Source: Gemmatimonadota bacterium (GTDB lineage: Bacteria > Gemmatimonadota > Gemmatimonadetes > Longimicrobiales > Gaopeijiaceae). Taken from it: a stretch of DNA of 64,000 nt. Shown here in pieces: positions 1-64,000 of the stretch. The notes below the pieces were generated by a model that had not been told where the DNA came from, ran no database searches, and saw only the letters and a program-made list of their open reading frames with translations. Location: contig JAUIKL010000002.1 in assembly GCA_030430625.1 (NCBI GenBank), positions 27,279-91,278 on the forward strand. The letters are read 5' to 3'. A program made the position numbers and the translations under genes. Each line of letters begins with the position of its first letter. The first letter of the stretch is position 1.

Positions 1-1
1 A

Positions 2-91
2 CGCCCGTGGAGTTGGGTCAAGATCACCCTCGCCGTGATCGCGGCCGTACTCCTCGTCTCCGTGCTCGTCATCGTGTTCAGGGATCGCTGA
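2..91 (+). CDS. C-terminal end of a membrane protein (partial, truncated by window start)
   Basis: Frame 2 reads RPWSWVKITLAVIAAVLLVSVLVIVFRDR*, a terminal TM helix with a positively charged tail. Confidence 0.55.
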   Translation, partial: RPWSWVKITLAVIAAVLLVSVLVIVFRDR

Positions 92-254
92 GCCCCCGGA
101 ACGCAGGGAACACGGGAAACACCACCGGCCGAGCCCGGTACCACGTGAGCACGCTTGTTCAGGAGGTCCCTCCTGAGCATGGTATCGACTTCGAGAACGG
201 TGGGCGCTCGATCCCCCGCCAGTCCACCCGTCCACTGTAGGAAGGAACGCAGGA

Positions 255-2618
255 ATGAACCGTCAGATCTTTGCCGTCGCGGCACTCGCGACCCTCGTCG
301 CGACACCCGCGATGGCCCAGTCGTTCGGCGCGGACATCGCCATCGGCTCCGACCACATCGTCGTGGGTGAGCCCAACTATCCCAACCGCTCCGGCGTCGT
401 CTACGTCTTCTCACGCGACGGCGCGGGTGACTGGAACGACCGAGTCCGGCTCGAACCCTCCGACGCCACCGCCGAGAACGGCTTCGGTACCGCGGTGGCC
501 ACCTCGGACGGTGTGCTGCTGGCCTCCGCTCCAAACGCCGGCGCGGGCATGGGTGCGGTCTACGTCTTCCAGAACAACGGTGACAGCTGGGCGGAGTCCG
601 GTCGACTGATGCCGGCCGACGCGGCGGGTGACGACGCGCTCGGTGCCGAGATCAGCATGGATGGGGACTGGGCCATGATCAGCACGGTGGCCCGGAACCA
701 GGAGACCGGGGCGGTCTACGCCTTCCGCCGCCAGGGCAACGACTGGGTCGAGCACTCCCGGATCGTGGCGGACGGACTCCAGGCCGGTGACCGCTTCGGT
801 GAAGTCATCGAGGTGTCCGGTACGAACATGCTGGTGACCGCCGGTGGCGCAGCCGACGACCAGGGTACGGTGTACCACTACAGCTACGATGCCGGCCAGG
901 ACGCCTGGGTATCCCAGGGTCCGCTCGAGGCTCCCCTGCTCGCTCCGGGTGCCGGCTTCGGCGCATCGATCGCCCTCGTCGGGGAGACGGCTCTCATCGG
1001 CATGCCGGGCTTCCTGAACGCGATCGGTAGCGTGCAGGTGTACGACCTGACCGAGAACGGCTTCGAGATCACCGCTCTCCTGGCGCCGTTCGAGACTCTC
1101 GGCGGATCGTCGTTCGGAGCCTCGATCGCCTACGACGGCCAGACCGCGTGGATCGGCGCGCCGGGTGGTCAGTCGGGTCAGGGGCGCTCCTACGTCTTCC
1201 AGCGGAACGACGAGGGCACGGAGTGGATCGCGGCCGACAAGGTGGCGGGTGGCCTTCCCGGGCGTTCCCGCTTCGCCGCGACCGTCGACATGATGGGCGA
1301 CCTCGCGGTCGGTGCGGCCACGGGTTCGAACCGCGGTGCCGGAACCGGTGTCGTCTTCGAGCGCTCCGGCGACTCGTGGATGGCCGCCGGAACCATCGAG
1401 GGTGAAGTCCTCGGCATGGAAGCGGTCATGGGTGACGAAGTCCGCTGCTCGGACGAGGGCGAGGCCGCGGCCTTCACCTGCGAGTCCGTCGACCTTCTCT
1501 CCTTCCTGCCCGTCTCGGAAATGGGCGCCAACCGGGGCATGAGCACGAACGATGTCTGGGGCTGGACCGACCCACAGTCCGGACGTGAGATCGTGCTCGT
1601 CGGCATGTCCGATCAGACGGCGTTCGTCGACATCTCCAACCCGGGCAACCCGATCTACCTCGGCCGCCTTCCGATGCCGGAGACCGCCAACGCTTCCGTG
1701 TGGCGGGACATGAAGGTGTACGACAACCACATGTTCGTCGTCTCGGACGGCGCCGGTGACCACGGCATGCAGGTCTTCGACCTCACCCGACTCCGGGACG
1801 CCGACCCGTCGAACCCGATGACCTACGACGTCGACGCGCATTACACCCAGATCGCGAGCGCGCACAACATCGTCATCAACGAGGACACGGGGTACGCGTA
1901 CTCCGTGGGAAGCAGCGGTGGCGGCGAGACGTGCGGTGGCGGGCTCCACATGATCAACGTGCAGGAGCCGAAGAACCCGACCTTCGCCGGGTGCTTCCAG
2001 GACATGACGACCGGACGCCAGCGGACGGGTTACTCGCACGACGCGCAGTGTGTGGTCTACCACGGCCCGGACGAGGACTACCAGGGTCGCGAGATCTGCC
2101 TCGGCTCCAACGAGACGGCGCTCTCGATCGCGGACGTGACCGACAAGTCGAACCCGGTCGCCGTGGCCATGGCGTCCTACCCGAACGTGGCCTACTCCCA
2201 CCAGGGATGGCTGTCCTCCGACCACTCGTACTTCTTCATGGGGGACGAGCTGGACGAGACGGGCGGGAACGTCACGCACACCCGGACGCTGATCTGGGAC
2301 CTGCGTGATCTCGACGATCCGGTGCTGGCCAAGGAGTACATGGCCGATACGCGCTCGACCGATCACAACCTCTACATCCTGGGCAACACGATGTACCAGT
2401 CCAACTATAAGAGTGGACTGCGCGTGCTCGACGTCTCGGACCCGGAGAACCCGGTGCCGGTCGGGCACTTCGACACGGTGCCCTACGGTGGTGACGACGC
2501 CCAGATGACCGGTTCCTGGTCGAACTACCCGTACTTCGAGAGCGGCGTCGTGGTCGTGACGAGTGGGCGGGAGGGACTGTTCATCGTCCGGTACCGCCCA
2601 CAGACCATTTCGGACTGA
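255..2618 (+). CDS. Secreted choice-of-anchor B / LVIVD-type beta-propeller protein
   Basis: Signal peptide MNRQIFAVAALATLVATPAMAQ; FG-GAP-like repeats then LVIVD-like repeats (VDISNPGNPIYLGRL, LDVSDPENPVPVGHF). Confidence 0.85.
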   Translation: MNRQIFAVAALATLVATPAMAQSFGADIAIGSDHIVVGEPNYPNRSGVVYVFSRDGAGDWNDRVRLEPSDATAENGFGTAVATSDGVLLASAPNAGAGMGAVYVFQNNGDSWAESGRLMPADAAGDDALGAEISMDGDWAMISTVARNQETGAVYAFRRQGNDWVEHSRIVADGLQAGDRFGEVIEVSGTNMLVTAGGAADDQGTVYHYSYDAGQDAWVSQGPLEAPLLAPGAGFGASIALVGETALIGMPGFLNAIGSVQVYDLTENGFEITALLAPFETLGGSSFGASIAYDGQTAWIGAPGGQSGQGRSYVFQRNDEGTEWIAADKVAGGLPGRSRFAATVDMMGDLAVGAATGSNRGAGTGVVFERSGDSWMAAGTIEGEVLGMEAVMGDEVRCSDEGEAAAFTCESVDLLSFLPVSEMGANRGMSTNDVWGWTDPQSGREIVLVGMSDQTAFVDISNPGNPIYLGRLPMPETANASVWRDMKVYDNHMFVVSDGAGDHGMQVFDLTRLRDADPSNPMTYDVDAHYTQIASAHNIVINEDTGYAYSVGSSGGGETCGGGLHMINVQEPKNPTFAGCFQDMTTGRQRTGYSHDAQCVVYHGPDEDYQGREICLGSNETALSIADVTDKSNPVAVAMASYPNVAYSHQGWLSSDHSYFFMGDELDETGGNVTHTRTLIWDLRDLDDPVLAKEYMADTRSTDHNLYILGNTMYQSNYKSGLRVLDVSDPENPVPVGHFDTVPYGGDDAQMTGSWSNYPYFESGVVVVTSGREGLFIVRYRPQTISD

Positions 2619-2632
2619 CGGAGATCTCCCCC

Positions 2633-3790
2633 ATGCACGCTCCTTCGAACTCCCAGGAGCGCCGGCTTCGGCCGGCGCTCCTGGCGCGTCGCGCCGCCGC
2701 GAAGGCCGCTCGCCCGACCCTCGCACTCCTCACCGCACTCGTTGCATCGTCGTGCGCGGGAGCCGGCGGAGTGGCCACCCCCGTCTCCGCCCAGGAGAGC
2801 CATCCGTACCTCTACGTCGCGAGCCAGGACGAGGTCACCGTCTCGGTGATCGACATGGCGACGAACGAGTTGGTCACGACGGTGGACCTGAAGGAGTTGG
2901 GGTACTCGCCGACCGCGAAGGCGCACCATACGGCCGTCGAACCCGACGGTTCGTTCTGGTACGTCTCCCTGATCGCCGACGGTCGGGTCCTGAAGTTCGA
3001 CCGGCAGAACAACCTGGTCGGAGAAGCATCGTTCGAGACGCCGGGCATGCTCAGCCTGGACCCGTCCTCGAACCTCTTGTACGTGGGCCGCTCGATGGCG
3101 GCCGTGAACCCGCCGCAGCGGGTCGGCATGATCGACCGGACGTCGATGACGCTCGAAGAGGTCGACGTCTTTTTCCCGCGCCCCCACGCCCTGACCGTCG
3201 ATCCGACGAACGGGCGCTTCTTCTCGGCCAGCCTCGGTCAGAACAGCGTCGCGTACGGGGCGACCGGCGAGGAGGAGGTCGACCTCCTGCCGATCGACGG
3301 GATGATGAACCACATGCTCGTCCAGTTCGCGGTGTCGCCGGACGGGCGCCGGATGGTGGCCGGTGGCCAGATGACGGGCGACCTCCTCGTCTTCGATCTC
3401 ACCAGCGGCACGCCCTCGGTGATCGAATCGATGGATGTCGGTGGCCAGCCGTGGCACCCCGTATTCAGCCGGGACGGCAGCGAGGTGTGGATCCCGAACC
3501 AGGCGGCCAACACCGTGACGGTGATCGACGCCGACAGCTGGACGATCCTCGACGTCATCGAGCACCCCGCACTCGTCGAACCGCACGGATCGGCCATCTC
3601 GCCGGACGGTCGTACGGTGTATGTCTCGAGCCGCAACGTGGCCGGGACGTATCAGAGCACGACGGGGGCCGACCGACCGGGCACGGTGGTCGTCATCGAC
3701 CGTGAGAGCCGAGAGGTCCTCAAGGTCATCGAGGTCGGCCAGTACGCGGCCGGCATGTCCGCCCAGAGTCTCGCCGGCGGCGACCGCTGA
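2633..3790 (+). CDS. YncE-like beta-propeller protein, secreted
   Basis: Repeats of type VSVIDMATNELVTTVDL, VTVIDADSWTILDVIEHP, SPDGRTVYVSSRN; GGAG upstream of ATG 2633. Confidence 0.8.
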   Translation: MHAPSNSQERRLRPALLARRAAAKAARPTLALLTALVASSCAGAGGVATPVSAQESHPYLYVASQDEVTVSVIDMATNELVTTVDLKELGYSPTAKAHHTAVEPDGSFWYVSLIADGRVLKFDRQNNLVGEASFETPGMLSLDPSSNLLYVGRSMAAVNPPQRVGMIDRTSMTLEEVDVFFPRPHALTVDPTNGRFFSASLGQNSVAYGATGEEEVDLLPIDGMMNHMLVQFAVSPDGRRMVAGGQMTGDLLVFDLTSGTPSVIESMDVGGQPWHPVFSRDGSEVWIPNQAANTVTVIDADSWTILDVIEHPALVEPHGSAISPDGRTVYVSSRNVAGTYQSTTGADRPGTVVVIDRESREVLKVIEVGQYAAGMSAQSLAGGDR

Positions 3791-5613
3791 TGCGCGCTAC
3801 GAGCCGACGGGTCGCCGCCTTCGCCTCCGTCGGACTCGTTGCCTGTGGGGGGACGGTCGCCGCACCGGGGCCGTCCCCCACACAGGGTTCGGGGTGGGTC
3901 CGGCACATCGACCCGTTCCCGGTCTTCCGGGCGGATGGGAGTGAAATCGCCCAGCCCTTCCTCGGTGGCTTCAACATCCCCCGCCCTCAACTCGCGGACA
4001 TCGACGGAGACGGAGACGACGACCTCTTCGTCCAGGAAGCGTCGAACAGGGTCATGTTCTTCGAGAACCGGCCGGGTGAGACACCTCAGTTCCAGTGGCG
4101 AACCGAAGGCTTCCAGGACCTCGATATCGGCGAGTGGTACCGATTCGTAGACGTGGACCGCGACGGCGACTTCGACCTCCTGGCCGAACGGCTCTTCAGC
4201 TACGTCCGCTACTACCGAAACGACGGCACGCCGAACGCACCGCGCTTCGTCGAGGCCGCCGACAGCCTGAAGGACGAGGACGGGGTCCCCCTCTTCTCGG
4301 ATCGGCAAAACATCCCGAACGCCACCGACATCGACTGTGACGGACAGATGGACCTCCTCATCGGTCGGCTGGTCGGAACGGTGACCCGCTACGAGGAGAC
4401 CGGTACCGACGAGAACGGCGTCCCGATCTTCCGGCATGTGACCGATCGCTTCGAGAACATCGAAATCGTGGCTCAGATCGGCTCGGCGCACGGTGCCAAC
4501 ACGATGGCGCTCGGCGACGTCGACAACGACGGGGACGAGGACATGTTCTGGGGCGACTACTTCGAGCCCGGAATCCTCTTCATCGAGAACACCGGATCGT
4601 GCCGGACACCGTCGATGCGGGGCGAACCGATTCCCTTCCCCGTCGACGTGCCTCTTCGGACGAGCGGGTACAACGCCCCCACACTCGGAGACGTGGACGG
4701 GGACGGAGACGACGACCTTCTCGTCGGAGTCCTGGGAGGCGCGTACAACCCCAACACGACGACGATCGACAACCTGCACTACCTCGAGCAGGTCGGCCCG
4801 AAGGACTTCCGCCACCACACCAGTCGTTTCATCTCGACGATCGACTACGGGGCGGAGACGATCCCGGTCCCGGTCGACCTCGACGGTGACGGCGACACCG
4901 ACTTCCTGGTCGGCAACAAGATCGAGCAGGACGACACCCAGAACGGCAAGCTCTACAAACTGATCAACGAGGGTACTGCGTCCGAACCCCGCTTCCGCGA
5001 AGACGGGGAACTGGCGGTCGGTGGGGGTTACCACCTCTTTCCCGCCTTCGGCGATCTCGATGGGGACGGTGACCTCGACGCCATCCTCGGGTCGTGGGAA
5101 GACGAGGTGCGCATGTACCGCAACGATGCGACCGACGGCTCCGTTCAGCTGACGTTGGTCGACTCTGCGGTCGTCACCCTGACTCGGGGGCGGAACGCGA
5201 CTCCCGCGCTCGGCGACATGGACGGGGATGGAGACCTGGACCTATTCCTCGGCGAGGCATCGGGCCAGCTCAACTACTACGAGAACGTGGGCACGGCCCT
5301 CAGCGCCGACTTCCAACTGGTGTCGGACGAGTACGGTGAGATCGACGTCGGACGTCGCTCGCTACCGATCCTCCGCGATATCGATGGGGACGGAGACCTC
5401 GACCTCATCCTCGGATCGGAGGGCGAAGGGGTGCGGATCTTCCGCAACGAGGGAGACCGCACCCGCCCGGACTTCGTCGATGCCGGTGTCCTCGATGTGC
5501 CGATCGTCGACTTCGCCGCCCCGGCCTTCGCGGATCTCGACGGAGACGGAGACGACGACCTGATCCTCGGCAGCCAGCGCGGCGGCCTCTGGTACTTCGA
5601 GGGCCGCCAGTAG
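3790..5613 (+). CDS. FG-GAP/VCBS repeat protein, secreted
   Basis: Many DxDGDGDDDL repeats; start codon overlaps the previous stop (tgatg). Confidence 0.9.
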   Translation: MRATSRRVAAFASVGLVACGGTVAAPGPSPTQGSGWVRHIDPFPVFRADGSEIAQPFLGGFNIPRPQLADIDGDGDDDLFVQEASNRVMFFENRPGETPQFQWRTEGFQDLDIGEWYRFVDVDRDGDFDLLAERLFSYVRYYRNDGTPNAPRFVEAADSLKDEDGVPLFSDRQNIPNATDIDCDGQMDLLIGRLVGTVTRYEETGTDENGVPIFRHVTDRFENIEIVAQIGSAHGANTMALGDVDNDGDEDMFWGDYFEPGILFIENTGSCRTPSMRGEPIPFPVDVPLRTSGYNAPTLGDVDGDGDDDLLVGVLGGAYNPNTTTIDNLHYLEQVGPKDFRHHTSRFISTIDYGAETIPVPVDLDGDGDTDFLVGNKIEQDDTQNGKLYKLINEGTASEPRFREDGELAVGGGYHLFPAFGDLDGDGDLDAILGSWEDEVRMYRNDATDGSVQLTLVDSAVVTLTRGRNATPALGDMDGDGDLDLFLGEASGQLNYYENVGTALSADFQLVSDEYGEIDVGRRSLPILRDIDGDGDLDLILGSEGEGVRIFRNEGDRTRPDFVDAGVLDVPIVDFAAPAFADLDGDGDDDLILGSQRGGLWYFEGRQ

Positions 5614-5633
5614 CTTCGGTTCGACCCATGTCG

Positions 5634-5665
5634 GGCCGTCCGGTCGCTCAGCCGACCGGACGGCC
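5634..5665. terminator. Bidirectional terminator-like hairpin between convergent genes
   Basis: Perfect 13-bp inverted repeat GGCCGTCCGGTCG-CTCAGC-CGACCGGACGGCC between stops at 5613 and 5648. Confidence 0.7.
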
Positions 5666-8500
5666 GTCTCGGTCCAACAACACGGGTTCTCCCAGGCCCA
5701 GGGCTCGCAACCGGGGCAGCTGGGTCCGTGCGTCACCCACGACGAGCCAGATCATCGAAGACGGCTCGAGGTAGGCCTCCGCCAGGGCTCGCGCCTGCTC
5801 GATGGTCATGTCCCGGACGACCTGTTCACGCTGGAGCGCGTAGTCGGCCGGGAAGCCGTAGCTGCTCATGTCCGCCAGCAGGCCGAGCTTGGCGCCCCCC
5901 GTCTCGAACGCGCCGGCGTTCGCCCGCAGGAGGAAGCTCTGCGTGGCGTCGAGGTCCTCGGCATCGAAGTCCGGTCCGTGGCGTTCGACGATCTCCTCGA
6001 TCAGTTCGAGGGCCTCGAGCGTCACGTTCGACCGCACCGAGGACGAGATCTGGAAGGGCCCCGGAATGTCGGTGCCCGAGAAACCCGAACCGATCCCGTA
6101 CGTGTAACCTCGGCGCTCGCGGAGCACCTGGGTCAGCTCCGATGCGAAGCCACCGCCCCCGAGACGGAAGTTCATCACGTTGGCCGGATAGAAATCCTCG
6201 TCGGTCTCCGCCAGCGCGAGGTATCCGATCCGGAGGACCGATTGGCTCGAGTTGGGCACGTCGACGAAGTAGAGCCCAGCGCGGTCGGGACTCCACACGG
6301 GAGCGCCCGGAAGGACCGGCCCCGCGCCGACCCACTCGTCGTCCAGTCGGCCCAGCGACTCGGTGACGTCGGACTCGGAGACGGCACCGGCGACGTGTAG
6401 CGACGCCACGCCCGGGCGGAGGGCCCGCTCGTGGTACGCCCGGAGGTCGTCGATCGTGATCGACTCGATCGACTCGAGGTCCCCGAGCCTGTTCGCGGCC
6501 AGCACGTGGTCACCGTAGAGGAGCCCCTGAAAGACATCGCCGGCCAACGCCACGGGAGACGACGCACGCTGCTGGAGACCGTTCGCCACACGCTGTTTCG
6601 AGCGTTCGAACTCCTCGACGTCGAACCGCGGGTCGAGAAGCATCTCCTGGACGAGAGCCATCGTCGCATCGTAGTTGCGCGCCAACGTGCTCCCCGAGAT
6701 CGAGAACCACTGCGTTCCCGCCGACACGTCGATCGTGGCGCCCAGTAGGTCGATGGCCGCCTCGAGTTCCTCCGGCGTCTTCGTTGCGGTACCCGCCTGC
6801 ATGCTCTCGGCGAGGAGGTTCGCCACCCCGACGAGATCCGACGGCTCCACGAGTTGACCACCTCGGATCCGAAGCTCGAACTGGACGAGAGGGACCTCGT
6901 AGTCCTCGATTCCGTACACCGAAAGTCCGTTGCCCAGGTCGGACTGCCAGACGTCCGGGGCCGTCAGCATGGGTGACGGGCCGTACGGTGGCTCCACGGA
7001 CCGGTCGATAGCCGAGGGAGTCCGCTCCTCACCGCGCCGGATCAGTCCGATCTCGGTCTCCGCGCCCTGCACGATGGGTTCCTCGACCACCTCGGCTCTC
7101 ACCGACCCGGTAAGCGCGAGGTCGGGCAGCCCCCGGGGCACGAAGCTCGTCACGACGGCCGGCCGGTCCTTGATGTACTGCTCGTACACCCTCATGACAT
7201 CGGCCTCGGTCACCGCCAAACCCCGCTCCAGATCGGTCGGGGCGTAGCCCGGGTCACCGGCGAAGATCGCGTAGTGCGCGAGTTGGAACGCCTTCCCGAG
7301 CACGGAGGACAACCCCGAGTAGAACCAGCTCTCGTAGCCCGCCTTCACACGCTCGAGCTCTTCGGCGGGAACGCCCTCCGTCTCGAACCGCGTGAACGCC
7401 TCCTCCACGGCCGCCCGGACGTCGTCGAGGTCGACCCCCGCGTACGCTCTCACGGAAAGGTCGAATCGGCCCGCCAACTCCATGTTCTGCTGGAAGGCAC
7501 GCGGTGCCGGAGCCACCTCCGCTTCCTCCACCAGCACCCGGTAAAACGGGGTCGACTTCCCGTCGGTGAGGACCGACGCGAGGACATCCAGGGCGTACTG
7601 GTCGGGGTGCATCAACGGCACCGTCGGCCAGACCATCGTCAGGAGAGGCAGCTGAGCGAAGTTGTCCTCGTGGAACAGCCGAACCGACTCCTCGAGTGCG
7701 ACCGGCGGTGGGGGAGAAGGGACCGGCATGTCCGCCGCCGGTATCTCGGCGAAGTACCGCTCGATCCACCCCTTCGTCTGCTCGATGTCGATGTCACCGG
7801 CAATCACGAGCGTCGCGTTGTTCGGCCCGTACCACCTCTGATGGAAGTCGACCACGTCGGCGAGTTCCGCGGACTCGAGGTCGGCCAGAGAGCCGATGAC
7901 CTGCCACTGGTACGGATGCCCCTCCGGGTAGAGCGCCCGATCGATCACGAAGTCGTTGTGGCCGTACGGCTGATTGTCGACCCCCTGCCGCTTCTCGTTC
8001 TTGACCACCTGCTTCTCCTTCGCGACCACCGACTCGGTGACCGTGTTGATGAAGAAGCCCAGCTTGTCGGCCTCGGCCCAGAGCGCCTTCTCGAGTCCGT
8101 CCACGGGGACGACCTCGAAGTAGTTCGTCCGATCGTTGCTCGTCGATCCGTTGGTCGACGACCCGATCCGAGTCATCAGTCTGTCGAGCCCCCCCGGACC
8201 GAGGTTCTCCGAGTCGAGGAAGAAGAGGTGCTCGAAGAGGTGGGCGAAGCCGGTCTTGCCCTCGACCTCCCGGGCGGATCCGACGTGGAAGGTCATCGCG
8301 ACCGCCGCAATCGGGTCGGACCGGTCGACGTGGAGCACGACCTCGAGTCCGTTCGCCAACTCGTAGCGCTCGAACGGGATCTCGATCGACGAGTCGTCGT
8401 CCAGAAGCGGTGCACAACCGGGTACGAGGAATGTCGCCACTCCGATCATGGCGAGACCCACTCGCCCGAACACCGACCTCGCTACCACGTCACCCCTCAT
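5648..8500 (-). CDS. M16 family zinc metallopeptidase (two M16 halves), probable lipoprotein
   Basis: HLFEH (HxxEH) motif; MRGDVVARSVFGRVGLAMIGVATFLVPGC lipoprotein-like leader (start chosen at 8500, longer ORF to 8593). Confidence 0.9.
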   Translation of the reverse strand: MRGDVVARSVFGRVGLAMIGVATFLVPGCAPLLDDDSSIEIPFERYELANGLEVVLHVDRSDPIAAVAMTFHVGSAREVEGKTGFAHLFEHLFFLDSENLGPGGLDRLMTRIGSSTNGSTSNDRTNYFEVVPVDGLEKALWAEADKLGFFINTVTESVVAKEKQVVKNEKRQGVDNQPYGHNDFVIDRALYPEGHPYQWQVIGSLADLESAELADVVDFHQRWYGPNNATLVIAGDIDIEQTKGWIERYFAEIPAADMPVPSPPPPVALEESVRLFHEDNFAQLPLLTMVWPTVPLMHPDQYALDVLASVLTDGKSTPFYRVLVEEAEVAPAPRAFQQNMELAGRFDLSVRAYAGVDLDDVRAAVEEAFTRFETEGVPAEELERVKAGYESWFYSGLSSVLGKAFQLAHYAIFAGDPGYAPTDLERGLAVTEADVMRVYEQYIKDRPAVVTSFVPRGLPDLALTGSVRAEVVEEPIVQGAETEIGLIRRGEERTPSAIDRSVEPPYGPSPMLTAPDVWQSDLGNGLSVYGIEDYEVPLVQFELRIRGGQLVEPSDLVGVANLLAESMQAGTATKTPEELEAAIDLLGATIDVSAGTQWFSISGSTLARNYDATMALVQEMLLDPRFDVEEFERSKQRVANGLQQRASSPVALAGDVFQGLLYGDHVLAANRLGDLESIESITIDDLRAYHERALRPGVASLHVAGAVSESDVTESLGRLDDEWVGAGPVLPGAPVWSPDRAGLYFVDVPNSSQSVLRIGYLALAETDEDFYPANVMNFRLGGGGFASELTQVLRERRGYTYGIGSGFSGTDIPGPFQISSSVRSNVTLEALELIEEIVERHGPDFDAEDLDATQSFLLRANAGAFETGGAKLGLLADMSSYGFPADYALQREQVVRDMTIEQARALAEAYLEPSSMIWLVVGDARTQLPRLRALGLGEPVLLDRDGRPVG

Positions 8501-8564
8501 CGTCCCGACCTCCTTCGCTCGTCCACTCTCGCCCGTACGATGCGCACGGACCACGAAGATGCCG

Positions 8565-9320
8565 CTAGACCTCGCCGGTCGAAACCCGGTCAAAGACCTC
8601 GACGGCAGCGAGCAGTTGCTCGTCGTTGGCTCCGAGCCAGTCGATGCGGAGCTCGGGTCGCTCGTCGGCGCGTTCGATCAGCGCCGTCACGATGTCTCGT
8701 AGGAGTTCTCGGAGATCCGGGGCAGCCAGGTTCATGCGCGGCCACATCCCTGCCAGCACCTCGAGCGACTCGCGACCGCGCCCGAACCGCGTGGCGAGCT
8801 CGGCATCCGTGAAGGCATCACTTCGGGAGGCGGCGAGCAGGCAGCGGCCGAGCGCATCGACGACATCGTCGTCCAGCTTCCGTAGGAGCACCTTTTGGGA
8901 CTGGTACTCGAGGACCCGTCCGAGGAAGGTCATGAGAGGGTACACGGCATCGCCGAGCCGCTCGAGCACGATGGGTGGCGAGGCCCGGGGGTACAGGTAG
9001 AGGCGGTCGTAGTGCTCGTCCTTCTGAGCCACCTTCTCCGACATCTCCGGTGAGATCCAGTCGTAGCCGACGAGGTCGGTGAACACGATCAGGTCGTAGG
9101 CCGCGGCATCGACCACGCGGGCCATCCTCCGCGGCGTCACGAGGTAGGCGCTTCCGTCTCGCGCCTCGATGCGGACCGAGGTACCCGCTCCGGCCAGGAC
9201 ATCCTCCTCGCCGTGCGGATCCCGGGCCACCAACTCGGCGTTGAGGTCGGCCCTTTTCTCTTTCCCGTCCCGGAAGATCTCCACCAGCTGCTCGGTGAGC
9301 AGCCAGTCCACCATGGTCAT
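8565..9320 (-). CDS. Protein of unknown function, last gene of the pst operon
   Basis: 251-aa ORF directly downstream of the second pstB; no family recognised. Confidence 0.75.
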   Translation of the reverse strand: MTMVDWLLTEQLVEIFRDGKEKRADLNAELVARDPHGEEDVLAGAGTSVRIEARDGSAYLVTPRRMARVVDAAAYDLIVFTDLVGYDWISPEMSEKVAQKDEHYDRLYLYPRASPPIVLERLGDAVYPLMTFLGRVLEYQSQKVLLRKLDDDVVDALGRCLLAASRSDAFTDAELATRFGRGRESLEVLAGMWPRMNLAAPDLRELLRDIVTALIERADERPELRIDWLGANDEQLLAAVEVFDRVSTGEV

Positions 9321-9327
9321 GCCGAGG

Positions 9328-10128
9328 TCACCCGTAGCGGCCTTCGATGTAGTCCGCCGTCTCCTGCTCGTGGGGTGTCAGGAAGAGCTCCTGAGTCGGC
9401 CGGTGCTCGACCATCTTTCCGAGAAGCATGAACGCGGTCTCCTCACTCGCACGCCGAGCCTGCGCCATGTTGTGCGTCACGATGAGGATCGTGTACTCAC
9501 CCTTGAGTTCCCACAGGAGACCCTCGAGCGCATCGGTCGCCTCTGGGTCCAGAGCGGACGTGGGCTCGTCCATCAGGATGACCTTCGGCTTCACGGGCAG
9601 GAGCCGTGCGATGCACAGCTTCTGTTGGGCCTCCAACGACAGTCCCGTGGCCGGTCCGTTGAGCCGGTCCTTGACCTCGTCCCAGAGCAAAACCTGCCGA
9701 AGCGCCGTCTCGAGAAGCTCGTCCTCTTCGATCCGAGTGACTCGCTCACCGGCCCGGTGGATCCGGTGGGCAAAGAGGACGTTGTCGCGAATCGAGAGGG
9801 GAAGCGGGTTGGGGCGCTGGAACACCATCCCGACCTGGCGACGAAGCTGAGCGAGCTCGACGTCGTCGGCCAACACGTCGTGGCCGTGCACCCGGATGCT
9901 TCCGGTCGTGCGCACATAGCTGCCGAGACGCTCGTTGATCCGGTTCACACTGCGGAGGAGTGTCGACTTCCCGCACCCGGAAGGCCCGATCAGGGCCGTG
10001 ATCGAGCCGGCCTTCACCTCGAGGTTCACGTCGAACAGGGCACGGAAGGAGCCGTACCAGAGGCTCACCATGTTCACGGAGATCGCCGAGTCTTCGGGCC
10101 GGGGCTGGGGCGCCTTCTGCTCAGCCAA
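9328..10128 (-). CDS. pstB: PstB-type phosphate ABC transporter ATP-binding protein with degenerate signature motif
   Basis: Walker A GPSGCGKST, Walker B VILMDEPTSALDP, H-loop VTHN; signature reads LSLEAQQ instead of LSGGQQQ. Confidence 0.9.
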   Translation of the reverse strand: MAEQKAPQPRPEDSAISVNMVSLWYGSFRALFDVNLEVKAGSITALIGPSGCGKSTLLRSVNRINERLGSYVRTTGSIRVHGHDVLADDVELAQLRRQVGMVFQRPNPLPLSIRDNVLFAHRIHRAGERVTRIEEDELLETALRQVLLWDEVKDRLNGPATGLSLEAQQKLCIARLLPVKPKVILMDEPTSALDPEATDALEGLLWELKGEYTILIVTHNMAQARRASEETAFMLLGKMVEHRPTQELFLTPHEQETADYIEGRYG

Positions 10129-10867
10129 ACCGTCCCTCCACGTAGTCTCGGGTTCGCTGGTCCTTCACCTCTCCGGTGAACAGTTCCTCGGTCTCTCCGA
10201 CTTCGACGAGGTCCCCGTTGAGGAAGAAGGCCGTCCGATCGGCGAGCCGTCGCGCCTGCTGCACGAGGTTGGTGACCATGACGATCGTCATCTCGTCCTT
10301 CAGATCGCGAAGGACGTCTTCGATCCGCATCGTCGTGACCGGATCCACGGCAATCGAAAACTCGTCGAGGAGGAGGAGCTCGGGCTCCTGCGAGAGGGCC
10401 CGCGCGATCGTGAGTCGCTGCTGCTGACCACCGGACAGAAGGCTCCCCAGGGCGGTGAGCCTGTCCTTCACCTCGTCCCACAACGCAGCCCGTTGGAGGC
10501 ACCGCTCGACGATCTCGTCGAGTTTCGACTTCTTCTTCACGCCACGGAGGCGGGGAGAGAGGGCCACGTTGTCGTAGATCGTCATCGGGAGCCCGACGGG
10601 CAGGGGGAAGACGACCCCGATCCGCTGCCGGAGGTTGTACACGTTGCGGATCTGATGGATGTCCCGACCGTTGAAGAGAATGGTCCCCTCGACGGACATC
10701 GCCGAATTCTCCTCGTCCATGCGGTTGAGCGTCCGGAGGAACGAGGTCTTGCCGCTCCCCGCCGGCCCGATGATCCCGAAGACCTCGTTCCGTCGGACAT
10801 CGAGGTCGACGTTCTCCAGGGCCACGTCGGACCCGTAACGAATGGTCAGACCCCGCACCGACAGCAT
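10121..10867 (-). CDS. pstB: PstB-type phosphate ABC transporter ATP-binding protein with degenerate H-loop
   Basis: Walker A GPAGSGKT, signature LSGGQQQ; D-loop IAVD and H-loop VTNL (His to Asn); start chosen at 10867. Confidence 0.9.
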   Translation of the reverse strand: MLSVRGLTIRYGSDVALENVDLDVRRNEVFGIIGPAGSGKTSFLRTLNRMDEENSAMSVEGTILFNGRDIHQIRNVYNLRQRIGVVFPLPVGLPMTIYDNVALSPRLRGVKKKSKLDEIVERCLQRAALWDEVKDRLTALGSLLSGGQQQRLTIARALSQEPELLLLDEFSIAVDPVTTMRIEDVLRDLKDEMTIVMVTNLVQQARRLADRTAFFLNGDLVEVGETEELFTGEVKDQRTRDYVEGRFG

Positions 10868-10899
10868 GTGGTCGCCCTCGACGCCGGCAGCCTCCGGAC

Positions 10900-11769
10900 T
10901 CACCACTTCTTCTTGCCCCGGAGGTACATACGGAACGCGATCGATGCAGCGTTCATCAGGAGCACCATCGAGATGAGAACGAGCGCCGTGCCGAACTTGA
11001 TCTCGTCCGGCATGTTCGGGACCGAGTTCGAGATCGTGAAGAGGTGGAGCGACATCGCCATGGTCGGCTCGAGCACCCCGGCCGGGAGGAACGGCAGGAA
11101 GGTGACCGCCCCGGTGAACATGATCGGGGCAGTTTCTCCCGCCGACCGCGACACCTCGAGAATCACACCCGTCAGGATCCCGCTGATCGCGTTGGGCAGA
11201 ACGACACGTCGGATCGTCTCCCAACGCGTCGCCCCCATGTTCCAGCACGCCTCGCGGAAGGCCATCGGAACAGCCTGGAGAGCCTCCCGGGTCGAGACGA
11301 TCACGACCGGGAGCGTCATGATGGCCAACGTCAGCGAGGCCGCGAGGATGCTGATCCCGAATCGGAAAAAGACGACGAACGCGCCCACACCGAAGAGGGC
11401 GTGCACGATCGAGGGCACACCGGCCAGGTTGATGATCGCGAGGTTGATCAGCCTCGTCAGCAGGTTGTCCGGAGCGTACTCCGACAGGTAGATGGCGGCG
11501 GCCACGCCGATCGGAACCGACGCGAGGAGCGCCACGACCACGAGCCAGATCGTTCCGACGAGTGGGAAGAGAATCCCGCCCTGTCGTCCCTGATCGGACG
11601 GCGGGGTGAACAGGAAGTCGAAGCTGACTGCCGGACCGCCCTCACGGATGAGCAACGCCAGGATGATCAGGACCGGCGCCACCAGAAGGACCGTCATCAG
11701 CCCGAAGAGGACGCGAAAGAGGAACTCGACCCGCCGGTTCCTCTCGTTGAGCGCGGTCGCCTGGAACAT
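10900..11769 (-). CDS. pstA: Phosphate ABC transporter permease PstA
   Basis: Permease with EAxxxMGATRWETIRRVVLPNAISGILTGVIL motif, located after pstC. Confidence 0.92.
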   Translation of the reverse strand: MFQATALNERNRRVEFLFRVLFGLMTVLLVAPVLIILALLIREGGPAVSFDFLFTPPSDQGRQGGILFPLVGTIWLVVVALLASVPIGVAAAIYLSEYAPDNLLTRLINLAIINLAGVPSIVHALFGVGAFVVFFRFGISILAASLTLAIMTLPVVIVSTREALQAVPMAFREACWNMGATRWETIRRVVLPNAISGILTGVILEVSRSAGETAPIMFTGAVTFLPFLPAGVLEPTMAMSLHLFTISNSVPNMPDEIKFGTALVLISMVLLMNAASIAFRMYLRGKKKW

Positions 11770-11771
11770 CG

Positions 11772-12701
11772 TCAGCCTCGGGGCGCGCCACGGCGGACGG
11801 CGAAGTCCGCGGCGAGGTTGATGAGGAAGGTGATCACGAAGAGGAAGATCCCGAGCGTGAAGAGTGCCTGATAGTGCTCGGAGCCCCGCGGTGCGTCACC
11901 GAGCTCGGCGGCGATCGTGGCCGTGAGGGCTCGGACGGAGTCGAAGGGGGAGGTGGGGATGTTGATGGCGTGCCCACTCGCCATCAAAACGGCCATCGTC
12001 TCCCCGAAACCTCGACCCACCCCGAGGAGGAGGGCCGCCACCAGTCCGTTGCGACCGGCCGGGAGGACGACTTGCCACACCACCTGCCACCGGGTCGCAC
12101 CCATGGCCTCCGCGGCTTCCCGGTAGCTGTCGGGGACAGCCTTCAACGCGTCCTCGGCGATCGTCGTCATGATCGGGGCCGCCATGAGGCCCAGGATCAC
12201 GCCCGAGTTGAGCACCCCGACCCCGACGGGTTGATCGAAGGTGTCGATGATGAGCGGGCTCATGATCGAGAGCCCGATGAAACCCCACACGACCGACGGA
12301 ATCGCGGCCAGGAGTTCGACCAGCACCTTCAAGCCCTCTCGCGTCCGCCCGGTCGCGAATTCGGCGATGAAGATCGCCGCGCCCAGGGAGAACGGGACCG
12401 CCACCAGCATCGCCAGCCCGGTCACTGCTGCCGTTCCGGCTATCAGAGCGAGCGCGCCGTAACGAGGGTTGTTCTCCGATGTGGGTCGCCACTCGATCGA
12501 GGTGAGGAACTCGCCGATGTCGAGTGTCCCGAAGACGAAGCCGAAGCCCTCGCGAGAGATGAAGACGAAGATCCCCATGACGAAGACGATGGCGGACACA
12601 CCGCCGACGAAGACGAGGCCGCCCACGGCCTTGTCGACGTACCACGACCGACCCCGGTGATCGAGGTCGACCTTTGCGATGGACCCGCTGTCAGCGGGCA
12701 T
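11772..12701 (-). CDS. pstC: Phosphate ABC transporter permease PstC
   Basis: EAAEAMGATRWQVVWQVVLPAGRNGLVAALLLGVGRGFGETMAVLMASG motif. Confidence 0.93.
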   Translation of the reverse strand: MPADSGSIAKVDLDHRGRSWYVDKAVGGLVFVGGVSAIVFVMGIFVFISREGFGFVFGTLDIGEFLTSIEWRPTSENNPRYGALALIAGTAAVTGLAMLVAVPFSLGAAIFIAEFATGRTREGLKVLVELLAAIPSVVWGFIGLSIMSPLIIDTFDQPVGVGVLNSGVILGLMAAPIMTTIAEDALKAVPDSYREAAEAMGATRWQVVWQVVLPAGRNGLVAALLLGVGRGFGETMAVLMASGHAINIPTSPFDSVRALTATIAAELGDAPRGSEHYQALFTLGIFLFVITFLINLAADFAVRRGAPRG

Positions 12702-13755
12702 CCGGACCTGCCAACGTCTTCATGAGGTCCTGGACCCGGACCACGATCTCCTTGTACAGGGACTCGAAGTCCTCGTGCTCCTGCATGTCCCACTCGACCA
12801 CCGTCGTCCTGTACGGGACGTGGCCCAGGCGCGCCCGCTCTCCCTCGCCGAGCACCACGACGACGTGATAGTGCTGCGGGCGATCGGTCAGAGACTCCAA
12901 CCGGCTCGGTGCGGCCAGGGTCACGTCGACGCCCCGGTCGTCCATGAGTTCGACGAGGCGGGGATCCAGCCGCTCCTTCGGGGCCCAGCCCGCGCTATCG
13001 TAACGCCCGCTTTCGGGGAACGCCTTCCTTGCGTACGCCTCGGCCATCTGGCTTCCGACGGCGTTGTCGGCATCGACGAAGAGGATCCGGTGGACCCGAG
13101 GGGGTGCCTCCTTACCCGACTGCACGAACGCCGTCTGCTCCGAGATGTTCTCGGCCTGCTCGGCGACACGCTTGATCAGGTTGATGATCCTGAGCAGCCC
13201 GAAGATGTCTCGAAGTGATGCCTTCTCTTCCTCGGCCGCCCGCAAGAGCTCCGCCATCACCGTCTCCAGGGTGAAGTCGGTCTTGTCGGCCATCCCGTAG
13301 GCCCTCCGCGCCGCCTCGACGTCACCGTCGTGGAACGCTTCGATGGCCTGGGCGAGCGTAACGCGAGCCTGCTGCCCGATCAGTTCGATGTCACGACCGA
13401 CCGCCGCGGGCGGCGGCCCCGACAGGCGCGCGACCTCACGTCCGATCGAGTCCGCATAGTCACCGACGCGTTCGAGCGCGACGTCGAGCCGGAGCACACC
13501 GGACGCGAAGCGGAGGTGCCCCGCGCTCGGGGCATGCCGAACGATGAATGCGTGACACAGTCGGTCGATCTGGTGGATTCGTCGGTTGACCTGGCGATCA
13601 CCGAGGACGACACGGGCCGCCAGATTCCGATCGACCGTGATCAGCGCGGTGATCGCATCGTGGACCTGGTCTTCGACCAGGCTGCATACCGTCTTGAGCT
13701 TGCGACGGATCTCGTCTAGATCCGCCTCCATCCGCTCTTCGTAGTGGGAACTCAT
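12691..13755 (-). CDS. phoU: PhoU protein with C-terminal LMW-phosphatase/ArsC-like domain lacking catalytic residues
   Basis: N-terminal PhoU helical repeats (LEDQVHDAITALITVD..., VALERVGDYADSIGREV); C-terminal RILFVDADNAVGSQMAEAYARK aligned to ArsC-type FLCxxNxxRSQMAEG. Confidence 0.85.
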   Translation of the reverse strand: MSSHYEERMEADLDEIRRKLKTVCSLVEDQVHDAITALITVDRNLAARVVLGDRQVNRRIHQIDRLCHAFIVRHAPSAGHLRFASGVLRLDVALERVGDYADSIGREVARLSGPPPAAVGRDIELIGQQARVTLAQAIEAFHDGDVEAARRAYGMADKTDFTLETVMAELLRAAEEEKASLRDIFGLLRIINLIKRVAEQAENISEQTAFVQSGKEAPPRVHRILFVDADNAVGSQMAEAYARKAFPESGRYDSAGWAPKERLDPRLVELMDDRGVDVTLAAPSRLESLTDRPQHYHVVVVLGEGERARLGHVPYRTTVVEWDMQEHEDFESLYKEIVVRVQDLMKTLAGPDAR

Positions 13756-13767
13756 CGTATCGACCCC

Positions 13768-14631
13768 TCAGCCGCAGTCGACCTCGACCGCCGGCGCGTA
13801 CCCCATGTCACTGATGATACACTGACCCTCGGGTCCAAGAATCCAGTCCATGTAAGCTCCCACCGCTCCCTCGGGCGTGCCGGCGGTGTACATGAAGAGC
13901 GGGCGGGCGATCGGGTAGCTACCGTCGACGGCCGTCTGCACCGTGGCGGTCACACACGCACCACCGTCGACGACGACGCAGGGCATGGCGATGTGCTCTG
14001 TGGCGTACGCGAGACCGGAGTACCCGATGGCACACGGGGTCTGCTCGACCAGCTCCACGACCTCCGAGGACCCGTTCATGTCCCGGGAGCCGAGCTTGAA
14101 CTCGGACTCTCCGAGGACGGCTTCCCGGAAGTAGGCGTACGTGCCGGAGTTGTTCTGCCGGCTGACCCGAATGATCTCGTCACTCTGACAACCCGGGACC
14201 GAAACACCCACATCACTCCACGACTCCAGGGTTCCGTCCTCACCGAAGATGCCTCTGAGCTGGCCCAGGGTGATCTCGGTCAGTGGATTGTCGGGATGGA
14301 GGAAGATCGCGAGCGCGTCGTAGCCGACGATGTGCTCGATCGGGTCCGTACCACCCTCGCGGGCCGAGGCGATTTCGCTCTCCCGCATGGCGCGACTCGA
14401 GTTCGCGATGTCGATCGTGCCGTTGATCATCGACGAGATCCCGGTCCCCGACCCTCCACCACTCACGGCCACGGCCACGTTGGGGGCGATCTCGCGATAA
14501 CGCTCAGCCCACGCCTGTGCGACGTTGACGAGCGTATCAGATCCGCGGTTCTGAATGACGGTGCGGTCCCCCGCACCCCCACAGGCCAGGGTAAGCAGGA
14601 TCACGGACATCAGGGGGGTGCGTCGCTTCAC
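13768..14631 (-). CDS. pstS: PstS-family phosphate-binding protein
   Basis: GSDTLVNVAQAWAERY, VSGGGSGTGISSMINGTIDIANSSR; GTG start chosen at 14631 before hydrophobic leader ending LTLACGG. Confidence 0.9.
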   Translation of the reverse strand: MKRRTPLMSVILLTLACGGAGDRTVIQNRGSDTLVNVAQAWAERYREIAPNVAVAVSGGGSGTGISSMINGTIDIANSSRAMRESEIASAREGGTDPIEHIVGYDALAIFLHPDNPLTEITLGQLRGIFGEDGTLESWSDVGVSVPGCQSDEIIRVSRQNNSGTYAYFREAVLGESEFKLGSRDMNGSSEVVELVEQTPCAIGYSGLAYATEHIAMPCVVVDGGACVTATVQTAVDGSYPIARPLFMYTAGTPEGAVGAYMDWILGPEGQCIISDMGYAPAVEVDCG

Positions 14632-14773
14632 TCGGCTCCTCCGTTCGTGGGGCGCGGCAAGAATATCACACAGCGAGACATGAATGTCACACGCGAGCAC
14701 ACCGGCCGCCCTTGCCAGCCGTCCATCACCCACGGCACAATCCGCTCACTCACCTCAGCCACCGAGTACGACT

Positions 14774-15571
14774 ATGCGCCTTCTGGTTACAGCCGCCCTT
14801 CTCGTGTGCGCGTCGGCCACGCCGCTCGCCGCCCAGATCCTCCCCTCCGTATTCCTCGAGGAGTTGACGTGGACCGAGGTCCGCGACGCGATCGACTCCG
14901 GGACGACGACGATCATCATCCCCACGGCGGGGACGGAACAGAACGGACCGCACATGGTCCTGGGCAAGCACAAGTTCATCATCAACCACGCGTCGGCCAT
15001 GATCGCGCGTGAGTTGGGTAACGCCCTCGTCGCCCCTGTGGTGACCTACGTGCCCGAGGGAGACGTGAACAACCCCACCCGAGGACACATGTCCAAGGCC
15101 GGGACGATCACCCTTCCCGAGGAGTACTACATGAAGCTCCTCGAGTACGCCGCGCGCAGCCTCGAAGTCCACGGCTTCACCGACATCGTCATGATCGGTG
15201 ACAGCGGCGGGAACCAGAACGGGATGGAGCAGGTCGCCAACATGTTGAACGAGGAGTGGGGTGCCGGCGGCGCTCGGGTCCACTTCGTCGGTGACTACTA
15301 CGGCAACAACGGATTCCGCGAGTGGCTGATCGAGCAGGGCGAGACGCCCGAGACGATCGGGGGCCATGCCGGCATCTCGGACACGTCCCAGCTCCTCGCG
15401 GTCGATCCGCGCCACATCCGCACGGACAAGCTGGCTCCGCGAGGCGGCGGACCGGACAGCGGTGTGTCCGGTGATCCGACGCGCGCTTCGGTCGAGCGCG
15501 GCGTCATGGGAATCCAGTTCAAGGTCGACGCGGCCCTGAACCAGATCCGCGCCTTGATGGGCAACCAGTAG
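14774..15571 (+). CDS. Exported creatininase-family protein with altered metal ligands
   Basis: Signal peptide MRLLVTAALLVCASATPLAAQ; GTEQNGPHMVLGKH aligned to creatininase EQHGPHLPLxTD. Confidence 0.8.
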   Translation: MRLLVTAALLVCASATPLAAQILPSVFLEELTWTEVRDAIDSGTTTIIIPTAGTEQNGPHMVLGKHKFIINHASAMIARELGNALVAPVVTYVPEGDVNNPTRGHMSKAGTITLPEEYYMKLLEYAARSLEVHGFTDIVMIGDSGGNQNGMEQVANMLNEEWGAGGARVHFVGDYYGNNGFREWLIEQGETPETIGGHAGISDTSQLLAVDPRHIRTDKLAPRGGGPDSGVSGDPTRASVERGVMGIQFKVDAALNQIRALMGNQ

Positions 15572-15595
15572 CCCCGGGCCGGCCACGCAGTCCCG

Positions 15596-15642
15596 AACGG
15601 CCGGGAGCGCCGCGCTGACACGCGCGGTCGCTCCCGGCCGTT
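15596..15642. terminator. Bidirectional terminator between convergent genes
   Basis: AACGGCCGGGAGCG-CCGCGC-TGACAC-GCGCGG-T-CGCTCCCGGCCGTT followed by TTCCTT; sits between stops at 15571 and 15649. Confidence 0.85.
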
Positions 15643-15648
15643 TCCTTG

Positions 15649-17025
15649 TCAGCCCCCGGTTCGGCGGAGCCGATACAAACCGGAGATGGCGTCCACATCG
15701 AGCCTTCCTGCTTCCGGGGCGAACGTGTAGGTCGTCCGGCCTTCCTCCCACACCCAACCGCCCCGGTACCGGAGGGTGGAGGGCTCGGAGAGCGATCCGT
15801 CGCCCTGGATCCGGCGAAGCGTGAGATCACGTCCCTCGGCCTCGATCACCAGAGACACCGTCGCCCCCCTTCCCTCGCCTGTGAACTCACCGGTGATCCG
15901 GGACAGGTCACGCGTGACGGCTGGCTCGACCGACTCGACGCGCGGGCCGAGGACCGCTTCCGCGAGCTGGTCCGCCAGCTCCCCCGGACCGACCGGACCC
16001 GTCCCGTTCTGGAGCACGACGACGGAGAGCCGTTCGTCCGGGTAGTAGTCGAGAGACGACAGGAAACCGTTGATCCCGCCACCGTGGGACAGAACCCTGC
16101 GATCACCGTCGACGAACACCGAAATCCCCTTCGCGTACCGCGTCGGGGTCCCGTCGTTCAGGGGCTCCGCGGTGATCAGCGACCGATACGAGGCCGGGGA
16201 GAGGATCTCCCCTTCGTGCACGGCCCGATTCCACCGAACCAGATCCTCGACCGTCGAGCAGAGGGACCCGGCCGCGTAGGGCCATGTGTGATCCAGGTAT
16301 CGGGCCCGAATCACTTCATCCGGTCCGATGGCATCGTAGCCGTGCGCCCGCCGACTCCGCACACGCGCTTCGCTGCAGTAGTACGAGTCGACCATACCCG
16401 CAGGCGCGAAGAGGCGCTCCCGGACGAAGTCTTCGTAGCTCAGCCCCGAAACCGCTTCGATGATCAGGCCGAGGAAGAAGTAACCCGAGTTGTTGTAGAT
16501 CAGGGCTTCACCGGGCTCGAACTGGAACGGCTCCGCCTCGACGAGACGCACCAGAGTGTCCCGCGGCAGGTCCAGCGGCGTCAGCTCGCCGAAGAAGGGA
16601 AGTTCGGTGTAGCCGCGAATCCCGGAGGTGTGATCGAGGAGGCGGCGAACCGACACCTCTCTCCCGCGAAGATCGTAGTCGATGTATCGGTCGAAGCTGG
16701 CTTCGAGATCGATCCGGCCCTCTTCGGCCAGAAGCAGGACGGCCGCCGCGGTGAACTGCTTCGTGACCGATCCGATCTCGTAGCTCGCGTGCCCATCGGT
16801 AGGGGTCGCGACGTCCCACTCGAGGTCGACCCATCCGTACCCCCGTTGGAGAATCACCTCGTCTCCCCGGACCACCGCTACGGAAACTCCGGGAACGATG
16901 GGACTGTCGACATGTGCTCGAGCCAGCGAGTCGAGCGTCTCCTCCAGAGCCGGGGCAGCGACCTGAGCTGCGACGGGTGCAGCGGCGGGCACGGCCGCGG
17001 CCAGGAAGAAGAGGGGCGCCACCAT
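15649..17025 (-). CDS. Serine hydrolase, class C beta-lactamase-like
   Basis: SVTK (SxxK) and YNN motifs, HGGGINGF; signal peptide MVAPLFFLAAAVPAAAPVAAQ. Confidence 0.88.
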   Translation of the reverse strand: MVAPLFFLAAAVPAAAPVAAQVAAPALEETLDSLARAHVDSPIVPGVSVAVVRGDEVILQRGYGWVDLEWDVATPTDGHASYEIGSVTKQFTAAAVLLLAEEGRIDLEASFDRYIDYDLRGREVSVRRLLDHTSGIRGYTELPFFGELTPLDLPRDTLVRLVEAEPFQFEPGEALIYNNSGYFFLGLIIEAVSGLSYEDFVRERLFAPAGMVDSYYCSEARVRSRRAHGYDAIGPDEVIRARYLDHTWPYAAGSLCSTVEDLVRWNRAVHEGEILSPASYRSLITAEPLNDGTPTRYAKGISVFVDGDRRVLSHGGGINGFLSSLDYYPDERLSVVVLQNGTGPVGPGELADQLAEAVLGPRVESVEPAVTRDLSRITGEFTGEGRGATVSLVIEAEGRDLTLRRIQGDGSLSEPSTLRYRGGWVWEEGRTTYTFAPEAGRLDVDAISGLYRLRRTGG

Positions 17026-17168
17026 GGTCCATCGCCTCACACCGCACCTCCGCTCCGAGGTTTCGCTCGCCCCGCGAGGGCTCACCCCATCGATCATGCT
17101 TCGGACCGCGCCCAACCACCACCCTGGACATCGTTGACCTCGCACGGCGGGGCGTGGGATCATACCAG

Positions 17169-17909
17169 ATGAGCCACGACACTCGCCCGACGACGGGGTC
17201 CGCCCCGATCTCCCTTCGCCTCGAAGGAGAACGCATCGTCGAGACGGTGGAGCGCCTGAGCCGACGCATCGGGGAACGCTTTCCCGACTCGGGCCTCAAC
17301 CGCCTCGGATCGGACCTCCTCGAGATTGCTCGACACACTCAGGAGCACCTGGACGAGATCGCCCGCCCGATCCTCTGGCTCCGGACCGCGACCTGGCTGA
17401 TGGCGACCCTCCTGATCGCCGGCGCACTGGCCGCCTTCTGGGCGGTGCTCGCAGCCATCCCCGAGGGCTTCGAGAACCCCCTGGAAGCGGTCCAGGTCCT
17501 CGAGGCCGGGATCCAGGACGTGGTCTTCGTCGGCTTCGGCCTGGTCTTCCTCGTCACGGCGGAGAACCGACTTCGGCGAAAACAGGCGCTCGTCTTCCTC
17601 CGGGAGCTTCGTGCGCTGGCTCACATCGTGGACATGCATCAGTTGACCAAGGATCCCGATCGGCTCCTCCACCCGGTCGAGGATACGGCGTCGTCCCCGA
17701 GTCGCGTTCTCACGCGGGACGAGCTCGGTCGGTACCTCGACTACTGTTCCGAGATCCTCAGCCTGACATCGAAGCTGGCCGCGCTCTACGCGCAGCGTTT
17801 CGACGACTCCGTGGTTCTCCAGGCGGTCGACGAAGTCGAGGTCCTCACCGGTGGGCTGAGCAACAAGATCTGGCAGAAGATCATGATGCTGGACCAGGCT
17901 CACGGCTGA
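17169..17909 (+). CDS. Membrane protein of unknown function with two TM segments
   Basis: TM segments ATWLMATLLIAGALAAFWAVLAAI and VVFVGFGLVFLV. Confidence 0.75.
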   Translation: MSHDTRPTTGSAPISLRLEGERIVETVERLSRRIGERFPDSGLNRLGSDLLEIARHTQEHLDEIARPILWLRTATWLMATLLIAGALAAFWAVLAAIPEGFENPLEAVQVLEAGIQDVVFVGFGLVFLVTAENRLRRKQALVFLRELRALAHIVDMHQLTKDPDRLLHPVEDTASSPSRVLTRDELGRYLDYCSEILSLTSKLAALYAQRFDDSVVLQAVDEVEVLTGGLSNKIWQKIMMLDQAHG

Positions 17910-17911
17910 GG

Positions 17912-18940
17912 TCAGCGCGCCTCGAACATCGTGTTCGGGAGGAGTTCGAAGTACGAGAGGGATTCGTTGGCGGCGTACACGTTGCACGAGGCGTAGCGGA
18001 CGCTCGTCCGCATGTCCAACGAAGAAGGCGAATTGTTCGCGTCCAACCCCGCGATCAGCATGCCGTCCACGGAGCCGCCCCCAAGGAAGCCGAGGAAGGG
18101 CTCGTCCATGTTCTCGACGAGGACGATCCCGTCCCAGTTGAAGAGGAACCAGGGTCGGAAGTTGCCGACCCAGATGAGCACGCCCCGGTTGTGGCGCCCG
18201 GCGGTGTTGAGGATCGAAGCCCCCGTGTAGCGGACGAGGGGGAACGAGTCGGCCGGGATCGATCCGAGAGAAGGCAGCGTGTTTTCGTAGTCCACCGGGA
18301 AGTCCGGGTCGCTCAGCACGTCCCACCGCGCCACGATCGAGTCCCGTACTTCCGTCCATCCGCCGGGCCAGAGCTCGAAGAGTGGCACGCCGACCGACGT
18401 GCCGAGTACCGACGATCGGGCCACCACACCCGCGATCGGCGTCGCGCCTCCCCCCGGGCACTGCAGAAAGGTGTTAGTGTCGATTCCGACCGTCGTGCCG
18501 AGCGGGTGCACGATGAGGCTGTTCACCGAAGTCACCAGAGCCGCCATGTGCGGAATCGGTCGGCGATGCAGGACCGCCTGGGCCGCCACGATCCGACGGG
18601 CCGGTGAGTCGGGCGTGCGCGGATCCGCGACGGTCGCCTCGGCCTTCAGGGTGTATACGTGGGTCAGCGAATCGGTCTCCGCCATCTTCCGGGGCGTGAC
18701 GACGACGACGCCGTCGCCCATGGCATAGGTCACGGTGTCGGGCACCGTCCCCGAGTGTTCACCCACGAAGCGCTCGATCCCCGCGCGCGCTACTGCCAGC
18801 GCCTCGTCTCCCTGGCTGGAGTAGCGAGCCATCGCGCCCTCGGACGCGACGACGAGGTAGCCGGCCGCCCCCGCCACCGAGATGGCGAACAGCATGAACA
18901 CGACGAGCGCGAGGACGAAGCCGCGGTCGGCGCGTGTCAT
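17912..18940 (-). CDS. PilX-like minor pilin / prepilin-associated protein
   Basis: RGFVLALVVFMLFAISVAGAAGYLVV N-terminus; overlaps start of the preceding prepilin operon gene; ORF upstream of 18940 is a shadow extension. Confidence 0.7.
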   Translation of the reverse strand: MTRADRGFVLALVVFMLFAISVAGAAGYLVVASEGAMARYSSQGDEALAVARAGIERFVGEHSGTVPDTVTYAMGDGVVVVTPRKMAETDSLTHVYTLKAEATVADPRTPDSPARRIVAAQAVLHRRPIPHMAALVTSVNSLIVHPLGTTVGIDTNTFLQCPGGGATPIAGVVARSSVLGTSVGVPLFELWPGGWTEVRDSIVARWDVLSDPDFPVDYENTLPSLGSIPADSFPLVRYTGASILNTAGRHNRGVLIWVGNFRPWFLFNWDGIVLVENMDEPFLGFLGGGSVDGMLIAGLDANNSPSSLDMRTSVRYASCNVYAANESLSYFELLPNTMFEAR

Positions 18941-19776
18941 CGGATCTGCCTCACCGCGATCTCGGTCGACCAGCCGAAGGTGACGTCGTCCAGTCCGCCG
19001 GTGGCCGCGGTCTTTCGGGCGTTCGCCACGACACGGATCGCGTCGATGGCTCCGACCGAGGCCGCAGTCACGGTGTCCACGTACGTGGAGCTGCCTGCCA
19101 CCCGATACTGGAACTGAGCGGTCGAATCCATCCCGGTGACGAACTCGAGTTCTGCGAAGCCTCGCGGTGTCCGGAAGAGCGATGTCGAGACCGAATCGAG
19201 GACGGAGAGACCGAAGGTGTACGTCGCCTCCCTGAAGAGCATCACGACGTCGCCCTCGACAGGGGTCGTCGAGAAGAGGCCGTTGAGCCCGACGATCCGA
19301 TGGAATTCGGTACTCGCGCCCGTCGTGTCGGCACCGGCCGCGGCACACCCGGACGCCGAGCCCGCATCCGACCCGTTCAACGTGGACCAGTCGGCCAGCG
19401 CGTACTCCCACGTCGAGTCGTTGCGAAGCGCGAGGCCGGCCACGGTAGAGGTGTTCAGGCGCGCCTCACCACCCGGCGTCTGGATGTCACCGAGCGAACT
19501 GCTGGCCTTGTTACAGATCACCGACGTGGCGATGGGGGAGCGGATGGTCAGCGTCCGGGCGCCCGCCACGACGATGCCGTCCTCGGCGGCGCTGCGGATA
19601 TCGAGCCCGAGAAGTTGCGTGGCGGCGCGGGCGTTGTCCTGGACCTCGGCCCGCAGGGTGAGGGTCGAGTAGAAGGTGTTCTGAACCAGGAAGGCGTGCG
19701 TGGCCAACGCGATCACGAGGCTCGACAGGACCAACGCAATCAGCGTCTCGACCAACGTGAAGCCCCCGGGCCGCAT
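18937..19776 (-). CDS. PilW-like prepilin
   Basis: Type IV prepilin motif G-FTLVETLIALVLSSLVIALATHAFLV; start at 19776. Confidence 0.8.
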   Translation of the reverse strand: MRPGGFTLVETLIALVLSSLVIALATHAFLVQNTFYSTLTLRAEVQDNARAATQLLGLDIRSAAEDGIVVAGARTLTIRSPIATSVICNKASSSLGDIQTPGGEARLNTSTVAGLALRNDSTWEYALADWSTLNGSDAGSASGCAAAGADTTGASTEFHRIVGLNGLFSTTPVEGDVVMLFREATYTFGLSVLDSVSTSLFRTPRGFAELEFVTGMDSTAQFQYRVAGSSTYVDTVTAASVGAIDAIRVVANARKTAATGGLDDVTFGWSTEIAVRQIR

Positions 19777-20174
19777 CACCAGACTCCCGACACGTACGAC
19801 GTAACGTCGTGTGTGGGCCCCGTCCCCGATGCGGACGAGATCGTGACATCGATCCGCGCCAACACCGCCGTCATCGATGTGACGACGATGGTGCGCTCGT
19901 ACGACCACCCCTGGACGGTCGTCGTGTCGACGGTGGTTCCGGCTCCGAGTGAGTCGAGCGGCATCGACTCCAGGCTGTCCAGGGTCGCGCTGGCCAGCGC
20001 GACGATCTCGGATCGGGCCCCGGCGTTCCGGATCTGGCCGGTGAGCGCACTTCCCGCCTGCATCACCATGAGGATCCCGGCGGAGAAGATGACGAGCGCC
20101 CCCACGACTTCGATCAGGGTGAAGCCACCGACGCACCCACGCACCCGCCCCCCCTTGCAGGACATCGCCCTCAA
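19776..20174 (-). CDS. PilV-like prepilin
   Basis: G-FTLIEVVGALVIFSAGILMVMQAG prepilin motif. Confidence 0.8.
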   Translation of the reverse strand: MRAMSCKGGRVRGCVGGFTLIEVVGALVIFSAGILMVMQAGSALTGQIRNAGARSEIVALASATLDSLESMPLDSLGAGTTVDTTTVQGWSYERTIVVTSMTAVLARIDVTISSASGTGPTHDVTSYVSGVW

Positions 20175-20659
20175 CTCTGCTCGATCCTCGAGGCCCCCAT
20201 ACCGTTGAACGTTACACGGTACGTCGTGGGACCGGCAGAAAAAGTCGCCGTGGCAATCGCACTGCCCCAGGGCGTGACATCGGCCATACCCCTCGAATCG
20301 AAAAGGAGGGAGTCCCCGCTGAGGTCGAGGGTGATGGCCGTCAGCTCGATTTCACCGTTGGCCCCGAATCGCCGGCGGGCGATCTCCGTCGAGGTCGAGG
20401 GAGAGACCACTTCGTATAGGAGCGTCCCTTCGAAGAAGCGGACGACGACCGGCTCGTTGACACGGATCGCGTAGCTCCGAGCCGCCGTCAGATCTTGAGC
20501 GAACACCTGCGCCGCTCGGCGCGCGGCATCGCGTCGGAAGTAGTCCGAGAAGGTCAGGGTACCGAACGTCATGACGATCGCGGCGATCGTGACGACGATG
20601 AGGAGCTCGATCAGCGTGAAGCCACGCCGCATCCCGCCCGCCCCCCCTCGGCCCGACAT
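20171..20659 (-). CDS. GspH/FimT-like pseudopilin
   Basis: G-FTLIELLIVVTIAAIVMTFGTLTF motif and FimT-like body. Confidence 0.85.
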   Translation of the reverse strand: MSGRGGAGGMRRGFTLIELLIVVTIAAIVMTFGTLTFSDYFRRDAARRAAQVFAQDLTAARSYAIRVNEPVVVRFFEGTLLYEVVSPSTSTEIARRRFGANGEIELTAITLDLSGDSLLFDSRGMADVTPWGSAIATATFSAGPTTYRVTFNGMGASRIEQS

Positions 20660-23600
20660 CAGCCCTCGCGAGCCTCGCTTCGGGCCACCCGATCCGCAAT
20701 CGCTCCGAGCTCTCGCGTCGCCACCGACGCGGCCGCCAACCCGATCTCACCCTCCTCCCGCAGCTCGGTGCTGATCGAATCGAAGCGCTCTACCTCCCGC
20801 TGCGTAAGAAGACCAGGGTAGTCCGACCCGGCCCCACTCCGGTTGGTCCGCGCCGCTCGCTGCATCAGACCCACCGTCAGCGCTCGGTGCGCCCGAGACA
20901 GGTCGGAGGAGAGCACCTGTACGGCGCGCTGCTCCCACGGGTCGTCGCCTGCCGACGCAAACGTCTTGCGGCGCAGCCACGGAATCTCGAACCGGGCCGA
21001 TGCCTGATAGTACGCGCGGGCCGTCGCTACCGCCTCCGACCCCGTCTCGCGCGCGATCCCGAGGATCTCGAGGATCTGATCGAGGAACCGAAGGGTGATC
21101 AGCCGCCGGGAGAACGCTTCGTCCGCACCCAGCTCCTGGATCTCGCGAACCCGCGCCTCGAACAGCTGGAGTTCTTCACCGGCGACCACCTCCCCGAAGG
21201 CGTCGCGCAACTCCGCGAGTCCAGAGAGGTTCTGGTCGACGATGTCGGCGGCTTCGTGCTCCGGATCCTTGTTCAACAGGACCCACCGCGTCGTGCGCTC
21301 GAGCACACGTGAGAGGGCGAGCAGCCATCGGTACGAGACGCGCGCGTTCAGCGAGGTACTCTGGGTGGCCATCTGGCCCAGCAGCGCCCGGTGATCGGAG
21401 AGCCGTGAAGCGACGAGCCAGGCTCGAACGACCTCCTCGGCACCCGCACCGGTATCCCGCATCACGCGGGTCACGAAGCCGGCCCCCATCAGGTCCACGA
21501 GATCGTTGGTGACCTCGGCCGTGATGATCTCCCGACGGAGTCGGTGCCCGTCGAGGTTGGCCTCGCCGGCCGCACGCATGGCCTTGGCCGGGAAGTACCC
21601 GAGGAGGTAGCTGTACGTGGCCGGATCGTCCGGAAGTCGGCCCGCAAGCAGCTGTCCCTTCAACCGAAGCTTCGAGTAGGCCAGGAGGACACAGAGCTCC
21701 GGTCGGGCCATCGCCTGACTCCGCCCCTTTCGTTCGGCAAGAACGTCCGCGGAGGGGAGGCGCTCGGCGGCTCGATCGAGTTCCCCCGCCTTCTCCAGCG
21801 TGTACATCAGGTCGCGGAAGTCGTCGAGCGATTCCTTCGAGCGACGCTCGTCGAGCGAGATGGCGAGGCTCTGGGACCGGTTGTTCTCCAGGACGAGCTC
21901 CGCCACCGCTTCGGTCAGCTCCTCCAGCAGCTCGTTGCGCTCGTCCGCCGTGAGGGAACCAGCCTGAACCGCGGGCGCGAGCAGGATCTTGAGGTTCACC
22001 TCATGATCCGACATGTCGACGCCGGCCGAGTTGTCCAACGCGTCGGTGTTGAGGCGGCCACCCGCAAGCGCGTACTCGACCCGCGCCCGCTGCGTCATGC
22101 CGAGGTTGCCGCCCTCGCCGATCACGTCACAGCGAAGGGCGCCGGCATCGACTCGAACCGCATCGTTGGCCGGATCCCCGGCGTCCGCGTGGGTCTCGGT
22201 GGCCGACTTCACGTAGGTGCCGATCCCACCGTTCCACAGGAGCTCGACCGGGGCAGCCAGCACGGCCTGAATGAGCGCCTCCCCGTTGGTCGGGGCCTCC
22301 TCGTCGTCCTTGATGCCCAATGCCGCGCGCGCCTGAGGGGTCAGTTCGACCTCCTTGGCCCCGCGGGGCACGATCATCCCTCCCTCGCTCATGAGGGAGG
22401 TGTCGTAGTCCTCCCAGCTCGAGCGACCGAGCGCGAACATCCGTTTGCGCTCCTCGTACGTGGTGGCCGGGTCCGGATCGGGATCGATGAAGATGTGCCG
22501 GTGATCGAACGCGGCGATCAAGCGGATGTGCTCGGACAACAGCATTCCGTTCCCGAAGACATCCCCGCTCATGTCCCCGATACCCGCCACGGTGAAGGGC
22601 TCGGCCTGGATGTCCTTCCCTTTCTCCCGGAAGTGACGACGCACGCACTCCCACGCCCCCCGGGCTGTGATCCCGACAGACTTGTGGTCGTACCCGTGTG
22701 ACCCGCCCGAGGCGAAAGCGTCGTCGAGCCAGAATTCGTAGTCGGCCGAAACCCCGTTCGCGATGTCCGAGAAGGTCGCGGTCCCCTTGTCGGCAGCCAC
22801 GACGAGATACGGATCGGGCGGATCGAAAGCCACGACGTCCGGAGCCGGCTGGGTCTCCCCTCCCACGATGTTGTCGGTGAGATCGAGGAGACCTCGGATC
22901 AGGGTCTGGTACTGGGCCTTCCCTTCCGCGAACCACTCCTCTCGATCGGAAGGCGTGTACCGGGTGACGAAGCCACCCTTCGAGCCTCCGGGCACGATGA
23001 CGGCGTTCTTCACCATCTGCGTGTTCACGAGGCCGAGAACCTCGGTCCGGAAGTCGTCGGGTCGATCGCTCCACCGGATCCCGCCGCGGGCCACGGTCGA
23101 GCCCCGAAGATGCACACCTTCCATCCTCGACGAGTGAACCCACACCTCGAAGAGGAGTTCGGTCGCCCGACTGTTGGCCAGATCCCCGACGAGGAATTTG
23201 AAGGAGATGTAGGGTACCCCCCCCGACCGGTATGTCGGCTTCGTCCCTCCACGTCGGTAGAAGTTGGTTCGGACGGCCGAAGAGATGACCTCCTCGAGCC
23301 TCCGCAGCGCGCGATCGTCGGCCAGGAGCGCGACACTCCGCAACGACGCATGGAATACGCGCAGGATGTCCTCGGCGGCCGAATCCCGCTGGGCCGTCGT
23401 CCGGGCGATCGCGGGATCGAATCTCACTCGGAAGAGGTCGAAGAGGACCTTGGCGATCCCCGGGTACTGAACGAGTGCGGTCTGGAGCGCCGCCCGGGAC
23501 GGGACCGAGCCCCGTTGGAAGGCGTAGCCCGAGAATCCCCGCAGCACGTCGATCTCCCGCCAAGTGAGTCCGGCCGTGACGACCAGAGCATTGAGCGGGT

Positions 23601-25578
23601 CGCTGATCACGTCGCCGGCTCGGGCCGCGAGCAGCGTACTCGAGAGGCGGTCGGAACACTCTTCGACGACCAGACGATGTCCCGCGGCATCCTGAATGGC
23701 AAAGACGTAGATGGTGGCTTCGGGCTCACCGTCTCGCTCGACCTCGTAGGGCTTCATGGCCAGAACACGAAGCCCCGCGTTCTCCAGGATCGGCATGAAG
23801 TCCGAGAGAACCAGGCGTGAGGATCGGAGGAAAACCTTGAGCTCGGTCGCGTCCTGGACCCCCGCCACTGACTCGTCGTCGGCGTGGTTGGTCAGGCGGA
23901 TCGAGATCTGCTCCCCCTCGTCGAGCAGTCGCTCCATCTCGAGGATGTCGTCGACGGCGATCGCCGGGTCGGCAGCCGCCTGGTACTCGCGGCTCAGGGC
24001 CTGTCCATAGTACTCGGCGAGGCGCGCCGCTTCGTCCGTCGAACACGAAGCCTCCAGCCCGTCCTGCACCCGATCCGCCCACGTGCGGATGATGCCCGCA
24101 ACCAACACCTCCAACTCCGCCTCGGTCACCGCGCTCACAGACTCGGGCTCGGCGCCGATGTAGAAGTGGAGCCGGGCCTGGTCTCCCTCACCCATGGCCA
24201 GATGGTAGTTGAGCACGTCACCCCGATAGGCCTCGACGAGTGCCGCTTCGATCTGCTTCCGGATCGTCCCCGAGAAGCGGTCCCGCGCGACGATGATCAG
24301 GACGGACACACCGCGCTGGAGGGGATCCTCGCGGACCGCCACGCGCACCTCGCCACGACCGTACGAGTCGAGAATGGCCCGGATATCCTGACCGACCTCT
24401 TCGACCGACTCCAGGAAGAGCTGCTCCTTGGGGAGCGAGTCGAAGATCGTGATGGTCTCCTTGTAGTCGTGCGATCCCTCTCGCACACCGGCCGCATCGA
24501 GAACGTCGGCCAGCTTCACCCGGAGGACCGGTATCGTGCCCGACGGTTCGGCGTAGGCCTTGGAGGTGAACAGGCCGATGAAGCGGTGCTCCCCGATCAC
24601 CTCTCCGGCATCCGAGAGCTTCTTGACTCCGACGTAGTCCATCCGGGCACGTCGGTGTACGGTGGACTCCGCGTTCGTCTTGTTGACGATCAAGACCGGA
24701 CCGTGCATCGCCAGCTGCCGCATGCCGGACTCGAGCTTCGAGAGCGGCACGGGTTCGGCGAACCGTGACTCCCCCTCGTTGCGGAGGAGGCCGAGCCCAC
24801 TGCCCGGCTCGACGACAACGGCGGGCTCGGGCCCGGCGTCGGTCAGGAGGTCGTAACCACGGTATCCGAGGAAGACGAAGCCGCCGTCGCGAAGCCACCG
24901 CAGAAAGGCCTGAATCTCCTCGAACTCGTCGGAGCGCTCGGGGAAGCGCTGCGCATGCTCTCCGACTCCGTCCACGATGACGTCGAGCACGCCGAGCATC
25001 GGTTTGAAGTCGTCCGTCGCCCGCACGACGTCCTGAAGTCTGCGACGGACCTCGGTCAGGAGGGCATCACGGCGCTCCGAGTCCTCGATCCGAGCGATCT
25101 CACAGTGGACGATCGACTCCTTGGCCCCGCCGTCCGATGGCGCGTGGACCCCCACCACCTCACCATCGGCACCCCGCTCGATGTCGAGGATCGGATACAC
25201 CATCCGCTCGATAGCGTATCCAGCCGCTCCGATGCACTCCCGGATCGAGTCGATGATGAAGGGTCGCTCCGAGACGTTGGTGCGGATGACCGTGACATCG
25301 TCACCCCACTCGCCGTCCGGATTCTCGACGGCGACATCCACCCGTGACGCACGCGTCGACTGGAGGAAGCCGAACGTCGATGTCGCCATGGCCGCGAGTT
25401 CGTCGGCCGAACGGGCCCGGAGTAACTCCTCGGGCGCGCGGGACAGAAAGAGACGTGTGAAGGCGAGGAGAAGCGGGTCGGCTCCTCCAGGTCGCGCCTC
25501 GAGCTTGCGGCACGCCGACACGATGGCCGGCGACTCCGCGCGGAGCCGCCGTTCGGCCGCTCCCGGTTGGTCGCTCAT
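20659..25578 (-). CDS. NAD-specific glutamate dehydrogenase, large (about 180 kDa) type
   Basis: About 1640 aa; IVPGGSKGGFV, GIGDMSGDVFGNGMLLSEHI, ELLWNGGIGTYVK motifs. Confidence 0.93.
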   Translation of the reverse strand: MSDQPGAAERRLRAESPAIVSACRKLEARPGGADPLLLAFTRLFLSRAPEELLRARSADELAAMATSTFGFLQSTRASRVDVAVENPDGEWGDDVTVIRTNVSERPFIIDSIRECIGAAGYAIERMVYPILDIERGADGEVVGVHAPSDGGAKESIVHCEIARIEDSERRDALLTEVRRRLQDVVRATDDFKPMLGVLDVIVDGVGEHAQRFPERSDEFEEIQAFLRWLRDGGFVFLGYRGYDLLTDAGPEPAVVVEPGSGLGLLRNEGESRFAEPVPLSKLESGMRQLAMHGPVLIVNKTNAESTVHRRARMDYVGVKKLSDAGEVIGEHRFIGLFTSKAYAEPSGTIPVLRVKLADVLDAAGVREGSHDYKETITIFDSLPKEQLFLESVEEVGQDIRAILDSYGRGEVRVAVREDPLQRGVSVLIIVARDRFSGTIRKQIEAALVEAYRGDVLNYHLAMGEGDQARLHFYIGAEPESVSAVTEAELEVLVAGIIRTWADRVQDGLEASCSTDEAARLAEYYGQALSREYQAAADPAIAVDDILEMERLLDEGEQISIRLTNHADDESVAGVQDATELKVFLRSSRLVLSDFMPILENAGLRVLAMKPYEVERDGEPEATIYVFAIQDAAGHRLVVEECSDRLSSTLLAARAGDVISDPLNALVVTAGLTWREIDVLRGFSGYAFQRGSVPSRAALQTALVQYPGIAKVLFDLFRVRFDPAIARTTAQRDSAAEDILRVFHASLRSVALLADDRALRRLEEVISSAVRTNFYRRGGTKPTYRSGGVPYISFKFLVGDLANSRATELLFEVWVHSSRMEGVHLRGSTVARGGIRWSDRPDDFRTEVLGLVNTQMVKNAVIVPGGSKGGFVTRYTPSDREEWFAEGKAQYQTLIRGLLDLTDNIVGGETQPAPDVVAFDPPDPYLVVAADKGTATFSDIANGVSADYEFWLDDAFASGGSHGYDHKSVGITARGAWECVRRHFREKGKDIQAEPFTVAGIGDMSGDVFGNGMLLSEHIRLIAAFDHRHIFIDPDPDPATTYEERKRMFALGRSSWEDYDTSLMSEGGMIVPRGAKEVELTPQARAALGIKDDEEAPTNGEALIQAVLAAPVELLWNGGIGTYVKSATETHADAGDPANDAVRVDAGALRCDVIGEGGNLGMTQRARVEYALAGGRLNTDALDNSAGVDMSDHEVNLKILLAPAVQAGSLTADERNELLEELTEAVAELVLENNRSQSLAISLDERRSKESLDDFRDLMYTLEKAGELDRAAERLPSADVLAERKGRSQAMARPELCVLLAYSKLRLKGQLLAGRLPDDPATYSYLLGYFPAKAMRAAGEANLDGHRLRREIITAEVTNDLVDLMGAGFVTRVMRDTGAGAEEVVRAWLVASRLSDHRALLGQMATQSTSLNARVSYRWLLALSRVLERTTRWVLLNKDPEHEAADIVDQNLSGLAELRDAFGEVVAGEELQLFEARVREIQELGADEAFSRRLITLRFLDQILEILGIARETGSEAVATARAYYQASARFEIPWLRRKTFASAGDDPWEQRAVQVLSSDLSRAHRALTVGLMQRAARTNRSGAGSDYPGLLTQREVERFDSISTELREEGEIGLAAASVATRELGAIADRVARSEAREG

Positions 25579-25713
25579 ATGGTTGGACGGGACGTCGCGC
25601 CGGTACAAGAAGCGCGGGGGTTGTGACGGACCAGTGGACTACAACGTTACCTGAGATCCGCCCGGCGGGAAACCGAAAATTCCCAGGGTCGAAGCATTGC
25701 TCTAGGTTGGTCC

Positions 25714-26961
25714 ATGCGCTTTCTGCACATCGCCGATGTTCACCTCGACACGGGCTTCGCAGGCCGGTCGGACGAGGTCCGGGCCCGCCTTCGCGAGGCG
25801 TCGAGAACGGCCTTCGTCCGCGCCGTCGACCTGGCGATCCGTGAAGACGTCCACGCGATTCTGATTGCCGGGGATCTCTTCGACGGAGACCGGCTCTCCT
25901 TCGAGACGGAGCGCTTTCTTCTCCGCGAGACCGAGCGTCTTCAGGACCATCAGATCACGGTCGTCTACGCCACCGGGAACCACGATCCGGGTGGCAACAC
26001 GGGCGGCCCCCGAACCCTGCCATGGCCCGCGTGTGTCCGCGTGGCGGACGACCGCACCCCACGGCGTTTCCAGATCCTCGACCGGCAACGCGACCCCGTC
26101 GGTTTCATCACCGCGGTCGGCCACGACGGCCCGCGCGTGTCCGAAGACCTGTCGCGGTTGCTTCCCGCTCCCGGTGACGAACTGCCGGAGGTAGCGCTTC
26201 TCCATACTCAGGTACACTCGTCCGAGGCGGCGGAGCAACACCACGCCTACGCCCCGTCCGATCTTACCTGGCTTCGGCATGCGGGCTACGACTACTGGGC
26301 GCTCGGCCACATTCACGTCGGGCAGGAGTTGTCGGACGACCCACCGATCTGGTACTCGGGGAGTCTGCAGGGGAAGACCCACGGTGACCGCGGCGCGCGC
26401 GGTGGATTGCTGGTCGACCTGTCCGATCGCCGGAATCCCGCCGTCTCCTTTCGCTCCCTGGCACCCGTGCGATGGGACACGATCGAAGCATCCCACCTCG
26501 ATCACGTCGATTCGCTCGACGAGTTGGAACGGGCCATCCGTGTGGCCTGGCAAGCCGTGCGCGATGCCGACCCCGCGCCCCACGACATCGAGTGGATGGT
26601 CCGAGTCGTCTTGTCCGGGCCATGCCCACTCTGGTCGGAGCTTCGTACCGAGGAAGATCGAGCCACTCTCGGGCGCGAACTGAGGGGTGTGCTCGGCGCC
26701 CTCGACGTGCTCGTCGTCGCCGACACCGTCCACCCCGTCCTCCCGCTGGACGAGCACCGACTCCGCACCGATGTACTGGGGGAGGTCCTCCGTCTCTCTG
26801 ACGCGGTACGCGGGGGGCGGGTCTCTTTGCACGGAGTACTCGAGGGGGGGCTGGCCGGGGTGACCGGCGACGACCCCGCTGCGATCGATGCCTACGTCCG
26901 CGACCTGCTGGGCGGGGCCGATGGCGAATTGGCCGCGCGCCTGCTCGAGGGAGAGTCGTGA
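25714..26961 (+). CDS. DNA repair exonuclease, YhaO/SbcD-like metallophosphoesterase
   Basis: MRFLHIADVHLDTGF, IAGDLFD, ATGNHDPGG, LGHIHVGQ. Confidence 0.9.
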   Translation: MRFLHIADVHLDTGFAGRSDEVRARLREASRTAFVRAVDLAIREDVHAILIAGDLFDGDRLSFETERFLLRETERLQDHQITVVYATGNHDPGGNTGGPRTLPWPACVRVADDRTPRRFQILDRQRDPVGFITAVGHDGPRVSEDLSRLLPAPGDELPEVALLHTQVHSSEAAEQHHAYAPSDLTWLRHAGYDYWALGHIHVGQELSDDPPIWYSGSLQGKTHGDRGARGGLLVDLSDRRNPAVSFRSLAPVRWDTIEASHLDHVDSLDELERAIRVAWQAVRDADPAPHDIEWMVRVVLSGPCPLWSELRTEEDRATLGRELRGVLGALDVLVVADTVHPVLPLDEHRLRTDVLGEVLRLSDAVRGGRVSLHGVLEGGLAGVTGDDPAAIDAYVRDLLGGADGELAARLLEGES

Positions 26962-29594
26962 GGATCGAGCAGTTCAGGATCGACGGATTCGGTCGCCTGG
27001 CCGGCCTGGAGGTCGAGTCTCTGGGGTCTTTGGTGGCGGTGGTCGGCCCGAACGAGGCCGGGAAGTCCACGCTGTTCCACTTCCTCACGACGGCGCTCTA
27101 CGGCTTCAAGCCCGCCTCGCGTGACAAGAACCCGCACGTTCCATGGAGTAGCGACGAGGCGGGAGGGTCGGTGCTCATCCGACTGTCGGACGGTCGATGC
27201 GCCGAAGTGGAGCGCAGGCTTCGGTCCTCTCCGCGAGGAGTTCTGCGCATCGGCTCCGAGGAATCGGATCTGAGAAACCAGCCCGTCCCGTGGGTGAACC
27301 ACGTCCCGCACCCTGTCTTCCGACAGGTCTTCGCAATCACACTGGCCGAGCTGGCGGGCCTCGACTCGAACACCTGGCTGAGTATCCAGGACCGAGTGCT
27401 GGGATCGATGGGCGCGTCCGATCTCAGGGGCGCTCGCTCGGTCGCGGAACAGCTGGAGCAGGAAGCCGGTGAAATCTGGCGCCCCAGTCGCCGCGGGAAC
27501 CAGCGGCTGAGAGACCTGAAGCAGTCCACCCGCGCGCTTCGAAATCGGCGCCAGGAAGCGCTCGAGCGGGACCGACGCATTCGCACGCTCGTTGAGGAGC
27601 GTGAGAACGAACGCGTCCTGCTCAGCGAGGCCCGGACCGAGCGTCAGGCTCACAAGGTGTCGCTGGAAGTGACGACCGAGTTGCTACCGGTGCGGAGGCG
27701 TCTCGAGCGGGTCGAGCAACTTCGCGAGGAGGGTGGGGGCCGCGAAGAGTTGGCGAGACTCCCCGAGCGGTTGGTCGATACGGTCGAGTCACTCCGCCGG
27801 CAAGCAGAAGAAGCCCGGAGACAGGTCGAGGACAACGAGGGCGAGCTCGCCGCCGCCGAGGCCCTTCGGGCCGCGGTCACCGAGCGCCACCGAGGGGTCC
27901 TCGACCGCGAAGGCGAGATTCACCGGTTCGGAGCCCAGGTCGCCGGAACCGAGAAGGAGTTGGAGCAACGGTCCAGTTACAACGCCGAGCTCGCCGAGAT
28001 CGAGGGGCGCTCCGAGGCCGCGATCACACAGCTCCTGGACCGGACGGTCGACGAAGACGTCGAGGCCGCGCTCGACGGTCTTTCGCTCTCTCTGCTGAGG
28101 GACCGAATCCAACGGCTCCAGGAGCGGGAAGGTGCTCGTGGCGACGAACGCTCTTCCCCTACGTCGGCGCCCAGAGGAGTCGTCCCCGCCCTCGTCGCGA
28201 TCGCCGCGGGGGTGGGGTTGTGGATCTGGGGGGTCGACACCGACGCGACTCTGCTGGCCTCGGTCGGCGGAGCTCTCGCGGCCGTGGGGCTTGCGTGGGG
28301 CATCCTCGTTCGCGCCCGCCCAGGGGCCGGGAAAGAACCCGGGCCCGTAGATGAGGTCGACGAACTCCGTTCGAAGGTCCGCCTCATGCTCGCGCCCCTT
28401 CCCCTACGCAACGAGTGGCTCGACCGCCCGACGATGGGCCTGGTGGAGGACCTCGGCCGCCTGCGTGAACTCCGCCGGGCACGCGGCTCGGTGTTGCGAA
28501 GGATCGAAGGGCTGGACCGACTCGCACGCGAGACGGACGAGAACTGTCGCCGGCTCGCCGAGACGCTTTCGGTCGCGGTGCCCGGATCGTCGACCGCCGC
28601 CGTTTCCCACTTCCGCGACCTCCTGGCCGAGGCTCAGCGCGTCGAGAGCGAGGCCAGGGCGGCCGAGCGCGACCGCGTGCGTCTCGAGCGCAGCCACACA
28701 CGGGCGCGGACGGAAGCGGAGCGACTCAGCGGGGAGGTCGCAGCGCTCATGGGGCGGGTCTTCGAGGTCACCGGCGCGACCGACATCGACGCGGTCGAGC
28801 AGGTGCAGCGGCGCCTCGTGGCGCACGCGGAGGCCGACCGGCTCGAACGTGAACTCCTGAGGGAGCATCCGGACCTCGACGAACTGCGGGAGCGCATCCG
28901 GCAGACGGAGGAGAGTGGCGTTCCGTGGAACCGCCGAGCGGAAGAGGTGGCTCGGCTCCGCAGCCGAATCGAAGAGCTCGACACGATCATCGAGGCGGGG
29001 GTCGGTCGGGCAGAAGCGCTCGACAGTGAGGTGGCGAACCTACGGCGCCTCGAGACGGCGGACAGCGTCGACAGCGCGCTGATCGACGCGCAGGAATCGG
29101 AGCGGGCGCTGGCCCGGGAGCGGGACAAGAAGTGGGTCATGGCCCAACTGATTCGGGAGGCGGACCGCCGCTTCCGGGAGGAGCACCAGCCGGACCTGCT
29201 CCGCCGCGCCTCCGACCACCTCCGCACCCTGACCGACGGACGGTACCAGCGTCTGCTGATCGACGAGTCCGGCGGGAACGCGACGTTCCAACTCGTCGGC
29301 CCCGGCCTTCCCCACCCGATCCCGTTGGCCGCGCCCATCTCGACGGGCACGATCGAGCAGGCGTACCTGAGCCTGCGTCTGGCCATCGTCGACCACCTCG
29401 ACGAAGGGTCGGAGACGCTCCCCCTGTTCGTCGACGAAGCCTTCGTGAACTGGGACTCGACCCGTCGCGACCACGGTCTCGACACCCTGTCCCGACTCGC
29501 GCAGAACCGCCAGATCTTCGCCTTCACCTGTCACCCACGAATGGCGGCGCGGCTCGAAGAGCACGGCGCACGGGTGCTCGAGTTGGAGCGGTGA
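26958..29594 (+). CDS. YhaN-like AAA/SMC-type ATPase with central TM hairpin
   Basis: MRIEQFRIDGFGRLAGLEV, Walker A VGPNEAGKSTLFHF, coiled coils, C-terminal LPLFVDEAFVNWD; two hydrophobic helices about 28180-28310. Confidence 0.88.
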   Translation: MRIEQFRIDGFGRLAGLEVESLGSLVAVVGPNEAGKSTLFHFLTTALYGFKPASRDKNPHVPWSSDEAGGSVLIRLSDGRCAEVERRLRSSPRGVLRIGSEESDLRNQPVPWVNHVPHPVFRQVFAITLAELAGLDSNTWLSIQDRVLGSMGASDLRGARSVAEQLEQEAGEIWRPSRRGNQRLRDLKQSTRALRNRRQEALERDRRIRTLVEERENERVLLSEARTERQAHKVSLEVTTELLPVRRRLERVEQLREEGGGREELARLPERLVDTVESLRRQAEEARRQVEDNEGELAAAEALRAAVTERHRGVLDREGEIHRFGAQVAGTEKELEQRSSYNAELAEIEGRSEAAITQLLDRTVDEDVEAALDGLSLSLLRDRIQRLQEREGARGDERSSPTSAPRGVVPALVAIAAGVGLWIWGVDTDATLLASVGGALAAVGLAWGILVRARPGAGKEPGPVDEVDELRSKVRLMLAPLPLRNEWLDRPTMGLVEDLGRLRELRRARGSVLRRIEGLDRLARETDENCRRLAETLSVAVPGSSTAAVSHFRDLLAEAQRVESEARAAERDRVRLERSHTRARTEAERLSGEVAALMGRVFEVTGATDIDAVEQVQRRLVAHAEADRLERELLREHPDLDELRERIRQTEESGVPWNRRAEEVARLRSRIEELDTIIEAGVGRAEALDSEVANLRRLETADSVDSALIDAQESERALARERDKKWVMAQLIREADRRFREEHQPDLLRRASDHLRTLTDGRYQRLLIDESGGNATFQLVGPGLPHPIPLAAPISTGTIEQAYLSLRLAIVDHLDEGSETLPLFVDEAFVNWDSTRRDHGLDTLSRLAQNRQIFAFTCHPRMAARLEEHGARVLELER

Positions 29595-30469
29595 ACGACG
29601 GCGGAGTGGCCGAGCCCACCCGGCAGCCGCTCGCCATCCGGCGATACGGAGCGGCCCCAGAAGCCGGTGGGCACGCGTACCTGCTGATCCACGGCTTCGG
29701 AGGCTCGTCCTTCACGTGGAGAGGTTGGGCACCCGCGTTGGGGGCGCTCGGGACGACCTACACCGTCGACCTGACCGGCTTCGGTGATGCGCCCAAACCG
29801 GGTAAAGGCCCGTACGACCTGCCGACACAAGCGGACCGAATCGTGGCGTTCGCTCGCGATCGACACCTCGGGGCCATGACGCTGATCGGTCACTCGATGG
29901 GGGGTGGAGTCGCCCTCCTGCTCGCCACACGACTGCTCGACCGCCCGTCGGTGGACGTTCGCGCACTCGTTCTCGTGGCAGCAGCCGCCTATCCGCAGCG
30001 GCTGCCACCCTTTGTCGGGCTCTCGCGACACCCTCGACTGACGAGAGGCCTCGCGAAGTCGATCGGCTTGCGGCGGATCGTGAAGACTACCCTTCGTTCG
30101 ATCGTGCACGACCCTTCGTCGGTCGACGACGCTCAGGTCGACGCCTACACCGCTCCGCTCGAGTCGGAGGGCGGGCTGGAGGCGGCCATGGCAACGGGCC
30201 GAAGCATCGTCCCCCCCGACCTCGACGAGATCACCGCGAAGTACCCCCGGCTGACGATGCCGACCCTGGCGCTTTGGGGTGACGCGGACCGCGTCGTCCC
30301 CATCTGGGTCGGCCAGCGCCTGGCCCGCGAGCTTCCGCGCGCCGAACTGCACGTCCTCGAGGCGTGCGGGCACGTGCCTTCGGAAGAGCGCCCCGATGCC
30401 TCCCTTGCCGTCCTCCTCGACTTCCTCGAGCGGTACGAACTCGCACCTCCGACCCGGCGGAACCCCTGA
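29591..30469 (+). CDS. Alpha/beta hydrolase
   Basis: LIHGFGGSSFTWRGW, GHSMGGG nucleophile elbow, GDADRVVP, CGHVP; GTG start overlapping the previous stop. Confidence 0.88.
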   Translation: MNDGGVAEPTRQPLAIRRYGAAPEAGGHAYLLIHGFGGSSFTWRGWAPALGALGTTYTVDLTGFGDAPKPGKGPYDLPTQADRIVAFARDRHLGAMTLIGHSMGGGVALLLATRLLDRPSVDVRALVLVAAAAYPQRLPPFVGLSRHPRLTRGLAKSIGLRRIVKTTLRSIVHDPSSVDDAQVDAYTAPLESEGGLEAAMATGRSIVPPDLDEITAKYPRLTMPTLALWGDADRVVPIWVGQRLARELPRAELHVLEACGHVPSEERPDASLAVLLDFLERYELAPPTRRNP

Positions 30470-30969
30470 TGCTGATCGACGACCTGGCCGAGTACGACGG
30501 AAAGTCGGTGGTCGTGCTCGAGGCGATCGCGAAGCGGTACGAAGACGATCCGGGCGCCGTCAGCCGGGCCGTGGCACTGGCCGCGTCCGCGGACGGCCAC
30601 ACCGCCGCAGGGGCGACGTGGCTTCTTCGGAGTTGGCTGCGGGGCGGGGCGTCCATCGACTCGCACGACGTCGTCTCGCTGGGCCACCGACTCCGGGAGA
30701 TGACGGACCCGTGGGCTCGCCTCCACGTCTGTCAGACGGTGGGTCTCCTCGACATCGGCCCCGACGTAGCGGTCGAGTTCTACGACTTCCTTCTGGAGGC
30801 GGCGTCGGCGCCACGCCCCTTTCTCAGGGCCTGGGGAACCGATGGGTTGGTCCGCCTCGCGTCGGCACATCCGCAGTACGCGGAGGCCGCGGAACGTGCC
30901 CTGGAACGCGCCGTTGCCGACGAGGCAGCCTCGGTCCGCGCCCGCGCCCGACAGATCCTGGCCGAGTGA
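30469..30969 (+). CDS. HEAT-repeat-like protein
   Basis: Helical repeats (RAVALAASADGHTAAGATWLLRSWL, RAWGTDGLVRLASAHPQYAEAAERALERAVADEAASVRARARQIL). Confidence 0.6.
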   Translation: MLIDDLAEYDGKSVVVLEAIAKRYEDDPGAVSRAVALAASADGHTAAGATWLLRSWLRGGASIDSHDVVSLGHRLREMTDPWARLHVCQTVGLLDIGPDVAVEFYDFLLEAASAPRPFLRAWGTDGLVRLASAHPQYAEAAERALERAVADEAASVRARARQILAE

Positions 30970-30983
30970 ATCGGGGCCAGTCG

Positions 30984-33278
30984 TCAGCCCATGGCGCGGC
31001 GCAACGCCGCCTTCATCCTGGTCTGTAGGCGTGCCGGGTCGATCGGCTTCCGCAGGTAATCGTCCGCGCCCATCTCGATCAGCTCGATCTCGGCGTCGGG
31101 GTCAGGAGTCCCGGTGAGGACGACGACAGGCATCGATGCGGTCACGATCGATTGACGGACGGAGCGCAGCACCTCACGACCGCCGAGAACCGGCATGTCG
31201 AGGTCGAGGAGCATCATGTCGAAGTGCTCGCCCTTCGCAAAGCGCAGAAGGGCCTCCGCACCGTCCGAGGACTCGCTCACGTCGTAGCCGAGGTGCTTCT
31301 CGATCGTGGCCCTCGCAATGCTTCGGGTGGTGCCGTCGTCGTCGACGAGGAGCACGTGCGGCTGCTCGTCCTCCTCCGGCGTGGGGACCTCGACGACCGC
31401 GGCGTCGACCGCCGTGCCCGAGCGACTGGCGTCCGCCGGCGCGGCCCTGCGGCTACCGGCGGTACTCCCCTCCGCACCGTCCGACGCGGTGGGATCCGAG
31501 GCCGCCCCCCCGCCTACGCCGGCAAGGACGGGTGACTCGGCCGGTTCGTCGTGGTGAACCTCGGTGTGGATCGGGCGGGATGCCGAGGGCTTCCGCTCGT
31601 CGCCCGACCCCACCACACGTTCCACCTCCTCCAACGTCGTCTCTCCGGCATCCACGCGACGGAGAGCCGCTTCCCGGAGGGTGACCATGCCGTCGTCCTC
31701 GGCCTGCTTCTGCAGCTCTTGAGGGGCCGCACCCGCAAGCATCAGAGCGATCAGCTCGGAGGTCGGGGTCATGAACTCGGTGATCGGGAGCCGCCCGGCG
31801 TAGCCGGAGCCCCGACACTCGTCACACCCGATGGCGCGGCGCACCTGCTTCCTGTCGTACTGTCCCTGGAGTGCCTCTTCCGATGCGGTAGGGGTTCCAT
31901 CGACATCCTCCGCGCAGTGGTCACACACCTTCCTGACCAGACGCTGAGCCAACGCTCCGCGCAGGGTCTCGGCCACCGTCGCAGCGTCGAGTCCGAGGTC
32001 GATGAAGCGTCGAATGGCCCCGATCGCGTCGTTCGTGTGCAGCGTGGCGAGGACGAGGTGACCGGTCAGGGACGCCTGCGCCGCGACCTCGGCCGTTTCC
32101 TGGTCACGGATCTCCCCGACGAAGATCACGTCGGGGTCCTGCCGAAGGATGGCCCGCAGGGCGGAGGCGAAGGTCATGCCCTGCTTGTGCTCGACCTGGA
32201 TCTGAGTGAGCTCGGGTAGCTCGTACTCGACCGGGTCCTCGACCGTCATGATGTTGATGTCTTCCGTGGCGATCTCCTGCAGGGCGCCGTACATCGTGGT
32301 CGTCTTTCCCGACCCGGTCGGCCCCGTGACCACCACGATGCCGTCCCGGTGGGCCAGAGCCTTCCGGATGCGCACCAGCTCGGGCTCGACGATTCCGGTG
32401 TCGGACAGCGTTCCCGCGCCCTGCGTATCCAGGACACGAATGACCGCCTTCTCCGATTGTCGTGTGGGGACCGTCGAGACGCGGAGATCGTACTTCTTCC
32501 CGTTTACGTGAACCTTGGCCCGACCGTCCTGCGGTCGAAGCCGGTCCGTGATGTCGAGCTTGGCCATGATCTTGATGCGTGACACCACACGGGCCATCAC
32601 CGGAAGGGGAATCTGCATCCCGTTGTGCAGAACCCCGTCCATACGGAAGCGGACGACACCCTGACGGCCGAGCGGCTGGACGTGAACGTCGGAAGCGCCA
32701 CGTTCCACGGCCTCGTGGAGGATGATGTTCGTCAGCTTCACGATCGGTCCAGCGCCGACCTCCTCCTCCGAAAAGGTCTCGGGTTCCTCCTCGATCTCCG
32801 CGACCGAAACATCTCCGACCCTGGAGAACTGCGCGTCGATCTGCGAGAGCATCGACTCGACCACTTGCTCGGGCGCGTAGTTGTGCTCGATCCAGCTCCG
32901 GATCAGGTCGGGCGGTGCGATTTCGTAACGGGTCGATCGACCTGACGCGAAGGCGACCTCCTGGTCCGCCACGGGATCGAACGGGTTCGATGTCGCCACG
33001 AGGAGGTACCGATCGCCGTCGAACAGAGGGTACACCCCGTACTTCCGAGCCACACTGGCCGGGAGCAGCTTGGCCGCCGACGGGATGGCCGCATCGAAGT
33101 CCGCCACGCCCATCGAGTAGACCCCGGCTACAGCCTCGGCCAACTCGGGGGTAGAGAGACCCAACTGTTCCGATGCCGAACGCCACGCGTCTCCGACGGA
33201 GGTGACGTTGGGCAGGTCGAAGTCGTCGGCTCCTTCGAGTCCAGCTCGACGAGCGGCCTGCACCATCCAGTGGCTCAT
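30984..33278 (-). CDS. GspE/PilB-type ATPase with C-terminal response-regulator receiver domain
   Basis: Walker A VTGPTGSGKTTTMYGAL, VGEIRDQETA, TLHTNDA, paired CxxC; C-terminal HVLLVDDDGTTRSI...LLDLDMP...VVLTG...RKP. Confidence 0.92.
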   Translation of the reverse strand: MSHWMVQAARRAGLEGADDFDLPNVTSVGDAWRSASEQLGLSTPELAEAVAGVYSMGVADFDAAIPSAAKLLPASVARKYGVYPLFDGDRYLLVATSNPFDPVADQEVAFASGRSTRYEIAPPDLIRSWIEHNYAPEQVVESMLSQIDAQFSRVGDVSVAEIEEEPETFSEEEVGAGPIVKLTNIILHEAVERGASDVHVQPLGRQGVVRFRMDGVLHNGMQIPLPVMARVVSRIKIMAKLDITDRLRPQDGRAKVHVNGKKYDLRVSTVPTRQSEKAVIRVLDTQGAGTLSDTGIVEPELVRIRKALAHRDGIVVVTGPTGSGKTTTMYGALQEIATEDINIMTVEDPVEYELPELTQIQVEHKQGMTFASALRAILRQDPDVIFVGEIRDQETAEVAAQASLTGHLVLATLHTNDAIGAIRRFIDLGLDAATVAETLRGALAQRLVRKVCDHCAEDVDGTPTASEEALQGQYDRKQVRRAIGCDECRGSGYAGRLPITEFMTPTSELIALMLAGAAPQELQKQAEDDGMVTLREAALRRVDAGETTLEEVERVVGSGDERKPSASRPIHTEVHHDEPAESPVLAGVGGGAASDPTASDGAEGSTAGSRRAAPADASRSGTAVDAAVVEVPTPEEDEQPHVLLVDDDGTTRSIARATIEKHLGYDVSESSDGAEALLRFAKGEHFDMMLLDLDMPVLGGREVLRSVRQSIVTASMPVVVLTGTPDPDAEIELIEMGADDYLRKPIDPARLQTRMKAALRRAMG

Positions 33279-33640
33279 GAGTTTCCGCGGACCTCGCCGA
33301 TGTACTCGATCACACGATCGAACTCGGGTCGTGCGTCCGCCAGCGCCGATTCCACCGCCGCGGAGTCGAGGTCCGCCGCTGCCGTCTCCATCGTCTCGAA
33401 GTATCCGGACAGCCGGTTCGCCCAGATGTTGCCGCACGACGACTTGAGCGAGTGGGCATTCGCACGGACGACCTCCAGATCGCCACTCTCCGCAGCAGAC
33501 GAGAGCTCACCGAACAGCTTCGGAGCCTCGCCGACGAAGATGTCGAGGGTAAGGTCGACGACCTCTTCGATTCCGGCCTGCTTCATGAGCCCACGGAAGC
33601 CGGGCAGGTCGATCGGGGCGTCTTTACTGAAGCTGACCAT
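33275..33640 (-). CDS. Hpt domain protein
   Basis: NAHSLKSSCGNIWANRLS phosphotransfer motif in a 121-aa helical protein. Confidence 0.85.
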   Translation of the reverse strand: MVSFSKDAPIDLPGFRGLMKQAGIEEVVDLTLDIFVGEAPKLFGELSSAAESGDLEVVRANAHSLKSSCGNIWANRLSGYFETMETAAADLDSAAVESALADARPEFDRVIEYIGEVRGNS

Positions 33641-33670
33641 CGTCGTCTCTCGGATGTGGGGGATTCGTGC

Positions 33671-35851
33671 TCACGTGCCTGTGCCGGCCTGAGCCAGTGC
33701 CGGACCATCCTGCAACCACTTCACGACAGCACTTCGGAGTTCACCGACGGAGAGCGGTTTGGACAGGAACGCGTCCATCCCGCAGGCGAGACACCGCTGT
33801 TTGTCGCTCTCCTGGGCGCTGGCCGTCAGCGCCACGATCGGTACGTGGCCGCCCTTCGTGCGCTCGTGCTCACGAATGGCCACGGTGGCGTCGTACCCGT
33901 CCATCACCGGCATCTGGCAGTCCATGAGGATCAGGTCGAAGTCGCTGCGCTGGAACGCCGCGACCGCCTGAGCTCCGTCCTCGGCCACGGTGATCTCGAC
34001 GCCCAGCTTCTCGAGCAGCTTCGACGCGATCGTCCGATTCACCGCATTGTCCTCGACGAGGAGCACGTGACCTGCGGCCAACAGCTCGGACTCGGAAGGC
34101 CCCGCAGCAGCGTCGTCCTGACCAAGAAGTCCGATGCGTTCCAGAGCGTCCGTCCACCGCCTCTCGAGGAACGGCTTGATGAGGTCGAAGTCGAAGCCTG
34201 AACCCGAGTCGTTGCGGTCGGCCCGGTGCCCAGCGGTGAGGCGCACCAGAGTCGGCCCATCCGCGCCCAGGATCGTCCGCATCTCCTGAGCGAAGCGATG
34301 ACAGACGATGTCTCCGAACGCGTTGTCGATCAGGATGGCCGCGTAGCCGTCCACGGGCGCCTTCTTCTTCGAGGCGACCTCGAGGGCGTACTCCGGCGAA
34401 TCGGAGGCATCGACGGAGACGCCGAACTCGTCGAGGTGCTCCCGGGTCAGGTCCCGAATCATCTTCGACGGGGACACGAGCATGACCTTCGGCTCCCCCG
34501 TCACACCGATCCTGGGCCGGACCCGTCCCGCGTCGATCGTGGGGTCGAGGGTGGCGTAGAAGACGGATCCTTCACCCTCTACGCTCGTCACCCCCACCGA
34601 TCCACCCAGCAGTGCGGACAGCTCACGGCAGATGGCCAGGCCGAGCCCCGTGCCACCGTGCTTGCGCGTCGTGGACAGATCCGCTTGCTCGAACTTGTCG
34701 AAGATCCGCTCGACCGCGTGGGCGGGAATCCCGATACCGGTATCCTCGACCGCAATGCGGATCGCTCCTGTCTCGGCCGGCTCGACCGAGATGAGCACGT
34801 GTCCCTCGGCCGTGAACTTCACGGCGTTCCCGGCCAGGTTCGTGACGATCTGACGTATCCGGCCCGGGTCGCTCAGGAAGTACCGCTCGGCGTCGGGAGC
34901 GTACCGGACACCGAGTTCGACCCCCTTCGCGATCGCCTGAGGCGCGAGGATCTCAGCAACGTCGTCGACGACCTCCCGGAGGTCGAAGGGCACGGATTCC
35001 AGAGACAGGGACCCAGCCTCGATCTTCGAGAAGTCGAGTAGGTCGTTGATCAAGAGCAGAAGGCTCCTGGCCGAGCGCTCCGTGGCCTCGGCGAACTCTC
35101 TTTGTTCCGTCCCGAGCTCGGTCTCGAGCAGAAGCCCGGTCATGCCGAGCACGCCGTTGATCGGGGTCCGGATCTCGTGGCTCATGTTGGCCAGGAACTC
35201 CGCTTTGGCCCGCGCCGCCTGCCTGGCCTCCTGCTCGGACTTCCGGAGATCTCGGGTACGCTCGGCGACGGTCCGCTCGAGATTGGCGTTGTGTTCGGCC
35301 AGCTCTCGGTAGAGCCCCCCACTCTCCAGAACCCCGGCACAATTCTGCATGAGGATCGAGAGGACCATCATCCCCGCTTCGGGAATGAAGGGGTGCTCGT
35401 CGTCCAGCGCCGCGATGAACATCCCCGAAATCTTCGAGGGCGTCGCGAGCACGTGCATCATGACCGACTTGCCGATGTGACGGCTCGGTACGATGACGGG
35501 GCGGTCCTGGTAGAGTGCCCAACCGAAGGTTCCTTCTTCGACCTGAAAGTCGAGTTCGGCCTGAACCGCCTCTCGCTGCTCGGGCGAATCGACGAGGTCG
35601 AGGCTGAACTCCAGTCCCTCGTCGTCCGCGAAGGCCACACCCATGGTCCCGAAATCGGCCACGCGCCGCACGGCACTCTGGGCGGCCTTGAACACGGTCT
35701 CGGGCGTGGCTCCGGACGCCTGCTCCGTCTGGAACACGGTTCCGAGCTGGGCCACGGCTTCGAGGGCCTCCGCCAGCCAGAGCTGCGTATCCGCGCGTGA
35801 CCGTTCCTGGATCGAATCCACCTGGAAGCGATCGGTGTTGATGCGGACCAT
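33671..35851 (-). CDS. Hybrid histidine kinase (GAF-like, HisKA, HATPase, pseudo-receiver, receiver)
   Basis: FLANMSHEIRTPINGVLGMTGLLL H-box; EDTGIGIPAHAVERIFDKFEQAD; HVLLVEDNAVNRTIA...LILMDCQMPVMDGYDAT; start at 35851. Confidence 0.92.
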   Translation of the reverse strand: MVRINTDRFQVDSIQERSRADTQLWLAEALEAVAQLGTVFQTEQASGATPETVFKAAQSAVRRVADFGTMGVAFADDEGLEFSLDLVDSPEQREAVQAELDFQVEEGTFGWALYQDRPVIVPSRHIGKSVMMHVLATPSKISGMFIAALDDEHPFIPEAGMMVLSILMQNCAGVLESGGLYRELAEHNANLERTVAERTRDLRKSEQEARQAARAKAEFLANMSHEIRTPINGVLGMTGLLLETELGTEQREFAEATERSARSLLLLINDLLDFSKIEAGSLSLESVPFDLREVVDDVAEILAPQAIAKGVELGVRYAPDAERYFLSDPGRIRQIVTNLAGNAVKFTAEGHVLISVEPAETGAIRIAVEDTGIGIPAHAVERIFDKFEQADLSTTRKHGGTGLGLAICRELSALLGGSVGVTSVEGEGSVFYATLDPTIDAGRVRPRIGVTGEPKVMLVSPSKMIRDLTREHLDEFGVSVDASDSPEYALEVASKKKAPVDGYAAILIDNAFGDIVCHRFAQEMRTILGADGPTLVRLTAGHRADRNDSGSGFDFDLIKPFLERRWTDALERIGLLGQDDAAAGPSESELLAAGHVLLVEDNAVNRTIASKLLEKLGVEITVAEDGAQAVAAFQRSDFDLILMDCQMPVMDGYDATVAIREHERTKGGHVPIVALTASAQESDKQRCLACGMDAFLSKPLSVGELRSAVVKWLQDGPALAQAGTGT

Positions 35852-36723
35852 CACCCCTCCGCGTCCAACCCGAGAAGGTGAACGGAGGCCTCGTACTGGC
35901 GATCGATCTCCTCCACGACGAAGGGGATCGCGCCGGGGTCGAGGCCCAGCTTCGCCCAACCGGAGGCCGAAACCGGGGGCACGTACCGCTCTCCGCTTCC
36001 CCCGAACCGGAGCGCGTGCGCCAGTATGTCGGCCACGTGCATCGTGGCGGCCTCGGTCGGGAACCGGTCCGCCCGGCGCGGCTGATGGTGGAAGCCGATC
36101 GCCTGCTGTAGGACGTCCGGCATCTTCCACTGCTTCATCAGGATCATTCCCAGCCGTGCGTGATCGAAGCCGAGGATGTCCTGCTCGGCTTCGATGAGCA
36201 GCGAGTCTCGGTCGCGCGCTGCGGACAGGACGGACTTGGCCTCGTCCGGAGCGCGCAGAAGGAGTACGAGGCGCCCCACGTCGTGGAGGATCCCGGCCAC
36301 GAAGAAGCGTTCGACGTTCGCCTCGCCGCGCATACCAGAGATGACGCGGGCCGCGACGCCGCACGCAAGGCTGTGACGCCAGACCCCGTCGACGTCGATC
36401 AGTTCAGCGGGAATGTTCTTGAAGAGACCGGTCACCGAGGTGGCCAGCGAGAGGTCCCTCACCTGTGAGGTGCCGACGACACTCACCGCCTGAGACACGG
36501 TCTCGATCTTCTTCGGAAAAGCGAAGAAGGCGCTGTTCACGAGCTTCAACAGTCGGGCCGTGAGAGCCGTGTCCTGTCGGATCACATTGGCAACATCGCC
36601 GGCACCACCGCGGGGGTGGTTGATAACCTCCATCAGTCGGTTGTAGACGACGGGCGGAGAGCCGAGCTCCGGGGAGCCCGAGATCAGATCCTGCGGACGG
36701 AGGCGGCCCGAGACGGTCACCAT
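35851..36723 (-). CDS. HDOD domain protein
   Basis: VIRQDTALTARLLKLVNSAFFAFPKKIETVSQAVSVVGTSQVRDLSL; ILHDVGRL. Confidence 0.9.
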   Translation of the reverse strand: MVTVSGRLRPQDLISGSPELGSPPVVYNRLMEVINHPRGGAGDVANVIRQDTALTARLLKLVNSAFFAFPKKIETVSQAVSVVGTSQVRDLSLATSVTGLFKNIPAELIDVDGVWRHSLACGVAARVISGMRGEANVERFFVAGILHDVGRLVLLLRAPDEAKSVLSAARDRDSLLIEAEQDILGFDHARLGMILMKQWKMPDVLQQAIGFHHQPRRADRFPTEAATMHVADILAHALRFGGSGERYVPPVSASGWAKLGLDPGAIPFVVEEIDRQYEASVHLLGLDAEG

Positions 36724-37088
36724 CAGTGGTGGACCTCGTCGGAACCGGCTGCCGGCGCCGCGGCACCACTCTCCTGGAGAGCCAGGGCAAAGCGCTCCAC
36801 ACAGACGGTCGTCAAGCTCTGGAAGAGCGGGTGATCCCGGTTGACCCGACTGAAGAGGGCGTCGACGTCGGCCGTCGCCCGTTCGACAGCCCACGGTTCG
36901 AGCTCGACGGCGCCCGCAATGTCGTCCCCTTCGACCTCGATCCGTGACACACCCCATGCGGGGAGGGCACGAACGTGCTTGGCGGACAACTCTTTGCCAG
37001 CGGGCACCAGCAACCGCCCGCGCTTGTCCAAGATGTCGGCCGCCAACACCATGCCCGCTTCGGCCTGCGAAACGTCGATCGTAGCCAC
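36723..37088 (-). CDS. Small protein of unknown function, first gene of the HDOD/HK/Hpt/GspE operon
   Basis: 121-aa ORF, AGMVLAADILDKRGRLLVPAGKELSAKHVRALPAWGVSRIEV; overlaps hdod start. Confidence 0.7.
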   Translation of the reverse strand: MATIDVSQAEAGMVLAADILDKRGRLLVPAGKELSAKHVRALPAWGVSRIEVEGDDIAGAVELEPWAVERATADVDALFSRVNRDHPLFQSLTTVCVERFALALQESGAAAPAAGSDEVHH

Positions 37089-37168
37089 AACGCGCTCTCT
37101 TTCCCCGAGTTCCGGAGTCCCGGGGTTCGTTCGCTGTCCTTTCCAGAGAAAGTGTCGGAAGCTCCGGT

Positions 37169-38116
37169 CTATTCCTTGAGTGAGCCGGAAGATTCCGCCG
37201 ACCCCTCGACCACCGGTTCGGCAAGGTCGTCCGCTCCGGCCGGAATCGCTGCGGATTGCAGTTCGAGAGCCAGCGCGATGATCGCGTCCCGGGAGAAGAA
37301 GAGCTCGACGCGGCGGTTCTTGGCTCGACCGTCGAGCGTCTCGTTGTCGGCCACCGGCCGGAACTCTCCGAACGACTGGACCTCCAGCTTCTCCGGGCTC
37401 TGCCCGCCCTCCACCAGGAGTCGGGCCACACCCGCCGCACGGGCTGCCGACAACTCCCAGTTCGACGGGAAGGCCGCTGTGCTGATCGGACGGCTGTCCG
37501 CGTGGCCCGACACGATGGCCGGAACCGCCAGTTCGGTCGTGATGTCGGCAAGAGACGAAATGAGGGACCGGCCCGACGGAATGACGGTCGCGCTTCCGCT
37601 CGGGAAGAGCGCCGCGTCTCGGATCCGGAGGTAGACCCCCTCGTCCTCCTTCACGATCTCGACGGCTCCCTCTTCGAGCCCGGACTGAGCGACCAGCTCA
37701 CGGAGCCGCTCGATGATCATGTCCATGTAGGCCTCGGCGAAGACGTCGACGACATCCTCGCCCTCGTTCCCGTCCACGGGGTTCAGCGTGGCACCGGTGT
37801 TCTGACCCGGGTTCGACATGTCGAGCTCGGGGTCGACCTCGTCCGGCATCAGACCGATCGGGTTCGGCGCCGGCGCTTCTGCGGTCGACCCCATCGCTTC
37901 ACGGAGCGACTGGGCCGCGATCAGGAACCGTTCCTGACGCACCTCGGACATCGAGAAGAGGAGAACGAAGAAGGTCAGGAGGAGACTCATCAGATCGGCA
38001 AAGGTGACGATCCAGGTAGGGGCCCCCTCCTCGACCGGTGGGCCACCCCCATCGTCCCCTCCGCCAACGGCCGCTTCTTCGAGCTCGACCTCGGGGAGCT
38101 CTTCGGCCTCGCTCAC
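37169..38116 (-). CDS. motB: Flagellar motor stator MotB/PomB-like (OmpA domain)
   Basis: APTWIVTFADLMSLLLTFFVLLFSMSEV plus OmpA-like PG-binding domain. Confidence 0.92.
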   Translation of the reverse strand: MSEAEELPEVELEEAAVGGGDDGGGPPVEEGAPTWIVTFADLMSLLLTFFVLLFSMSEVRQERFLIAAQSLREAMGSTAEAPAPNPIGLMPDEVDPELDMSNPGQNTGATLNPVDGNEGEDVVDVFAEAYMDMIIERLRELVAQSGLEEGAVEIVKEDEGVYLRIRDAALFPSGSATVIPSGRSLISSLADITTELAVPAIVSGHADSRPISTAAFPSNWELSAARAAGVARLLVEGGQSPEKLEVQSFGEFRPVADNETLDGRAKNRRVELFFSRDAIIALALELQSAAIPAGADDLAEPVVEGSAESSGSLKE

Positions 38117-38889
38117 GCTGCCTCTAGGACCTCGGCCGCCTTCGCTTCCTGCTGGTTCATGAAGGCGCTGAGCTTCTCCTTCAGGATCTGAACCGTGTCA
38201 CCTCGATTCATCGAGGCCAGGCCGACGATGGCCAGCTCGATCTGTTGAACCTCGATCTTGATGCGGCGGTCGAGCTTCGTGACCATCGGAATGAAGAGGA
38301 GGTTGGCCAGGACGGCGCCGTAGAACGTGGTGAGAAGCGCAACGGCCATCGCCGGGCCCAGCGCGTCCGGATCACTGAGGTCGGCCAGCATCTGAACCAG
38401 ACCGATCAGCGTTCCGACCATGCCGAAGGCCGGCGCGAACTTCCCCATCTCCGAGAAGATCTGCTGCCCGACTCGGTGGTGCTCCTCCATGTACTTCCGT
38501 TCGGTGGCCAGGATCTCGTCGATCGTGCGCGCGTTCGCGCCGTCCGCGATGAGCATGAGACCCTTGGTGGCCGCCTTGGACGGGGCCTGCTCCGCGATAC
38601 CCTCCAGCGCGACCGGACCGTCGCGCTTCAGCGTGCCCATGGCCTGAACCAGGAACTTCGAGAGCTCGAGCATCTCGTCCCCGGGGTCGTTGAAGACCCG
38701 CCGACAAACGGGAAAGATCAGCTTCAACTCATTCGTCGGAAACGCGATGCTCGTCGCAGCGAAGGTTCCACCTGCGACGATCAGGATGCCCTGCACGTTG
38801 ATGAAGGTGCCGAGGCTGCCGCCGAGCAGGATGGCCGCGAGAACCAGACCGGTGCCGGTGACGACACCGAAGATCGAAGCCTTGTCCAA
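38113..38889 (-). CDS. motA: Flagellar motor stator MotA/PomA-like
   Basis: GMVGTLIGLVQML, AVALLTTFYGAVLANLLFIPMVTKLDRR; TTG start. Confidence 0.92.
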   Translation of the reverse strand: MDKASIFGVVTGTGLVLAAILLGGSLGTFINVQGILIVAGGTFAATSIAFPTNELKLIFPVCRRVFNDPGDEMLELSKFLVQAMGTLKRDGPVALEGIAEQAPSKAATKGLMLIADGANARTIDEILATERKYMEEHHRVGQQIFSEMGKFAPAFGMVGTLIGLVQMLADLSDPDALGPAMAVALLTTFYGAVLANLLFIPMVTKLDRRIKIEVQQIELAIVGLASMNRGDTVQILKEKLSAFMNQQEAKAAEVLEAA

Positions 38890-38904
38890 GGTGCCCCCCA
38901 GGCG

Positions 38905-39183
38905 TTAGGCCGCGTCGGGGTCGGCCTCGAACTCGACCTCCGCGGATTCGTCCTCCGACGAATCGTCCTCCTCGTGCGCCAGGATGGCCCACGCGAGTTC
39001 GTTCGTCACATCCGCGTGAAACGATTCCGGAGGGAGGGCGGCGAGATCCCTGGCGATTCTTTCGGCACGGCGAGCGCCGTCCCGACACGTGTCGAGCTGG
39101 CCCCTCGAAATGGCAGGGGAACCGGACCGCGACGGTCCCGAGCTCCGGCCGCCGTGGCCGCCATCATCAGCAAACATGATCAC
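38905..39183 (-). CDS. Small acidic protein of unknown function
   Basis: 92-aa ORF between flgM and motA overlapping the flgM stop. Confidence 0.5.
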   Translation of the reverse strand: MIMFADDGGHGGRSSGPSRSGSPAISRGQLDTCRDGARRAERIARDLAALPPESFHADVTNELAWAILAHEEDDSSEDESAEVEFEADPDAA

Positions 39184-39482
39184 AAGTCACCGGACTCCAA
39201 GATCTTGTTCGCCGTCTGGCGAACGGTCTCGGGTTGTTCGTAGAAGCCACCGTCGAGGCGACCCTGCACCTCGGCCAGCCGCGCCTGTGTGGTTGGGGTA
39301 TCGTCGACCGAACCCTGATGCACCATCGCGCGGGCCTGGTCCGAGATCTCGACCTGGTCGCCTCGCACGGGCGGGCGGGGGGGGGTGACGGACTTCTGGT
39401 CGCGTTCACCCAACTCCCCGCGGTCGGCTCGGCCGGTTTGACCTGTGCGGAGGTCGGAAGGTCTGGTGGGATCGATCGCCAT
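39180..39482 (-). CDS. flgM: Negative regulator of flagellin synthesis FlgM
   Basis: VEISDQARAM...ARLAEVQGRLDGGFYEQPETVRQTANKILES, FlgM-type C-terminus. Confidence 0.8.
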   Translation of the reverse strand: MAIDPTRPSDLRTGQTGRADRGELGERDQKSVTPPRPPVRGDQVEISDQARAMVHQGSVDDTPTTQARLAEVQGRLDGGFYEQPETVRQTANKILESGDL

Positions 39483-39504
39483 CGTGGTTCTCCTGTACCC
39501 TGAA

Positions 39505-39531
39505 GTATCGGCTACCCGGATCGAACCTTTA
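39505..39531 (-). promoter_or_regulatory. Sigma-28 (FliA) promoter for flgM
   Basis: Minus strand TAAAGGTT-N11-GCCGATAC versus consensus TAAAGTTT-N11-GCCGATAA, -10 ends 22 nt before flgM ATG. Confidence 0.75.
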
Positions 39532-39563
39532 GCGCCGGTCGGGTCCTCGCGAACGACCGGAGG

Positions 39564-39908
39564 CTACAGGTAACCGTCGATCGCGCGACCCCGTTCCGAG
39601 CGCCGTTCCTCCGGCGGGAGTGCGCGCCGGCGCTCGAGTCCGCGTAGCTCTTCCAGGATTCGACTCCGAACCCGTATCAGACGTTCCGTGAGCTCCCGGC
39701 TGTCGGCCAGCATCTGCTGGTACTCGGCCTGCTCCAGAGCGCTCCTCGGCGGCGGCGGGCGGTCCTCGTCGACCGTCGTGATCAGCTCGACCAGGTCCCC
39801 GTACCGCTCTTCTTCGAGGGCAGCCAACTGGGCCTTGATGTGCGCTCGGCGCCGTTCGACCCAGGAGCCGAACACGGGGTCGGACTTTCTGATGGGGCTG
39901 ACGTACAC
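39564..39908 (-). CDS. Unknown protein in the FliT position (coiled coil, possible flagellar chaperone)
   Basis: 114-aa helical ORF directly downstream of fliS. Confidence 0.6.
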   Translation of the reverse strand: MYVSPIRKSDPVFGSWVERRRAHIKAQLAALEEERYGDLVELITTVDEDRPPPPRSALEQAEYQQMLADSRELTERLIRVRSRILEELRGLERRRALPPEERRSERGRAIDGYL

Positions 39909-39910
39909 GG

Positions 39911-40333
39911 CTAGGCTCCCGGGAACGACGGCGGTGACTCACGCGACTCCGCCGCGAGCGTCGACCAGGCCGAAAGGAGGGACTCGACGTGTTTCGCGAC
40001 CTCGTTCAATGGCTCGGGATCCAGAGTGCGACTTCCCTCCCCGATTCGCGAGATCATGTAGCTGTACAACGCGGAAAGGCGATGGCTGATCTCCCCACCG
40101 GCCTCCCGATCCAGCGACGCCATCAACTCGTAGATCACGTCGTACGCGCTCTGGAGGCGCGCTGCCTTGGCCTCGATGTTCTCGGCCTCGATCGCCAACG
40201 CACCTCCCCGGAGGTCCGCCAGGAGCCGCTCGTGCAGCATGACGATCAGGTCGACGGGGGTGCTGCTCATGACCCGTGACGCCTTGTACGCCGACGCAGC
40301 CGCTCCACCCGCACCACCCGAACCGTACGTCAT
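39911..40333 (-). CDS. fliS: Flagellar export chaperone FliS
   Basis: AYKASRVMSSTPVDLIVMLHERLLADLRGG and FliS helical body; next to fliD. Confidence 0.92.
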   Translation of the reverse strand: MTYGSGGAGGAAASAYKASRVMSSTPVDLIVMLHERLLADLRGGALAIEAENIEAKAARLQSAYDVIYELMASLDREAGGEISHRLSALYSYMISRIGEGSRTLDPEPLNEVAKHVESLLSAWSTLAAESRESPPSFPGA

Positions 40334-43300
40334 GAATTCGACCGGGTGCTGGGCAGGCTCGAGATCTGGGCCGCGATCCGCTCCTGCTGACTCTGCGCCG
40401 CCGCGATCGCCTGCTCCAGAGCCACGAACTGCTGGAGTAGCTGCTCTCGGCGCGCCTCGAGCCGCTCTTCACGATCGAACAATCGATCCTCCGTTCGGTC
40501 GATCGACTCGTTCAGTCGTTTGATGATACTGTCGATCGAGCCGTCACCCGTCGTGTCGAGAAGCTCCTCGGCCACGTCGAAGACGTTGGCCATGATGCCC
40601 TGACCGAAGGTCACGTCGCCGATGGCTCCGGTCTGTGCACCGGAAATGCGCACCGCGAGGCCGGCGGCGGCCGTCCCCACATCTGCGGTGAGGGTGTTCC
40701 CGACACCGGTGGCCGCCTCACCCCCGATCGTACCCATGACGTCGAGACCGGAGTAGCTCCCGGCAGCCAGCCCGAGCGACGAGGTGCCGTCGAGGCCGCC
40801 CGCGCTGTAGGAGACGGTGAAGTCGTTGGCGGACCCGTACGAGACGCTGCGAATCCTGAGTTGGCCACCCTCGTCCTCGGCCACGAGGCCCGCACCGGAC
40901 GAACCGGTCTGGGTGACGAGCATCTGACCGAAGGGGGCCGCGTTGCCGGCAACGTCCGCCCCGATCGAGACGGACAGTTGCGACGAACCCAGATCCTGAT
41001 CCCGCACGATGAGCTGGCCATTGGAGATCGAGGCGGTGACCCCTGACCCGAAGGCCGACTGTGCTGCCGCCCGGAGGTCTCCGAGGGTCTGCGTGTTCGG
41101 GTCCGCAACGACGAAGGTCTCGAGCACCGCCGACCCATCCGGGGTGAAGCCGGAGAAGGTGATTTCGGTCCCTACGTCGAAGCCGGACGACTGCGCCGGT
41201 CCATGATACAGAGACGAAAGGGTCGTGGCGTCCGTCGCCACGGTCGTGCCCAGAACGTCGGAGTAGAGGGTCCGCTCGGACGTGACGACCTGGTTGGACT
41301 CACCGTCGAACTTGCTGTTGAGTGTCTCGATCAACTGCTCGAGCGTCATCCCGTTGACCAGGTCCACCTCGTATTCGGCACCGGAGGCGGCGTGGACCAC
41401 CGTCATTGCATCCGGCACCCCGTCGTCGACGTACGTCCCGCCGAAGCCCGACGAAGTGACCGACGCCAGAGTAGCGGCCTGGGTGATGTTGACCGCGTAC
41501 GTTCCCGGAGTCGTGTTCGACCCTGCCCCGAGGTAGGTGATGGCCGACGTCGACCCGGATCCGAACGATCCCAGGGCCTGTCGGACCGCACCGGGCTCTT
41601 CCTGCAGCTTCTGGGTCAGGACCGCCGTGTCGAGTGAGTACGTACCGTCCCGTGTGATCTCGATTCCCAGATCCGACAACCGCATCGACCCGGTGGCCCC
41701 CACCGGAACATTGACCTGAAGGGCGAAGCTGAGTCGATCGCGGATTCCACGAAGGATCGCGTCGCCGGCCAGGGGCGGGCGGGCGGCACCGGTTACGCCG
41801 GCGCCCGCATCGACGAAGGTGGCGAAAGCGTTGATGGCCTCGACGAAACCCTGCAGCGCTTCGACCGCAGCCGCATCGTCCCGACCGATGACGACCTCGA
41901 GTTCGCTCGACGGATCGGCCCCGAGGAGGTCGAAGGTCACCCCTTCCACGACGTCCGAGATGTCGTTGGACGCGCTGGTGACGAGCGCTCCATCGATCTC
42001 TACGATCGCGTCCCTCCCGATCGAGACCTGCCGGTCACGGCCCTCGGTCGTGACGTCGAAGGCCCCGAGGTCGAGGATTCCGCCATTCTCGTTTCCGGCG
42101 AACGCCTCGAGGCTGATCTGGCTCGATCCCTCGGTGGCCGAGGTGACGCTGAGCCGGCCTTCGGCGGAGACCTCGACGGTCGCGCCTCCGTTGAAGCCCT
42201 CGGCGCCCTCGAGCCGGTCGATCAGCGTCTGGAGTGTGTCGCCCCCCGAGATCGTGTGGGTGAACGAGAACTCGTTGCCGAGATGGTCGGTCCCGGAGAA
42301 GGCGATCGTATCACCCGCGCTCGCCCCGGCCGGGCTCGACCCGTTGTACAGCGAGGCCAGCGCCGACGCGGCCGTCGCGGGCGTCGACCCGTCGGTCGTC
42401 AGAACGTCCCCCTCTACGACCTGGTTGGTCGCGGCCCTGCTCCCCTGGAGGATACCGAGCGCCTGCAGCACGCCACCATCGTCCGTGGCGGCAGCGGTGC
42501 CAGTGATCTCGAGGCGAGTACCTGAGCCGTCGGGGACCAGTTCGGCGAACATCGAGGAGGCGGCACCAGCGGCGGCCGTGTTGATGGCGTCACGGATATC
42601 CGTCAGGGATTGGGAGCCGAGGTCGAGAGCCACGGTGAACGCACTCCCGCCGGCGCCGAGCGTCACCGTCCTCGACGGTGCCCCGGAGCCGAAGCCGAGA
42701 AGTGAGCCCACGGAGCTGGTCGCGTCCGCGAGTACGTCCGTGGCGAACCCGCCACTCGTCCGATTCTTGAGCTCCGTCGTGCCATCGAAGAAGCCCAGGT
42801 CGGTGAGGACACCGGAGGTATCCAGCGCCCCCAGACCGGCCTCGCCGGTATCGGCGGCGGACAGGACCAGGCGGTACGCACCCTCCGTCCCCACCACGGA
42901 AGCCGTCACGCCGATCGAGTCGGCGCCGAGGTTCAACGAGTTGATGCGTCCGGCGATGTCGAGAAGAGAGTCTTCTCCCGCGACGTCGACGACCGTTCCA
43001 CCCAGAATGAACGAGCCCGAGACACCGAGCGAGTCCGTGCGAGACGATTGGAGAGCGCTGCCCATGACCTCACGGGTCGCGGTCTGCAGCACCCGTACGA
43101 GGTGGCGTCCCGGCGTCGCGTCGGAGTTGGCCGAGACCCCGAGGATCCCGGGGTTGGACCCCAGGACGTTCGTCGTGAAGACGTCGAGCGCATCGCCCTC
43201 CGCCAATCCTTCACTGGCGGTCTCGATCGCCTGCAGAAGCGTCCGCACCTCTTCCCATGCGGCCGTTTCGGCCTGTCCGTCCGAGACCTGCACCCGTAGA

Positions 43301-43398
43301 TAGTCGAGACGGTCGGATTCGACCTGAATGATCTGATCCACGAGCGCCCTGAAGTCGATGCCGGTCGCGAGGCCGCTGATCGAAGCCAGAGAGTCCAT
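40330..43398 (-). CDS. fliD: Flagellar filament cap FliD, unusually large (1022 aa)
   Basis: ISGLATGIDFRALVDQIIQVESDRLDYLR N-terminus and C-terminal LNESIDRTEDRLFDREERLEARREQLLQQFVALEQAIAAAQSQ. Confidence 0.92.
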   Translation of the reverse strand: MDSLASISGLATGIDFRALVDQIIQVESDRLDYLRVQVSDGQAETAAWEEVRTLLQAIETASEGLAEGDALDVFTTNVLGSNPGILGVSANSDATPGRHLVRVLQTATREVMGSALQSSRTDSLGVSGSFILGGTVVDVAGEDSLLDIAGRINSLNLGADSIGVTASVVGTEGAYRLVLSAADTGEAGLGALDTSGVLTDLGFFDGTTELKNRTSGGFATDVLADATSSVGSLLGFGSGAPSRTVTLGAGGSAFTVALDLGSQSLTDIRDAINTAAAGAASSMFAELVPDGSGTRLEITGTAAATDDGGVLQALGILQGSRAATNQVVEGDVLTTDGSTPATAASALASLYNGSSPAGASAGDTIAFSGTDHLGNEFSFTHTISGGDTLQTLIDRLEGAEGFNGGATVEVSAEGRLSVTSATEGSSQISLEAFAGNENGGILDLGAFDVTTEGRDRQVSIGRDAIVEIDGALVTSASNDISDVVEGVTFDLLGADPSSELEVVIGRDDAAAVEALQGFVEAINAFATFVDAGAGVTGAARPPLAGDAILRGIRDRLSFALQVNVPVGATGSMRLSDLGIEITRDGTYSLDTAVLTQKLQEEPGAVRQALGSFGSGSTSAITYLGAGSNTTPGTYAVNITQAATLASVTSSGFGGTYVDDGVPDAMTVVHAASGAEYEVDLVNGMTLEQLIETLNSKFDGESNQVVTSERTLYSDVLGTTVATDATTLSSLYHGPAQSSGFDVGTEITFSGFTPDGSAVLETFVVADPNTQTLGDLRAAAQSAFGSGVTASISNGQLIVRDQDLGSSQLSVSIGADVAGNAAPFGQMLVTQTGSSGAGLVAEDEGGQLRIRSVSYGSANDFTVSYSAGGLDGTSSLGLAAGSYSGLDVMGTIGGEAATGVGNTLTADVGTAAAGLAVRISGAQTGAIGDVTFGQGIMANVFDVAEELLDTTGDGSIDSIIKRLNESIDRTEDRLFDREERLEARREQLLQQFVALEQAIAAAQSQQERIAAQISSLPSTRSNS

Positions 43399-43442
43399 CG
43401 TTCCGTCCTGCGCTCTAACCTGAGTGAATCACCTGCTGCTCC

Positions 43443-43496
43443 GTAGTAGGTGGCCCGGGGTTCGCCCGGAGGCTGGCCCCGGGCCTGGCCTACTGC
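43443..43496 (-). terminator. Long imperfect stem-loop downstream of fliC
   Basis: GTAGTAGGTGGCCCGGGG...CCCCGGGCCTGGCCTACTGC, between fliC stop and fliD start; no T-tract. Confidence 0.5.
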
Positions 43497-43518
43497 GGTA
43501 CTACCCTTCCTGCTGCGC

Positions 43519-44355
43519 CTACTGGAGGAGCGACAGGACCGACTGAGCCTGGGCGTTGGCCTGGGCCAGCACGGAGATACCGGACTGCGCGAGAATCTGG
43601 TTCTTCGTCAGCTCGGTGAACTCCGCCGCCATGTCGGCGTCACGGATCACGGACTCGGCCGCGGCCGTGTTCTCCACAGTGATCCGCGCCTGCGTCAGCG
43701 CGATCTCGATGCGGTTCTGCTTCGCACCGACCTCGGCAAAGACGTCCGAAACGGCCGTAATGGCCGTGTCGATCAGGCCGAGCATGGCCTGCGCGTCGGC
43801 CTTCGTCAGCACGTCGTCGTTGGCGCCGCCGGACACGCCGAGCGTCGCCGTCGTGAGGTCCAGGTTGGCACCCGTGATGCTGATCGTGTCGTTGGCGATC
43901 GTCGAAGACGCACCGACGATGAAGTCCAACGTTCCGGCACCACCGTCCAGGAGAACGGTACCGGAGAACTCGGTCGAGTCGGCGATACGATCGATTTCCA
44001 GCACCAGCTCCTGGAACTCGATGTCGATCCGGCCACGACCCGTGTCGTCGACGTTGTCGGACGACGCCTGGCTCGCGAGCTCCTTCATGCGAACCAGGAT
44101 GTTCTGAATACCGGTCGCGCCACCTTCAGCCACCTGCAAGAGCGAGTTGGCCTGCTCGGCGTTCCGGGTGGCCTGCCGCATCGCACCGAGGTCGGCACGA
44201 AGCTGGTTGGCGATGGCCAGGCCGGCCGCGTCGTCGGCGGCTCGGTTGATGCGGAAACCAGACGAGAGTCGCCCGATGCTCCGCGTGACTGCCTGGTCGG
44301 TACCGGCCAGGACTCGCAGCGTGTTCATCGCCGCGACGTTGGTGTTGATCCTCAT
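43519..44355 (-). CDS. fliC: Flagellin
   Basis: MRINTNVAAMNTLRVL, SSGFRINRAADDAAGLAIANQLRA, C-terminal AQSGISVLAQANAQAQSVLSLLQ; strong SD aaggaggagat. Confidence 0.97.
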   Translation of the reverse strand: MRINTNVAAMNTLRVLAGTDQAVTRSIGRLSSGFRINRAADDAAGLAIANQLRADLGAMRQATRNAEQANSLLQVAEGGATGIQNILVRMKELASQASSDNVDDTGRGRIDIEFQELVLEIDRIADSTEFSGTVLLDGGAGTLDFIVGASSTIANDTISITGANLDLTTATLGVSGGANDDVLTKADAQAMLGLIDTAITAVSDVFAEVGAKQNRIEIALTQARITVENTAAAESVIRDADMAAEFTELTKNQILAQSGISVLAQANAQAQSVLSLLQ

Positions 44356-44432
44356 GATCTCCTCCTTGAGTTGCTGTCTTGCGCGTCCTTGCGCGTGGAA
44401 GCGGAACGTCGGCGTTCCCCCTCAGCCATCAG

Positions 44433-44438
44433 TATCGG
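44433..44438 (-). promoter_or_regulatory. Candidate sigma-28 -10 element for fliC
   Basis: Minus strand CCGATA about 78 nt upstream of fliC start; -35 match poor. Confidence 0.3.
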
Positions 44439-44527
44439 TACGCCGGAGCATACCTGAAGTCGGGGCCTTGACCCGGCTCGCGGAGCACTGAACTTCTGTG
44501 GCCGTTCGCGCCCCCGATCCCCATCCG

Positions 44528-44884
44528 ATGCGTATCCTCGTCGCCGACGACGACCCGTCACTCCGGGTCGCGCTTCGTATGGTTCTCGAACTCGCGGGTC
44601 ACCAGGTTGCGCTGGGCGCGAGCGTGCCCGAAGCGAGAGCCCAGCTGGCCTCGTCCCTCTTCGACGCGGTGCTCGTCGACGCCGGCCTGGACGGGTCGGG
44701 GGTCGAACTCTGGAAGGAGCTCTCGGTCGATTCGCGCTTCCGCGGGCGCTCCATCTTGATGACGGGGAATCTGCCCGCGCTCGGGGAACTGACCGGCCAC
44801 GACGACGTCGTCGGCAAGCCCTTCGACTACGACCTGCTCCTCGAACGGCTGAGCGCGATCGGTCCGAAGTCCGACCGCGCCTAG
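44528..44884 (+). CDS. Single-domain response regulator
   Basis: MRILVADDDPSLRVALRMVLELAG, AVLVDAGLDGSG, SILMTG, VGKPF. Confidence 0.88.
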   Translation: MRILVADDDPSLRVALRMVLELAGHQVALGASVPEARAQLASSLFDAVLVDAGLDGSGVELWKELSVDSRFRGRSILMTGNLPALGELTGHDDVVGKPFDYDLLLERLSAIGPKSDRA

Positions 44885-45693
44885 CCTCCGCCCCCCGCCG
44901 GCGGCGGCTCGTCGCTGGCGTCGATGATCTCCATGTAGGGGATCAGAATCGTCACTCGTCGGTTCGACGGGTCGAAAGGAGCATCCGCAAGAAGGAGTTC
45001 ACGGTCCGCATGCCCCCTGACCTCCCCGATCTGACTGTTCGGCAACCCGAACTGGACAAGCAGTCTACGCGCCGCATTGGCTCTATCGACCGACAGCTCC
45101 CAGTTCGTGTAACCCTGCGTGCCGTACGGAGCGGAGTCCGTGTGCCCTTCGATGATGACGTGATTCGGAAGGTCGTCGATGTTCGAAGCAATGACGCGCA
45201 ACGCCTCGACAGCGGCTGGCTGCACTCCGTCCGACCCGCTCTGGAAGAAGGTCGATCCGCTCTGCCCTTCGCGCAGCTCGACGCGGAGACCATCGGGTGT
45301 GACGACCACCTCGACGTTGGAACCGAACTCGTCGCCTCCCGTGACCCCTTCGAGGTCCTCCAGGATTTGTTCGCGAACGGTGTTCATTCGTCGCGTTTCG
45401 ACCTGCCGCACGAACATCGGCATGCGCACGAGCGCAGTCGGCAGCGGAGTGGACCCCTGTGATACGGGCGTCACGCCCGAGCCGTAGGCGCGACGGAAGC
45501 CGACGGGATTGTTGAAGTACCCCTCGACCACGTCCTTCACGTCGGAGTCCATTCCGACGATCCACATCACCAGGAAGAAGGCCATCATCGCCGTAACGAA
45601 GTCGGCGTAAGCCACCTTCCAGCTCCCGCCGTGATGACCACCCTTGTTCTTCTTCTTCTTGACGACGATGACGATGGGCTTGTTGTCGTTCAT
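44881..45693 (-). CDS. motB: Second flagellar stator MotB (proton-type signature)
   Basis: GSWKVAYADFVTAMMAFFLVMWIVG plus OmpA-like domain; start at 45693. Confidence 0.93.
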   Translation of the reverse strand: MNDNKPIVIVVKKKKNKGGHHGGSWKVAYADFVTAMMAFFLVMWIVGMDSDVKDVVEGYFNNPVGFRRAYGSGVTPVSQGSTPLPTALVRMPMFVRQVETRRMNTVREQILEDLEGVTGGDEFGSNVEVVVTPDGLRVELREGQSGSTFFQSGSDGVQPAAVEALRVIASNIDDLPNHVIIEGHTDSAPYGTQGYTNWELSVDRANAARRLLVQFGLPNSQIGEVRGHADRELLLADAPFDPSNRRVTILIPYMEIIDASDEPPPAGGGG

Positions 45694-45697
45694 CGGA

Positions 45698-46549
45698 TCA
45701 GACCGCCGTCGTGAGTTCTTCGACCTCGGAGAAGGTCGGACGCTCGTCGGGCGCGATGCTGCGCCGGGCAAACTCGATGCACGTCAACGGAGCGTCGCCA
45801 CGAGCGAAGGCGAGCAGCGCCGTTCGGATGACCCGGAGGTAGTCGTGCTCGCTCCGTACCCTCCCCTCGAGCTGCTGCGCCACCGGACCGAAGACGGCGT
45901 AGGCCAGGAGCACACCGAGAAAGGTCCCAACCAGGGCAGCGGCCACGGACTCACCGATCACTGCGGGCTCACCACCGATTTTCCCCATCGTGATGATGAC
46001 GCCGAGCACTGCAGCCACGATCCCGAACCCCGGCATCGCATCACCCACGACCTGCACTGCGTGCGGGACGTGCATCCCCTCCTCCTCGAACTGCTCCAGG
46101 TCGAGGTCTAGGATCTCCGCGAGGTGGTGGTCGGCCACCGTACCCGTCAGCAGGACTTTCATCGTGTCCGACAGGAAGGCAACTGCGTGATGGTTGTTGT
46201 GGAAGGTCGGATACTTCTTGAATAGCGAGCTGGTGTCGGGCTGCTCGACGTGTTCTTCGATGCCGATGAGCCCATCGCGTCGGGCCACGTAGAAGAGCTC
46301 GTAGAGGACCTGAAGCAACTCCGTGTTGGCCGACCGGTTGTAGGGATCCGGCTTGAGGAGGCGCAGGAGGTCCCGGAAGATCGCCTTCACGGTGTGCATC
46401 GAATTCCCGATCAACAGCGCGCCGATCCCCGCCCCCCCGATGATGATGAATTCGGAGACCTGGATCAGTACCGCGACGCTACCGCCGTGCATGGTATAGC
46501 CGACATAGATGCTGGCGAAGACGACGACGAATCCGATGATCAACAACAC
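45698..46549 (-). CDS. motA: Second flagellar stator MotA
   Basis: MPGFGIVAAVLGVIITMGKIGGEP, AALVGTFLGVLLAYAVFGPVAQQLE. Confidence 0.93.
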   Translation of the reverse strand: MLLIIGFVVVFASIYVGYTMHGGSVAVLIQVSEFIIIGGAGIGALLIGNSMHTVKAIFRDLLRLLKPDPYNRSANTELLQVLYELFYVARRDGLIGIEEHVEQPDTSSLFKKYPTFHNNHHAVAFLSDTMKVLLTGTVADHHLAEILDLDLEQFEEEGMHVPHAVQVVGDAMPGFGIVAAVLGVIITMGKIGGEPAVIGESVAAALVGTFLGVLLAYAVFGPVAQQLEGRVRSEHDYLRVIRTALLAFARGDAPLTCIEFARRSIAPDERPTFSEVEELTTAV

Positions 46550-46692
46550 CGAGCGGGATGTCTCCGGTCGGATGGCGGAAGGGCAGACCTCTGGCTGCGA
46601 TTGTCGGTTCGGTACGGTCGGAACTACAATTCCATAGAAGTGCGCCTAAGCGCGCACGCAATAATGTCTCTTCCCCCCCAGGGTGACGTTAT

Positions 46693-47292
46693 ATGCACCA
46701 GACCCAAGCCGCGTCCGGATCTCCGGCCGCGGAACGGGCCATTGCGGGCTTGTGTCACGACCTCAACAACCGGCTCGCCTCCGTGTCTGCCTACCTCTTC
46801 GTACTGAAGAGACGTGGGTTGCTGGGCAACGGAAGCGAGGCCGTGGAGGCGGACATGGCTCTGATTGCCCAGGACGTGCGCCACATCAGGACGCTGTGTC
46901 GCGGCGGAGCCTGGGAGTTCGGCCCGGTCGGCCTGACCGTGATCGCGGAACAGGTTTCGGAGATCATGGAGCACTACCCGGAAGGCCCGATCCGTCTCGA
47001 GGTCTCGACGGAGTCACTGGAGGGCGGCGCCGTCGTCCGGGGGGACTGGACCCAGATCATGCGTTCGGTCCTGCTCTCGGTTGCCTGGCTCCGCCGTGGA
47101 GTCCCTCAGGGTACGACCGTCGACGTCTCGTTGAGCGGAGAGGGAGGAACCACCCTTCTTCTCGAAGCCCCCGGCCTGGCCGGCGACGCGCCCCCGGAAG
47201 CCCTGACGACAGACTCGGAAAGTCGGGTCGAGGTGACTCTCGTGAACGACCGAGCGGTCCGGCTCACCTACGGCGACCCGACCAAGGACTAA
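46693..47292 (+). CDS. Histidine-kinase/phosphotransferase-like protein
   Basis: GLCHDLNNRLASVSAYLFVLKRR (HDLNN H-box) and degenerate ATPase-like half (GDWTQIMRSVLLSVAWLRR). Confidence 0.6.
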   Translation: MHQTQAASGSPAAERAIAGLCHDLNNRLASVSAYLFVLKRRGLLGNGSEAVEADMALIAQDVRHIRTLCRGGAWEFGPVGLTVIAEQVSEIMEHYPEGPIRLEVSTESLEGGAVVRGDWTQIMRSVLLSVAWLRRGVPQGTTVDVSLSGEGGTTLLLEAPGLAGDAPPEALTTDSESRVEVTLVNDRAVRLTYGDPTKD

Positions 47293-47537
47293 TCGTCCGA
47301 AGACTCGCGGTCCGAAGGAGGTTCGGGGGGCCTCGCCGACGAGAGCTCACCGGCGATCTCCGATGCCCGGAGGTTCTCCGCACGAACTTCGTCCACGATC
47401 TCCTCGCGAAGGATCGTGATGTGTGCGGGCGCCTCGATGCCGAGCCGCGCGCCCCCCGGGTCCGAGCGGAGGACGACGACCCTGATATCGTCCCCGATCA
47501 GGACGGCCTCATCCTGCTTGCGCTGAAGGATGAGCAT
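47289..47537 (-). CDS. csrA: Carbon storage regulator CsrA
   Basis: MLILQRKQDEAVLIGDDIRVVVLRSDPGGARLGIEAPAHITILREEI. Confidence 0.97.
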   Translation of the reverse strand: MLILQRKQDEAVLIGDDIRVVVLRSDPGGARLGIEAPAHITILREEIVDEVRAENLRASEIAGELSSARPPEPPSDRESSDD

Positions 47538-48931
47538 CAGATGGAGAGGAGGGTCTGGTACATTTCGTCCACCGTCGTGACGAGGCGGGCGGCGGCACCG
47601 TACGCCGCCTGGAACTGCACCACCTTAACCAGCTCCTCGTCCGTCGCGACACCGGCGACGGATTCCCGCCGCTCTCCGGCAGCCGACATCAGCACCGCAT
47701 GGCCGTCCAGGGTGTCCTTCGCGGCTCCTGTCCGAAGGCCGACATCGGCCACGAGGTCACGGTACGCGGTATTGATCGACGTGCCCGCCAGAATCCCGCC
47801 CGCCGTGTCCTCACGCAGACCCGCCAGGGCCAGCGCGATGTCGTTGGCACCCGCCCGGTAGTTCCCGCCCACGTCGGGTGTGCCTGCTGCAATGGCCTGC
47901 GCATCGGAGAGGATGGCTGCGTCCAGGGAGAGGTTCTGAGCGGTAACCGTCGTGGAATCCCCGAAGTCGTCGAAGAAGTTCAGGCCGGTGCCGCCCAGTG
48001 GGTTCGTGCCCGTGACGTGGAGCGCGTTGACCCGTTCGACCATGCCACGGGCCAACGTATCCAGCTGCGTGCGTACGGCGGAGAAGTCGTCGTTGAGGGT
48101 ATCGAGTCCGCCACCGATCGACCCGCGATCGACTGCCAGCGGAGTCCCGTTGGCGGTGGTGAGGGTCCACGTCCCGGCCGCGAAAGACAGGTCCAGAGTC
48201 TGGGCATGCGTGCCTTCGACCACCGAGACCCCCTGCACGACGACACCTACCGCCCCCGTCTCCCGCGGCGTCGTCTCGATCGGCAGGAGTTCGGCGAGTT
48301 CATCGAGGAGCCGGTCTCGCTGGTCCGCGATGTCCGGTGCGGATCTCCCGCCCGACACGGCCGACGCGATCGTCGCGTTCAGGGATGCGACCTCTTCGAG
48401 AATCGAGTTCACCCGATCGACGGACGTCGAAAGAGCGGCCGACACCTGGCCACTGATGACGTCCAGGGTCGCATCGACGCCGTGGAAGTGATCGACGACC
48501 TGCTGACCGCGTGAAGCTACGACGGATCGTGCCGTCACACTCGACGGATCGTTGGCCAGGTCCGACCACGCACTCCAGAAGGCGTCGAGCGCGGCGCCCA
48601 ACGCCAGGTCACCGCCCTCCGCAAAAGACCCCTCCACGCTCGAAAGCGCCGAGTACTTGGTCTCGAATCCGTGGAAGAGCGACGACTCCCGACGATAGAC
48701 ACCGTCCAGAAGCGAGTCTCGCGCACGGGTAATGTCCGCGACCCGCACACCGGTGCCGAGTAGCCCCTCCGGAAGACGGAGCGGAGTACCCGGAACGAGT
48801 TCGGCCCTCTGCCGGGAGTAACCCTCGGTCGTTGCGTTGGCGAGATTGTGTCCCGTCACCTGAAGCGCGAGCTGCTGGGTCAGCAGCCCGGATCGGGCAA
48901 TCGAGAGAATCCCGTTCAGGGAGGCAGGCAT
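47537..48931 (-). CDS. flgK: Flagellar hook-associated protein FlgK
   Basis: LNGILSIARSGLLTQQLALQVTGHNLANATTEGYSRQRAELV; C-terminal VKVVQFQAAYGAAARLVTTVDEMYQTLLSI. Confidence 0.95.
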   Translation of the reverse strand: MPASLNGILSIARSGLLTQQLALQVTGHNLANATTEGYSRQRAELVPGTPLRLPEGLLGTGVRVADITRARDSLLDGVYRRESSLFHGFETKYSALSSVEGSFAEGGDLALGAALDAFWSAWSDLANDPSSVTARSVVASRGQQVVDHFHGVDATLDVISGQVSAALSTSVDRVNSILEEVASLNATIASAVSGGRSAPDIADQRDRLLDELAELLPIETTPRETGAVGVVVQGVSVVEGTHAQTLDLSFAAGTWTLTTANGTPLAVDRGSIGGGLDTLNDDFSAVRTQLDTLARGMVERVNALHVTGTNPLGGTGLNFFDDFGDSTTVTAQNLSLDAAILSDAQAIAAGTPDVGGNYRAGANDIALALAGLREDTAGGILAGTSINTAYRDLVADVGLRTGAAKDTLDGHAVLMSAAGERRESVAGVATDEELVKVVQFQAAYGAAARLVTTVDEMYQTLLSI

Positions 48932-49443
48932 TACAACCTCCGGTCGAGAACCGCGCCCGGACCGGCGTCGTAGGGCTCCGACTCGACAGAGCGCGTCGTA
49001 TCACCGAGGAGGACCTCCAGATACCGACGGTTGTCGGAGAGCGCCGTCTTCAGAATCTCCCTGAGGGTCCGAACCTCCGAGCGGAGCCGAACGGCCGCCT
49101 CGCGGACCCGGTCGCGCGCCGCACGGATCGGCCGGTTGTTGACCCCGCTGAGCCAGACATCGAGTTCGTCCAACTCCATGTCGCCGCCAGTCAGCCGCTC
49201 GGTCAGCCGGCGGCGACGGCGACGCGCCTCCTCTATCGTCCGCATCATACGGGTGGCCGCAAAGATCCCGTCGTCCAGCGCACCGGCATCGCCGGCGGCC
49301 AGCGCCTCCCGTTGGACGACGAAGATGTCCCTCAACTTGTCGAGGAGGGCGACCTCTTCGTCGAGCGCGGACACCAACAGGCTGCGCAGCCCGGTTTCGG
49401 TCGTGAAGTCGGGCTGAATCTCGAGAGCGGTCGACTGCATCAT
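48931..49443 (-). CDS. flgN: Flagellar export chaperone FlgN-like
   Basis: Helical 170-aa ORF immediately upstream of flgK (LDEEVALLDKLRDIFVVQREALAAGD). Confidence 0.75.
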   Translation of the reverse strand: MMQSTALEIQPDFTTETGLRSLLVSALDEEVALLDKLRDIFVVQREALAAGDAGALDDGIFAATRMMRTIEEARRRRRRLTERLTGGDMELDELDVWLSGVNNRPIRAARDRVREAAVRLRSEVRTLREILKTALSDNRRYLEVLLGDTTRSVESEPYDAGPGAVLDRRL

Positions 49444-49760
49444 TCCGCCATCCCCTTCGCTGGGTCGTCTCCGAGGGCCACCGAGAGCTGTCGATACAGC
49501 GCCTCGGCAATCCCGCTCCTGGTATCACCGGCCATCGCGCGCGCCATCTCCTCGTCGAGTAGCGTCGCGTACATGTCTGCACCGGGCGCATCCGGGCTTC
49601 CGCCGCCCGGCACGGTCGCGCGCAGTGCTTTCGTCAGGTACTGCATGAACACCCCTTCCATCTGCTCGGTCGCATCACGAAGTCGCTCGTGACGGTCGGG
49701 AACGGCATCCGTACTTCCAGTGTCGGCCACTCCGAGCACACCCTCCATACCTGAGATCAT
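49440..49760 (-). CDS. flgJ: FlgJ-type rod-binding protein without muramidase domain
   Basis: ATEQMEGVFMQYLTKALRATVPGG...YATLLDEEMARAMAGDTRSGIAEALYRQL. Confidence 0.85.
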   Translation of the reverse strand: MISGMEGVLGVADTGSTDAVPDRHERLRDATEQMEGVFMQYLTKALRATVPGGGSPDAPGADMYATLLDEEMARAMAGDTRSGIAEALYRQLSVALGDDPAKGMAE

Positions 49761-50845
49761 CGGACGACCACCTCCGCATGTAGAGCGCCGGCGTCCCGGA
49801 GCGACCGGAAGACCTGCCCGATGACCTCGGCCGTCGCACCGACGGCATGCAGCGCCTCGGCCAGGGATTGCACCTGGACCCCGGGCTCGACACGCACCGC
49901 GCCGGGGGGCAGGACGGCGTTCGGATCCCCGGCGGCGGCTGGCTCGGGCTGGCCGATCGTGACCGTCAGCCAGTCGTGGCTCACCACGCCTGCGCCGACG
50001 GTGATGTCCCCTCCTGTCGCCACGATTCCGCTCCGGGCGTCGACGACCACGCGGGGCGCCACGTCCGGTGTCACCGGCAGATCGCCCAGGGAGACGAGCG
50101 CGCGGTAGGGATCGTCGGCGGGAAGTTGGAGCGCCACCGACCCGGGATCCTCCACGGTCGCGACGTCCCCACCGAGACCCGCGTTGATGGCTTCGGCAAT
50201 CAGTTGCGCGGTCGCGAGGTTCGGGTCCCTGAGGTGGAGACGAGAGGGCGGGCCTTCGGGGGGTTGTCCGATCGGCGCCATGACCACGCCGCCGTCGGTC
50301 AGTCGGGCGGAGGTCTCCACGAGGTCCCGCCGGTTGTCCATCCTCGAGGGTAGGACGATCACCCCGTCCGCGAGCGCCAGCGGCGGTCCACCGACCGATC
50401 CGACCATGGGGGTCTGGAGGAGGACGCCGCCTCGGAGACTGGTCGCGTCCCCGAGGGAACCGACGTGAACGTCGAAGCGTCCGCCGGGCCGGGCGTACGG
50501 CGACGCCTCGGCCGTCACGATCACGGCGGCCGAGTTGCGGGCACGAAGCACGTACTCGGGTACCTCGACGCCCATGTTCCTCAGCAGGTTCGCGATCGAC
50601 CGCACGGTCATGTTGCCTTCGCGGTTTCCGAAGACCCGGTCACCCGTTCCGTCGAGGCCGGTGACCAGCCCGTACCCGACGAGCTGAACAGGAATCTCCC
50701 CTTCGGGGATCGTGAGGTCCCGCACTCGCGGTGCCTGGGCTTCGACCGCGGTCGAAGGCACGGGCAGGAGCAAGGCCGCCAGGAGGGCGGTCAGGCAACC
50801 GACTCGGACGCTCGAGCGGCACCGGGCGGAGAGAGCGCGGGTCAT
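49757..50845 (-). CDS. flgI: Flagellar P-ring protein FlgI
   Basis: VQLVGYGLVTGLDGTGD, VIVTAEASPYARPGGRFDVHVGSLGDATSLRGGVLLQTPM; start at 50845. Confidence 0.96.
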   Translation of the reverse strand: MTRALSARCRSSVRVGCLTALLAALLLPVPSTAVEAQAPRVRDLTIPEGEIPVQLVGYGLVTGLDGTGDRVFGNREGNMTVRSIANLLRNMGVEVPEYVLRARNSAAVIVTAEASPYARPGGRFDVHVGSLGDATSLRGGVLLQTPMVGSVGGPPLALADGVIVLPSRMDNRRDLVETSARLTDGGVVMAPIGQPPEGPPSRLHLRDPNLATAQLIAEAINAGLGGDVATVEDPGSVALQLPADDPYRALVSLGDLPVTPDVAPRVVVDARSGIVATGGDITVGAGVVSHDWLTVTIGQPEPAAAGDPNAVLPPGAVRVEPGVQVQSLAEALHAVGATAEVIGQVFRSLRDAGALHAEVVVR

Positions 50846-51411
50846 GGAATGATCCACCCGAGGATCTTGGCGATCATGCTCTTGTCGGCTTTGGCCAGGT
50901 TGCCGTTGGTCGAGTAGAGGACTTCGACATCGGCGATCCGCCACGACAGAACCGTGTTGTCCGAGAGGATGTCCTGGGGTCGGAGAACGCCCCGAACCGT
51001 GACCTCCTGGGTGTGGTCGTCGATCGTGACCGTCTTCGTTCCCTCGACCTGGAGGTTACCGTCATCGAGCATCTCGGTGACGCGCACCGACACCTCGGAG
51101 TTCAGGCGGTCCTGCCGGATATCACGCCCACGGCGCAGCGACTCGTTCGCGAGAAAGGACGTGCCGTTCGCATCGACGTTGGTCGAGCCCGTCCCGCCCC
51201 GCACGCCGAGTTCCAACCCCCGGTCCTCGAGGGCGGAGGTCGCCCGGTCCGCAGACGCCGCGGTGTACTCGTCCACCACGATCGTCACGATATCCCCGAC
51301 CCCGTGGCGACGGCCGTCCGTCAGCCAACCGAAGTCCGGGACCGCCTGCGCCGAAACCGCGCACGGAGCGCCGATCGCGAGTCCACAAGCGATCACGAGT
51401 GCACGTCTCAT
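50842..51411 (-). CDS. flgH: Flagellar L-ring protein FlgH
   Basis: HGVGDIVTIVVDEYTAASADRATS, LQVEGTKTVTIDDHTQEVTVRGVLRPQDIL. Confidence 0.92.
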   Translation of the reverse strand: MRRALVIACGLAIGAPCAVSAQAVPDFGWLTDGRRHGVGDIVTIVVDEYTAASADRATSALEDRGLELGVRGGTGSTNVDANGTSFLANESLRRGRDIRQDRLNSEVSVRVTEMLDDGNLQVEGTKTVTIDDHTQEVTVRGVLRPQDILSDNTVLSWRIADVEVLYSTNGNLAKADKSMIAKILGWIIP

Positions 51412-52061
51412 CGTCGACCTCCCGTCAGTTCCACGCGGCCCGGACCGACGGCCCGAGCGTTCACCCGCACCCCGGAGCGGAGTCGGACCATCACGACCTC
51501 ACCCCGACGTGCCCGTCCGAGCGCCTCGCCCTTCACCGTCACCGCCAATCCAGGGTGTCGATAGACGGCTTCGACGTCGTCTCCGCCTTCGACGAGAAGG
51601 GGAGGGCGCACCGCTGGCGCCAACAGCGGCTCACCTTGTGCCACCATGCGCTGGGTGACCCCACCCACGGGATCGTCGTGGGGCGACGGTACGCCCCACA
51701 CGGTCGTGAGGCTCGTCACGACATCGTCGGCCGCCACTGTGGCACCACGTTCGAGAGCCCGGGCGGCGCTCGGCACGGGAACCAGGACGCCGGCCCGCAG
51801 AAAGCGCCGGGTCAGTCGGTCCTCCGACCAGAGGGAGAGGATCCACCGATCGGACGACCCGGGCTCGACGGACACGGAATCGACGACCTCCGGCACGTCC
51901 CCCAGTAGGGAGAGCCGCAGAGACTCCTGGTGAACGCCCCACTCCGACGCGATCACGCCTCGGACCCCGTCCAGTCTCGGATGGGCCGTCACGTCGGTGG
52001 CGGCCTGGGCCGCCATCGGCGCGGGGAGGACGGCCAGAAGGAGTGCGGCGCCGATCCTCAT
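51408..52061 (-). CDS. flgA: Flagellar P-ring assembly chaperone FlgA
   Basis: C-terminal SAF-like region VPSAARALERGATVAADDV...VRLRSGVRVNARAVGPGRVEL; operon position. Confidence 0.85.
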   Translation of the reverse strand: MRIGAALLLAVLPAPMAAQAATDVTAHPRLDGVRGVIASEWGVHQESLRLSLLGDVPEVVDSVSVEPGSSDRWILSLWSEDRLTRRFLRAGVLVPVPSAARALERGATVAADDVVTSLTTVWGVPSPHDDPVGGVTQRMVAQGEPLLAPAVRPPLLVEGGDDVEAVYRHPGLAVTVKGEALGRARRGEVVMVRLRSGVRVNARAVGPGRVELTGGRR

Positions 52062-52846
52062 CGGACCATCTGGTTCGTGACGTCGGCCATGTCTTCGCTC
52101 GCCTGAACGGCCTTCGCATTGATCTCGTAGGCCCGCAGAGCCGCGATCATGTCGACCATCTCCTGGACGACTTCGACGTTGCTCGACTCGAGCGCACCGG
52201 CCTCGAGCCTACCGAACCCGTCCTCCTGGGGGCTGCCGACAAGGGGCTGCCCCGAGGCACCGGTCTCCGCCCACAGGTTCTCGCCCAGCGCGCTGAGGCC
52301 CGGTGCGTTCGGGAAACGGGCCAACTCGAAGCGACCGACCTCGACCGGGAGGGTCTGACCCGACACGAGGGCCGAAACGACACCATCGCGGGAGATCGCC
52401 ACTCCGATCATGTCCTCTGTGACGCGGATCTCCGGGACGACCGGATAGCCGCTCGAGGTCACCAGCACACCCTGGTCGGACATGGTGAAGCTGCCGTCCC
52501 TCGTATACGCGGTGGTTCCGTCCGGCATCCGAACCTGGAACATGCCCTCGCCGATGATGGCGAGGTCGAGCGGGCGCTCGGTGAGCTCGGCGGTGCCCTG
52601 CGCGTGTACGCGCTGGACTCCGGCCAGCTTCGTACCGCGGCCCACCTGCACCTGCGCGATCACGTCACCGGCCGGGCTGTCGATGCCCTGTTCTCCCCGG
52701 ATCGTCTGATAGAGAAGGTCTTCGAACACGGCTCGACTTCGCTTGAAGCCGGGGGTGTTCACGTTCGCCAGATTGTTGGCGATGACGTCGATTCGTGTCT
52801 GTTGCGCGGCCATACCCGTGGCCGCGGTCTTCAAAGACGGGTCCAT
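52058..52846 (-). CDS. flgG: Flagellar distal rod protein FlgG
   Basis: LKTAATGMAAQQTRIDVIANNLANVNTPGFKRSRAVFEDLLYQ; QEMVDMIAALRAYEINAKAVQASEDM. Confidence 0.95.
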   Translation of the reverse strand: MDPSLKTAATGMAAQQTRIDVIANNLANVNTPGFKRSRAVFEDLLYQTIRGEQGIDSPAGDVIAQVQVGRGTKLAGVQRVHAQGTAELTERPLDLAIIGEGMFQVRMPDGTTAYTRDGSFTMSDQGVLVTSSGYPVVPEIRVTEDMIGVAISRDGVVSALVSGQTLPVEVGRFELARFPNAPGLSALGENLWAETGASGQPLVGSPQEDGFGRLEAGALESSNVEVVQEMVDMIAALRAYEINAKAVQASEDMADVTNQMVR

Positions 52847-52871
52847 CGGTCTCTCCTACTCGGAAACAGGA

Positions 52872-53606
52872 TCACTCCACACGCCCCAGTCGGTTGGCCA
52901 CCGTCTCCATCATCGAGTCGATGGTGGTCACGGATCGTTGAACGGCCTCGAAGGACCGCTGGATCGTGGTCATTTCGATCAGGGAGTCGAGCGCGTTGAC
53001 GTTGCTCCCCTCGAGGAAGCCCTGACGCACGAGGACCGCCTCCGGCGGGACCTCGGTCAACGAGGCCTCGTCGACCAGCACACCGTCGCGGAGGCTTCCA
53101 CGCGTCGCGCTGATCGGGGCCGCTCCATCCACGGCCCCCGCCTCTTGAGCGGCATCGGCGCGGACGACCCGAAGCCGTCCGACGCGTTCGCCGGCCACCG
53201 TGACCACACCGGTCGCGTCGATCTCGACGGGGCCGGGAGGAAGAACGAGAGGGCCGGAGGTGCCGAGCAGGGCGTTTCCATTCGCGTCCACCACCCGGCC
53301 GTCCGCGTCGAGCGTGAACGACCCGCTGCGGACGAGCTTCGTCCCTTCACTGGTCTCGACCGCGAAGTGCCCCGTGCCCTGAAGAGCCAGGTCGAGAGGC
53401 CCGGTGGTCTCCCGGAGCTCACCGGCCCGAGTGTCCGTAACGGTCCCGATGGCTGGAATTCCGCCCGGAAGCACCTCGGAGAAGATCCGCTCGGCGCGAA
53501 AGCCGGCGGTCTCGACGTTGGCCAGGTTGTTCGCGTTCACTTCCTGCCGGCGCTGCCAATACATCAGCGCGTGCCCGGCCGCGCGCAGGCTCGGTGGTCC
53601 GCTCAT
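52872..53606 (-). CDS. flgF: Flagellar rod protein FlgF-like
   Basis: NANNLANVETAGFRAERIFSEVLPG; SNVNALDSLIEMTTIQRSFEAVQRSV. Confidence 0.85.
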   Translation of the reverse strand: MSGPPSLRAAGHALMYWQRRQEVNANNLANVETAGFRAERIFSEVLPGGIPAIGTVTDTRAGELRETTGPLDLALQGTGHFAVETSEGTKLVRSGSFTLDADGRVVDANGNALLGTSGPLVLPPGPVEIDATGVVTVAGERVGRLRVVRADAAQEAGAVDGAAPISATRGSLRDGVLVDEASLTEVPPEAVLVRQGFLEGSNVNALDSLIEMTTIQRSFEAVQRSVTTIDSMMETVANRLGRVE

Positions 53607-53802
53607 CGACCTCGTCCCTTGCTCGAGGGTTCCGCGTCACCGAGGCGCAACGCCCGTGCCAGTGGTTCACAGATCCGGACAGACACCGTAACCTGCAGTC
53701 TGACTGCACCTTGCGACCTCCGGACCACCCTCGGGACAAGTCCGGGCCCCATGGTCACGACCGGAAGGGTCTTCCGGGTGGGCAGCACCTGCCGCAGCCC
53801 GA

Positions 53803-54318
53803 TCATACCCGCCTCGCCTCGAGGCGCTCGGCTAGACGAACCGCATCGCTGGCGGCCGGCGCCCGTCCACGCCGCACGCGAATTCGCGGTCGTCGACCCG
53901 CCGCTCGACGCCGGACGAACGCCACGGACGTCGAGAGGGCTGCGACGAGAAGAAGGAAGCCGATCATCACGATCAGCCCGGCCTCCAGCGTCCAGGTCGC
54001 CTCTCCTCTCAGGATGGCGCGAAAGCCGCGCCACTCGGCGGCGACACCCGTGGCCCCATCCCCGGACGATGCCGGACGCGGACGAGCCATTCCACGCTCT
54101 TCGAGAACCGTGGCCAGCTCGTCCCACGCCGTCCCCTCGTCGGCACCACTCAGAATGGACTGCACCATCTCCGCAGCGACCGACGCGGCCGCGTCTTCCG
54201 CCTCCACCGGTTCGACGGAGGGCAGGCCGACGTGAACGCCCGCCGGCTCCACTTGCCCGGCCAGTGGGGCTGCGAGGGCGAAGGCGATGGCCAGGGTCCC
54301 CAACGTGGATCGCTTCAT
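53803..54318 (-). CDS. Secreted/membrane protein of unknown function in flagellar operon
   Basis: Signal peptide MKRSTLGTLAIAFALAAPLAGQ, one TM segment, basic C-terminus. Confidence 0.7.
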   Translation of the reverse strand: MKRSTLGTLAIAFALAAPLAGQVEPAGVHVGLPSVEPVEAEDAAASVAAEMVQSILSGADEGTAWDELATVLEERGMARPRPASSGDGATGVAAEWRGFRAILRGEATWTLEAGLIVMIGFLLLVAALSTSVAFVRRRAAGRRPRIRVRRGRAPAASDAVRLAERLEARRV

Positions 54319-55064
54319 GGTTCGATTCCGTCCGCCTCGAGTAAGGTCCGTAGCGTCTTCAAGGCGGCCTGCCGGATCTGGGAGATCCGAGACTCGGTCA
54401 CGCCCATCAGCTCCGCGATCTCCCGGAGCCGGAGTTCTTCGTAGTAGTAGAGGGACAGCACGCGAGACTCCCGTTCCGGGAGTTTTCTCATACAATCCGC
54501 CAAAATCGCGACCGTCTCCTCGTGAGCCACGAGGTCCTCGATGTTCGGGCCATCGTCCGCGGTCGTTTCCGCCACGGTGAAGCCTGTGCCGGGATCCGGT
54601 CCACCCGTCGTGCGATCGAGAGACTCGTCGTGGTACCGGTTGAGATCGGAGCGGAGTCCATGCACCTCTTCGGGGGACACGCCCATGGCCTCGGCCAGCT
54701 CTTTCGGATCGGGGTCCCGTCCGAGCCGGAGTCGAAGATCCGTCTCGGCGGACCGCATCTCCCTCTCGCGTCTCCGTAGGGAACGCGGGGTTCGATCCCA
54801 GCGCCGAAGCTCATCCAGCATCGCGCCCCGTATCCTCGTGACCGCGAGTGTGCTGAACGCGTGCCCTCGGCTCGGGTCGAAACTGTGCGCGGCCTGGATG
54901 AGGCCCTGAACACCCGCACTGATGAGGTCCCCACGTTCCGGACCCAATCCTCCCGACCGGTCGAGCTTGGCCGCCGCGTCGTACACGAGACCGAGATTCT
55001 CGGACACCAACCGGTCCGGGTCGAGCGGCTTCCCGCCACCTTCGTCGCTCGGCTTGGCGCTCAT
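54315..55064 (-). CDS. fliA: Flagellar sigma factor FliA (sigma-28)
   Basis: LGLVYDAAAKLDR, GDLISAGVQGLIQAAHSFDPSRGHAFSTLAVTRIRGAMLDELR, region 4 LREIAELMGVTESRISQIRQAALKTLR; start at 55064. Confidence 0.95.
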   Translation of the reverse strand: MSAKPSDEGGGKPLDPDRLVSENLGLVYDAAAKLDRSGGLGPERGDLISAGVQGLIQAAHSFDPSRGHAFSTLAVTRIRGAMLDELRRWDRTPRSLRRREREMRSAETDLRLRLGRDPDPKELAEAMGVSPEEVHGLRSDLNRYHDESLDRTTGGPDPGTGFTVAETTADDGPNIEDLVAHEETVAILADCMRKLPERESRVLSLYYYEELRLREIAELMGVTESRISQIRQAALKTLRTLLEADGIEP

Positions 55065-55840
55065 GCGGCCGCCGGTGGTAGGAGCTGCGTCAGGACCGGG
55101 TGGACCTGATCGAGAAGCGTCGACTGCACGAGCAGTTCGGGGAGTCGACTTCCACGGGTGATCCCATTCGTGAGTCCGGGGTCCTCGGGAAGAGCACCCA
55201 GAATGTCGAGATCGCACGCCAGGAAGCGCTTCGCGCCCTCCCGCAGCACGGAGGCCGCCACATCCAGCTCCTGACCACCCGTTCGGTTGAAGAGGATCCG
55301 TGCCGGCGCCTCCGCGTGGACCATGAGCGCTTTCAGCATGGCGTGTGTGGACGCCAGACCGATGGCGTCGGCGGCCGTCACGACGACCACCGAGCCGACG
55401 CGCAGGTCGATCATCCGCTCGAGGGCGTGCAGGCGCGTGCCGGCATCGACGACAACGAGGTCCCGATCGTTGAACAGCGGAGGGACCCGGCGAACGATGG
55501 CTCGCACCTCCCTCGACTCCGACGCGCCGGCGGTCAGACTCAGCAACTCGAGCGACCCGTGCACCGGCGCAACGAGTCTCTCGACAGGACCCGACCCGAG
55601 TTCGGCCAGCGTCACCGTACGCGGAGCACCGAGCCATACCCGCTGCACGTCGAGCCACGGTTCGGCGTCGACGAGGAGCGTGCGGCGGCCGACCGACGCC
55701 CCTCGGATGGCGAGTAGGGCGGAGACCAACGACACCCCCGCCCCCCCTCTTCCGGCCGTCACGGCAACGACGTGAGGAGGCCCTCTCCGGGCGCGTCGGC
55801 GCCCGATCTGGGCGCGAAGGGCTTCGAGCTGGGAAGTCAC
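55061..55840 (-). CDS. flhG: FlhG/MinD-like protein with degenerate Walker A
   Basis: Position between flhF and fliA; GRGGAGVSLVSALLA aligned to GKGGVGKTS. Confidence 0.82.
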   Translation of the reverse strand: MTSQLEALRAQIGRRRARRGPPHVVAVTAGRGGAGVSLVSALLAIRGASVGRRTLLVDAEPWLDVQRVWLGAPRTVTLAELGSGPVERLVAPVHGSLELLSLTAGASESREVRAIVRRVPPLFNDRDLVVVDAGTRLHALERMIDLRVGSVVVVTAADAIGLASTHAMLKALMVHAEAPARILFNRTGGQELDVAASVLREGAKRFLACDLDILGALPEDPGLTNGITRGSRLPELLVQSTLLDQVHPVLTQLLPPAAA

Positions 55841-56649
55841 GCGATCGCCTGGAGGGTGGAGGGTTCACGCCCACGACGCAGAGCACCGGAGACGAGTCGG
55901 TCGGGGGCACCGTGCAGGTCTTCGGGGACACCCTGTCCATCCGTGACCCAGCGGGCTGGGAGGTTCAGCCTTCCGGCGATCGGCGCTGCCCCCGACTCGC
56001 TGGGATCCTCGTCCAGCTTGGTCAGGAGCGAATGCGTCGGTCCGACGTCGGCGAAGTGCGCCATGACCGCGTCGGCGACTTCGAGCCGTACGCAAGCCGA
56101 CACGACGAGATGCACCTCGTCGGGCCGCAAGGCGACGAGTGAATCGCGCCACCGACGATCCACCGCACTCGAAGCCGGGGCGCGCCCCGGTGTGTCGACG
56201 AGGACGACGTCGCAACCCGACAGACGGTGAAGCGCGCCCTGCGCCTCTCGCGGTTCGGTCGCGACCTCGAGCGGAAGTCGGGCCAGGTCCGCGTAGGTTT
56301 GGACCTGGTCGAAGGCGCCGATCTTGTAGCTGTCGAGTGTGATGATGCCCACGCGGAAGCCACCGAACGCAGACACGTTCAGCGCGAGCTTGGCCAGCGT
56401 CGTCGTCTTCCCCGACCCGGTCGGACCGACGAGAGCGAGAACCCGCGTACGCCGACCGACCCGACGCGGCGGCCCGGGCTGACGAAGAGTCCAGTCGAAT
56501 CGTCGTACCTCGTCCGGCGTCGTCGCCGTCACCTCGAATCCGCCCGGCACCGTTCGCGTCTCGAGGAGGAGTGCGTCGTCTCCGAGGACGGCCCGAACCC
56601 GGTCGAGGGCCTTCGAGACGTTCGGTGCGTGGATGCGCTCGATTCTCAT
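55837..56649 (-). CDS. flhF: Flagellar SRP-type GTPase FlhF
   Basis: ALVGPTGSGKTTTLAKLALN, GIITLDSYKIGAFDQVQTYADLARLPL. Confidence 0.93.
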   Translation of the reverse strand: MRIERIHAPNVSKALDRVRAVLGDDALLLETRTVPGGFEVTATTPDEVRRFDWTLRQPGPPRRVGRRTRVLALVGPTGSGKTTTLAKLALNVSAFGGFRVGIITLDSYKIGAFDQVQTYADLARLPLEVATEPREAQGALHRLSGCDVVLVDTPGRAPASSAVDRRWRDSLVALRPDEVHLVVSACVRLEVADAVMAHFADVGPTHSLLTKLDEDPSESGAAPIAGRLNLPARWVTDGQGVPEDLHGAPDRLVSGALRRGREPSTLQAIA

Positions 56650-58733
56650 GAGATCTCCCAGGATCCGAGAGGCTCGAACCCGGCGTGTGAAGGCAGTTCA
56701 GCGAGTGAGATCACCGGCACGTGCGGAAGAACCGGCTCCAGCAGCTTTCGAATGCCGACACGGAGCGACGGCGGCGCGATCACCGGCACCGCACCGGCCC
56801 CCTGAGCGCGTGTCATCCGGTCGAGTTCCTGGATGGCGGTCGACAACCGCTCGGGAGCCAGAGACTCGCCGGTCGTCCCGCGCGGGGAGAAGAGCCCCAT
56901 CAGCGCGGCTTCGAGACGCGGGCCCACCGTGATGCCACGGATCGAGCCTCGCTCGTCGAGGTAGCGGTCCGCGATGATCTTTCCGAGCGCTCGCCGGACG
57001 TGCTCGGTCAGTGCTTCGGGGTCCTTCGTCGTCTCGGCGTGGTCGGCCAGCGATTCCAGGATCGTGACGAGGTCGCGGATCGGCACCTGCTCCCGTAGGA
57101 GTCGCTGGAGGACCCGGTGTACCACACCAAGCGAGACCCGGGTCGGCACGACCTCGTCGACGAGCGCCGGATGAGTCTCTTTCAGGCGATCGAGTAGGGC
57201 CTGGACATCCTGTCGGCCAAGAAGATCGGCGCCGTGTTCCTTGAGCGTCTCCATGAGGTGCGTCGCGACGACCGAACCGGGTTCGACTACCGACCACCCG
57301 CGAGCTTCAGCGTCGATCTTGGCGTCGCGCGGAATCCAACGGGCCGGCAGACCGAAGCTCGGATCGCGCACCTCGATGCCGTCGACGGGGGCGACCACCT
57401 TGCCGGTGTCTAGGGCGAGCAGGTTCCGCATCATCACCTCGCCACGGGCCACCTCGGAGCCGCGAAGCCGGATCACGTACTCTCCCGGAGCGAGCTCGAT
57501 GTCGTCCCGGATTCGAATCGGGGGCACGAGGAGCCCGAGATCCTGGGCGGCCTTCTTTCGCAGGACGCCGACCCGGCTGAGCAAGTCTCCGCCCTGGGAC
57601 TCGTCGACGAGGGGGATCATCGCATACCCGACCTCGAGTTCGACGGGATCCAGAAGGATCAACTCTTCCAGGGGATCGTAGGCCGACGGAAGCGCGACCG
57701 CCGAGCCCGGCTCGACCTGCTCCCCTTGCGACTCGGGTAGCCCGATCGTTCCGACGCCCGGTGCGGACGCGGAGGGCGCGGATGCCTCGTTCTGCGATGC
57801 CAGCAGACCGAGCCCACCGAAGGCAGCGGACAGGAGGAGAAACGGCGCGTTCGGGAGCGCAGGAACGAGTCCCAACGAGCCCAGGATCACGGCCGATGCC
57901 CAGAGCGGCCGAGGATCCCGTCCGAGCTGGTGAGCCAGGGCGGCGCCGACCCTGGCCCCTCCGGCCGAGTAGGTCACGACGATACCCGAGGCTGTGCTGA
58001 CGATCAGGGCCGGGATCTGGCTCACCAGTCCGTCACCGATCGTGAGCATCGTGTACTTCGCGGCGGCGTCGGCAAGAGGAAGGGCCTCCTGAAGCATGCC
58101 GACGTAGAGCCCGCCGAGGATGTTGATCCCCGTGATCAGCAGGCCCAGAACCGCGTCACCGCGAACGAACTTCGCGGCGCCGTCCATGGCGCCGTAGAAG
58201 TCGGCCTCCATCGAGATCTCGCGACGACGACGACGCGCCTGCGCCTCGTCGATGATCCCGGCGTTGAGGTCCGCGTCGATACTCATCTGCCGCCCGGGCA
58301 TCGCATCGAGGGTGAAGCGGGCCGCAACTTCGGCCACGCGCCCCGCACCCTTCGTGATCACGATGAAGTTGATCGCGACCAGAATCAGGAAGATGACCAC
58401 CCCGACCGCGTAATTCCCCTGGACAACGAAATCCCCGAACGCGGAGATCACCGCGCCACCTTCGCCGCGACCGAGGATCAACCGTGTGCTCCCGACGTTC
58501 AGCCCGAGACGGAAGAGGGTGAGGAGGAGAAGGAGGGTCGGGAAGGCCGAGAGCTCGAGGGGATTCGACGTCTGCAGCGCGACGAGCAGCACGAGCAGGG
58601 AGCTGGCGATGCTGACCGTGATCAGGATGTCGAGGACGAAGGTCGGGAGCGGCAGGACGAGGAGGGCCACGACCCCGACGACCGCCGCGATGATGACGAA
58701 GTCCGCGTTCTGGAAACCCCGATCCTGACTCAT
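56646..58733 (-). CDS. flhA: Flagellar export protein FlhA
   Basis: VVIFLILVAINFIVITKGAGRVAEVAARFTLDAMPGRQMSIDADLNAGIIDEAQARRRR. Confidence 0.97.
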   Translation of the reverse strand: MSQDRGFQNADFVIIAAVVGVVALLVLPLPTFVLDILITVSIASSLLVLLVALQTSNPLELSAFPTLLLLLTLFRLGLNVGSTRLILGRGEGGAVISAFGDFVVQGNYAVGVVIFLILVAINFIVITKGAGRVAEVAARFTLDAMPGRQMSIDADLNAGIIDEAQARRRRREISMEADFYGAMDGAAKFVRGDAVLGLLITGINILGGLYVGMLQEALPLADAAAKYTMLTIGDGLVSQIPALIVSTASGIVVTYSAGGARVGAALAHQLGRDPRPLWASAVILGSLGLVPALPNAPFLLLSAAFGGLGLLASQNEASAPSASAPGVGTIGLPESQGEQVEPGSAVALPSAYDPLEELILLDPVELEVGYAMIPLVDESQGGDLLSRVGVLRKKAAQDLGLLVPPIRIRDDIELAPGEYVIRLRGSEVARGEVMMRNLLALDTGKVVAPVDGIEVRDPSFGLPARWIPRDAKIDAEARGWSVVEPGSVVATHLMETLKEHGADLLGRQDVQALLDRLKETHPALVDEVVPTRVSLGVVHRVLQRLLREQVPIRDLVTILESLADHAETTKDPEALTEHVRRALGKIIADRYLDERGSIRGITVGPRLEAALMGLFSPRGTTGESLAPERLSTAIQELDRMTRAQGAGAVPVIAPPSLRVGIRKLLEPVLPHVPVISLAELPSHAGFEPLGSWEIS

Positions 58734-59809
58734 CGGCGACTCCGCGTGTGCGCCGGCGGGCGGTGCCGGAAGACAAAGGCCAGGATCTCGGCCACCGCCA
58801 CGTAGAGGATCGGCGGAATCGGAAGGCCGACCTTCGACGTGGCGAAGAGCGCGCGAGCCACCGGCTTGTTCTCCACCACGGGAACGCCCGCCGAGAGGGC
58901 CAGCTTTCGGATCCGCAGAGCTGTCTTACGCGTGCCCATCGCGACGACGATCGGCGCGTCCGCGACCTCCGGGTCGTACCGGAGCGCCACGGCGATGTGG
59001 GTCGGGTTGGTCACGACGACGTCGGCCGTCGGGACGGCCTGCATCATCCGCATGCGAGCCAGCGAACGACCGAGGCTCCGCAGCCGCGCTCGCACCATCG
59101 GATCACCTTCGGACTCGCGAAGCTCCTTCTTGACCTCCTCCTTCGTCATCCGGAGTTCGCGCTGGTGCTGCCACGACTGATAGCCGTAGTCCGCGACCGC
59201 CAGACAGAGGAGCGCCAGTCCCGCCGCGAGCAGGACCGTGGCGACCTCGCTGCGAAGGACGTCGAGTAGCGCCGCCGGCCCGCTCTGGGGAAGGCGACTG
59301 AGGTCGGACAGCGCCCCCGAGAGGGCGACATACACCACCGCCCCGACGACAAAGAGCTTGAAGAGCGCTTTGCCGAGGTCCACGAAGGGCCTCGGGCTCA
59401 GGTAGCGCTGAAGGTTCTTCACCGGTGACAGCCGACTCCAGTCAGGCTGCAGCGGCTTCAGTGTCAAGGTGGCGCGGCCCTGAACCACACCGACGGCCAG
59501 GGCCAGCCCGGTCACGGCCAGCGCGAAGGGAAGGAAGCCCAACGCCGCCTGTCCTCCCACCCACCTCATGTACTCGACGGCGGCGCGCGGATCGTAGAGG
59601 GACCCGTGTCCCACGAGGAAGCTCGTCCGGGTCACGGACTCGAGGGCCCGCGCGATCTGCCCTCCGCCGGGCCCCACCATGAGGCCCGCCGCAATCAGAG
59701 CGGCGGCTGCGGACAGCTCCTGGGTGCGCGGAATCTTCCCATCGTCCCTCGCCTCTCGCTGCCGTTTGGCAGTTGGTTCTTCGGTCTTGTCCTGCTGGTT
59801 CTCGGCCAT
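58730..59809 (-). CDS. flhB: Flagellar export protein FlhB
   Basis: TNPTHIAVALRYD autocleavage motif; QQDKTEEPTAKRQREARDDGKIPRTQEL. Confidence 0.96.
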   Translation of the reverse strand: MAENQQDKTEEPTAKRQREARDDGKIPRTQELSAAAALIAAGLMVGPGGGQIARALESVTRTSFLVGHGSLYDPRAAVEYMRWVGGQAALGFLPFALAVTGLALAVGVVQGRATLTLKPLQPDWSRLSPVKNLQRYLSPRPFVDLGKALFKLFVVGAVVYVALSGALSDLSRLPQSGPAALLDVLRSEVATVLLAAGLALLCLAVADYGYQSWQHQRELRMTKEEVKKELRESEGDPMVRARLRSLGRSLARMRMMQAVPTADVVVTNPTHIAVALRYDPEVADAPIVVAMGTRKTALRIRKLALSAGVPVVENKPVARALFATSKVGLPIPPILYVAVAEILAFVFRHRPPAHTRSRR

Positions 59810-59810
59810 A

Positions 59811-60578
59811 TCAGAACCCCGCGACCGCGCGGAGGAATCGGGCGGCGAGCCCCTCGATATGTGCCGGCCATCCGGCGTAGAACGTCGCGGCGAGCGGGAT
59901 GGCGCCGGCGAGCGTCACCAGTCCGAGACCGATCTGCAGCGGAAAGGCGACTGCGAGCATGTTCAGCTGCGGCGACGTGCGAGCAAGAACGCCGAGAGCC
60001 ACATACCCGACCGAAACGGCGGCGATGATCGGCCCGGCAAACTGCAGCCCCTGTGAAAAGAGCACGGTGAAGGTCCGCGCGATTTCGGTGACCCCCGCCC
60101 CGACGTCGAACGCGGCCCCCACGGGAACCACCTCGTAGCTGGCCGCCAGCGCCTCGATCATGACGAGGTGACCGCCCGACACCAGCAACAGGGTGAGAAC
60201 GAAGAGGCTGAGGAACTGACCCATGATCCCGGTCCCGAAGCCGGTCAGTGGATCGAGGGCCGTCGCGCCCGCCAGTCCGGTCTGAACGGAGAGAATGTCA
60301 CCGGCCAGTTCCGCCCCACCGATCAGGAGCGCCGCGCCGATCCCGAGTCCAATCCCGACGACCATCTCCGACGCCAGCGCCATCGGAGAGAGGGCGACCG
60401 ATGGTGGCACCTCCGGAATCGTCGGCAGCACCAGCGCCGTGAGGAGCACGGCGATCGCGGCGCGTATGGGCGCGGGCACGGTGCGCGCCGCGAGGAGCGG
60501 GGCCACGACCATCAGGCCGGCAATACGAAAGAAGACCAACGCACCGCCAACGAGCAGTCCGCTCAGGGCCGGGTCCAC
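59811..60578 (-). CDS. fliR: Flagellar export protein FliR
   Basis: VFFRIAGLMVVAPLLAARTVPAPIRAAIAVLLTALVLP; GTG start at 60578. Confidence 0.93.
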   Translation of the reverse strand: MDPALSGLLVGGALVFFRIAGLMVVAPLLAARTVPAPIRAAIAVLLTALVLPTIPEVPPSVALSPMALASEMVVGIGLGIGAALLIGGAELAGDILSVQTGLAGATALDPLTGFGTGIMGQFLSLFVLTLLLVSGGHLVMIEALAASYEVVPVGAAFDVGAGVTEIARTFTVLFSQGLQFAGPIIAAVSVGYVALGVLARTSPQLNMLAVAFPLQIGLGLVTLAGAIPLAATFYAGWPAHIEGLAARFLRAVAGF

Positions 60579-60580
60579 GG

Positions 60581-60850
60581 TCAGCCCACCATGGCCGGCA
60601 CGGCCAGAAGCAAGCGAGATCCGAAGCCGACCGCCACCGAGAGTGTCCACGGCAGCAGCGCGAAGAGAACGATGCCGACCGAGAAGAGCTTGAGCACGAA
60701 GGCAACGGTCTGCTCCTGCACCTGCGTGACCGTCTGGAAGATGCTCACCGTCAGACCCACGGCGAGCGCGATCGCCAGGAGGGGCGCGGAGAGCCAGAAG
60801 GCCGTGAGGATCGCCTGACGACCCAGTTGCACGACGAGTTCGTACGTCAT
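60581..60850 (-). CDS. fliQ: Flagellar export protein FliQ
   Basis: 89 aa, LSAPLLAIALAVGLTVSIFQTVTQVQEQTVAFVLKL. Confidence 0.95.
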   Translation of the reverse strand: MTYELVVQLGRQAILTAFWLSAPLLAIALAVGLTVSIFQTVTQVQEQTVAFVLKLFSVGIVLFALLPWTLSVAVGFGSRLLLAVPAMVG

Positions 60851-60857
60851 CGCCGGC

Positions 60858-62027
60858 TCACAGGAAGCTCTGAGCCAGGGCGCCCATCAAGAGCGTCCAT
60901 CCGTCCATGAGGACGAAGAGCATCAGCTTGCAGGGCAAGGCGATCATCGTCGGTGGCAACATGAACATGCCCATGCTCGTCAGCACGGCGGCCACGACGA
61001 GGTCGATGACGATGAAGGGCAGGAAGATCGCGAAGCCGATCTCGAACGCGGTGCGCAACTCGCTCGTGACGAACGCCGACATCAGGACCGTGTGCGGTAT
61101 GTCCGCAGGAGTCATCGGGGGCGGTGTCCGACTGATTTCGAGAAAGGTCGCCAGGTCCGCCTCACGCGTCTGCGTGAGCATGAAGGCGCGCATCGGCTCG
61201 ATGGCCCGCCCGAGCATCTCACCCTCCTCGATCTCGCCGGCCACCCAGGGGTCGACCGCGTAGACACGGACCTGTTCCAGGGTGGGCGCCATGACCGCCC
61301 CGGTCAGAAGGAGGGCCAGACCGGCCAGGAGGTGGCCGGGCGGTGTGTTCTGGGTCCCGAGCGCCTGCCGCAGAAGGTGCAGGACGATCAGGATTCTCGT
61401 GAAGGCGGTCGTGAGAAGGAGGAGGCTGGGCGCCAGGGACAGGAGGCCCAGGACGATCACCGTGCCGACGGTCCCGGTCAGCCGAAAGCCGCCTTCCTCG
61501 TCTCCGATCTGTACATCGACACCCTGCAGGGCTTCGTAGATCGGGCCGAAGGGGCTCGGGCCCTGCGGAGCCAGCGTGGAGCCGGGCCCACCGGGCTGGA
61601 GTGCACCGTACGGGGCGAGCTGCTCCCACGGCGCGCTCCCGGGGACGGGCGTCTGCGCACCGATCGCGGACGGGGCCAGGCCCAGCCCGAGGATGGCCAC
61701 TCCGATGCCCATCTTCGTGCGGAGCACCTTCTGGAAGTCGATGGGCCGGCGCTCGGCCACCTCGGGTTCGTCGAGGTCCGTCGGATCGAGCTCCGCAAGC
61801 ATCCGAGCCCCGCCTTCACCGCACGACACGAGCCAGTGCCGTCGACCCACACGCACGACGGCGAGCCCCTGGTTCGCGTGCAGGCCAACACGGGCCGTCA
61901 CTTCGAGGCGGTGCGGGTGCGTACCACCCGCCACCCCGGTCAGCCGCCGGCGTGCCCACACGGCACAAAGGAGGAGGCCCACCAGAAAGCCGGCCGTGGC
62001 CAGCCCGGTCAGAAGGAGTTGAATCAC
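60858..62027 (-). CDS. fliP: FliO-FliP fusion (flagellar export gate)
   Basis: N-terminal TM plus FliO-like RLEVTARVGLHANQGLAVVRVGRRHWLVSCGEGGARMLAEL; then FliP TAFTRILIVLHLLRQALGTQNTPPGHLLAGLALLLT. Confidence 0.9.
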   Translation of the reverse strand: MIQLLLTGLATAGFLVGLLLCAVWARRRLTGVAGGTHPHRLEVTARVGLHANQGLAVVRVGRRHWLVSCGEGGARMLAELDPTDLDEPEVAERRPIDFQKVLRTKMGIGVAILGLGLAPSAIGAQTPVPGSAPWEQLAPYGALQPGGPGSTLAPQGPSPFGPIYEALQGVDVQIGDEEGGFRLTGTVGTVIVLGLLSLAPSLLLLTTAFTRILIVLHLLRQALGTQNTPPGHLLAGLALLLTGAVMAPTLEQVRVYAVDPWVAGEIEEGEMLGRAIEPMRAFMLTQTREADLATFLEISRTPPPMTPADIPHTVLMSAFVTSELRTAFEIGFAIFLPFIVIDLVVAAVLTSMGMFMLPPTMIALPCKLMLFVLMDGWTLLMGALAQSFL

Positions 62028-62380
62028 GTCGGCTGCGCCGTGTCGGCGGCGTCGCGGATGCGCACGATCCTCACCCCGAACTTCTCTCCGACGACGACGA
62101 CCTCACCCGTGGCGAAGGGTCGCCCACTCACGAGGACCTCGATCGGCTGACCGACCAGGCGGTCGAGCTGAATCACCGAGCCGCGGCCGAGCGATAGGAC
62201 GTCCTCGACGGCCATCTGAGTCCTGCCCAGCTCGATCGTCACCGGGACCTCGAGGGACATGACCACATCCATGGAGGCGGTCCCGCCCGCTGCGTCGGCG
62301 TTGCCGACATCTCCGACCCGGCCACCTTCGGCGCCGGCCGCACGCTCTTGAGCCAGGTCGGGGAGTTCTTCTTCGGTCAC
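62024..62380 (-). CDS. fliN: Flagellar motor switch protein FliN
   Basis: VPVTIELGRTQMAVEDVLSLGRGSVIQLDRLVGQPIEVLVSGRPFATGEVVVVGEKFGVRI. Confidence 0.96.
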   Translation of the reverse strand: MTEEELPDLAQERAAGAEGGRVGDVGNADAAGGTASMDVVMSLEVPVTIELGRTQMAVEDVLSLGRGSVIQLDRLVGQPIEVLVSGRPFATGEVVVVGEKFGVRIVRIRDAADTAQPT

Positions 62381-62407
62381 GTTGCTCTCTCCATCGTCTT
62401 CGTCGGA

Positions 62408-63319
62408 CTACTCGGCCTGAACCGCTTCTGTGATCTGGACCCCGAGGTTCGGCCCCAGCTTGCCCTGCCGGCCCCGGAATCGGACCGTCTGTGAAACGCG
62501 GACCTCCACAGGGTCGTCGGGGGCGACGTCGGTCATCAGGAGGTCTCCGGGCTTCAGTTCGGACAGCGCCCCGAGGGTCATCGCCATCGTCGGGAAGGTT
62601 GCCGAGACCGTGACCTGAGCTCGCCGCACAAGGCCCTCGACCTTGCCCTTTTCCACGGCCTCCTCCGCCGGGGACCGCCGGGAGGACGTGGCGTGTCGAC
62701 GCGGCGTCGGACTGAGGAACTCCTCGAGTACGACGAAGGGCACCGCGAGAAGGATGTGCCCCTTCACCTCCTCGAACTCGACCCGCAGTGTCGTGATCAG
62801 AACGTCGTCTTCACGCGCGGCCATCTCGACCAACTCACGGGCCGACTCGAAGCGCTCGAAGGCGAGGTCGAGCTTGGTTTGCTCGGCCCACAACTCGGAG
62901 AACTCGTCGGCCACTCGGTCGGTAACCATCCGAGTCACCGCCTGCTCCAACCCCGTGAGCGCGCGATCGGGCGGCTCAGTCACCGTCGACCCACCGACCA
63001 GGCGCTCCACCAGCAAGAAAGCGATCTGTGCGTCCAGATAGATCGCGGCCGTCGCCCCCTCGAGGTTGCGTATGTCGTAGATGAACGTCGCGCCCGGATC
63101 GGCGAGGTTGTCGACGAAGTCGCCGTACGCCGCCTGCGAGATCGACTCCAGGTGGACTTCGAAGGGCGCCCTGAGACGACCCGACACCCAGCGCTGCAAC
63201 TGCTGCGCAAGCTGCTCGTGCGAAGCCTCGAGACTCTTCTGCCGCTCCGGAGAAATCCGGCTGGGCTTCCGGAAGTCGTAGGGGACGACGTCCCCGCGGG
63301 AAGGCTGGGGGCGGATCAT
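62408..63319 (-). CDS. fliM: Flagellar motor switch protein FliM
   Basis: YDFRKPSRISPERQKSLEASHEQLAQQLQRWVSGRLR...; C-terminal SpoA-like domain. Confidence 0.95.
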   Translation of the reverse strand: MIRPQPSRGDVVPYDFRKPSRISPERQKSLEASHEQLAQQLQRWVSGRLRAPFEVHLESISQAAYGDFVDNLADPGATFIYDIRNLEGATAAIYLDAQIAFLLVERLVGGSTVTEPPDRALTGLEQAVTRMVTDRVADEFSELWAEQTKLDLAFERFESARELVEMAAREDDVLITTLRVEFEEVKGHILLAVPFVVLEEFLSPTPRRHATSSRRSPAEEAVEKGKVEGLVRRAQVTVSATFPTMAMTLGALSELKPGDLLMTDVAPDDPVEVRVSQTVRFRGRQGKLGPNLGVQITEAVQAE

Positions 63320-63843
63320 TGGATGACGAACGTCGGGAAGAAGATCCGGTGCACACCCTCCCGCCCCAGCATGTCGTTCAGGCTCATCCGCAATTCTTCG
63401 CGGATCACACCCCGCATCGACACGTCCGCCAACTCCTCGACGGTCCGGCTGGCGAGGGCGGTGAGGAGCATGTCGCGCACCTCGGCGTCACGCTCGGTCA
63501 ACTCGGCGTACGCGTCGTCGTCGGACTCCAGCACGAGTGTGGCGATCAAGAATCGCGATGCCCCGGAACCGGCCGGATTGAGCACCAGGTTGTCGATGGT
63601 CAGCGGTCCCTCGGCGGCTTCCTCCCCACCGCCGTGCCCTCCGCCGCCCCCGTGCCCCCCGCCATCGGACTCTCCGTCGGATGCGAGGAATCCCGCGACG
63701 ACCGGTGTCGCGGCAGGACCGCCCACGAAGGCGCCCGCCCCTGCCCCGATCAGGGCGGCGACCAGGACGAGCACCATCGACGGGCCCGACTTCTTGCCGG
63801 ACTCGTCGAACGGATCGCCTTCCTCGAGAGGCTCGTCAGCCAC
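63316..63843 (-). CDS. fliL: Flagellar basal body-associated protein FliL
   Basis: Single TM, LVLNPAGSGASRFLIATLVLE, MRGVIREELRMSLNDMLGREGVHRIFFPTFVIQ; GTG start at 63843. Confidence 0.88.
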   Translation of the reverse strand: MADEPLEEGDPFDESGKKSGPSMVLVLVAALIGAGAGAFVGGPAATPVVAGFLASDGESDGGGHGGGGGHGGGEEAAEGPLTIDNLVLNPAGSGASRFLIATLVLESDDDAYAELTERDAEVRDMLLTALASRTVEELADVSMRGVIREELRMSLNDMLGREGVHRIFFPTFVIQ

Positions 63844-64000
63844 GGGGTTCCTGCGGTCACTGGGTCGTCGATTCGACCTCCAAGGGAGGCACGACGTGTG
63901 CCACCGGTGCCCGGCAGGCGACGCCTCCACAAGGCTCTCCGCGCCAACGGCTTAGAGGGCTTAGTGGAGGGGCACGGGCACCGAGCCACCAGGGCCGCAC

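Follow-up and report, generated by a model that had tools for sequence, protein, structure and literature searches.

Does a flagellar operon of a Gemmatimonadota bacterium encode FliO and FliP as one polypeptide, and if so, how would such a chain give rise to a mature FliP? The initial annotation of this DNA proposed a single-frame fusion of the two genes, with an internal signal peptide at which signal peptidase might split the product. The window, meaning the whole 64,000-nucleotide stretch analysed, contains the following features at and around this locus, all on the minus strand:

62024..62380, minus: fliN (context; Pfam FliMN_C)
60858..62027, minus: fliOP, single FliO–FliP open reading frame of 389 aa with a GTG start; GTGA overlap with the fliN stop
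61941..62024, minus: FliO membrane helix TM1, residues 2–29 (AlphaFold helix 2–29; hydrophobic run)
61713..61958, minus: FliO domain, residues 24–105, with a four-strand beta core at 41–80 (Pfam PF04347; AlphaFold)
61713..61742, minus: basic FliO tail or n-region, IDFQKVLRTK, residues 96–105 (comparison of fused relatives)
61656..61712, minus: internal signal-peptide-like segment MGIGVAILGLGLAPSAIGA, residues 106–124, predicted cleavage A124↓Q125 (comparison across fused proteins)
61710..61712, minus: internal ATG (M106), first residue of the hydrophobic segment
61452..61655, minus: Pro/Gly/Ala-rich linker, then a predicted beta-hairpin (171–174, 181–184) (AlphaFold; low confidence at 116–158)
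60876..61451, minus: FliP domain, residues 193–384 (Pfam PF00813, NCBIfam, Foldseek)
60581..60850, minus: fliQ (context; Pfam Bac_export_3)
59811..60650, minus: fliR (context; Pfam Bac_export_1)

One reading frame for FliO and FliP

The frame at 60858–62027 contains no internal stop between its FliO and FliP parts, and the proposed single-gene fusion was borne out: both Pfam domains lie in one frame, an arrangement conserved in relatives. The genes run in the order fliN, fliOP, fliQ, fliR, so the fliP-fliQ-fliR order is present, and the locus is the main export-gate operon; fliN, fliQ and fliR were identified by Pfam, while fliM, flhB and flhA nearby were recognised from their open reading frames only.

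The FliO model PF04347 matches residues 24–105 (E 2.4e-9; 37.6 bits against a curated cut-off of 22), and the NCBIfam model for FliO, TIGR03500, gives a match that stays below its threshold (29.9 against 55.25). In the AlphaFold model, an N-terminal membrane helix (2–29) is followed by strands at 41–80 with pLDDT 86–90, the same single membrane helix and small cytoplasmic beta domain as in FliO (PF04347), the flagellum-specific chaperone of FliP. The initial annotation gave FliO about the first 95 residues, with a membrane helix and a beta domain; the Pfam match ends near residue 105. Both Pfam domains match in 38 of 38 sampled fused proteins (FliO at E ≤ 0.001), and the DFR/DFQ motif of the FliO tail recurs across many relatives. 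A search of the window genome found no separate FliO. Compared with ordinary FliO, the fliOP product lacks a FliO stop codon and runs on into FliP.

The FliP half was matched by PF00813 at residues 193–384 (E 9.2e-72; 241.4 bits against 26.9) and by the NCBIfam fliP model TIGR01103, which it passes with 244.9 bits against 217.45. Since only FliP exceeds its NCBIfam cut-off, ordinary annotation may label fliOP as FliP and leave FliO missing. A profile search against solved FliPQR structures returned FliP matches with E down to 9.3e-87, and Foldseek matched solved FliPQR subunits (8wk3, 9k29, 6s3l) with E down to 9.6e-15, the superposition rmsd being high; the window FliP is about 50% identical to solved FliPs. 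AlphaFold, run on 20 aligned proteins, gave a mean pLDDT of 69.7 and a pTM of 0.41, at which the relative placement of domains is unreliable, and predicted the order helix 2–29, beta domain 41–80, helix 99–116, low-confidence stretch 116–158, hairpin 171–184 and FliP helices. Salmonella FliP likewise has a complete FliP domain, the same A↓Q boundary directly before its mature part, and a beta-cap hairpin at the spot equivalent to the hairpin predicted at 171–184 (PMC12403130). It differs in that the signal peptide of fliOP is internal, behind an entire FliO, and in that the mature N-terminal linker of the fliOP product is long and rich in Pro and Ala.

Two normal genes could have been joined by a missed stop or a frameshift, and the window does come from a draft metagenome-assembled genome (MAG; 294 contigs, 87% complete). 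However, a second fused fliOP lies on another contig of the same MAG (C197, locus L206), whose entire 7.9 kb is collinear with the flagellar operon at window 55581–63492 at 90.9% identity; instead of a true duplication, C197 probably represents a related strain or species whose contig entered the same bin. Between the two copies, FliO differs by 20 silent and 2 amino-acid-changing codons and FliP by 48 and 1, and this dominance of silent changes places both halves under purifying selection. The fusion also recurs across the class, in 80 genomes, some of which (G017, for example) consist of a single contig. With the C197 copy and these fused relatives, an assembly or sequencing artefact was rejected and retains next to no credence.

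Spread of the fusion and its separations

A search for the FliP family across Gemmatimonadota found it in 95 of 370 genomes, to which a genus and family search added one, giving 96. A long open frame had to be rejected as proof of fusion: among 48 control FliP frames with long upstream openings, drawn from samples of three other phylum-level groups and including every listed frame of at least 345 aa, FliO lay in another frame in 44, was not detected in 3 and was truly fused in 1. That sole fusion, L275 from the Bacillota sample, also has a signal-peptide-like junction. Because long frames mislead in this way, all counts require FliO to be found in the same frame as FliP, by an HMM built from the fetched loci.

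By this criterion, 80 of the 96 genomes are fused, 7 have the locus cut at a contig end, 4 carry separate genes (all of one genus, g94) and 5 are not fused (class f11). Inspection of relatives, which had been suggested as a check, therefore found the fusion in 80 of the class's 84 genomes in which the locus is not truncated, and named records assign the group to Gemmatimonadota, among them relatives labelled Gemmatimonadaceae and Longimicrobiales. Flagella are patchy in the vicinity of the window genome, with FliP in 1 of 13 other genomes of its genus and in 11 of 59 genomes searched (the window's included). In class f11 (L013–L017), FliP is a gene of its own whose product begins with a signal-peptide-like segment, and the HMM used detected no FliO in the fetched flanks.

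Outside the phylum, Thermodesulfovibrio sp. SKYB4 (L173, Nitrospirota) also has a fused FliO–FliP. In its class, 75 of 120 genomes have FliP, and of 20 new loci taken from them, 13 are fused, giving with L173 14 distinct fused proteins, whose open frames span about 335–380 aa; in the remaining 7, FliO and FliP are separate. Three of the separate Nitrospirota FliPs (L191, L192, L195; about 210 aa) have no signal peptide, whereas every fused FliP keeps a hydrophobic segment.

On an unrooted FliP tree made by a quick method, the Gemmatimonadota fusions and g94 share one branch (SH-aLRT 99), the Nitrospirota fusions lie elsewhere, and at least five changes between the fused and separate states are needed. 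The fusion thus occurs convergently, and is most simply explained by a single fusion event in Gemmatimonadota, followed there by a single fission, together with independent fusion or fission events in Nitrospirota.

The separated loci are closely related in layout to the fused ones. In g94, FliO ends in ...EDFQAVLSMAMAGGAHA and one stop or in ...AMAGGTK and two stops, and FliP follows in another frame from a GTG at or beside the FliO stop, for example VTIRGAVIGLATLLAFSPASASLLAQ; given the position of this split, right at the signal-peptide boundary, the DFQ/DFR motif remains with FliO, and the separated FliP carries a hydrophobic segment itself. The FliO stop of Nitrospirota L187 and L188 overlaps or adjoins the FliP start, and FliP again begins with its own hydrophobic segment. 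These overlapping genes of Nitrospirota and g94 have the same order and the same FliO tail as fliOP but occupy two reading frames in place of one, and a slight shift of frame where the genes overlap would convert the fused form into the separate one or the reverse.

The junction segment and predicted maturation

The internal segment first described as a signal peptide is kept in relatives, and the site originally proposed, AIGA↓QT, coincides with the predicted cleavage at A124↓Q125. Sites were predicted by simple rules (n-region, h-region, A-x-A). Residues 96–124 of the window protein show the pattern expected of a Sec signal peptide for signal peptidase I (basic n-region, short h-region, small residues at −3 and −1), with Ile at −3 and Ala at −1. 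Among 97 distinct fused proteins (83 from Gemmatimonadota, 14 from Nitrospirota), the hydrophobic junction segment is retained in all 97 and a basic flank in nearly all, with a median n-region net charge of about +2 and a few at 0 or −1. An A-x-A site follows the h-region in 83/83 Gemmatimonadota and 13/14 Nitrospirota proteins, but Ala abounds in the linkers, which makes A-x-A by itself a weak criterion, and only A-x-A↓Q and the geometry discriminate. A-x-A↓Q stands next to the h-core in 74 of the 83 Gemmatimonadota fusions, compared with 62 of 462 windows in the remainder of these linkers; a shuffled control gave a mean of 13.3 (maximum 23) of 83. Counted from the final polar or charged residue of the n-region, the site lies a median of 19 residues downstream, a value shared by 35 separate FliPs from other phyla. 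Over its best 19-residue stretch, the junction has a hydropathy of 1.68, against 2.58 for FliO TM1 and 2.15 for the signal peptides of separate FliPs. These sequence properties favour a junction that resembles a cleavable signal peptide rather than a permanent helix.

Internal translation could supply FliP without any cleavage, mainly from the ATG of M106 or a nearby start, the fused product then being a minor by-product or a source of FliO only. The initial annotation had placed such an ATG near 61707; the codon exists, at 61710–61712. M106 opens the hydrophobic segment in both the window and the C197 copy, Met codons stand just upstream of the segment in some relatives (for example MKRTGAVMALVVG in L010), and the window ATG has a partial, poorly spaced Shine–Dalgarno match. 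However, FliP begun at M106 would be without the basic n-region, and in 14 of the 97 fused proteins the stretch from FliO to the h-region contains none of the codons ATG, GTG and TTG, so that internal initiation cannot be general. Shine–Dalgarno-like matches precede 10 of 381 internal starts (2.6%), compared with 4.3% of other codons there, and a genome search found no FliP gene besides the window fliOP and the fused C197 copy. The comparison of start codons and Shine–Dalgarno matches thus lends no support to the internal ATG as the FliP start, and internal initiation as the main source of FliP appears quite improbable.

The claim that topology would allow signal peptidase to split the chain agrees with what is known from Salmonella, in which FliO is oriented N-out/C-in (PMC2947984) and the FliP signal peptide is cut at A21↓Q22 (PMC12403130); given these two facts, the order of segments in fliOP works topologically. 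Two candidate signal peptidase I-type genes are present in the window genome. In the proposed pathway, FliO would insert N-out, leaving its beta domain cytoplasmic, and the internal signal peptide would reinsert from inside to outside, which would bring the FliP N-terminus into the periplasm. A cut after A124 by signal peptidase I would then let mature FliP start at Q125, as at A21↓Q22 of Salmonella. The signal-peptide remnant would not be freed but would remain as a C-terminal membrane segment of FliO, which ordinary FliO does not bear. FliO and FliP would be made together and side by side, their synthesis equal and co-localised, with a presumed benefit that may include 1:1 stoichiometry, and the FliO so produced would serve as the assembly chaperone of FliP.

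The same chain might instead stay whole, with the junction as a permanent second helix, FliO tethered to FliP and five FliO domains around the finished export gate. A hydrophobic segment would be required for topology either way, so its presence alone is no proof of cutting, and the long flexible linkers could let a tethered FliP N-terminus reach the pore: the median post-h linker is 87 aa in fused Gemmatimonadota proteins, 44 in separate Gemmatimonadota FliPs and 30 in other phyla. Against permanent tethering stand the signal-peptide length of the junction, its hydropathy below that of FliO's own membrane helix and the enrichment of A-x-A↓Q beside it. Furthermore, Salmonella FliO, a chaperone of FliP, does not belong to the completed basal body (PMC5542435), which would speak for release, and, judging by the g94 fission, the two proteins appear to work separately in a descendant. 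An uncleaved two-domain protein is therefore judged unlikely.

We put the probability at about 0.78 that signal peptidase I divides the fliOP polyprotein into FliO and mature FliP, with the remnant anchoring the C-terminus of FliO. We also lean towards extending this to the whole set, as a class-wide, convergent polyprotein in which signal peptidase I would both mature FliP and free a chaperone FliO with its remnant anchor, each FliP being born beside one FliO.

Related systems and significance

No description of a FliO–FliP fusion was found in the open papers searched, and the main-text passages searched in a 2025 survey of FliO mention none (PMC12403147). The parts are known; what is new, as far as those open papers show, is their union in a one-gene polyprotein with a signal peptide inside, though an earlier mention may exist. 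Looking in the literature for other bacterial polyproteins that signal peptidase cleaves gave nothing usable. The cytochrome b–c1 polyprotein FbcH of Bradyrhizobium, likewise a bacterial membrane protein, is said to be processed at a signal peptide within the chain; it belongs to a respiratory complex, unlike fliOP, and serves as a lead only. Closer in function is an engineered FliR–FlhB fusion in Salmonella, partially functional according to the passage of PMC5542437 that cites Van Arnam 2004. Like fliOP, it joins two export-gate proteins in one chain, but the partners are others and there is no internal signal peptide.

FliO is often called missing, yet the 2025 survey shows it to be almost universal and badly detected (PMC12403147), and the fusion explains how it can appear to be absent where FliO hides in a protein labelled FliP. 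The role and stoichiometry of FliO are still poorly understood. A natural fusion that is fixed in the main class of the phylum and arose again in Nitrospirota provides evolutionary evidence that FliO and FliP are paired during FliP insertion, and fliOP offers a ready construct for testing co-translational chaperoning. Should cleavage prove true, fliOP would further represent a bacterial polyprotein matured by ordinary signal peptidase.

Some minor observations accompany these results. Q straight after the signal-peptide site is common (74/83 FliOP; 3/6 signal-peptide-like genes of the window), and the pattern in Gemmatimonadota FliOP resembles the Bacteroidetes 'Q-rule', in which Q follows the site (PMC5837995). 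A general 'Q-rule' for secreted proteins was set aside, as the counts are too small (3/6 in the window, 3/9 in G017, 2/30 in a Nitrospirota genome). The FliOP proteins of Gemmatimonadota family f5 (such as L020, L026 and L047) have very long Pro/Ala-rich insertions flanking the signal peptide, with up to about 190 aa separating the h-core from FliP. Antisense to fliOP, a 352-aa open frame runs along the plus strand at window 61092–62150 and is most likely a high-GC shadow frame.
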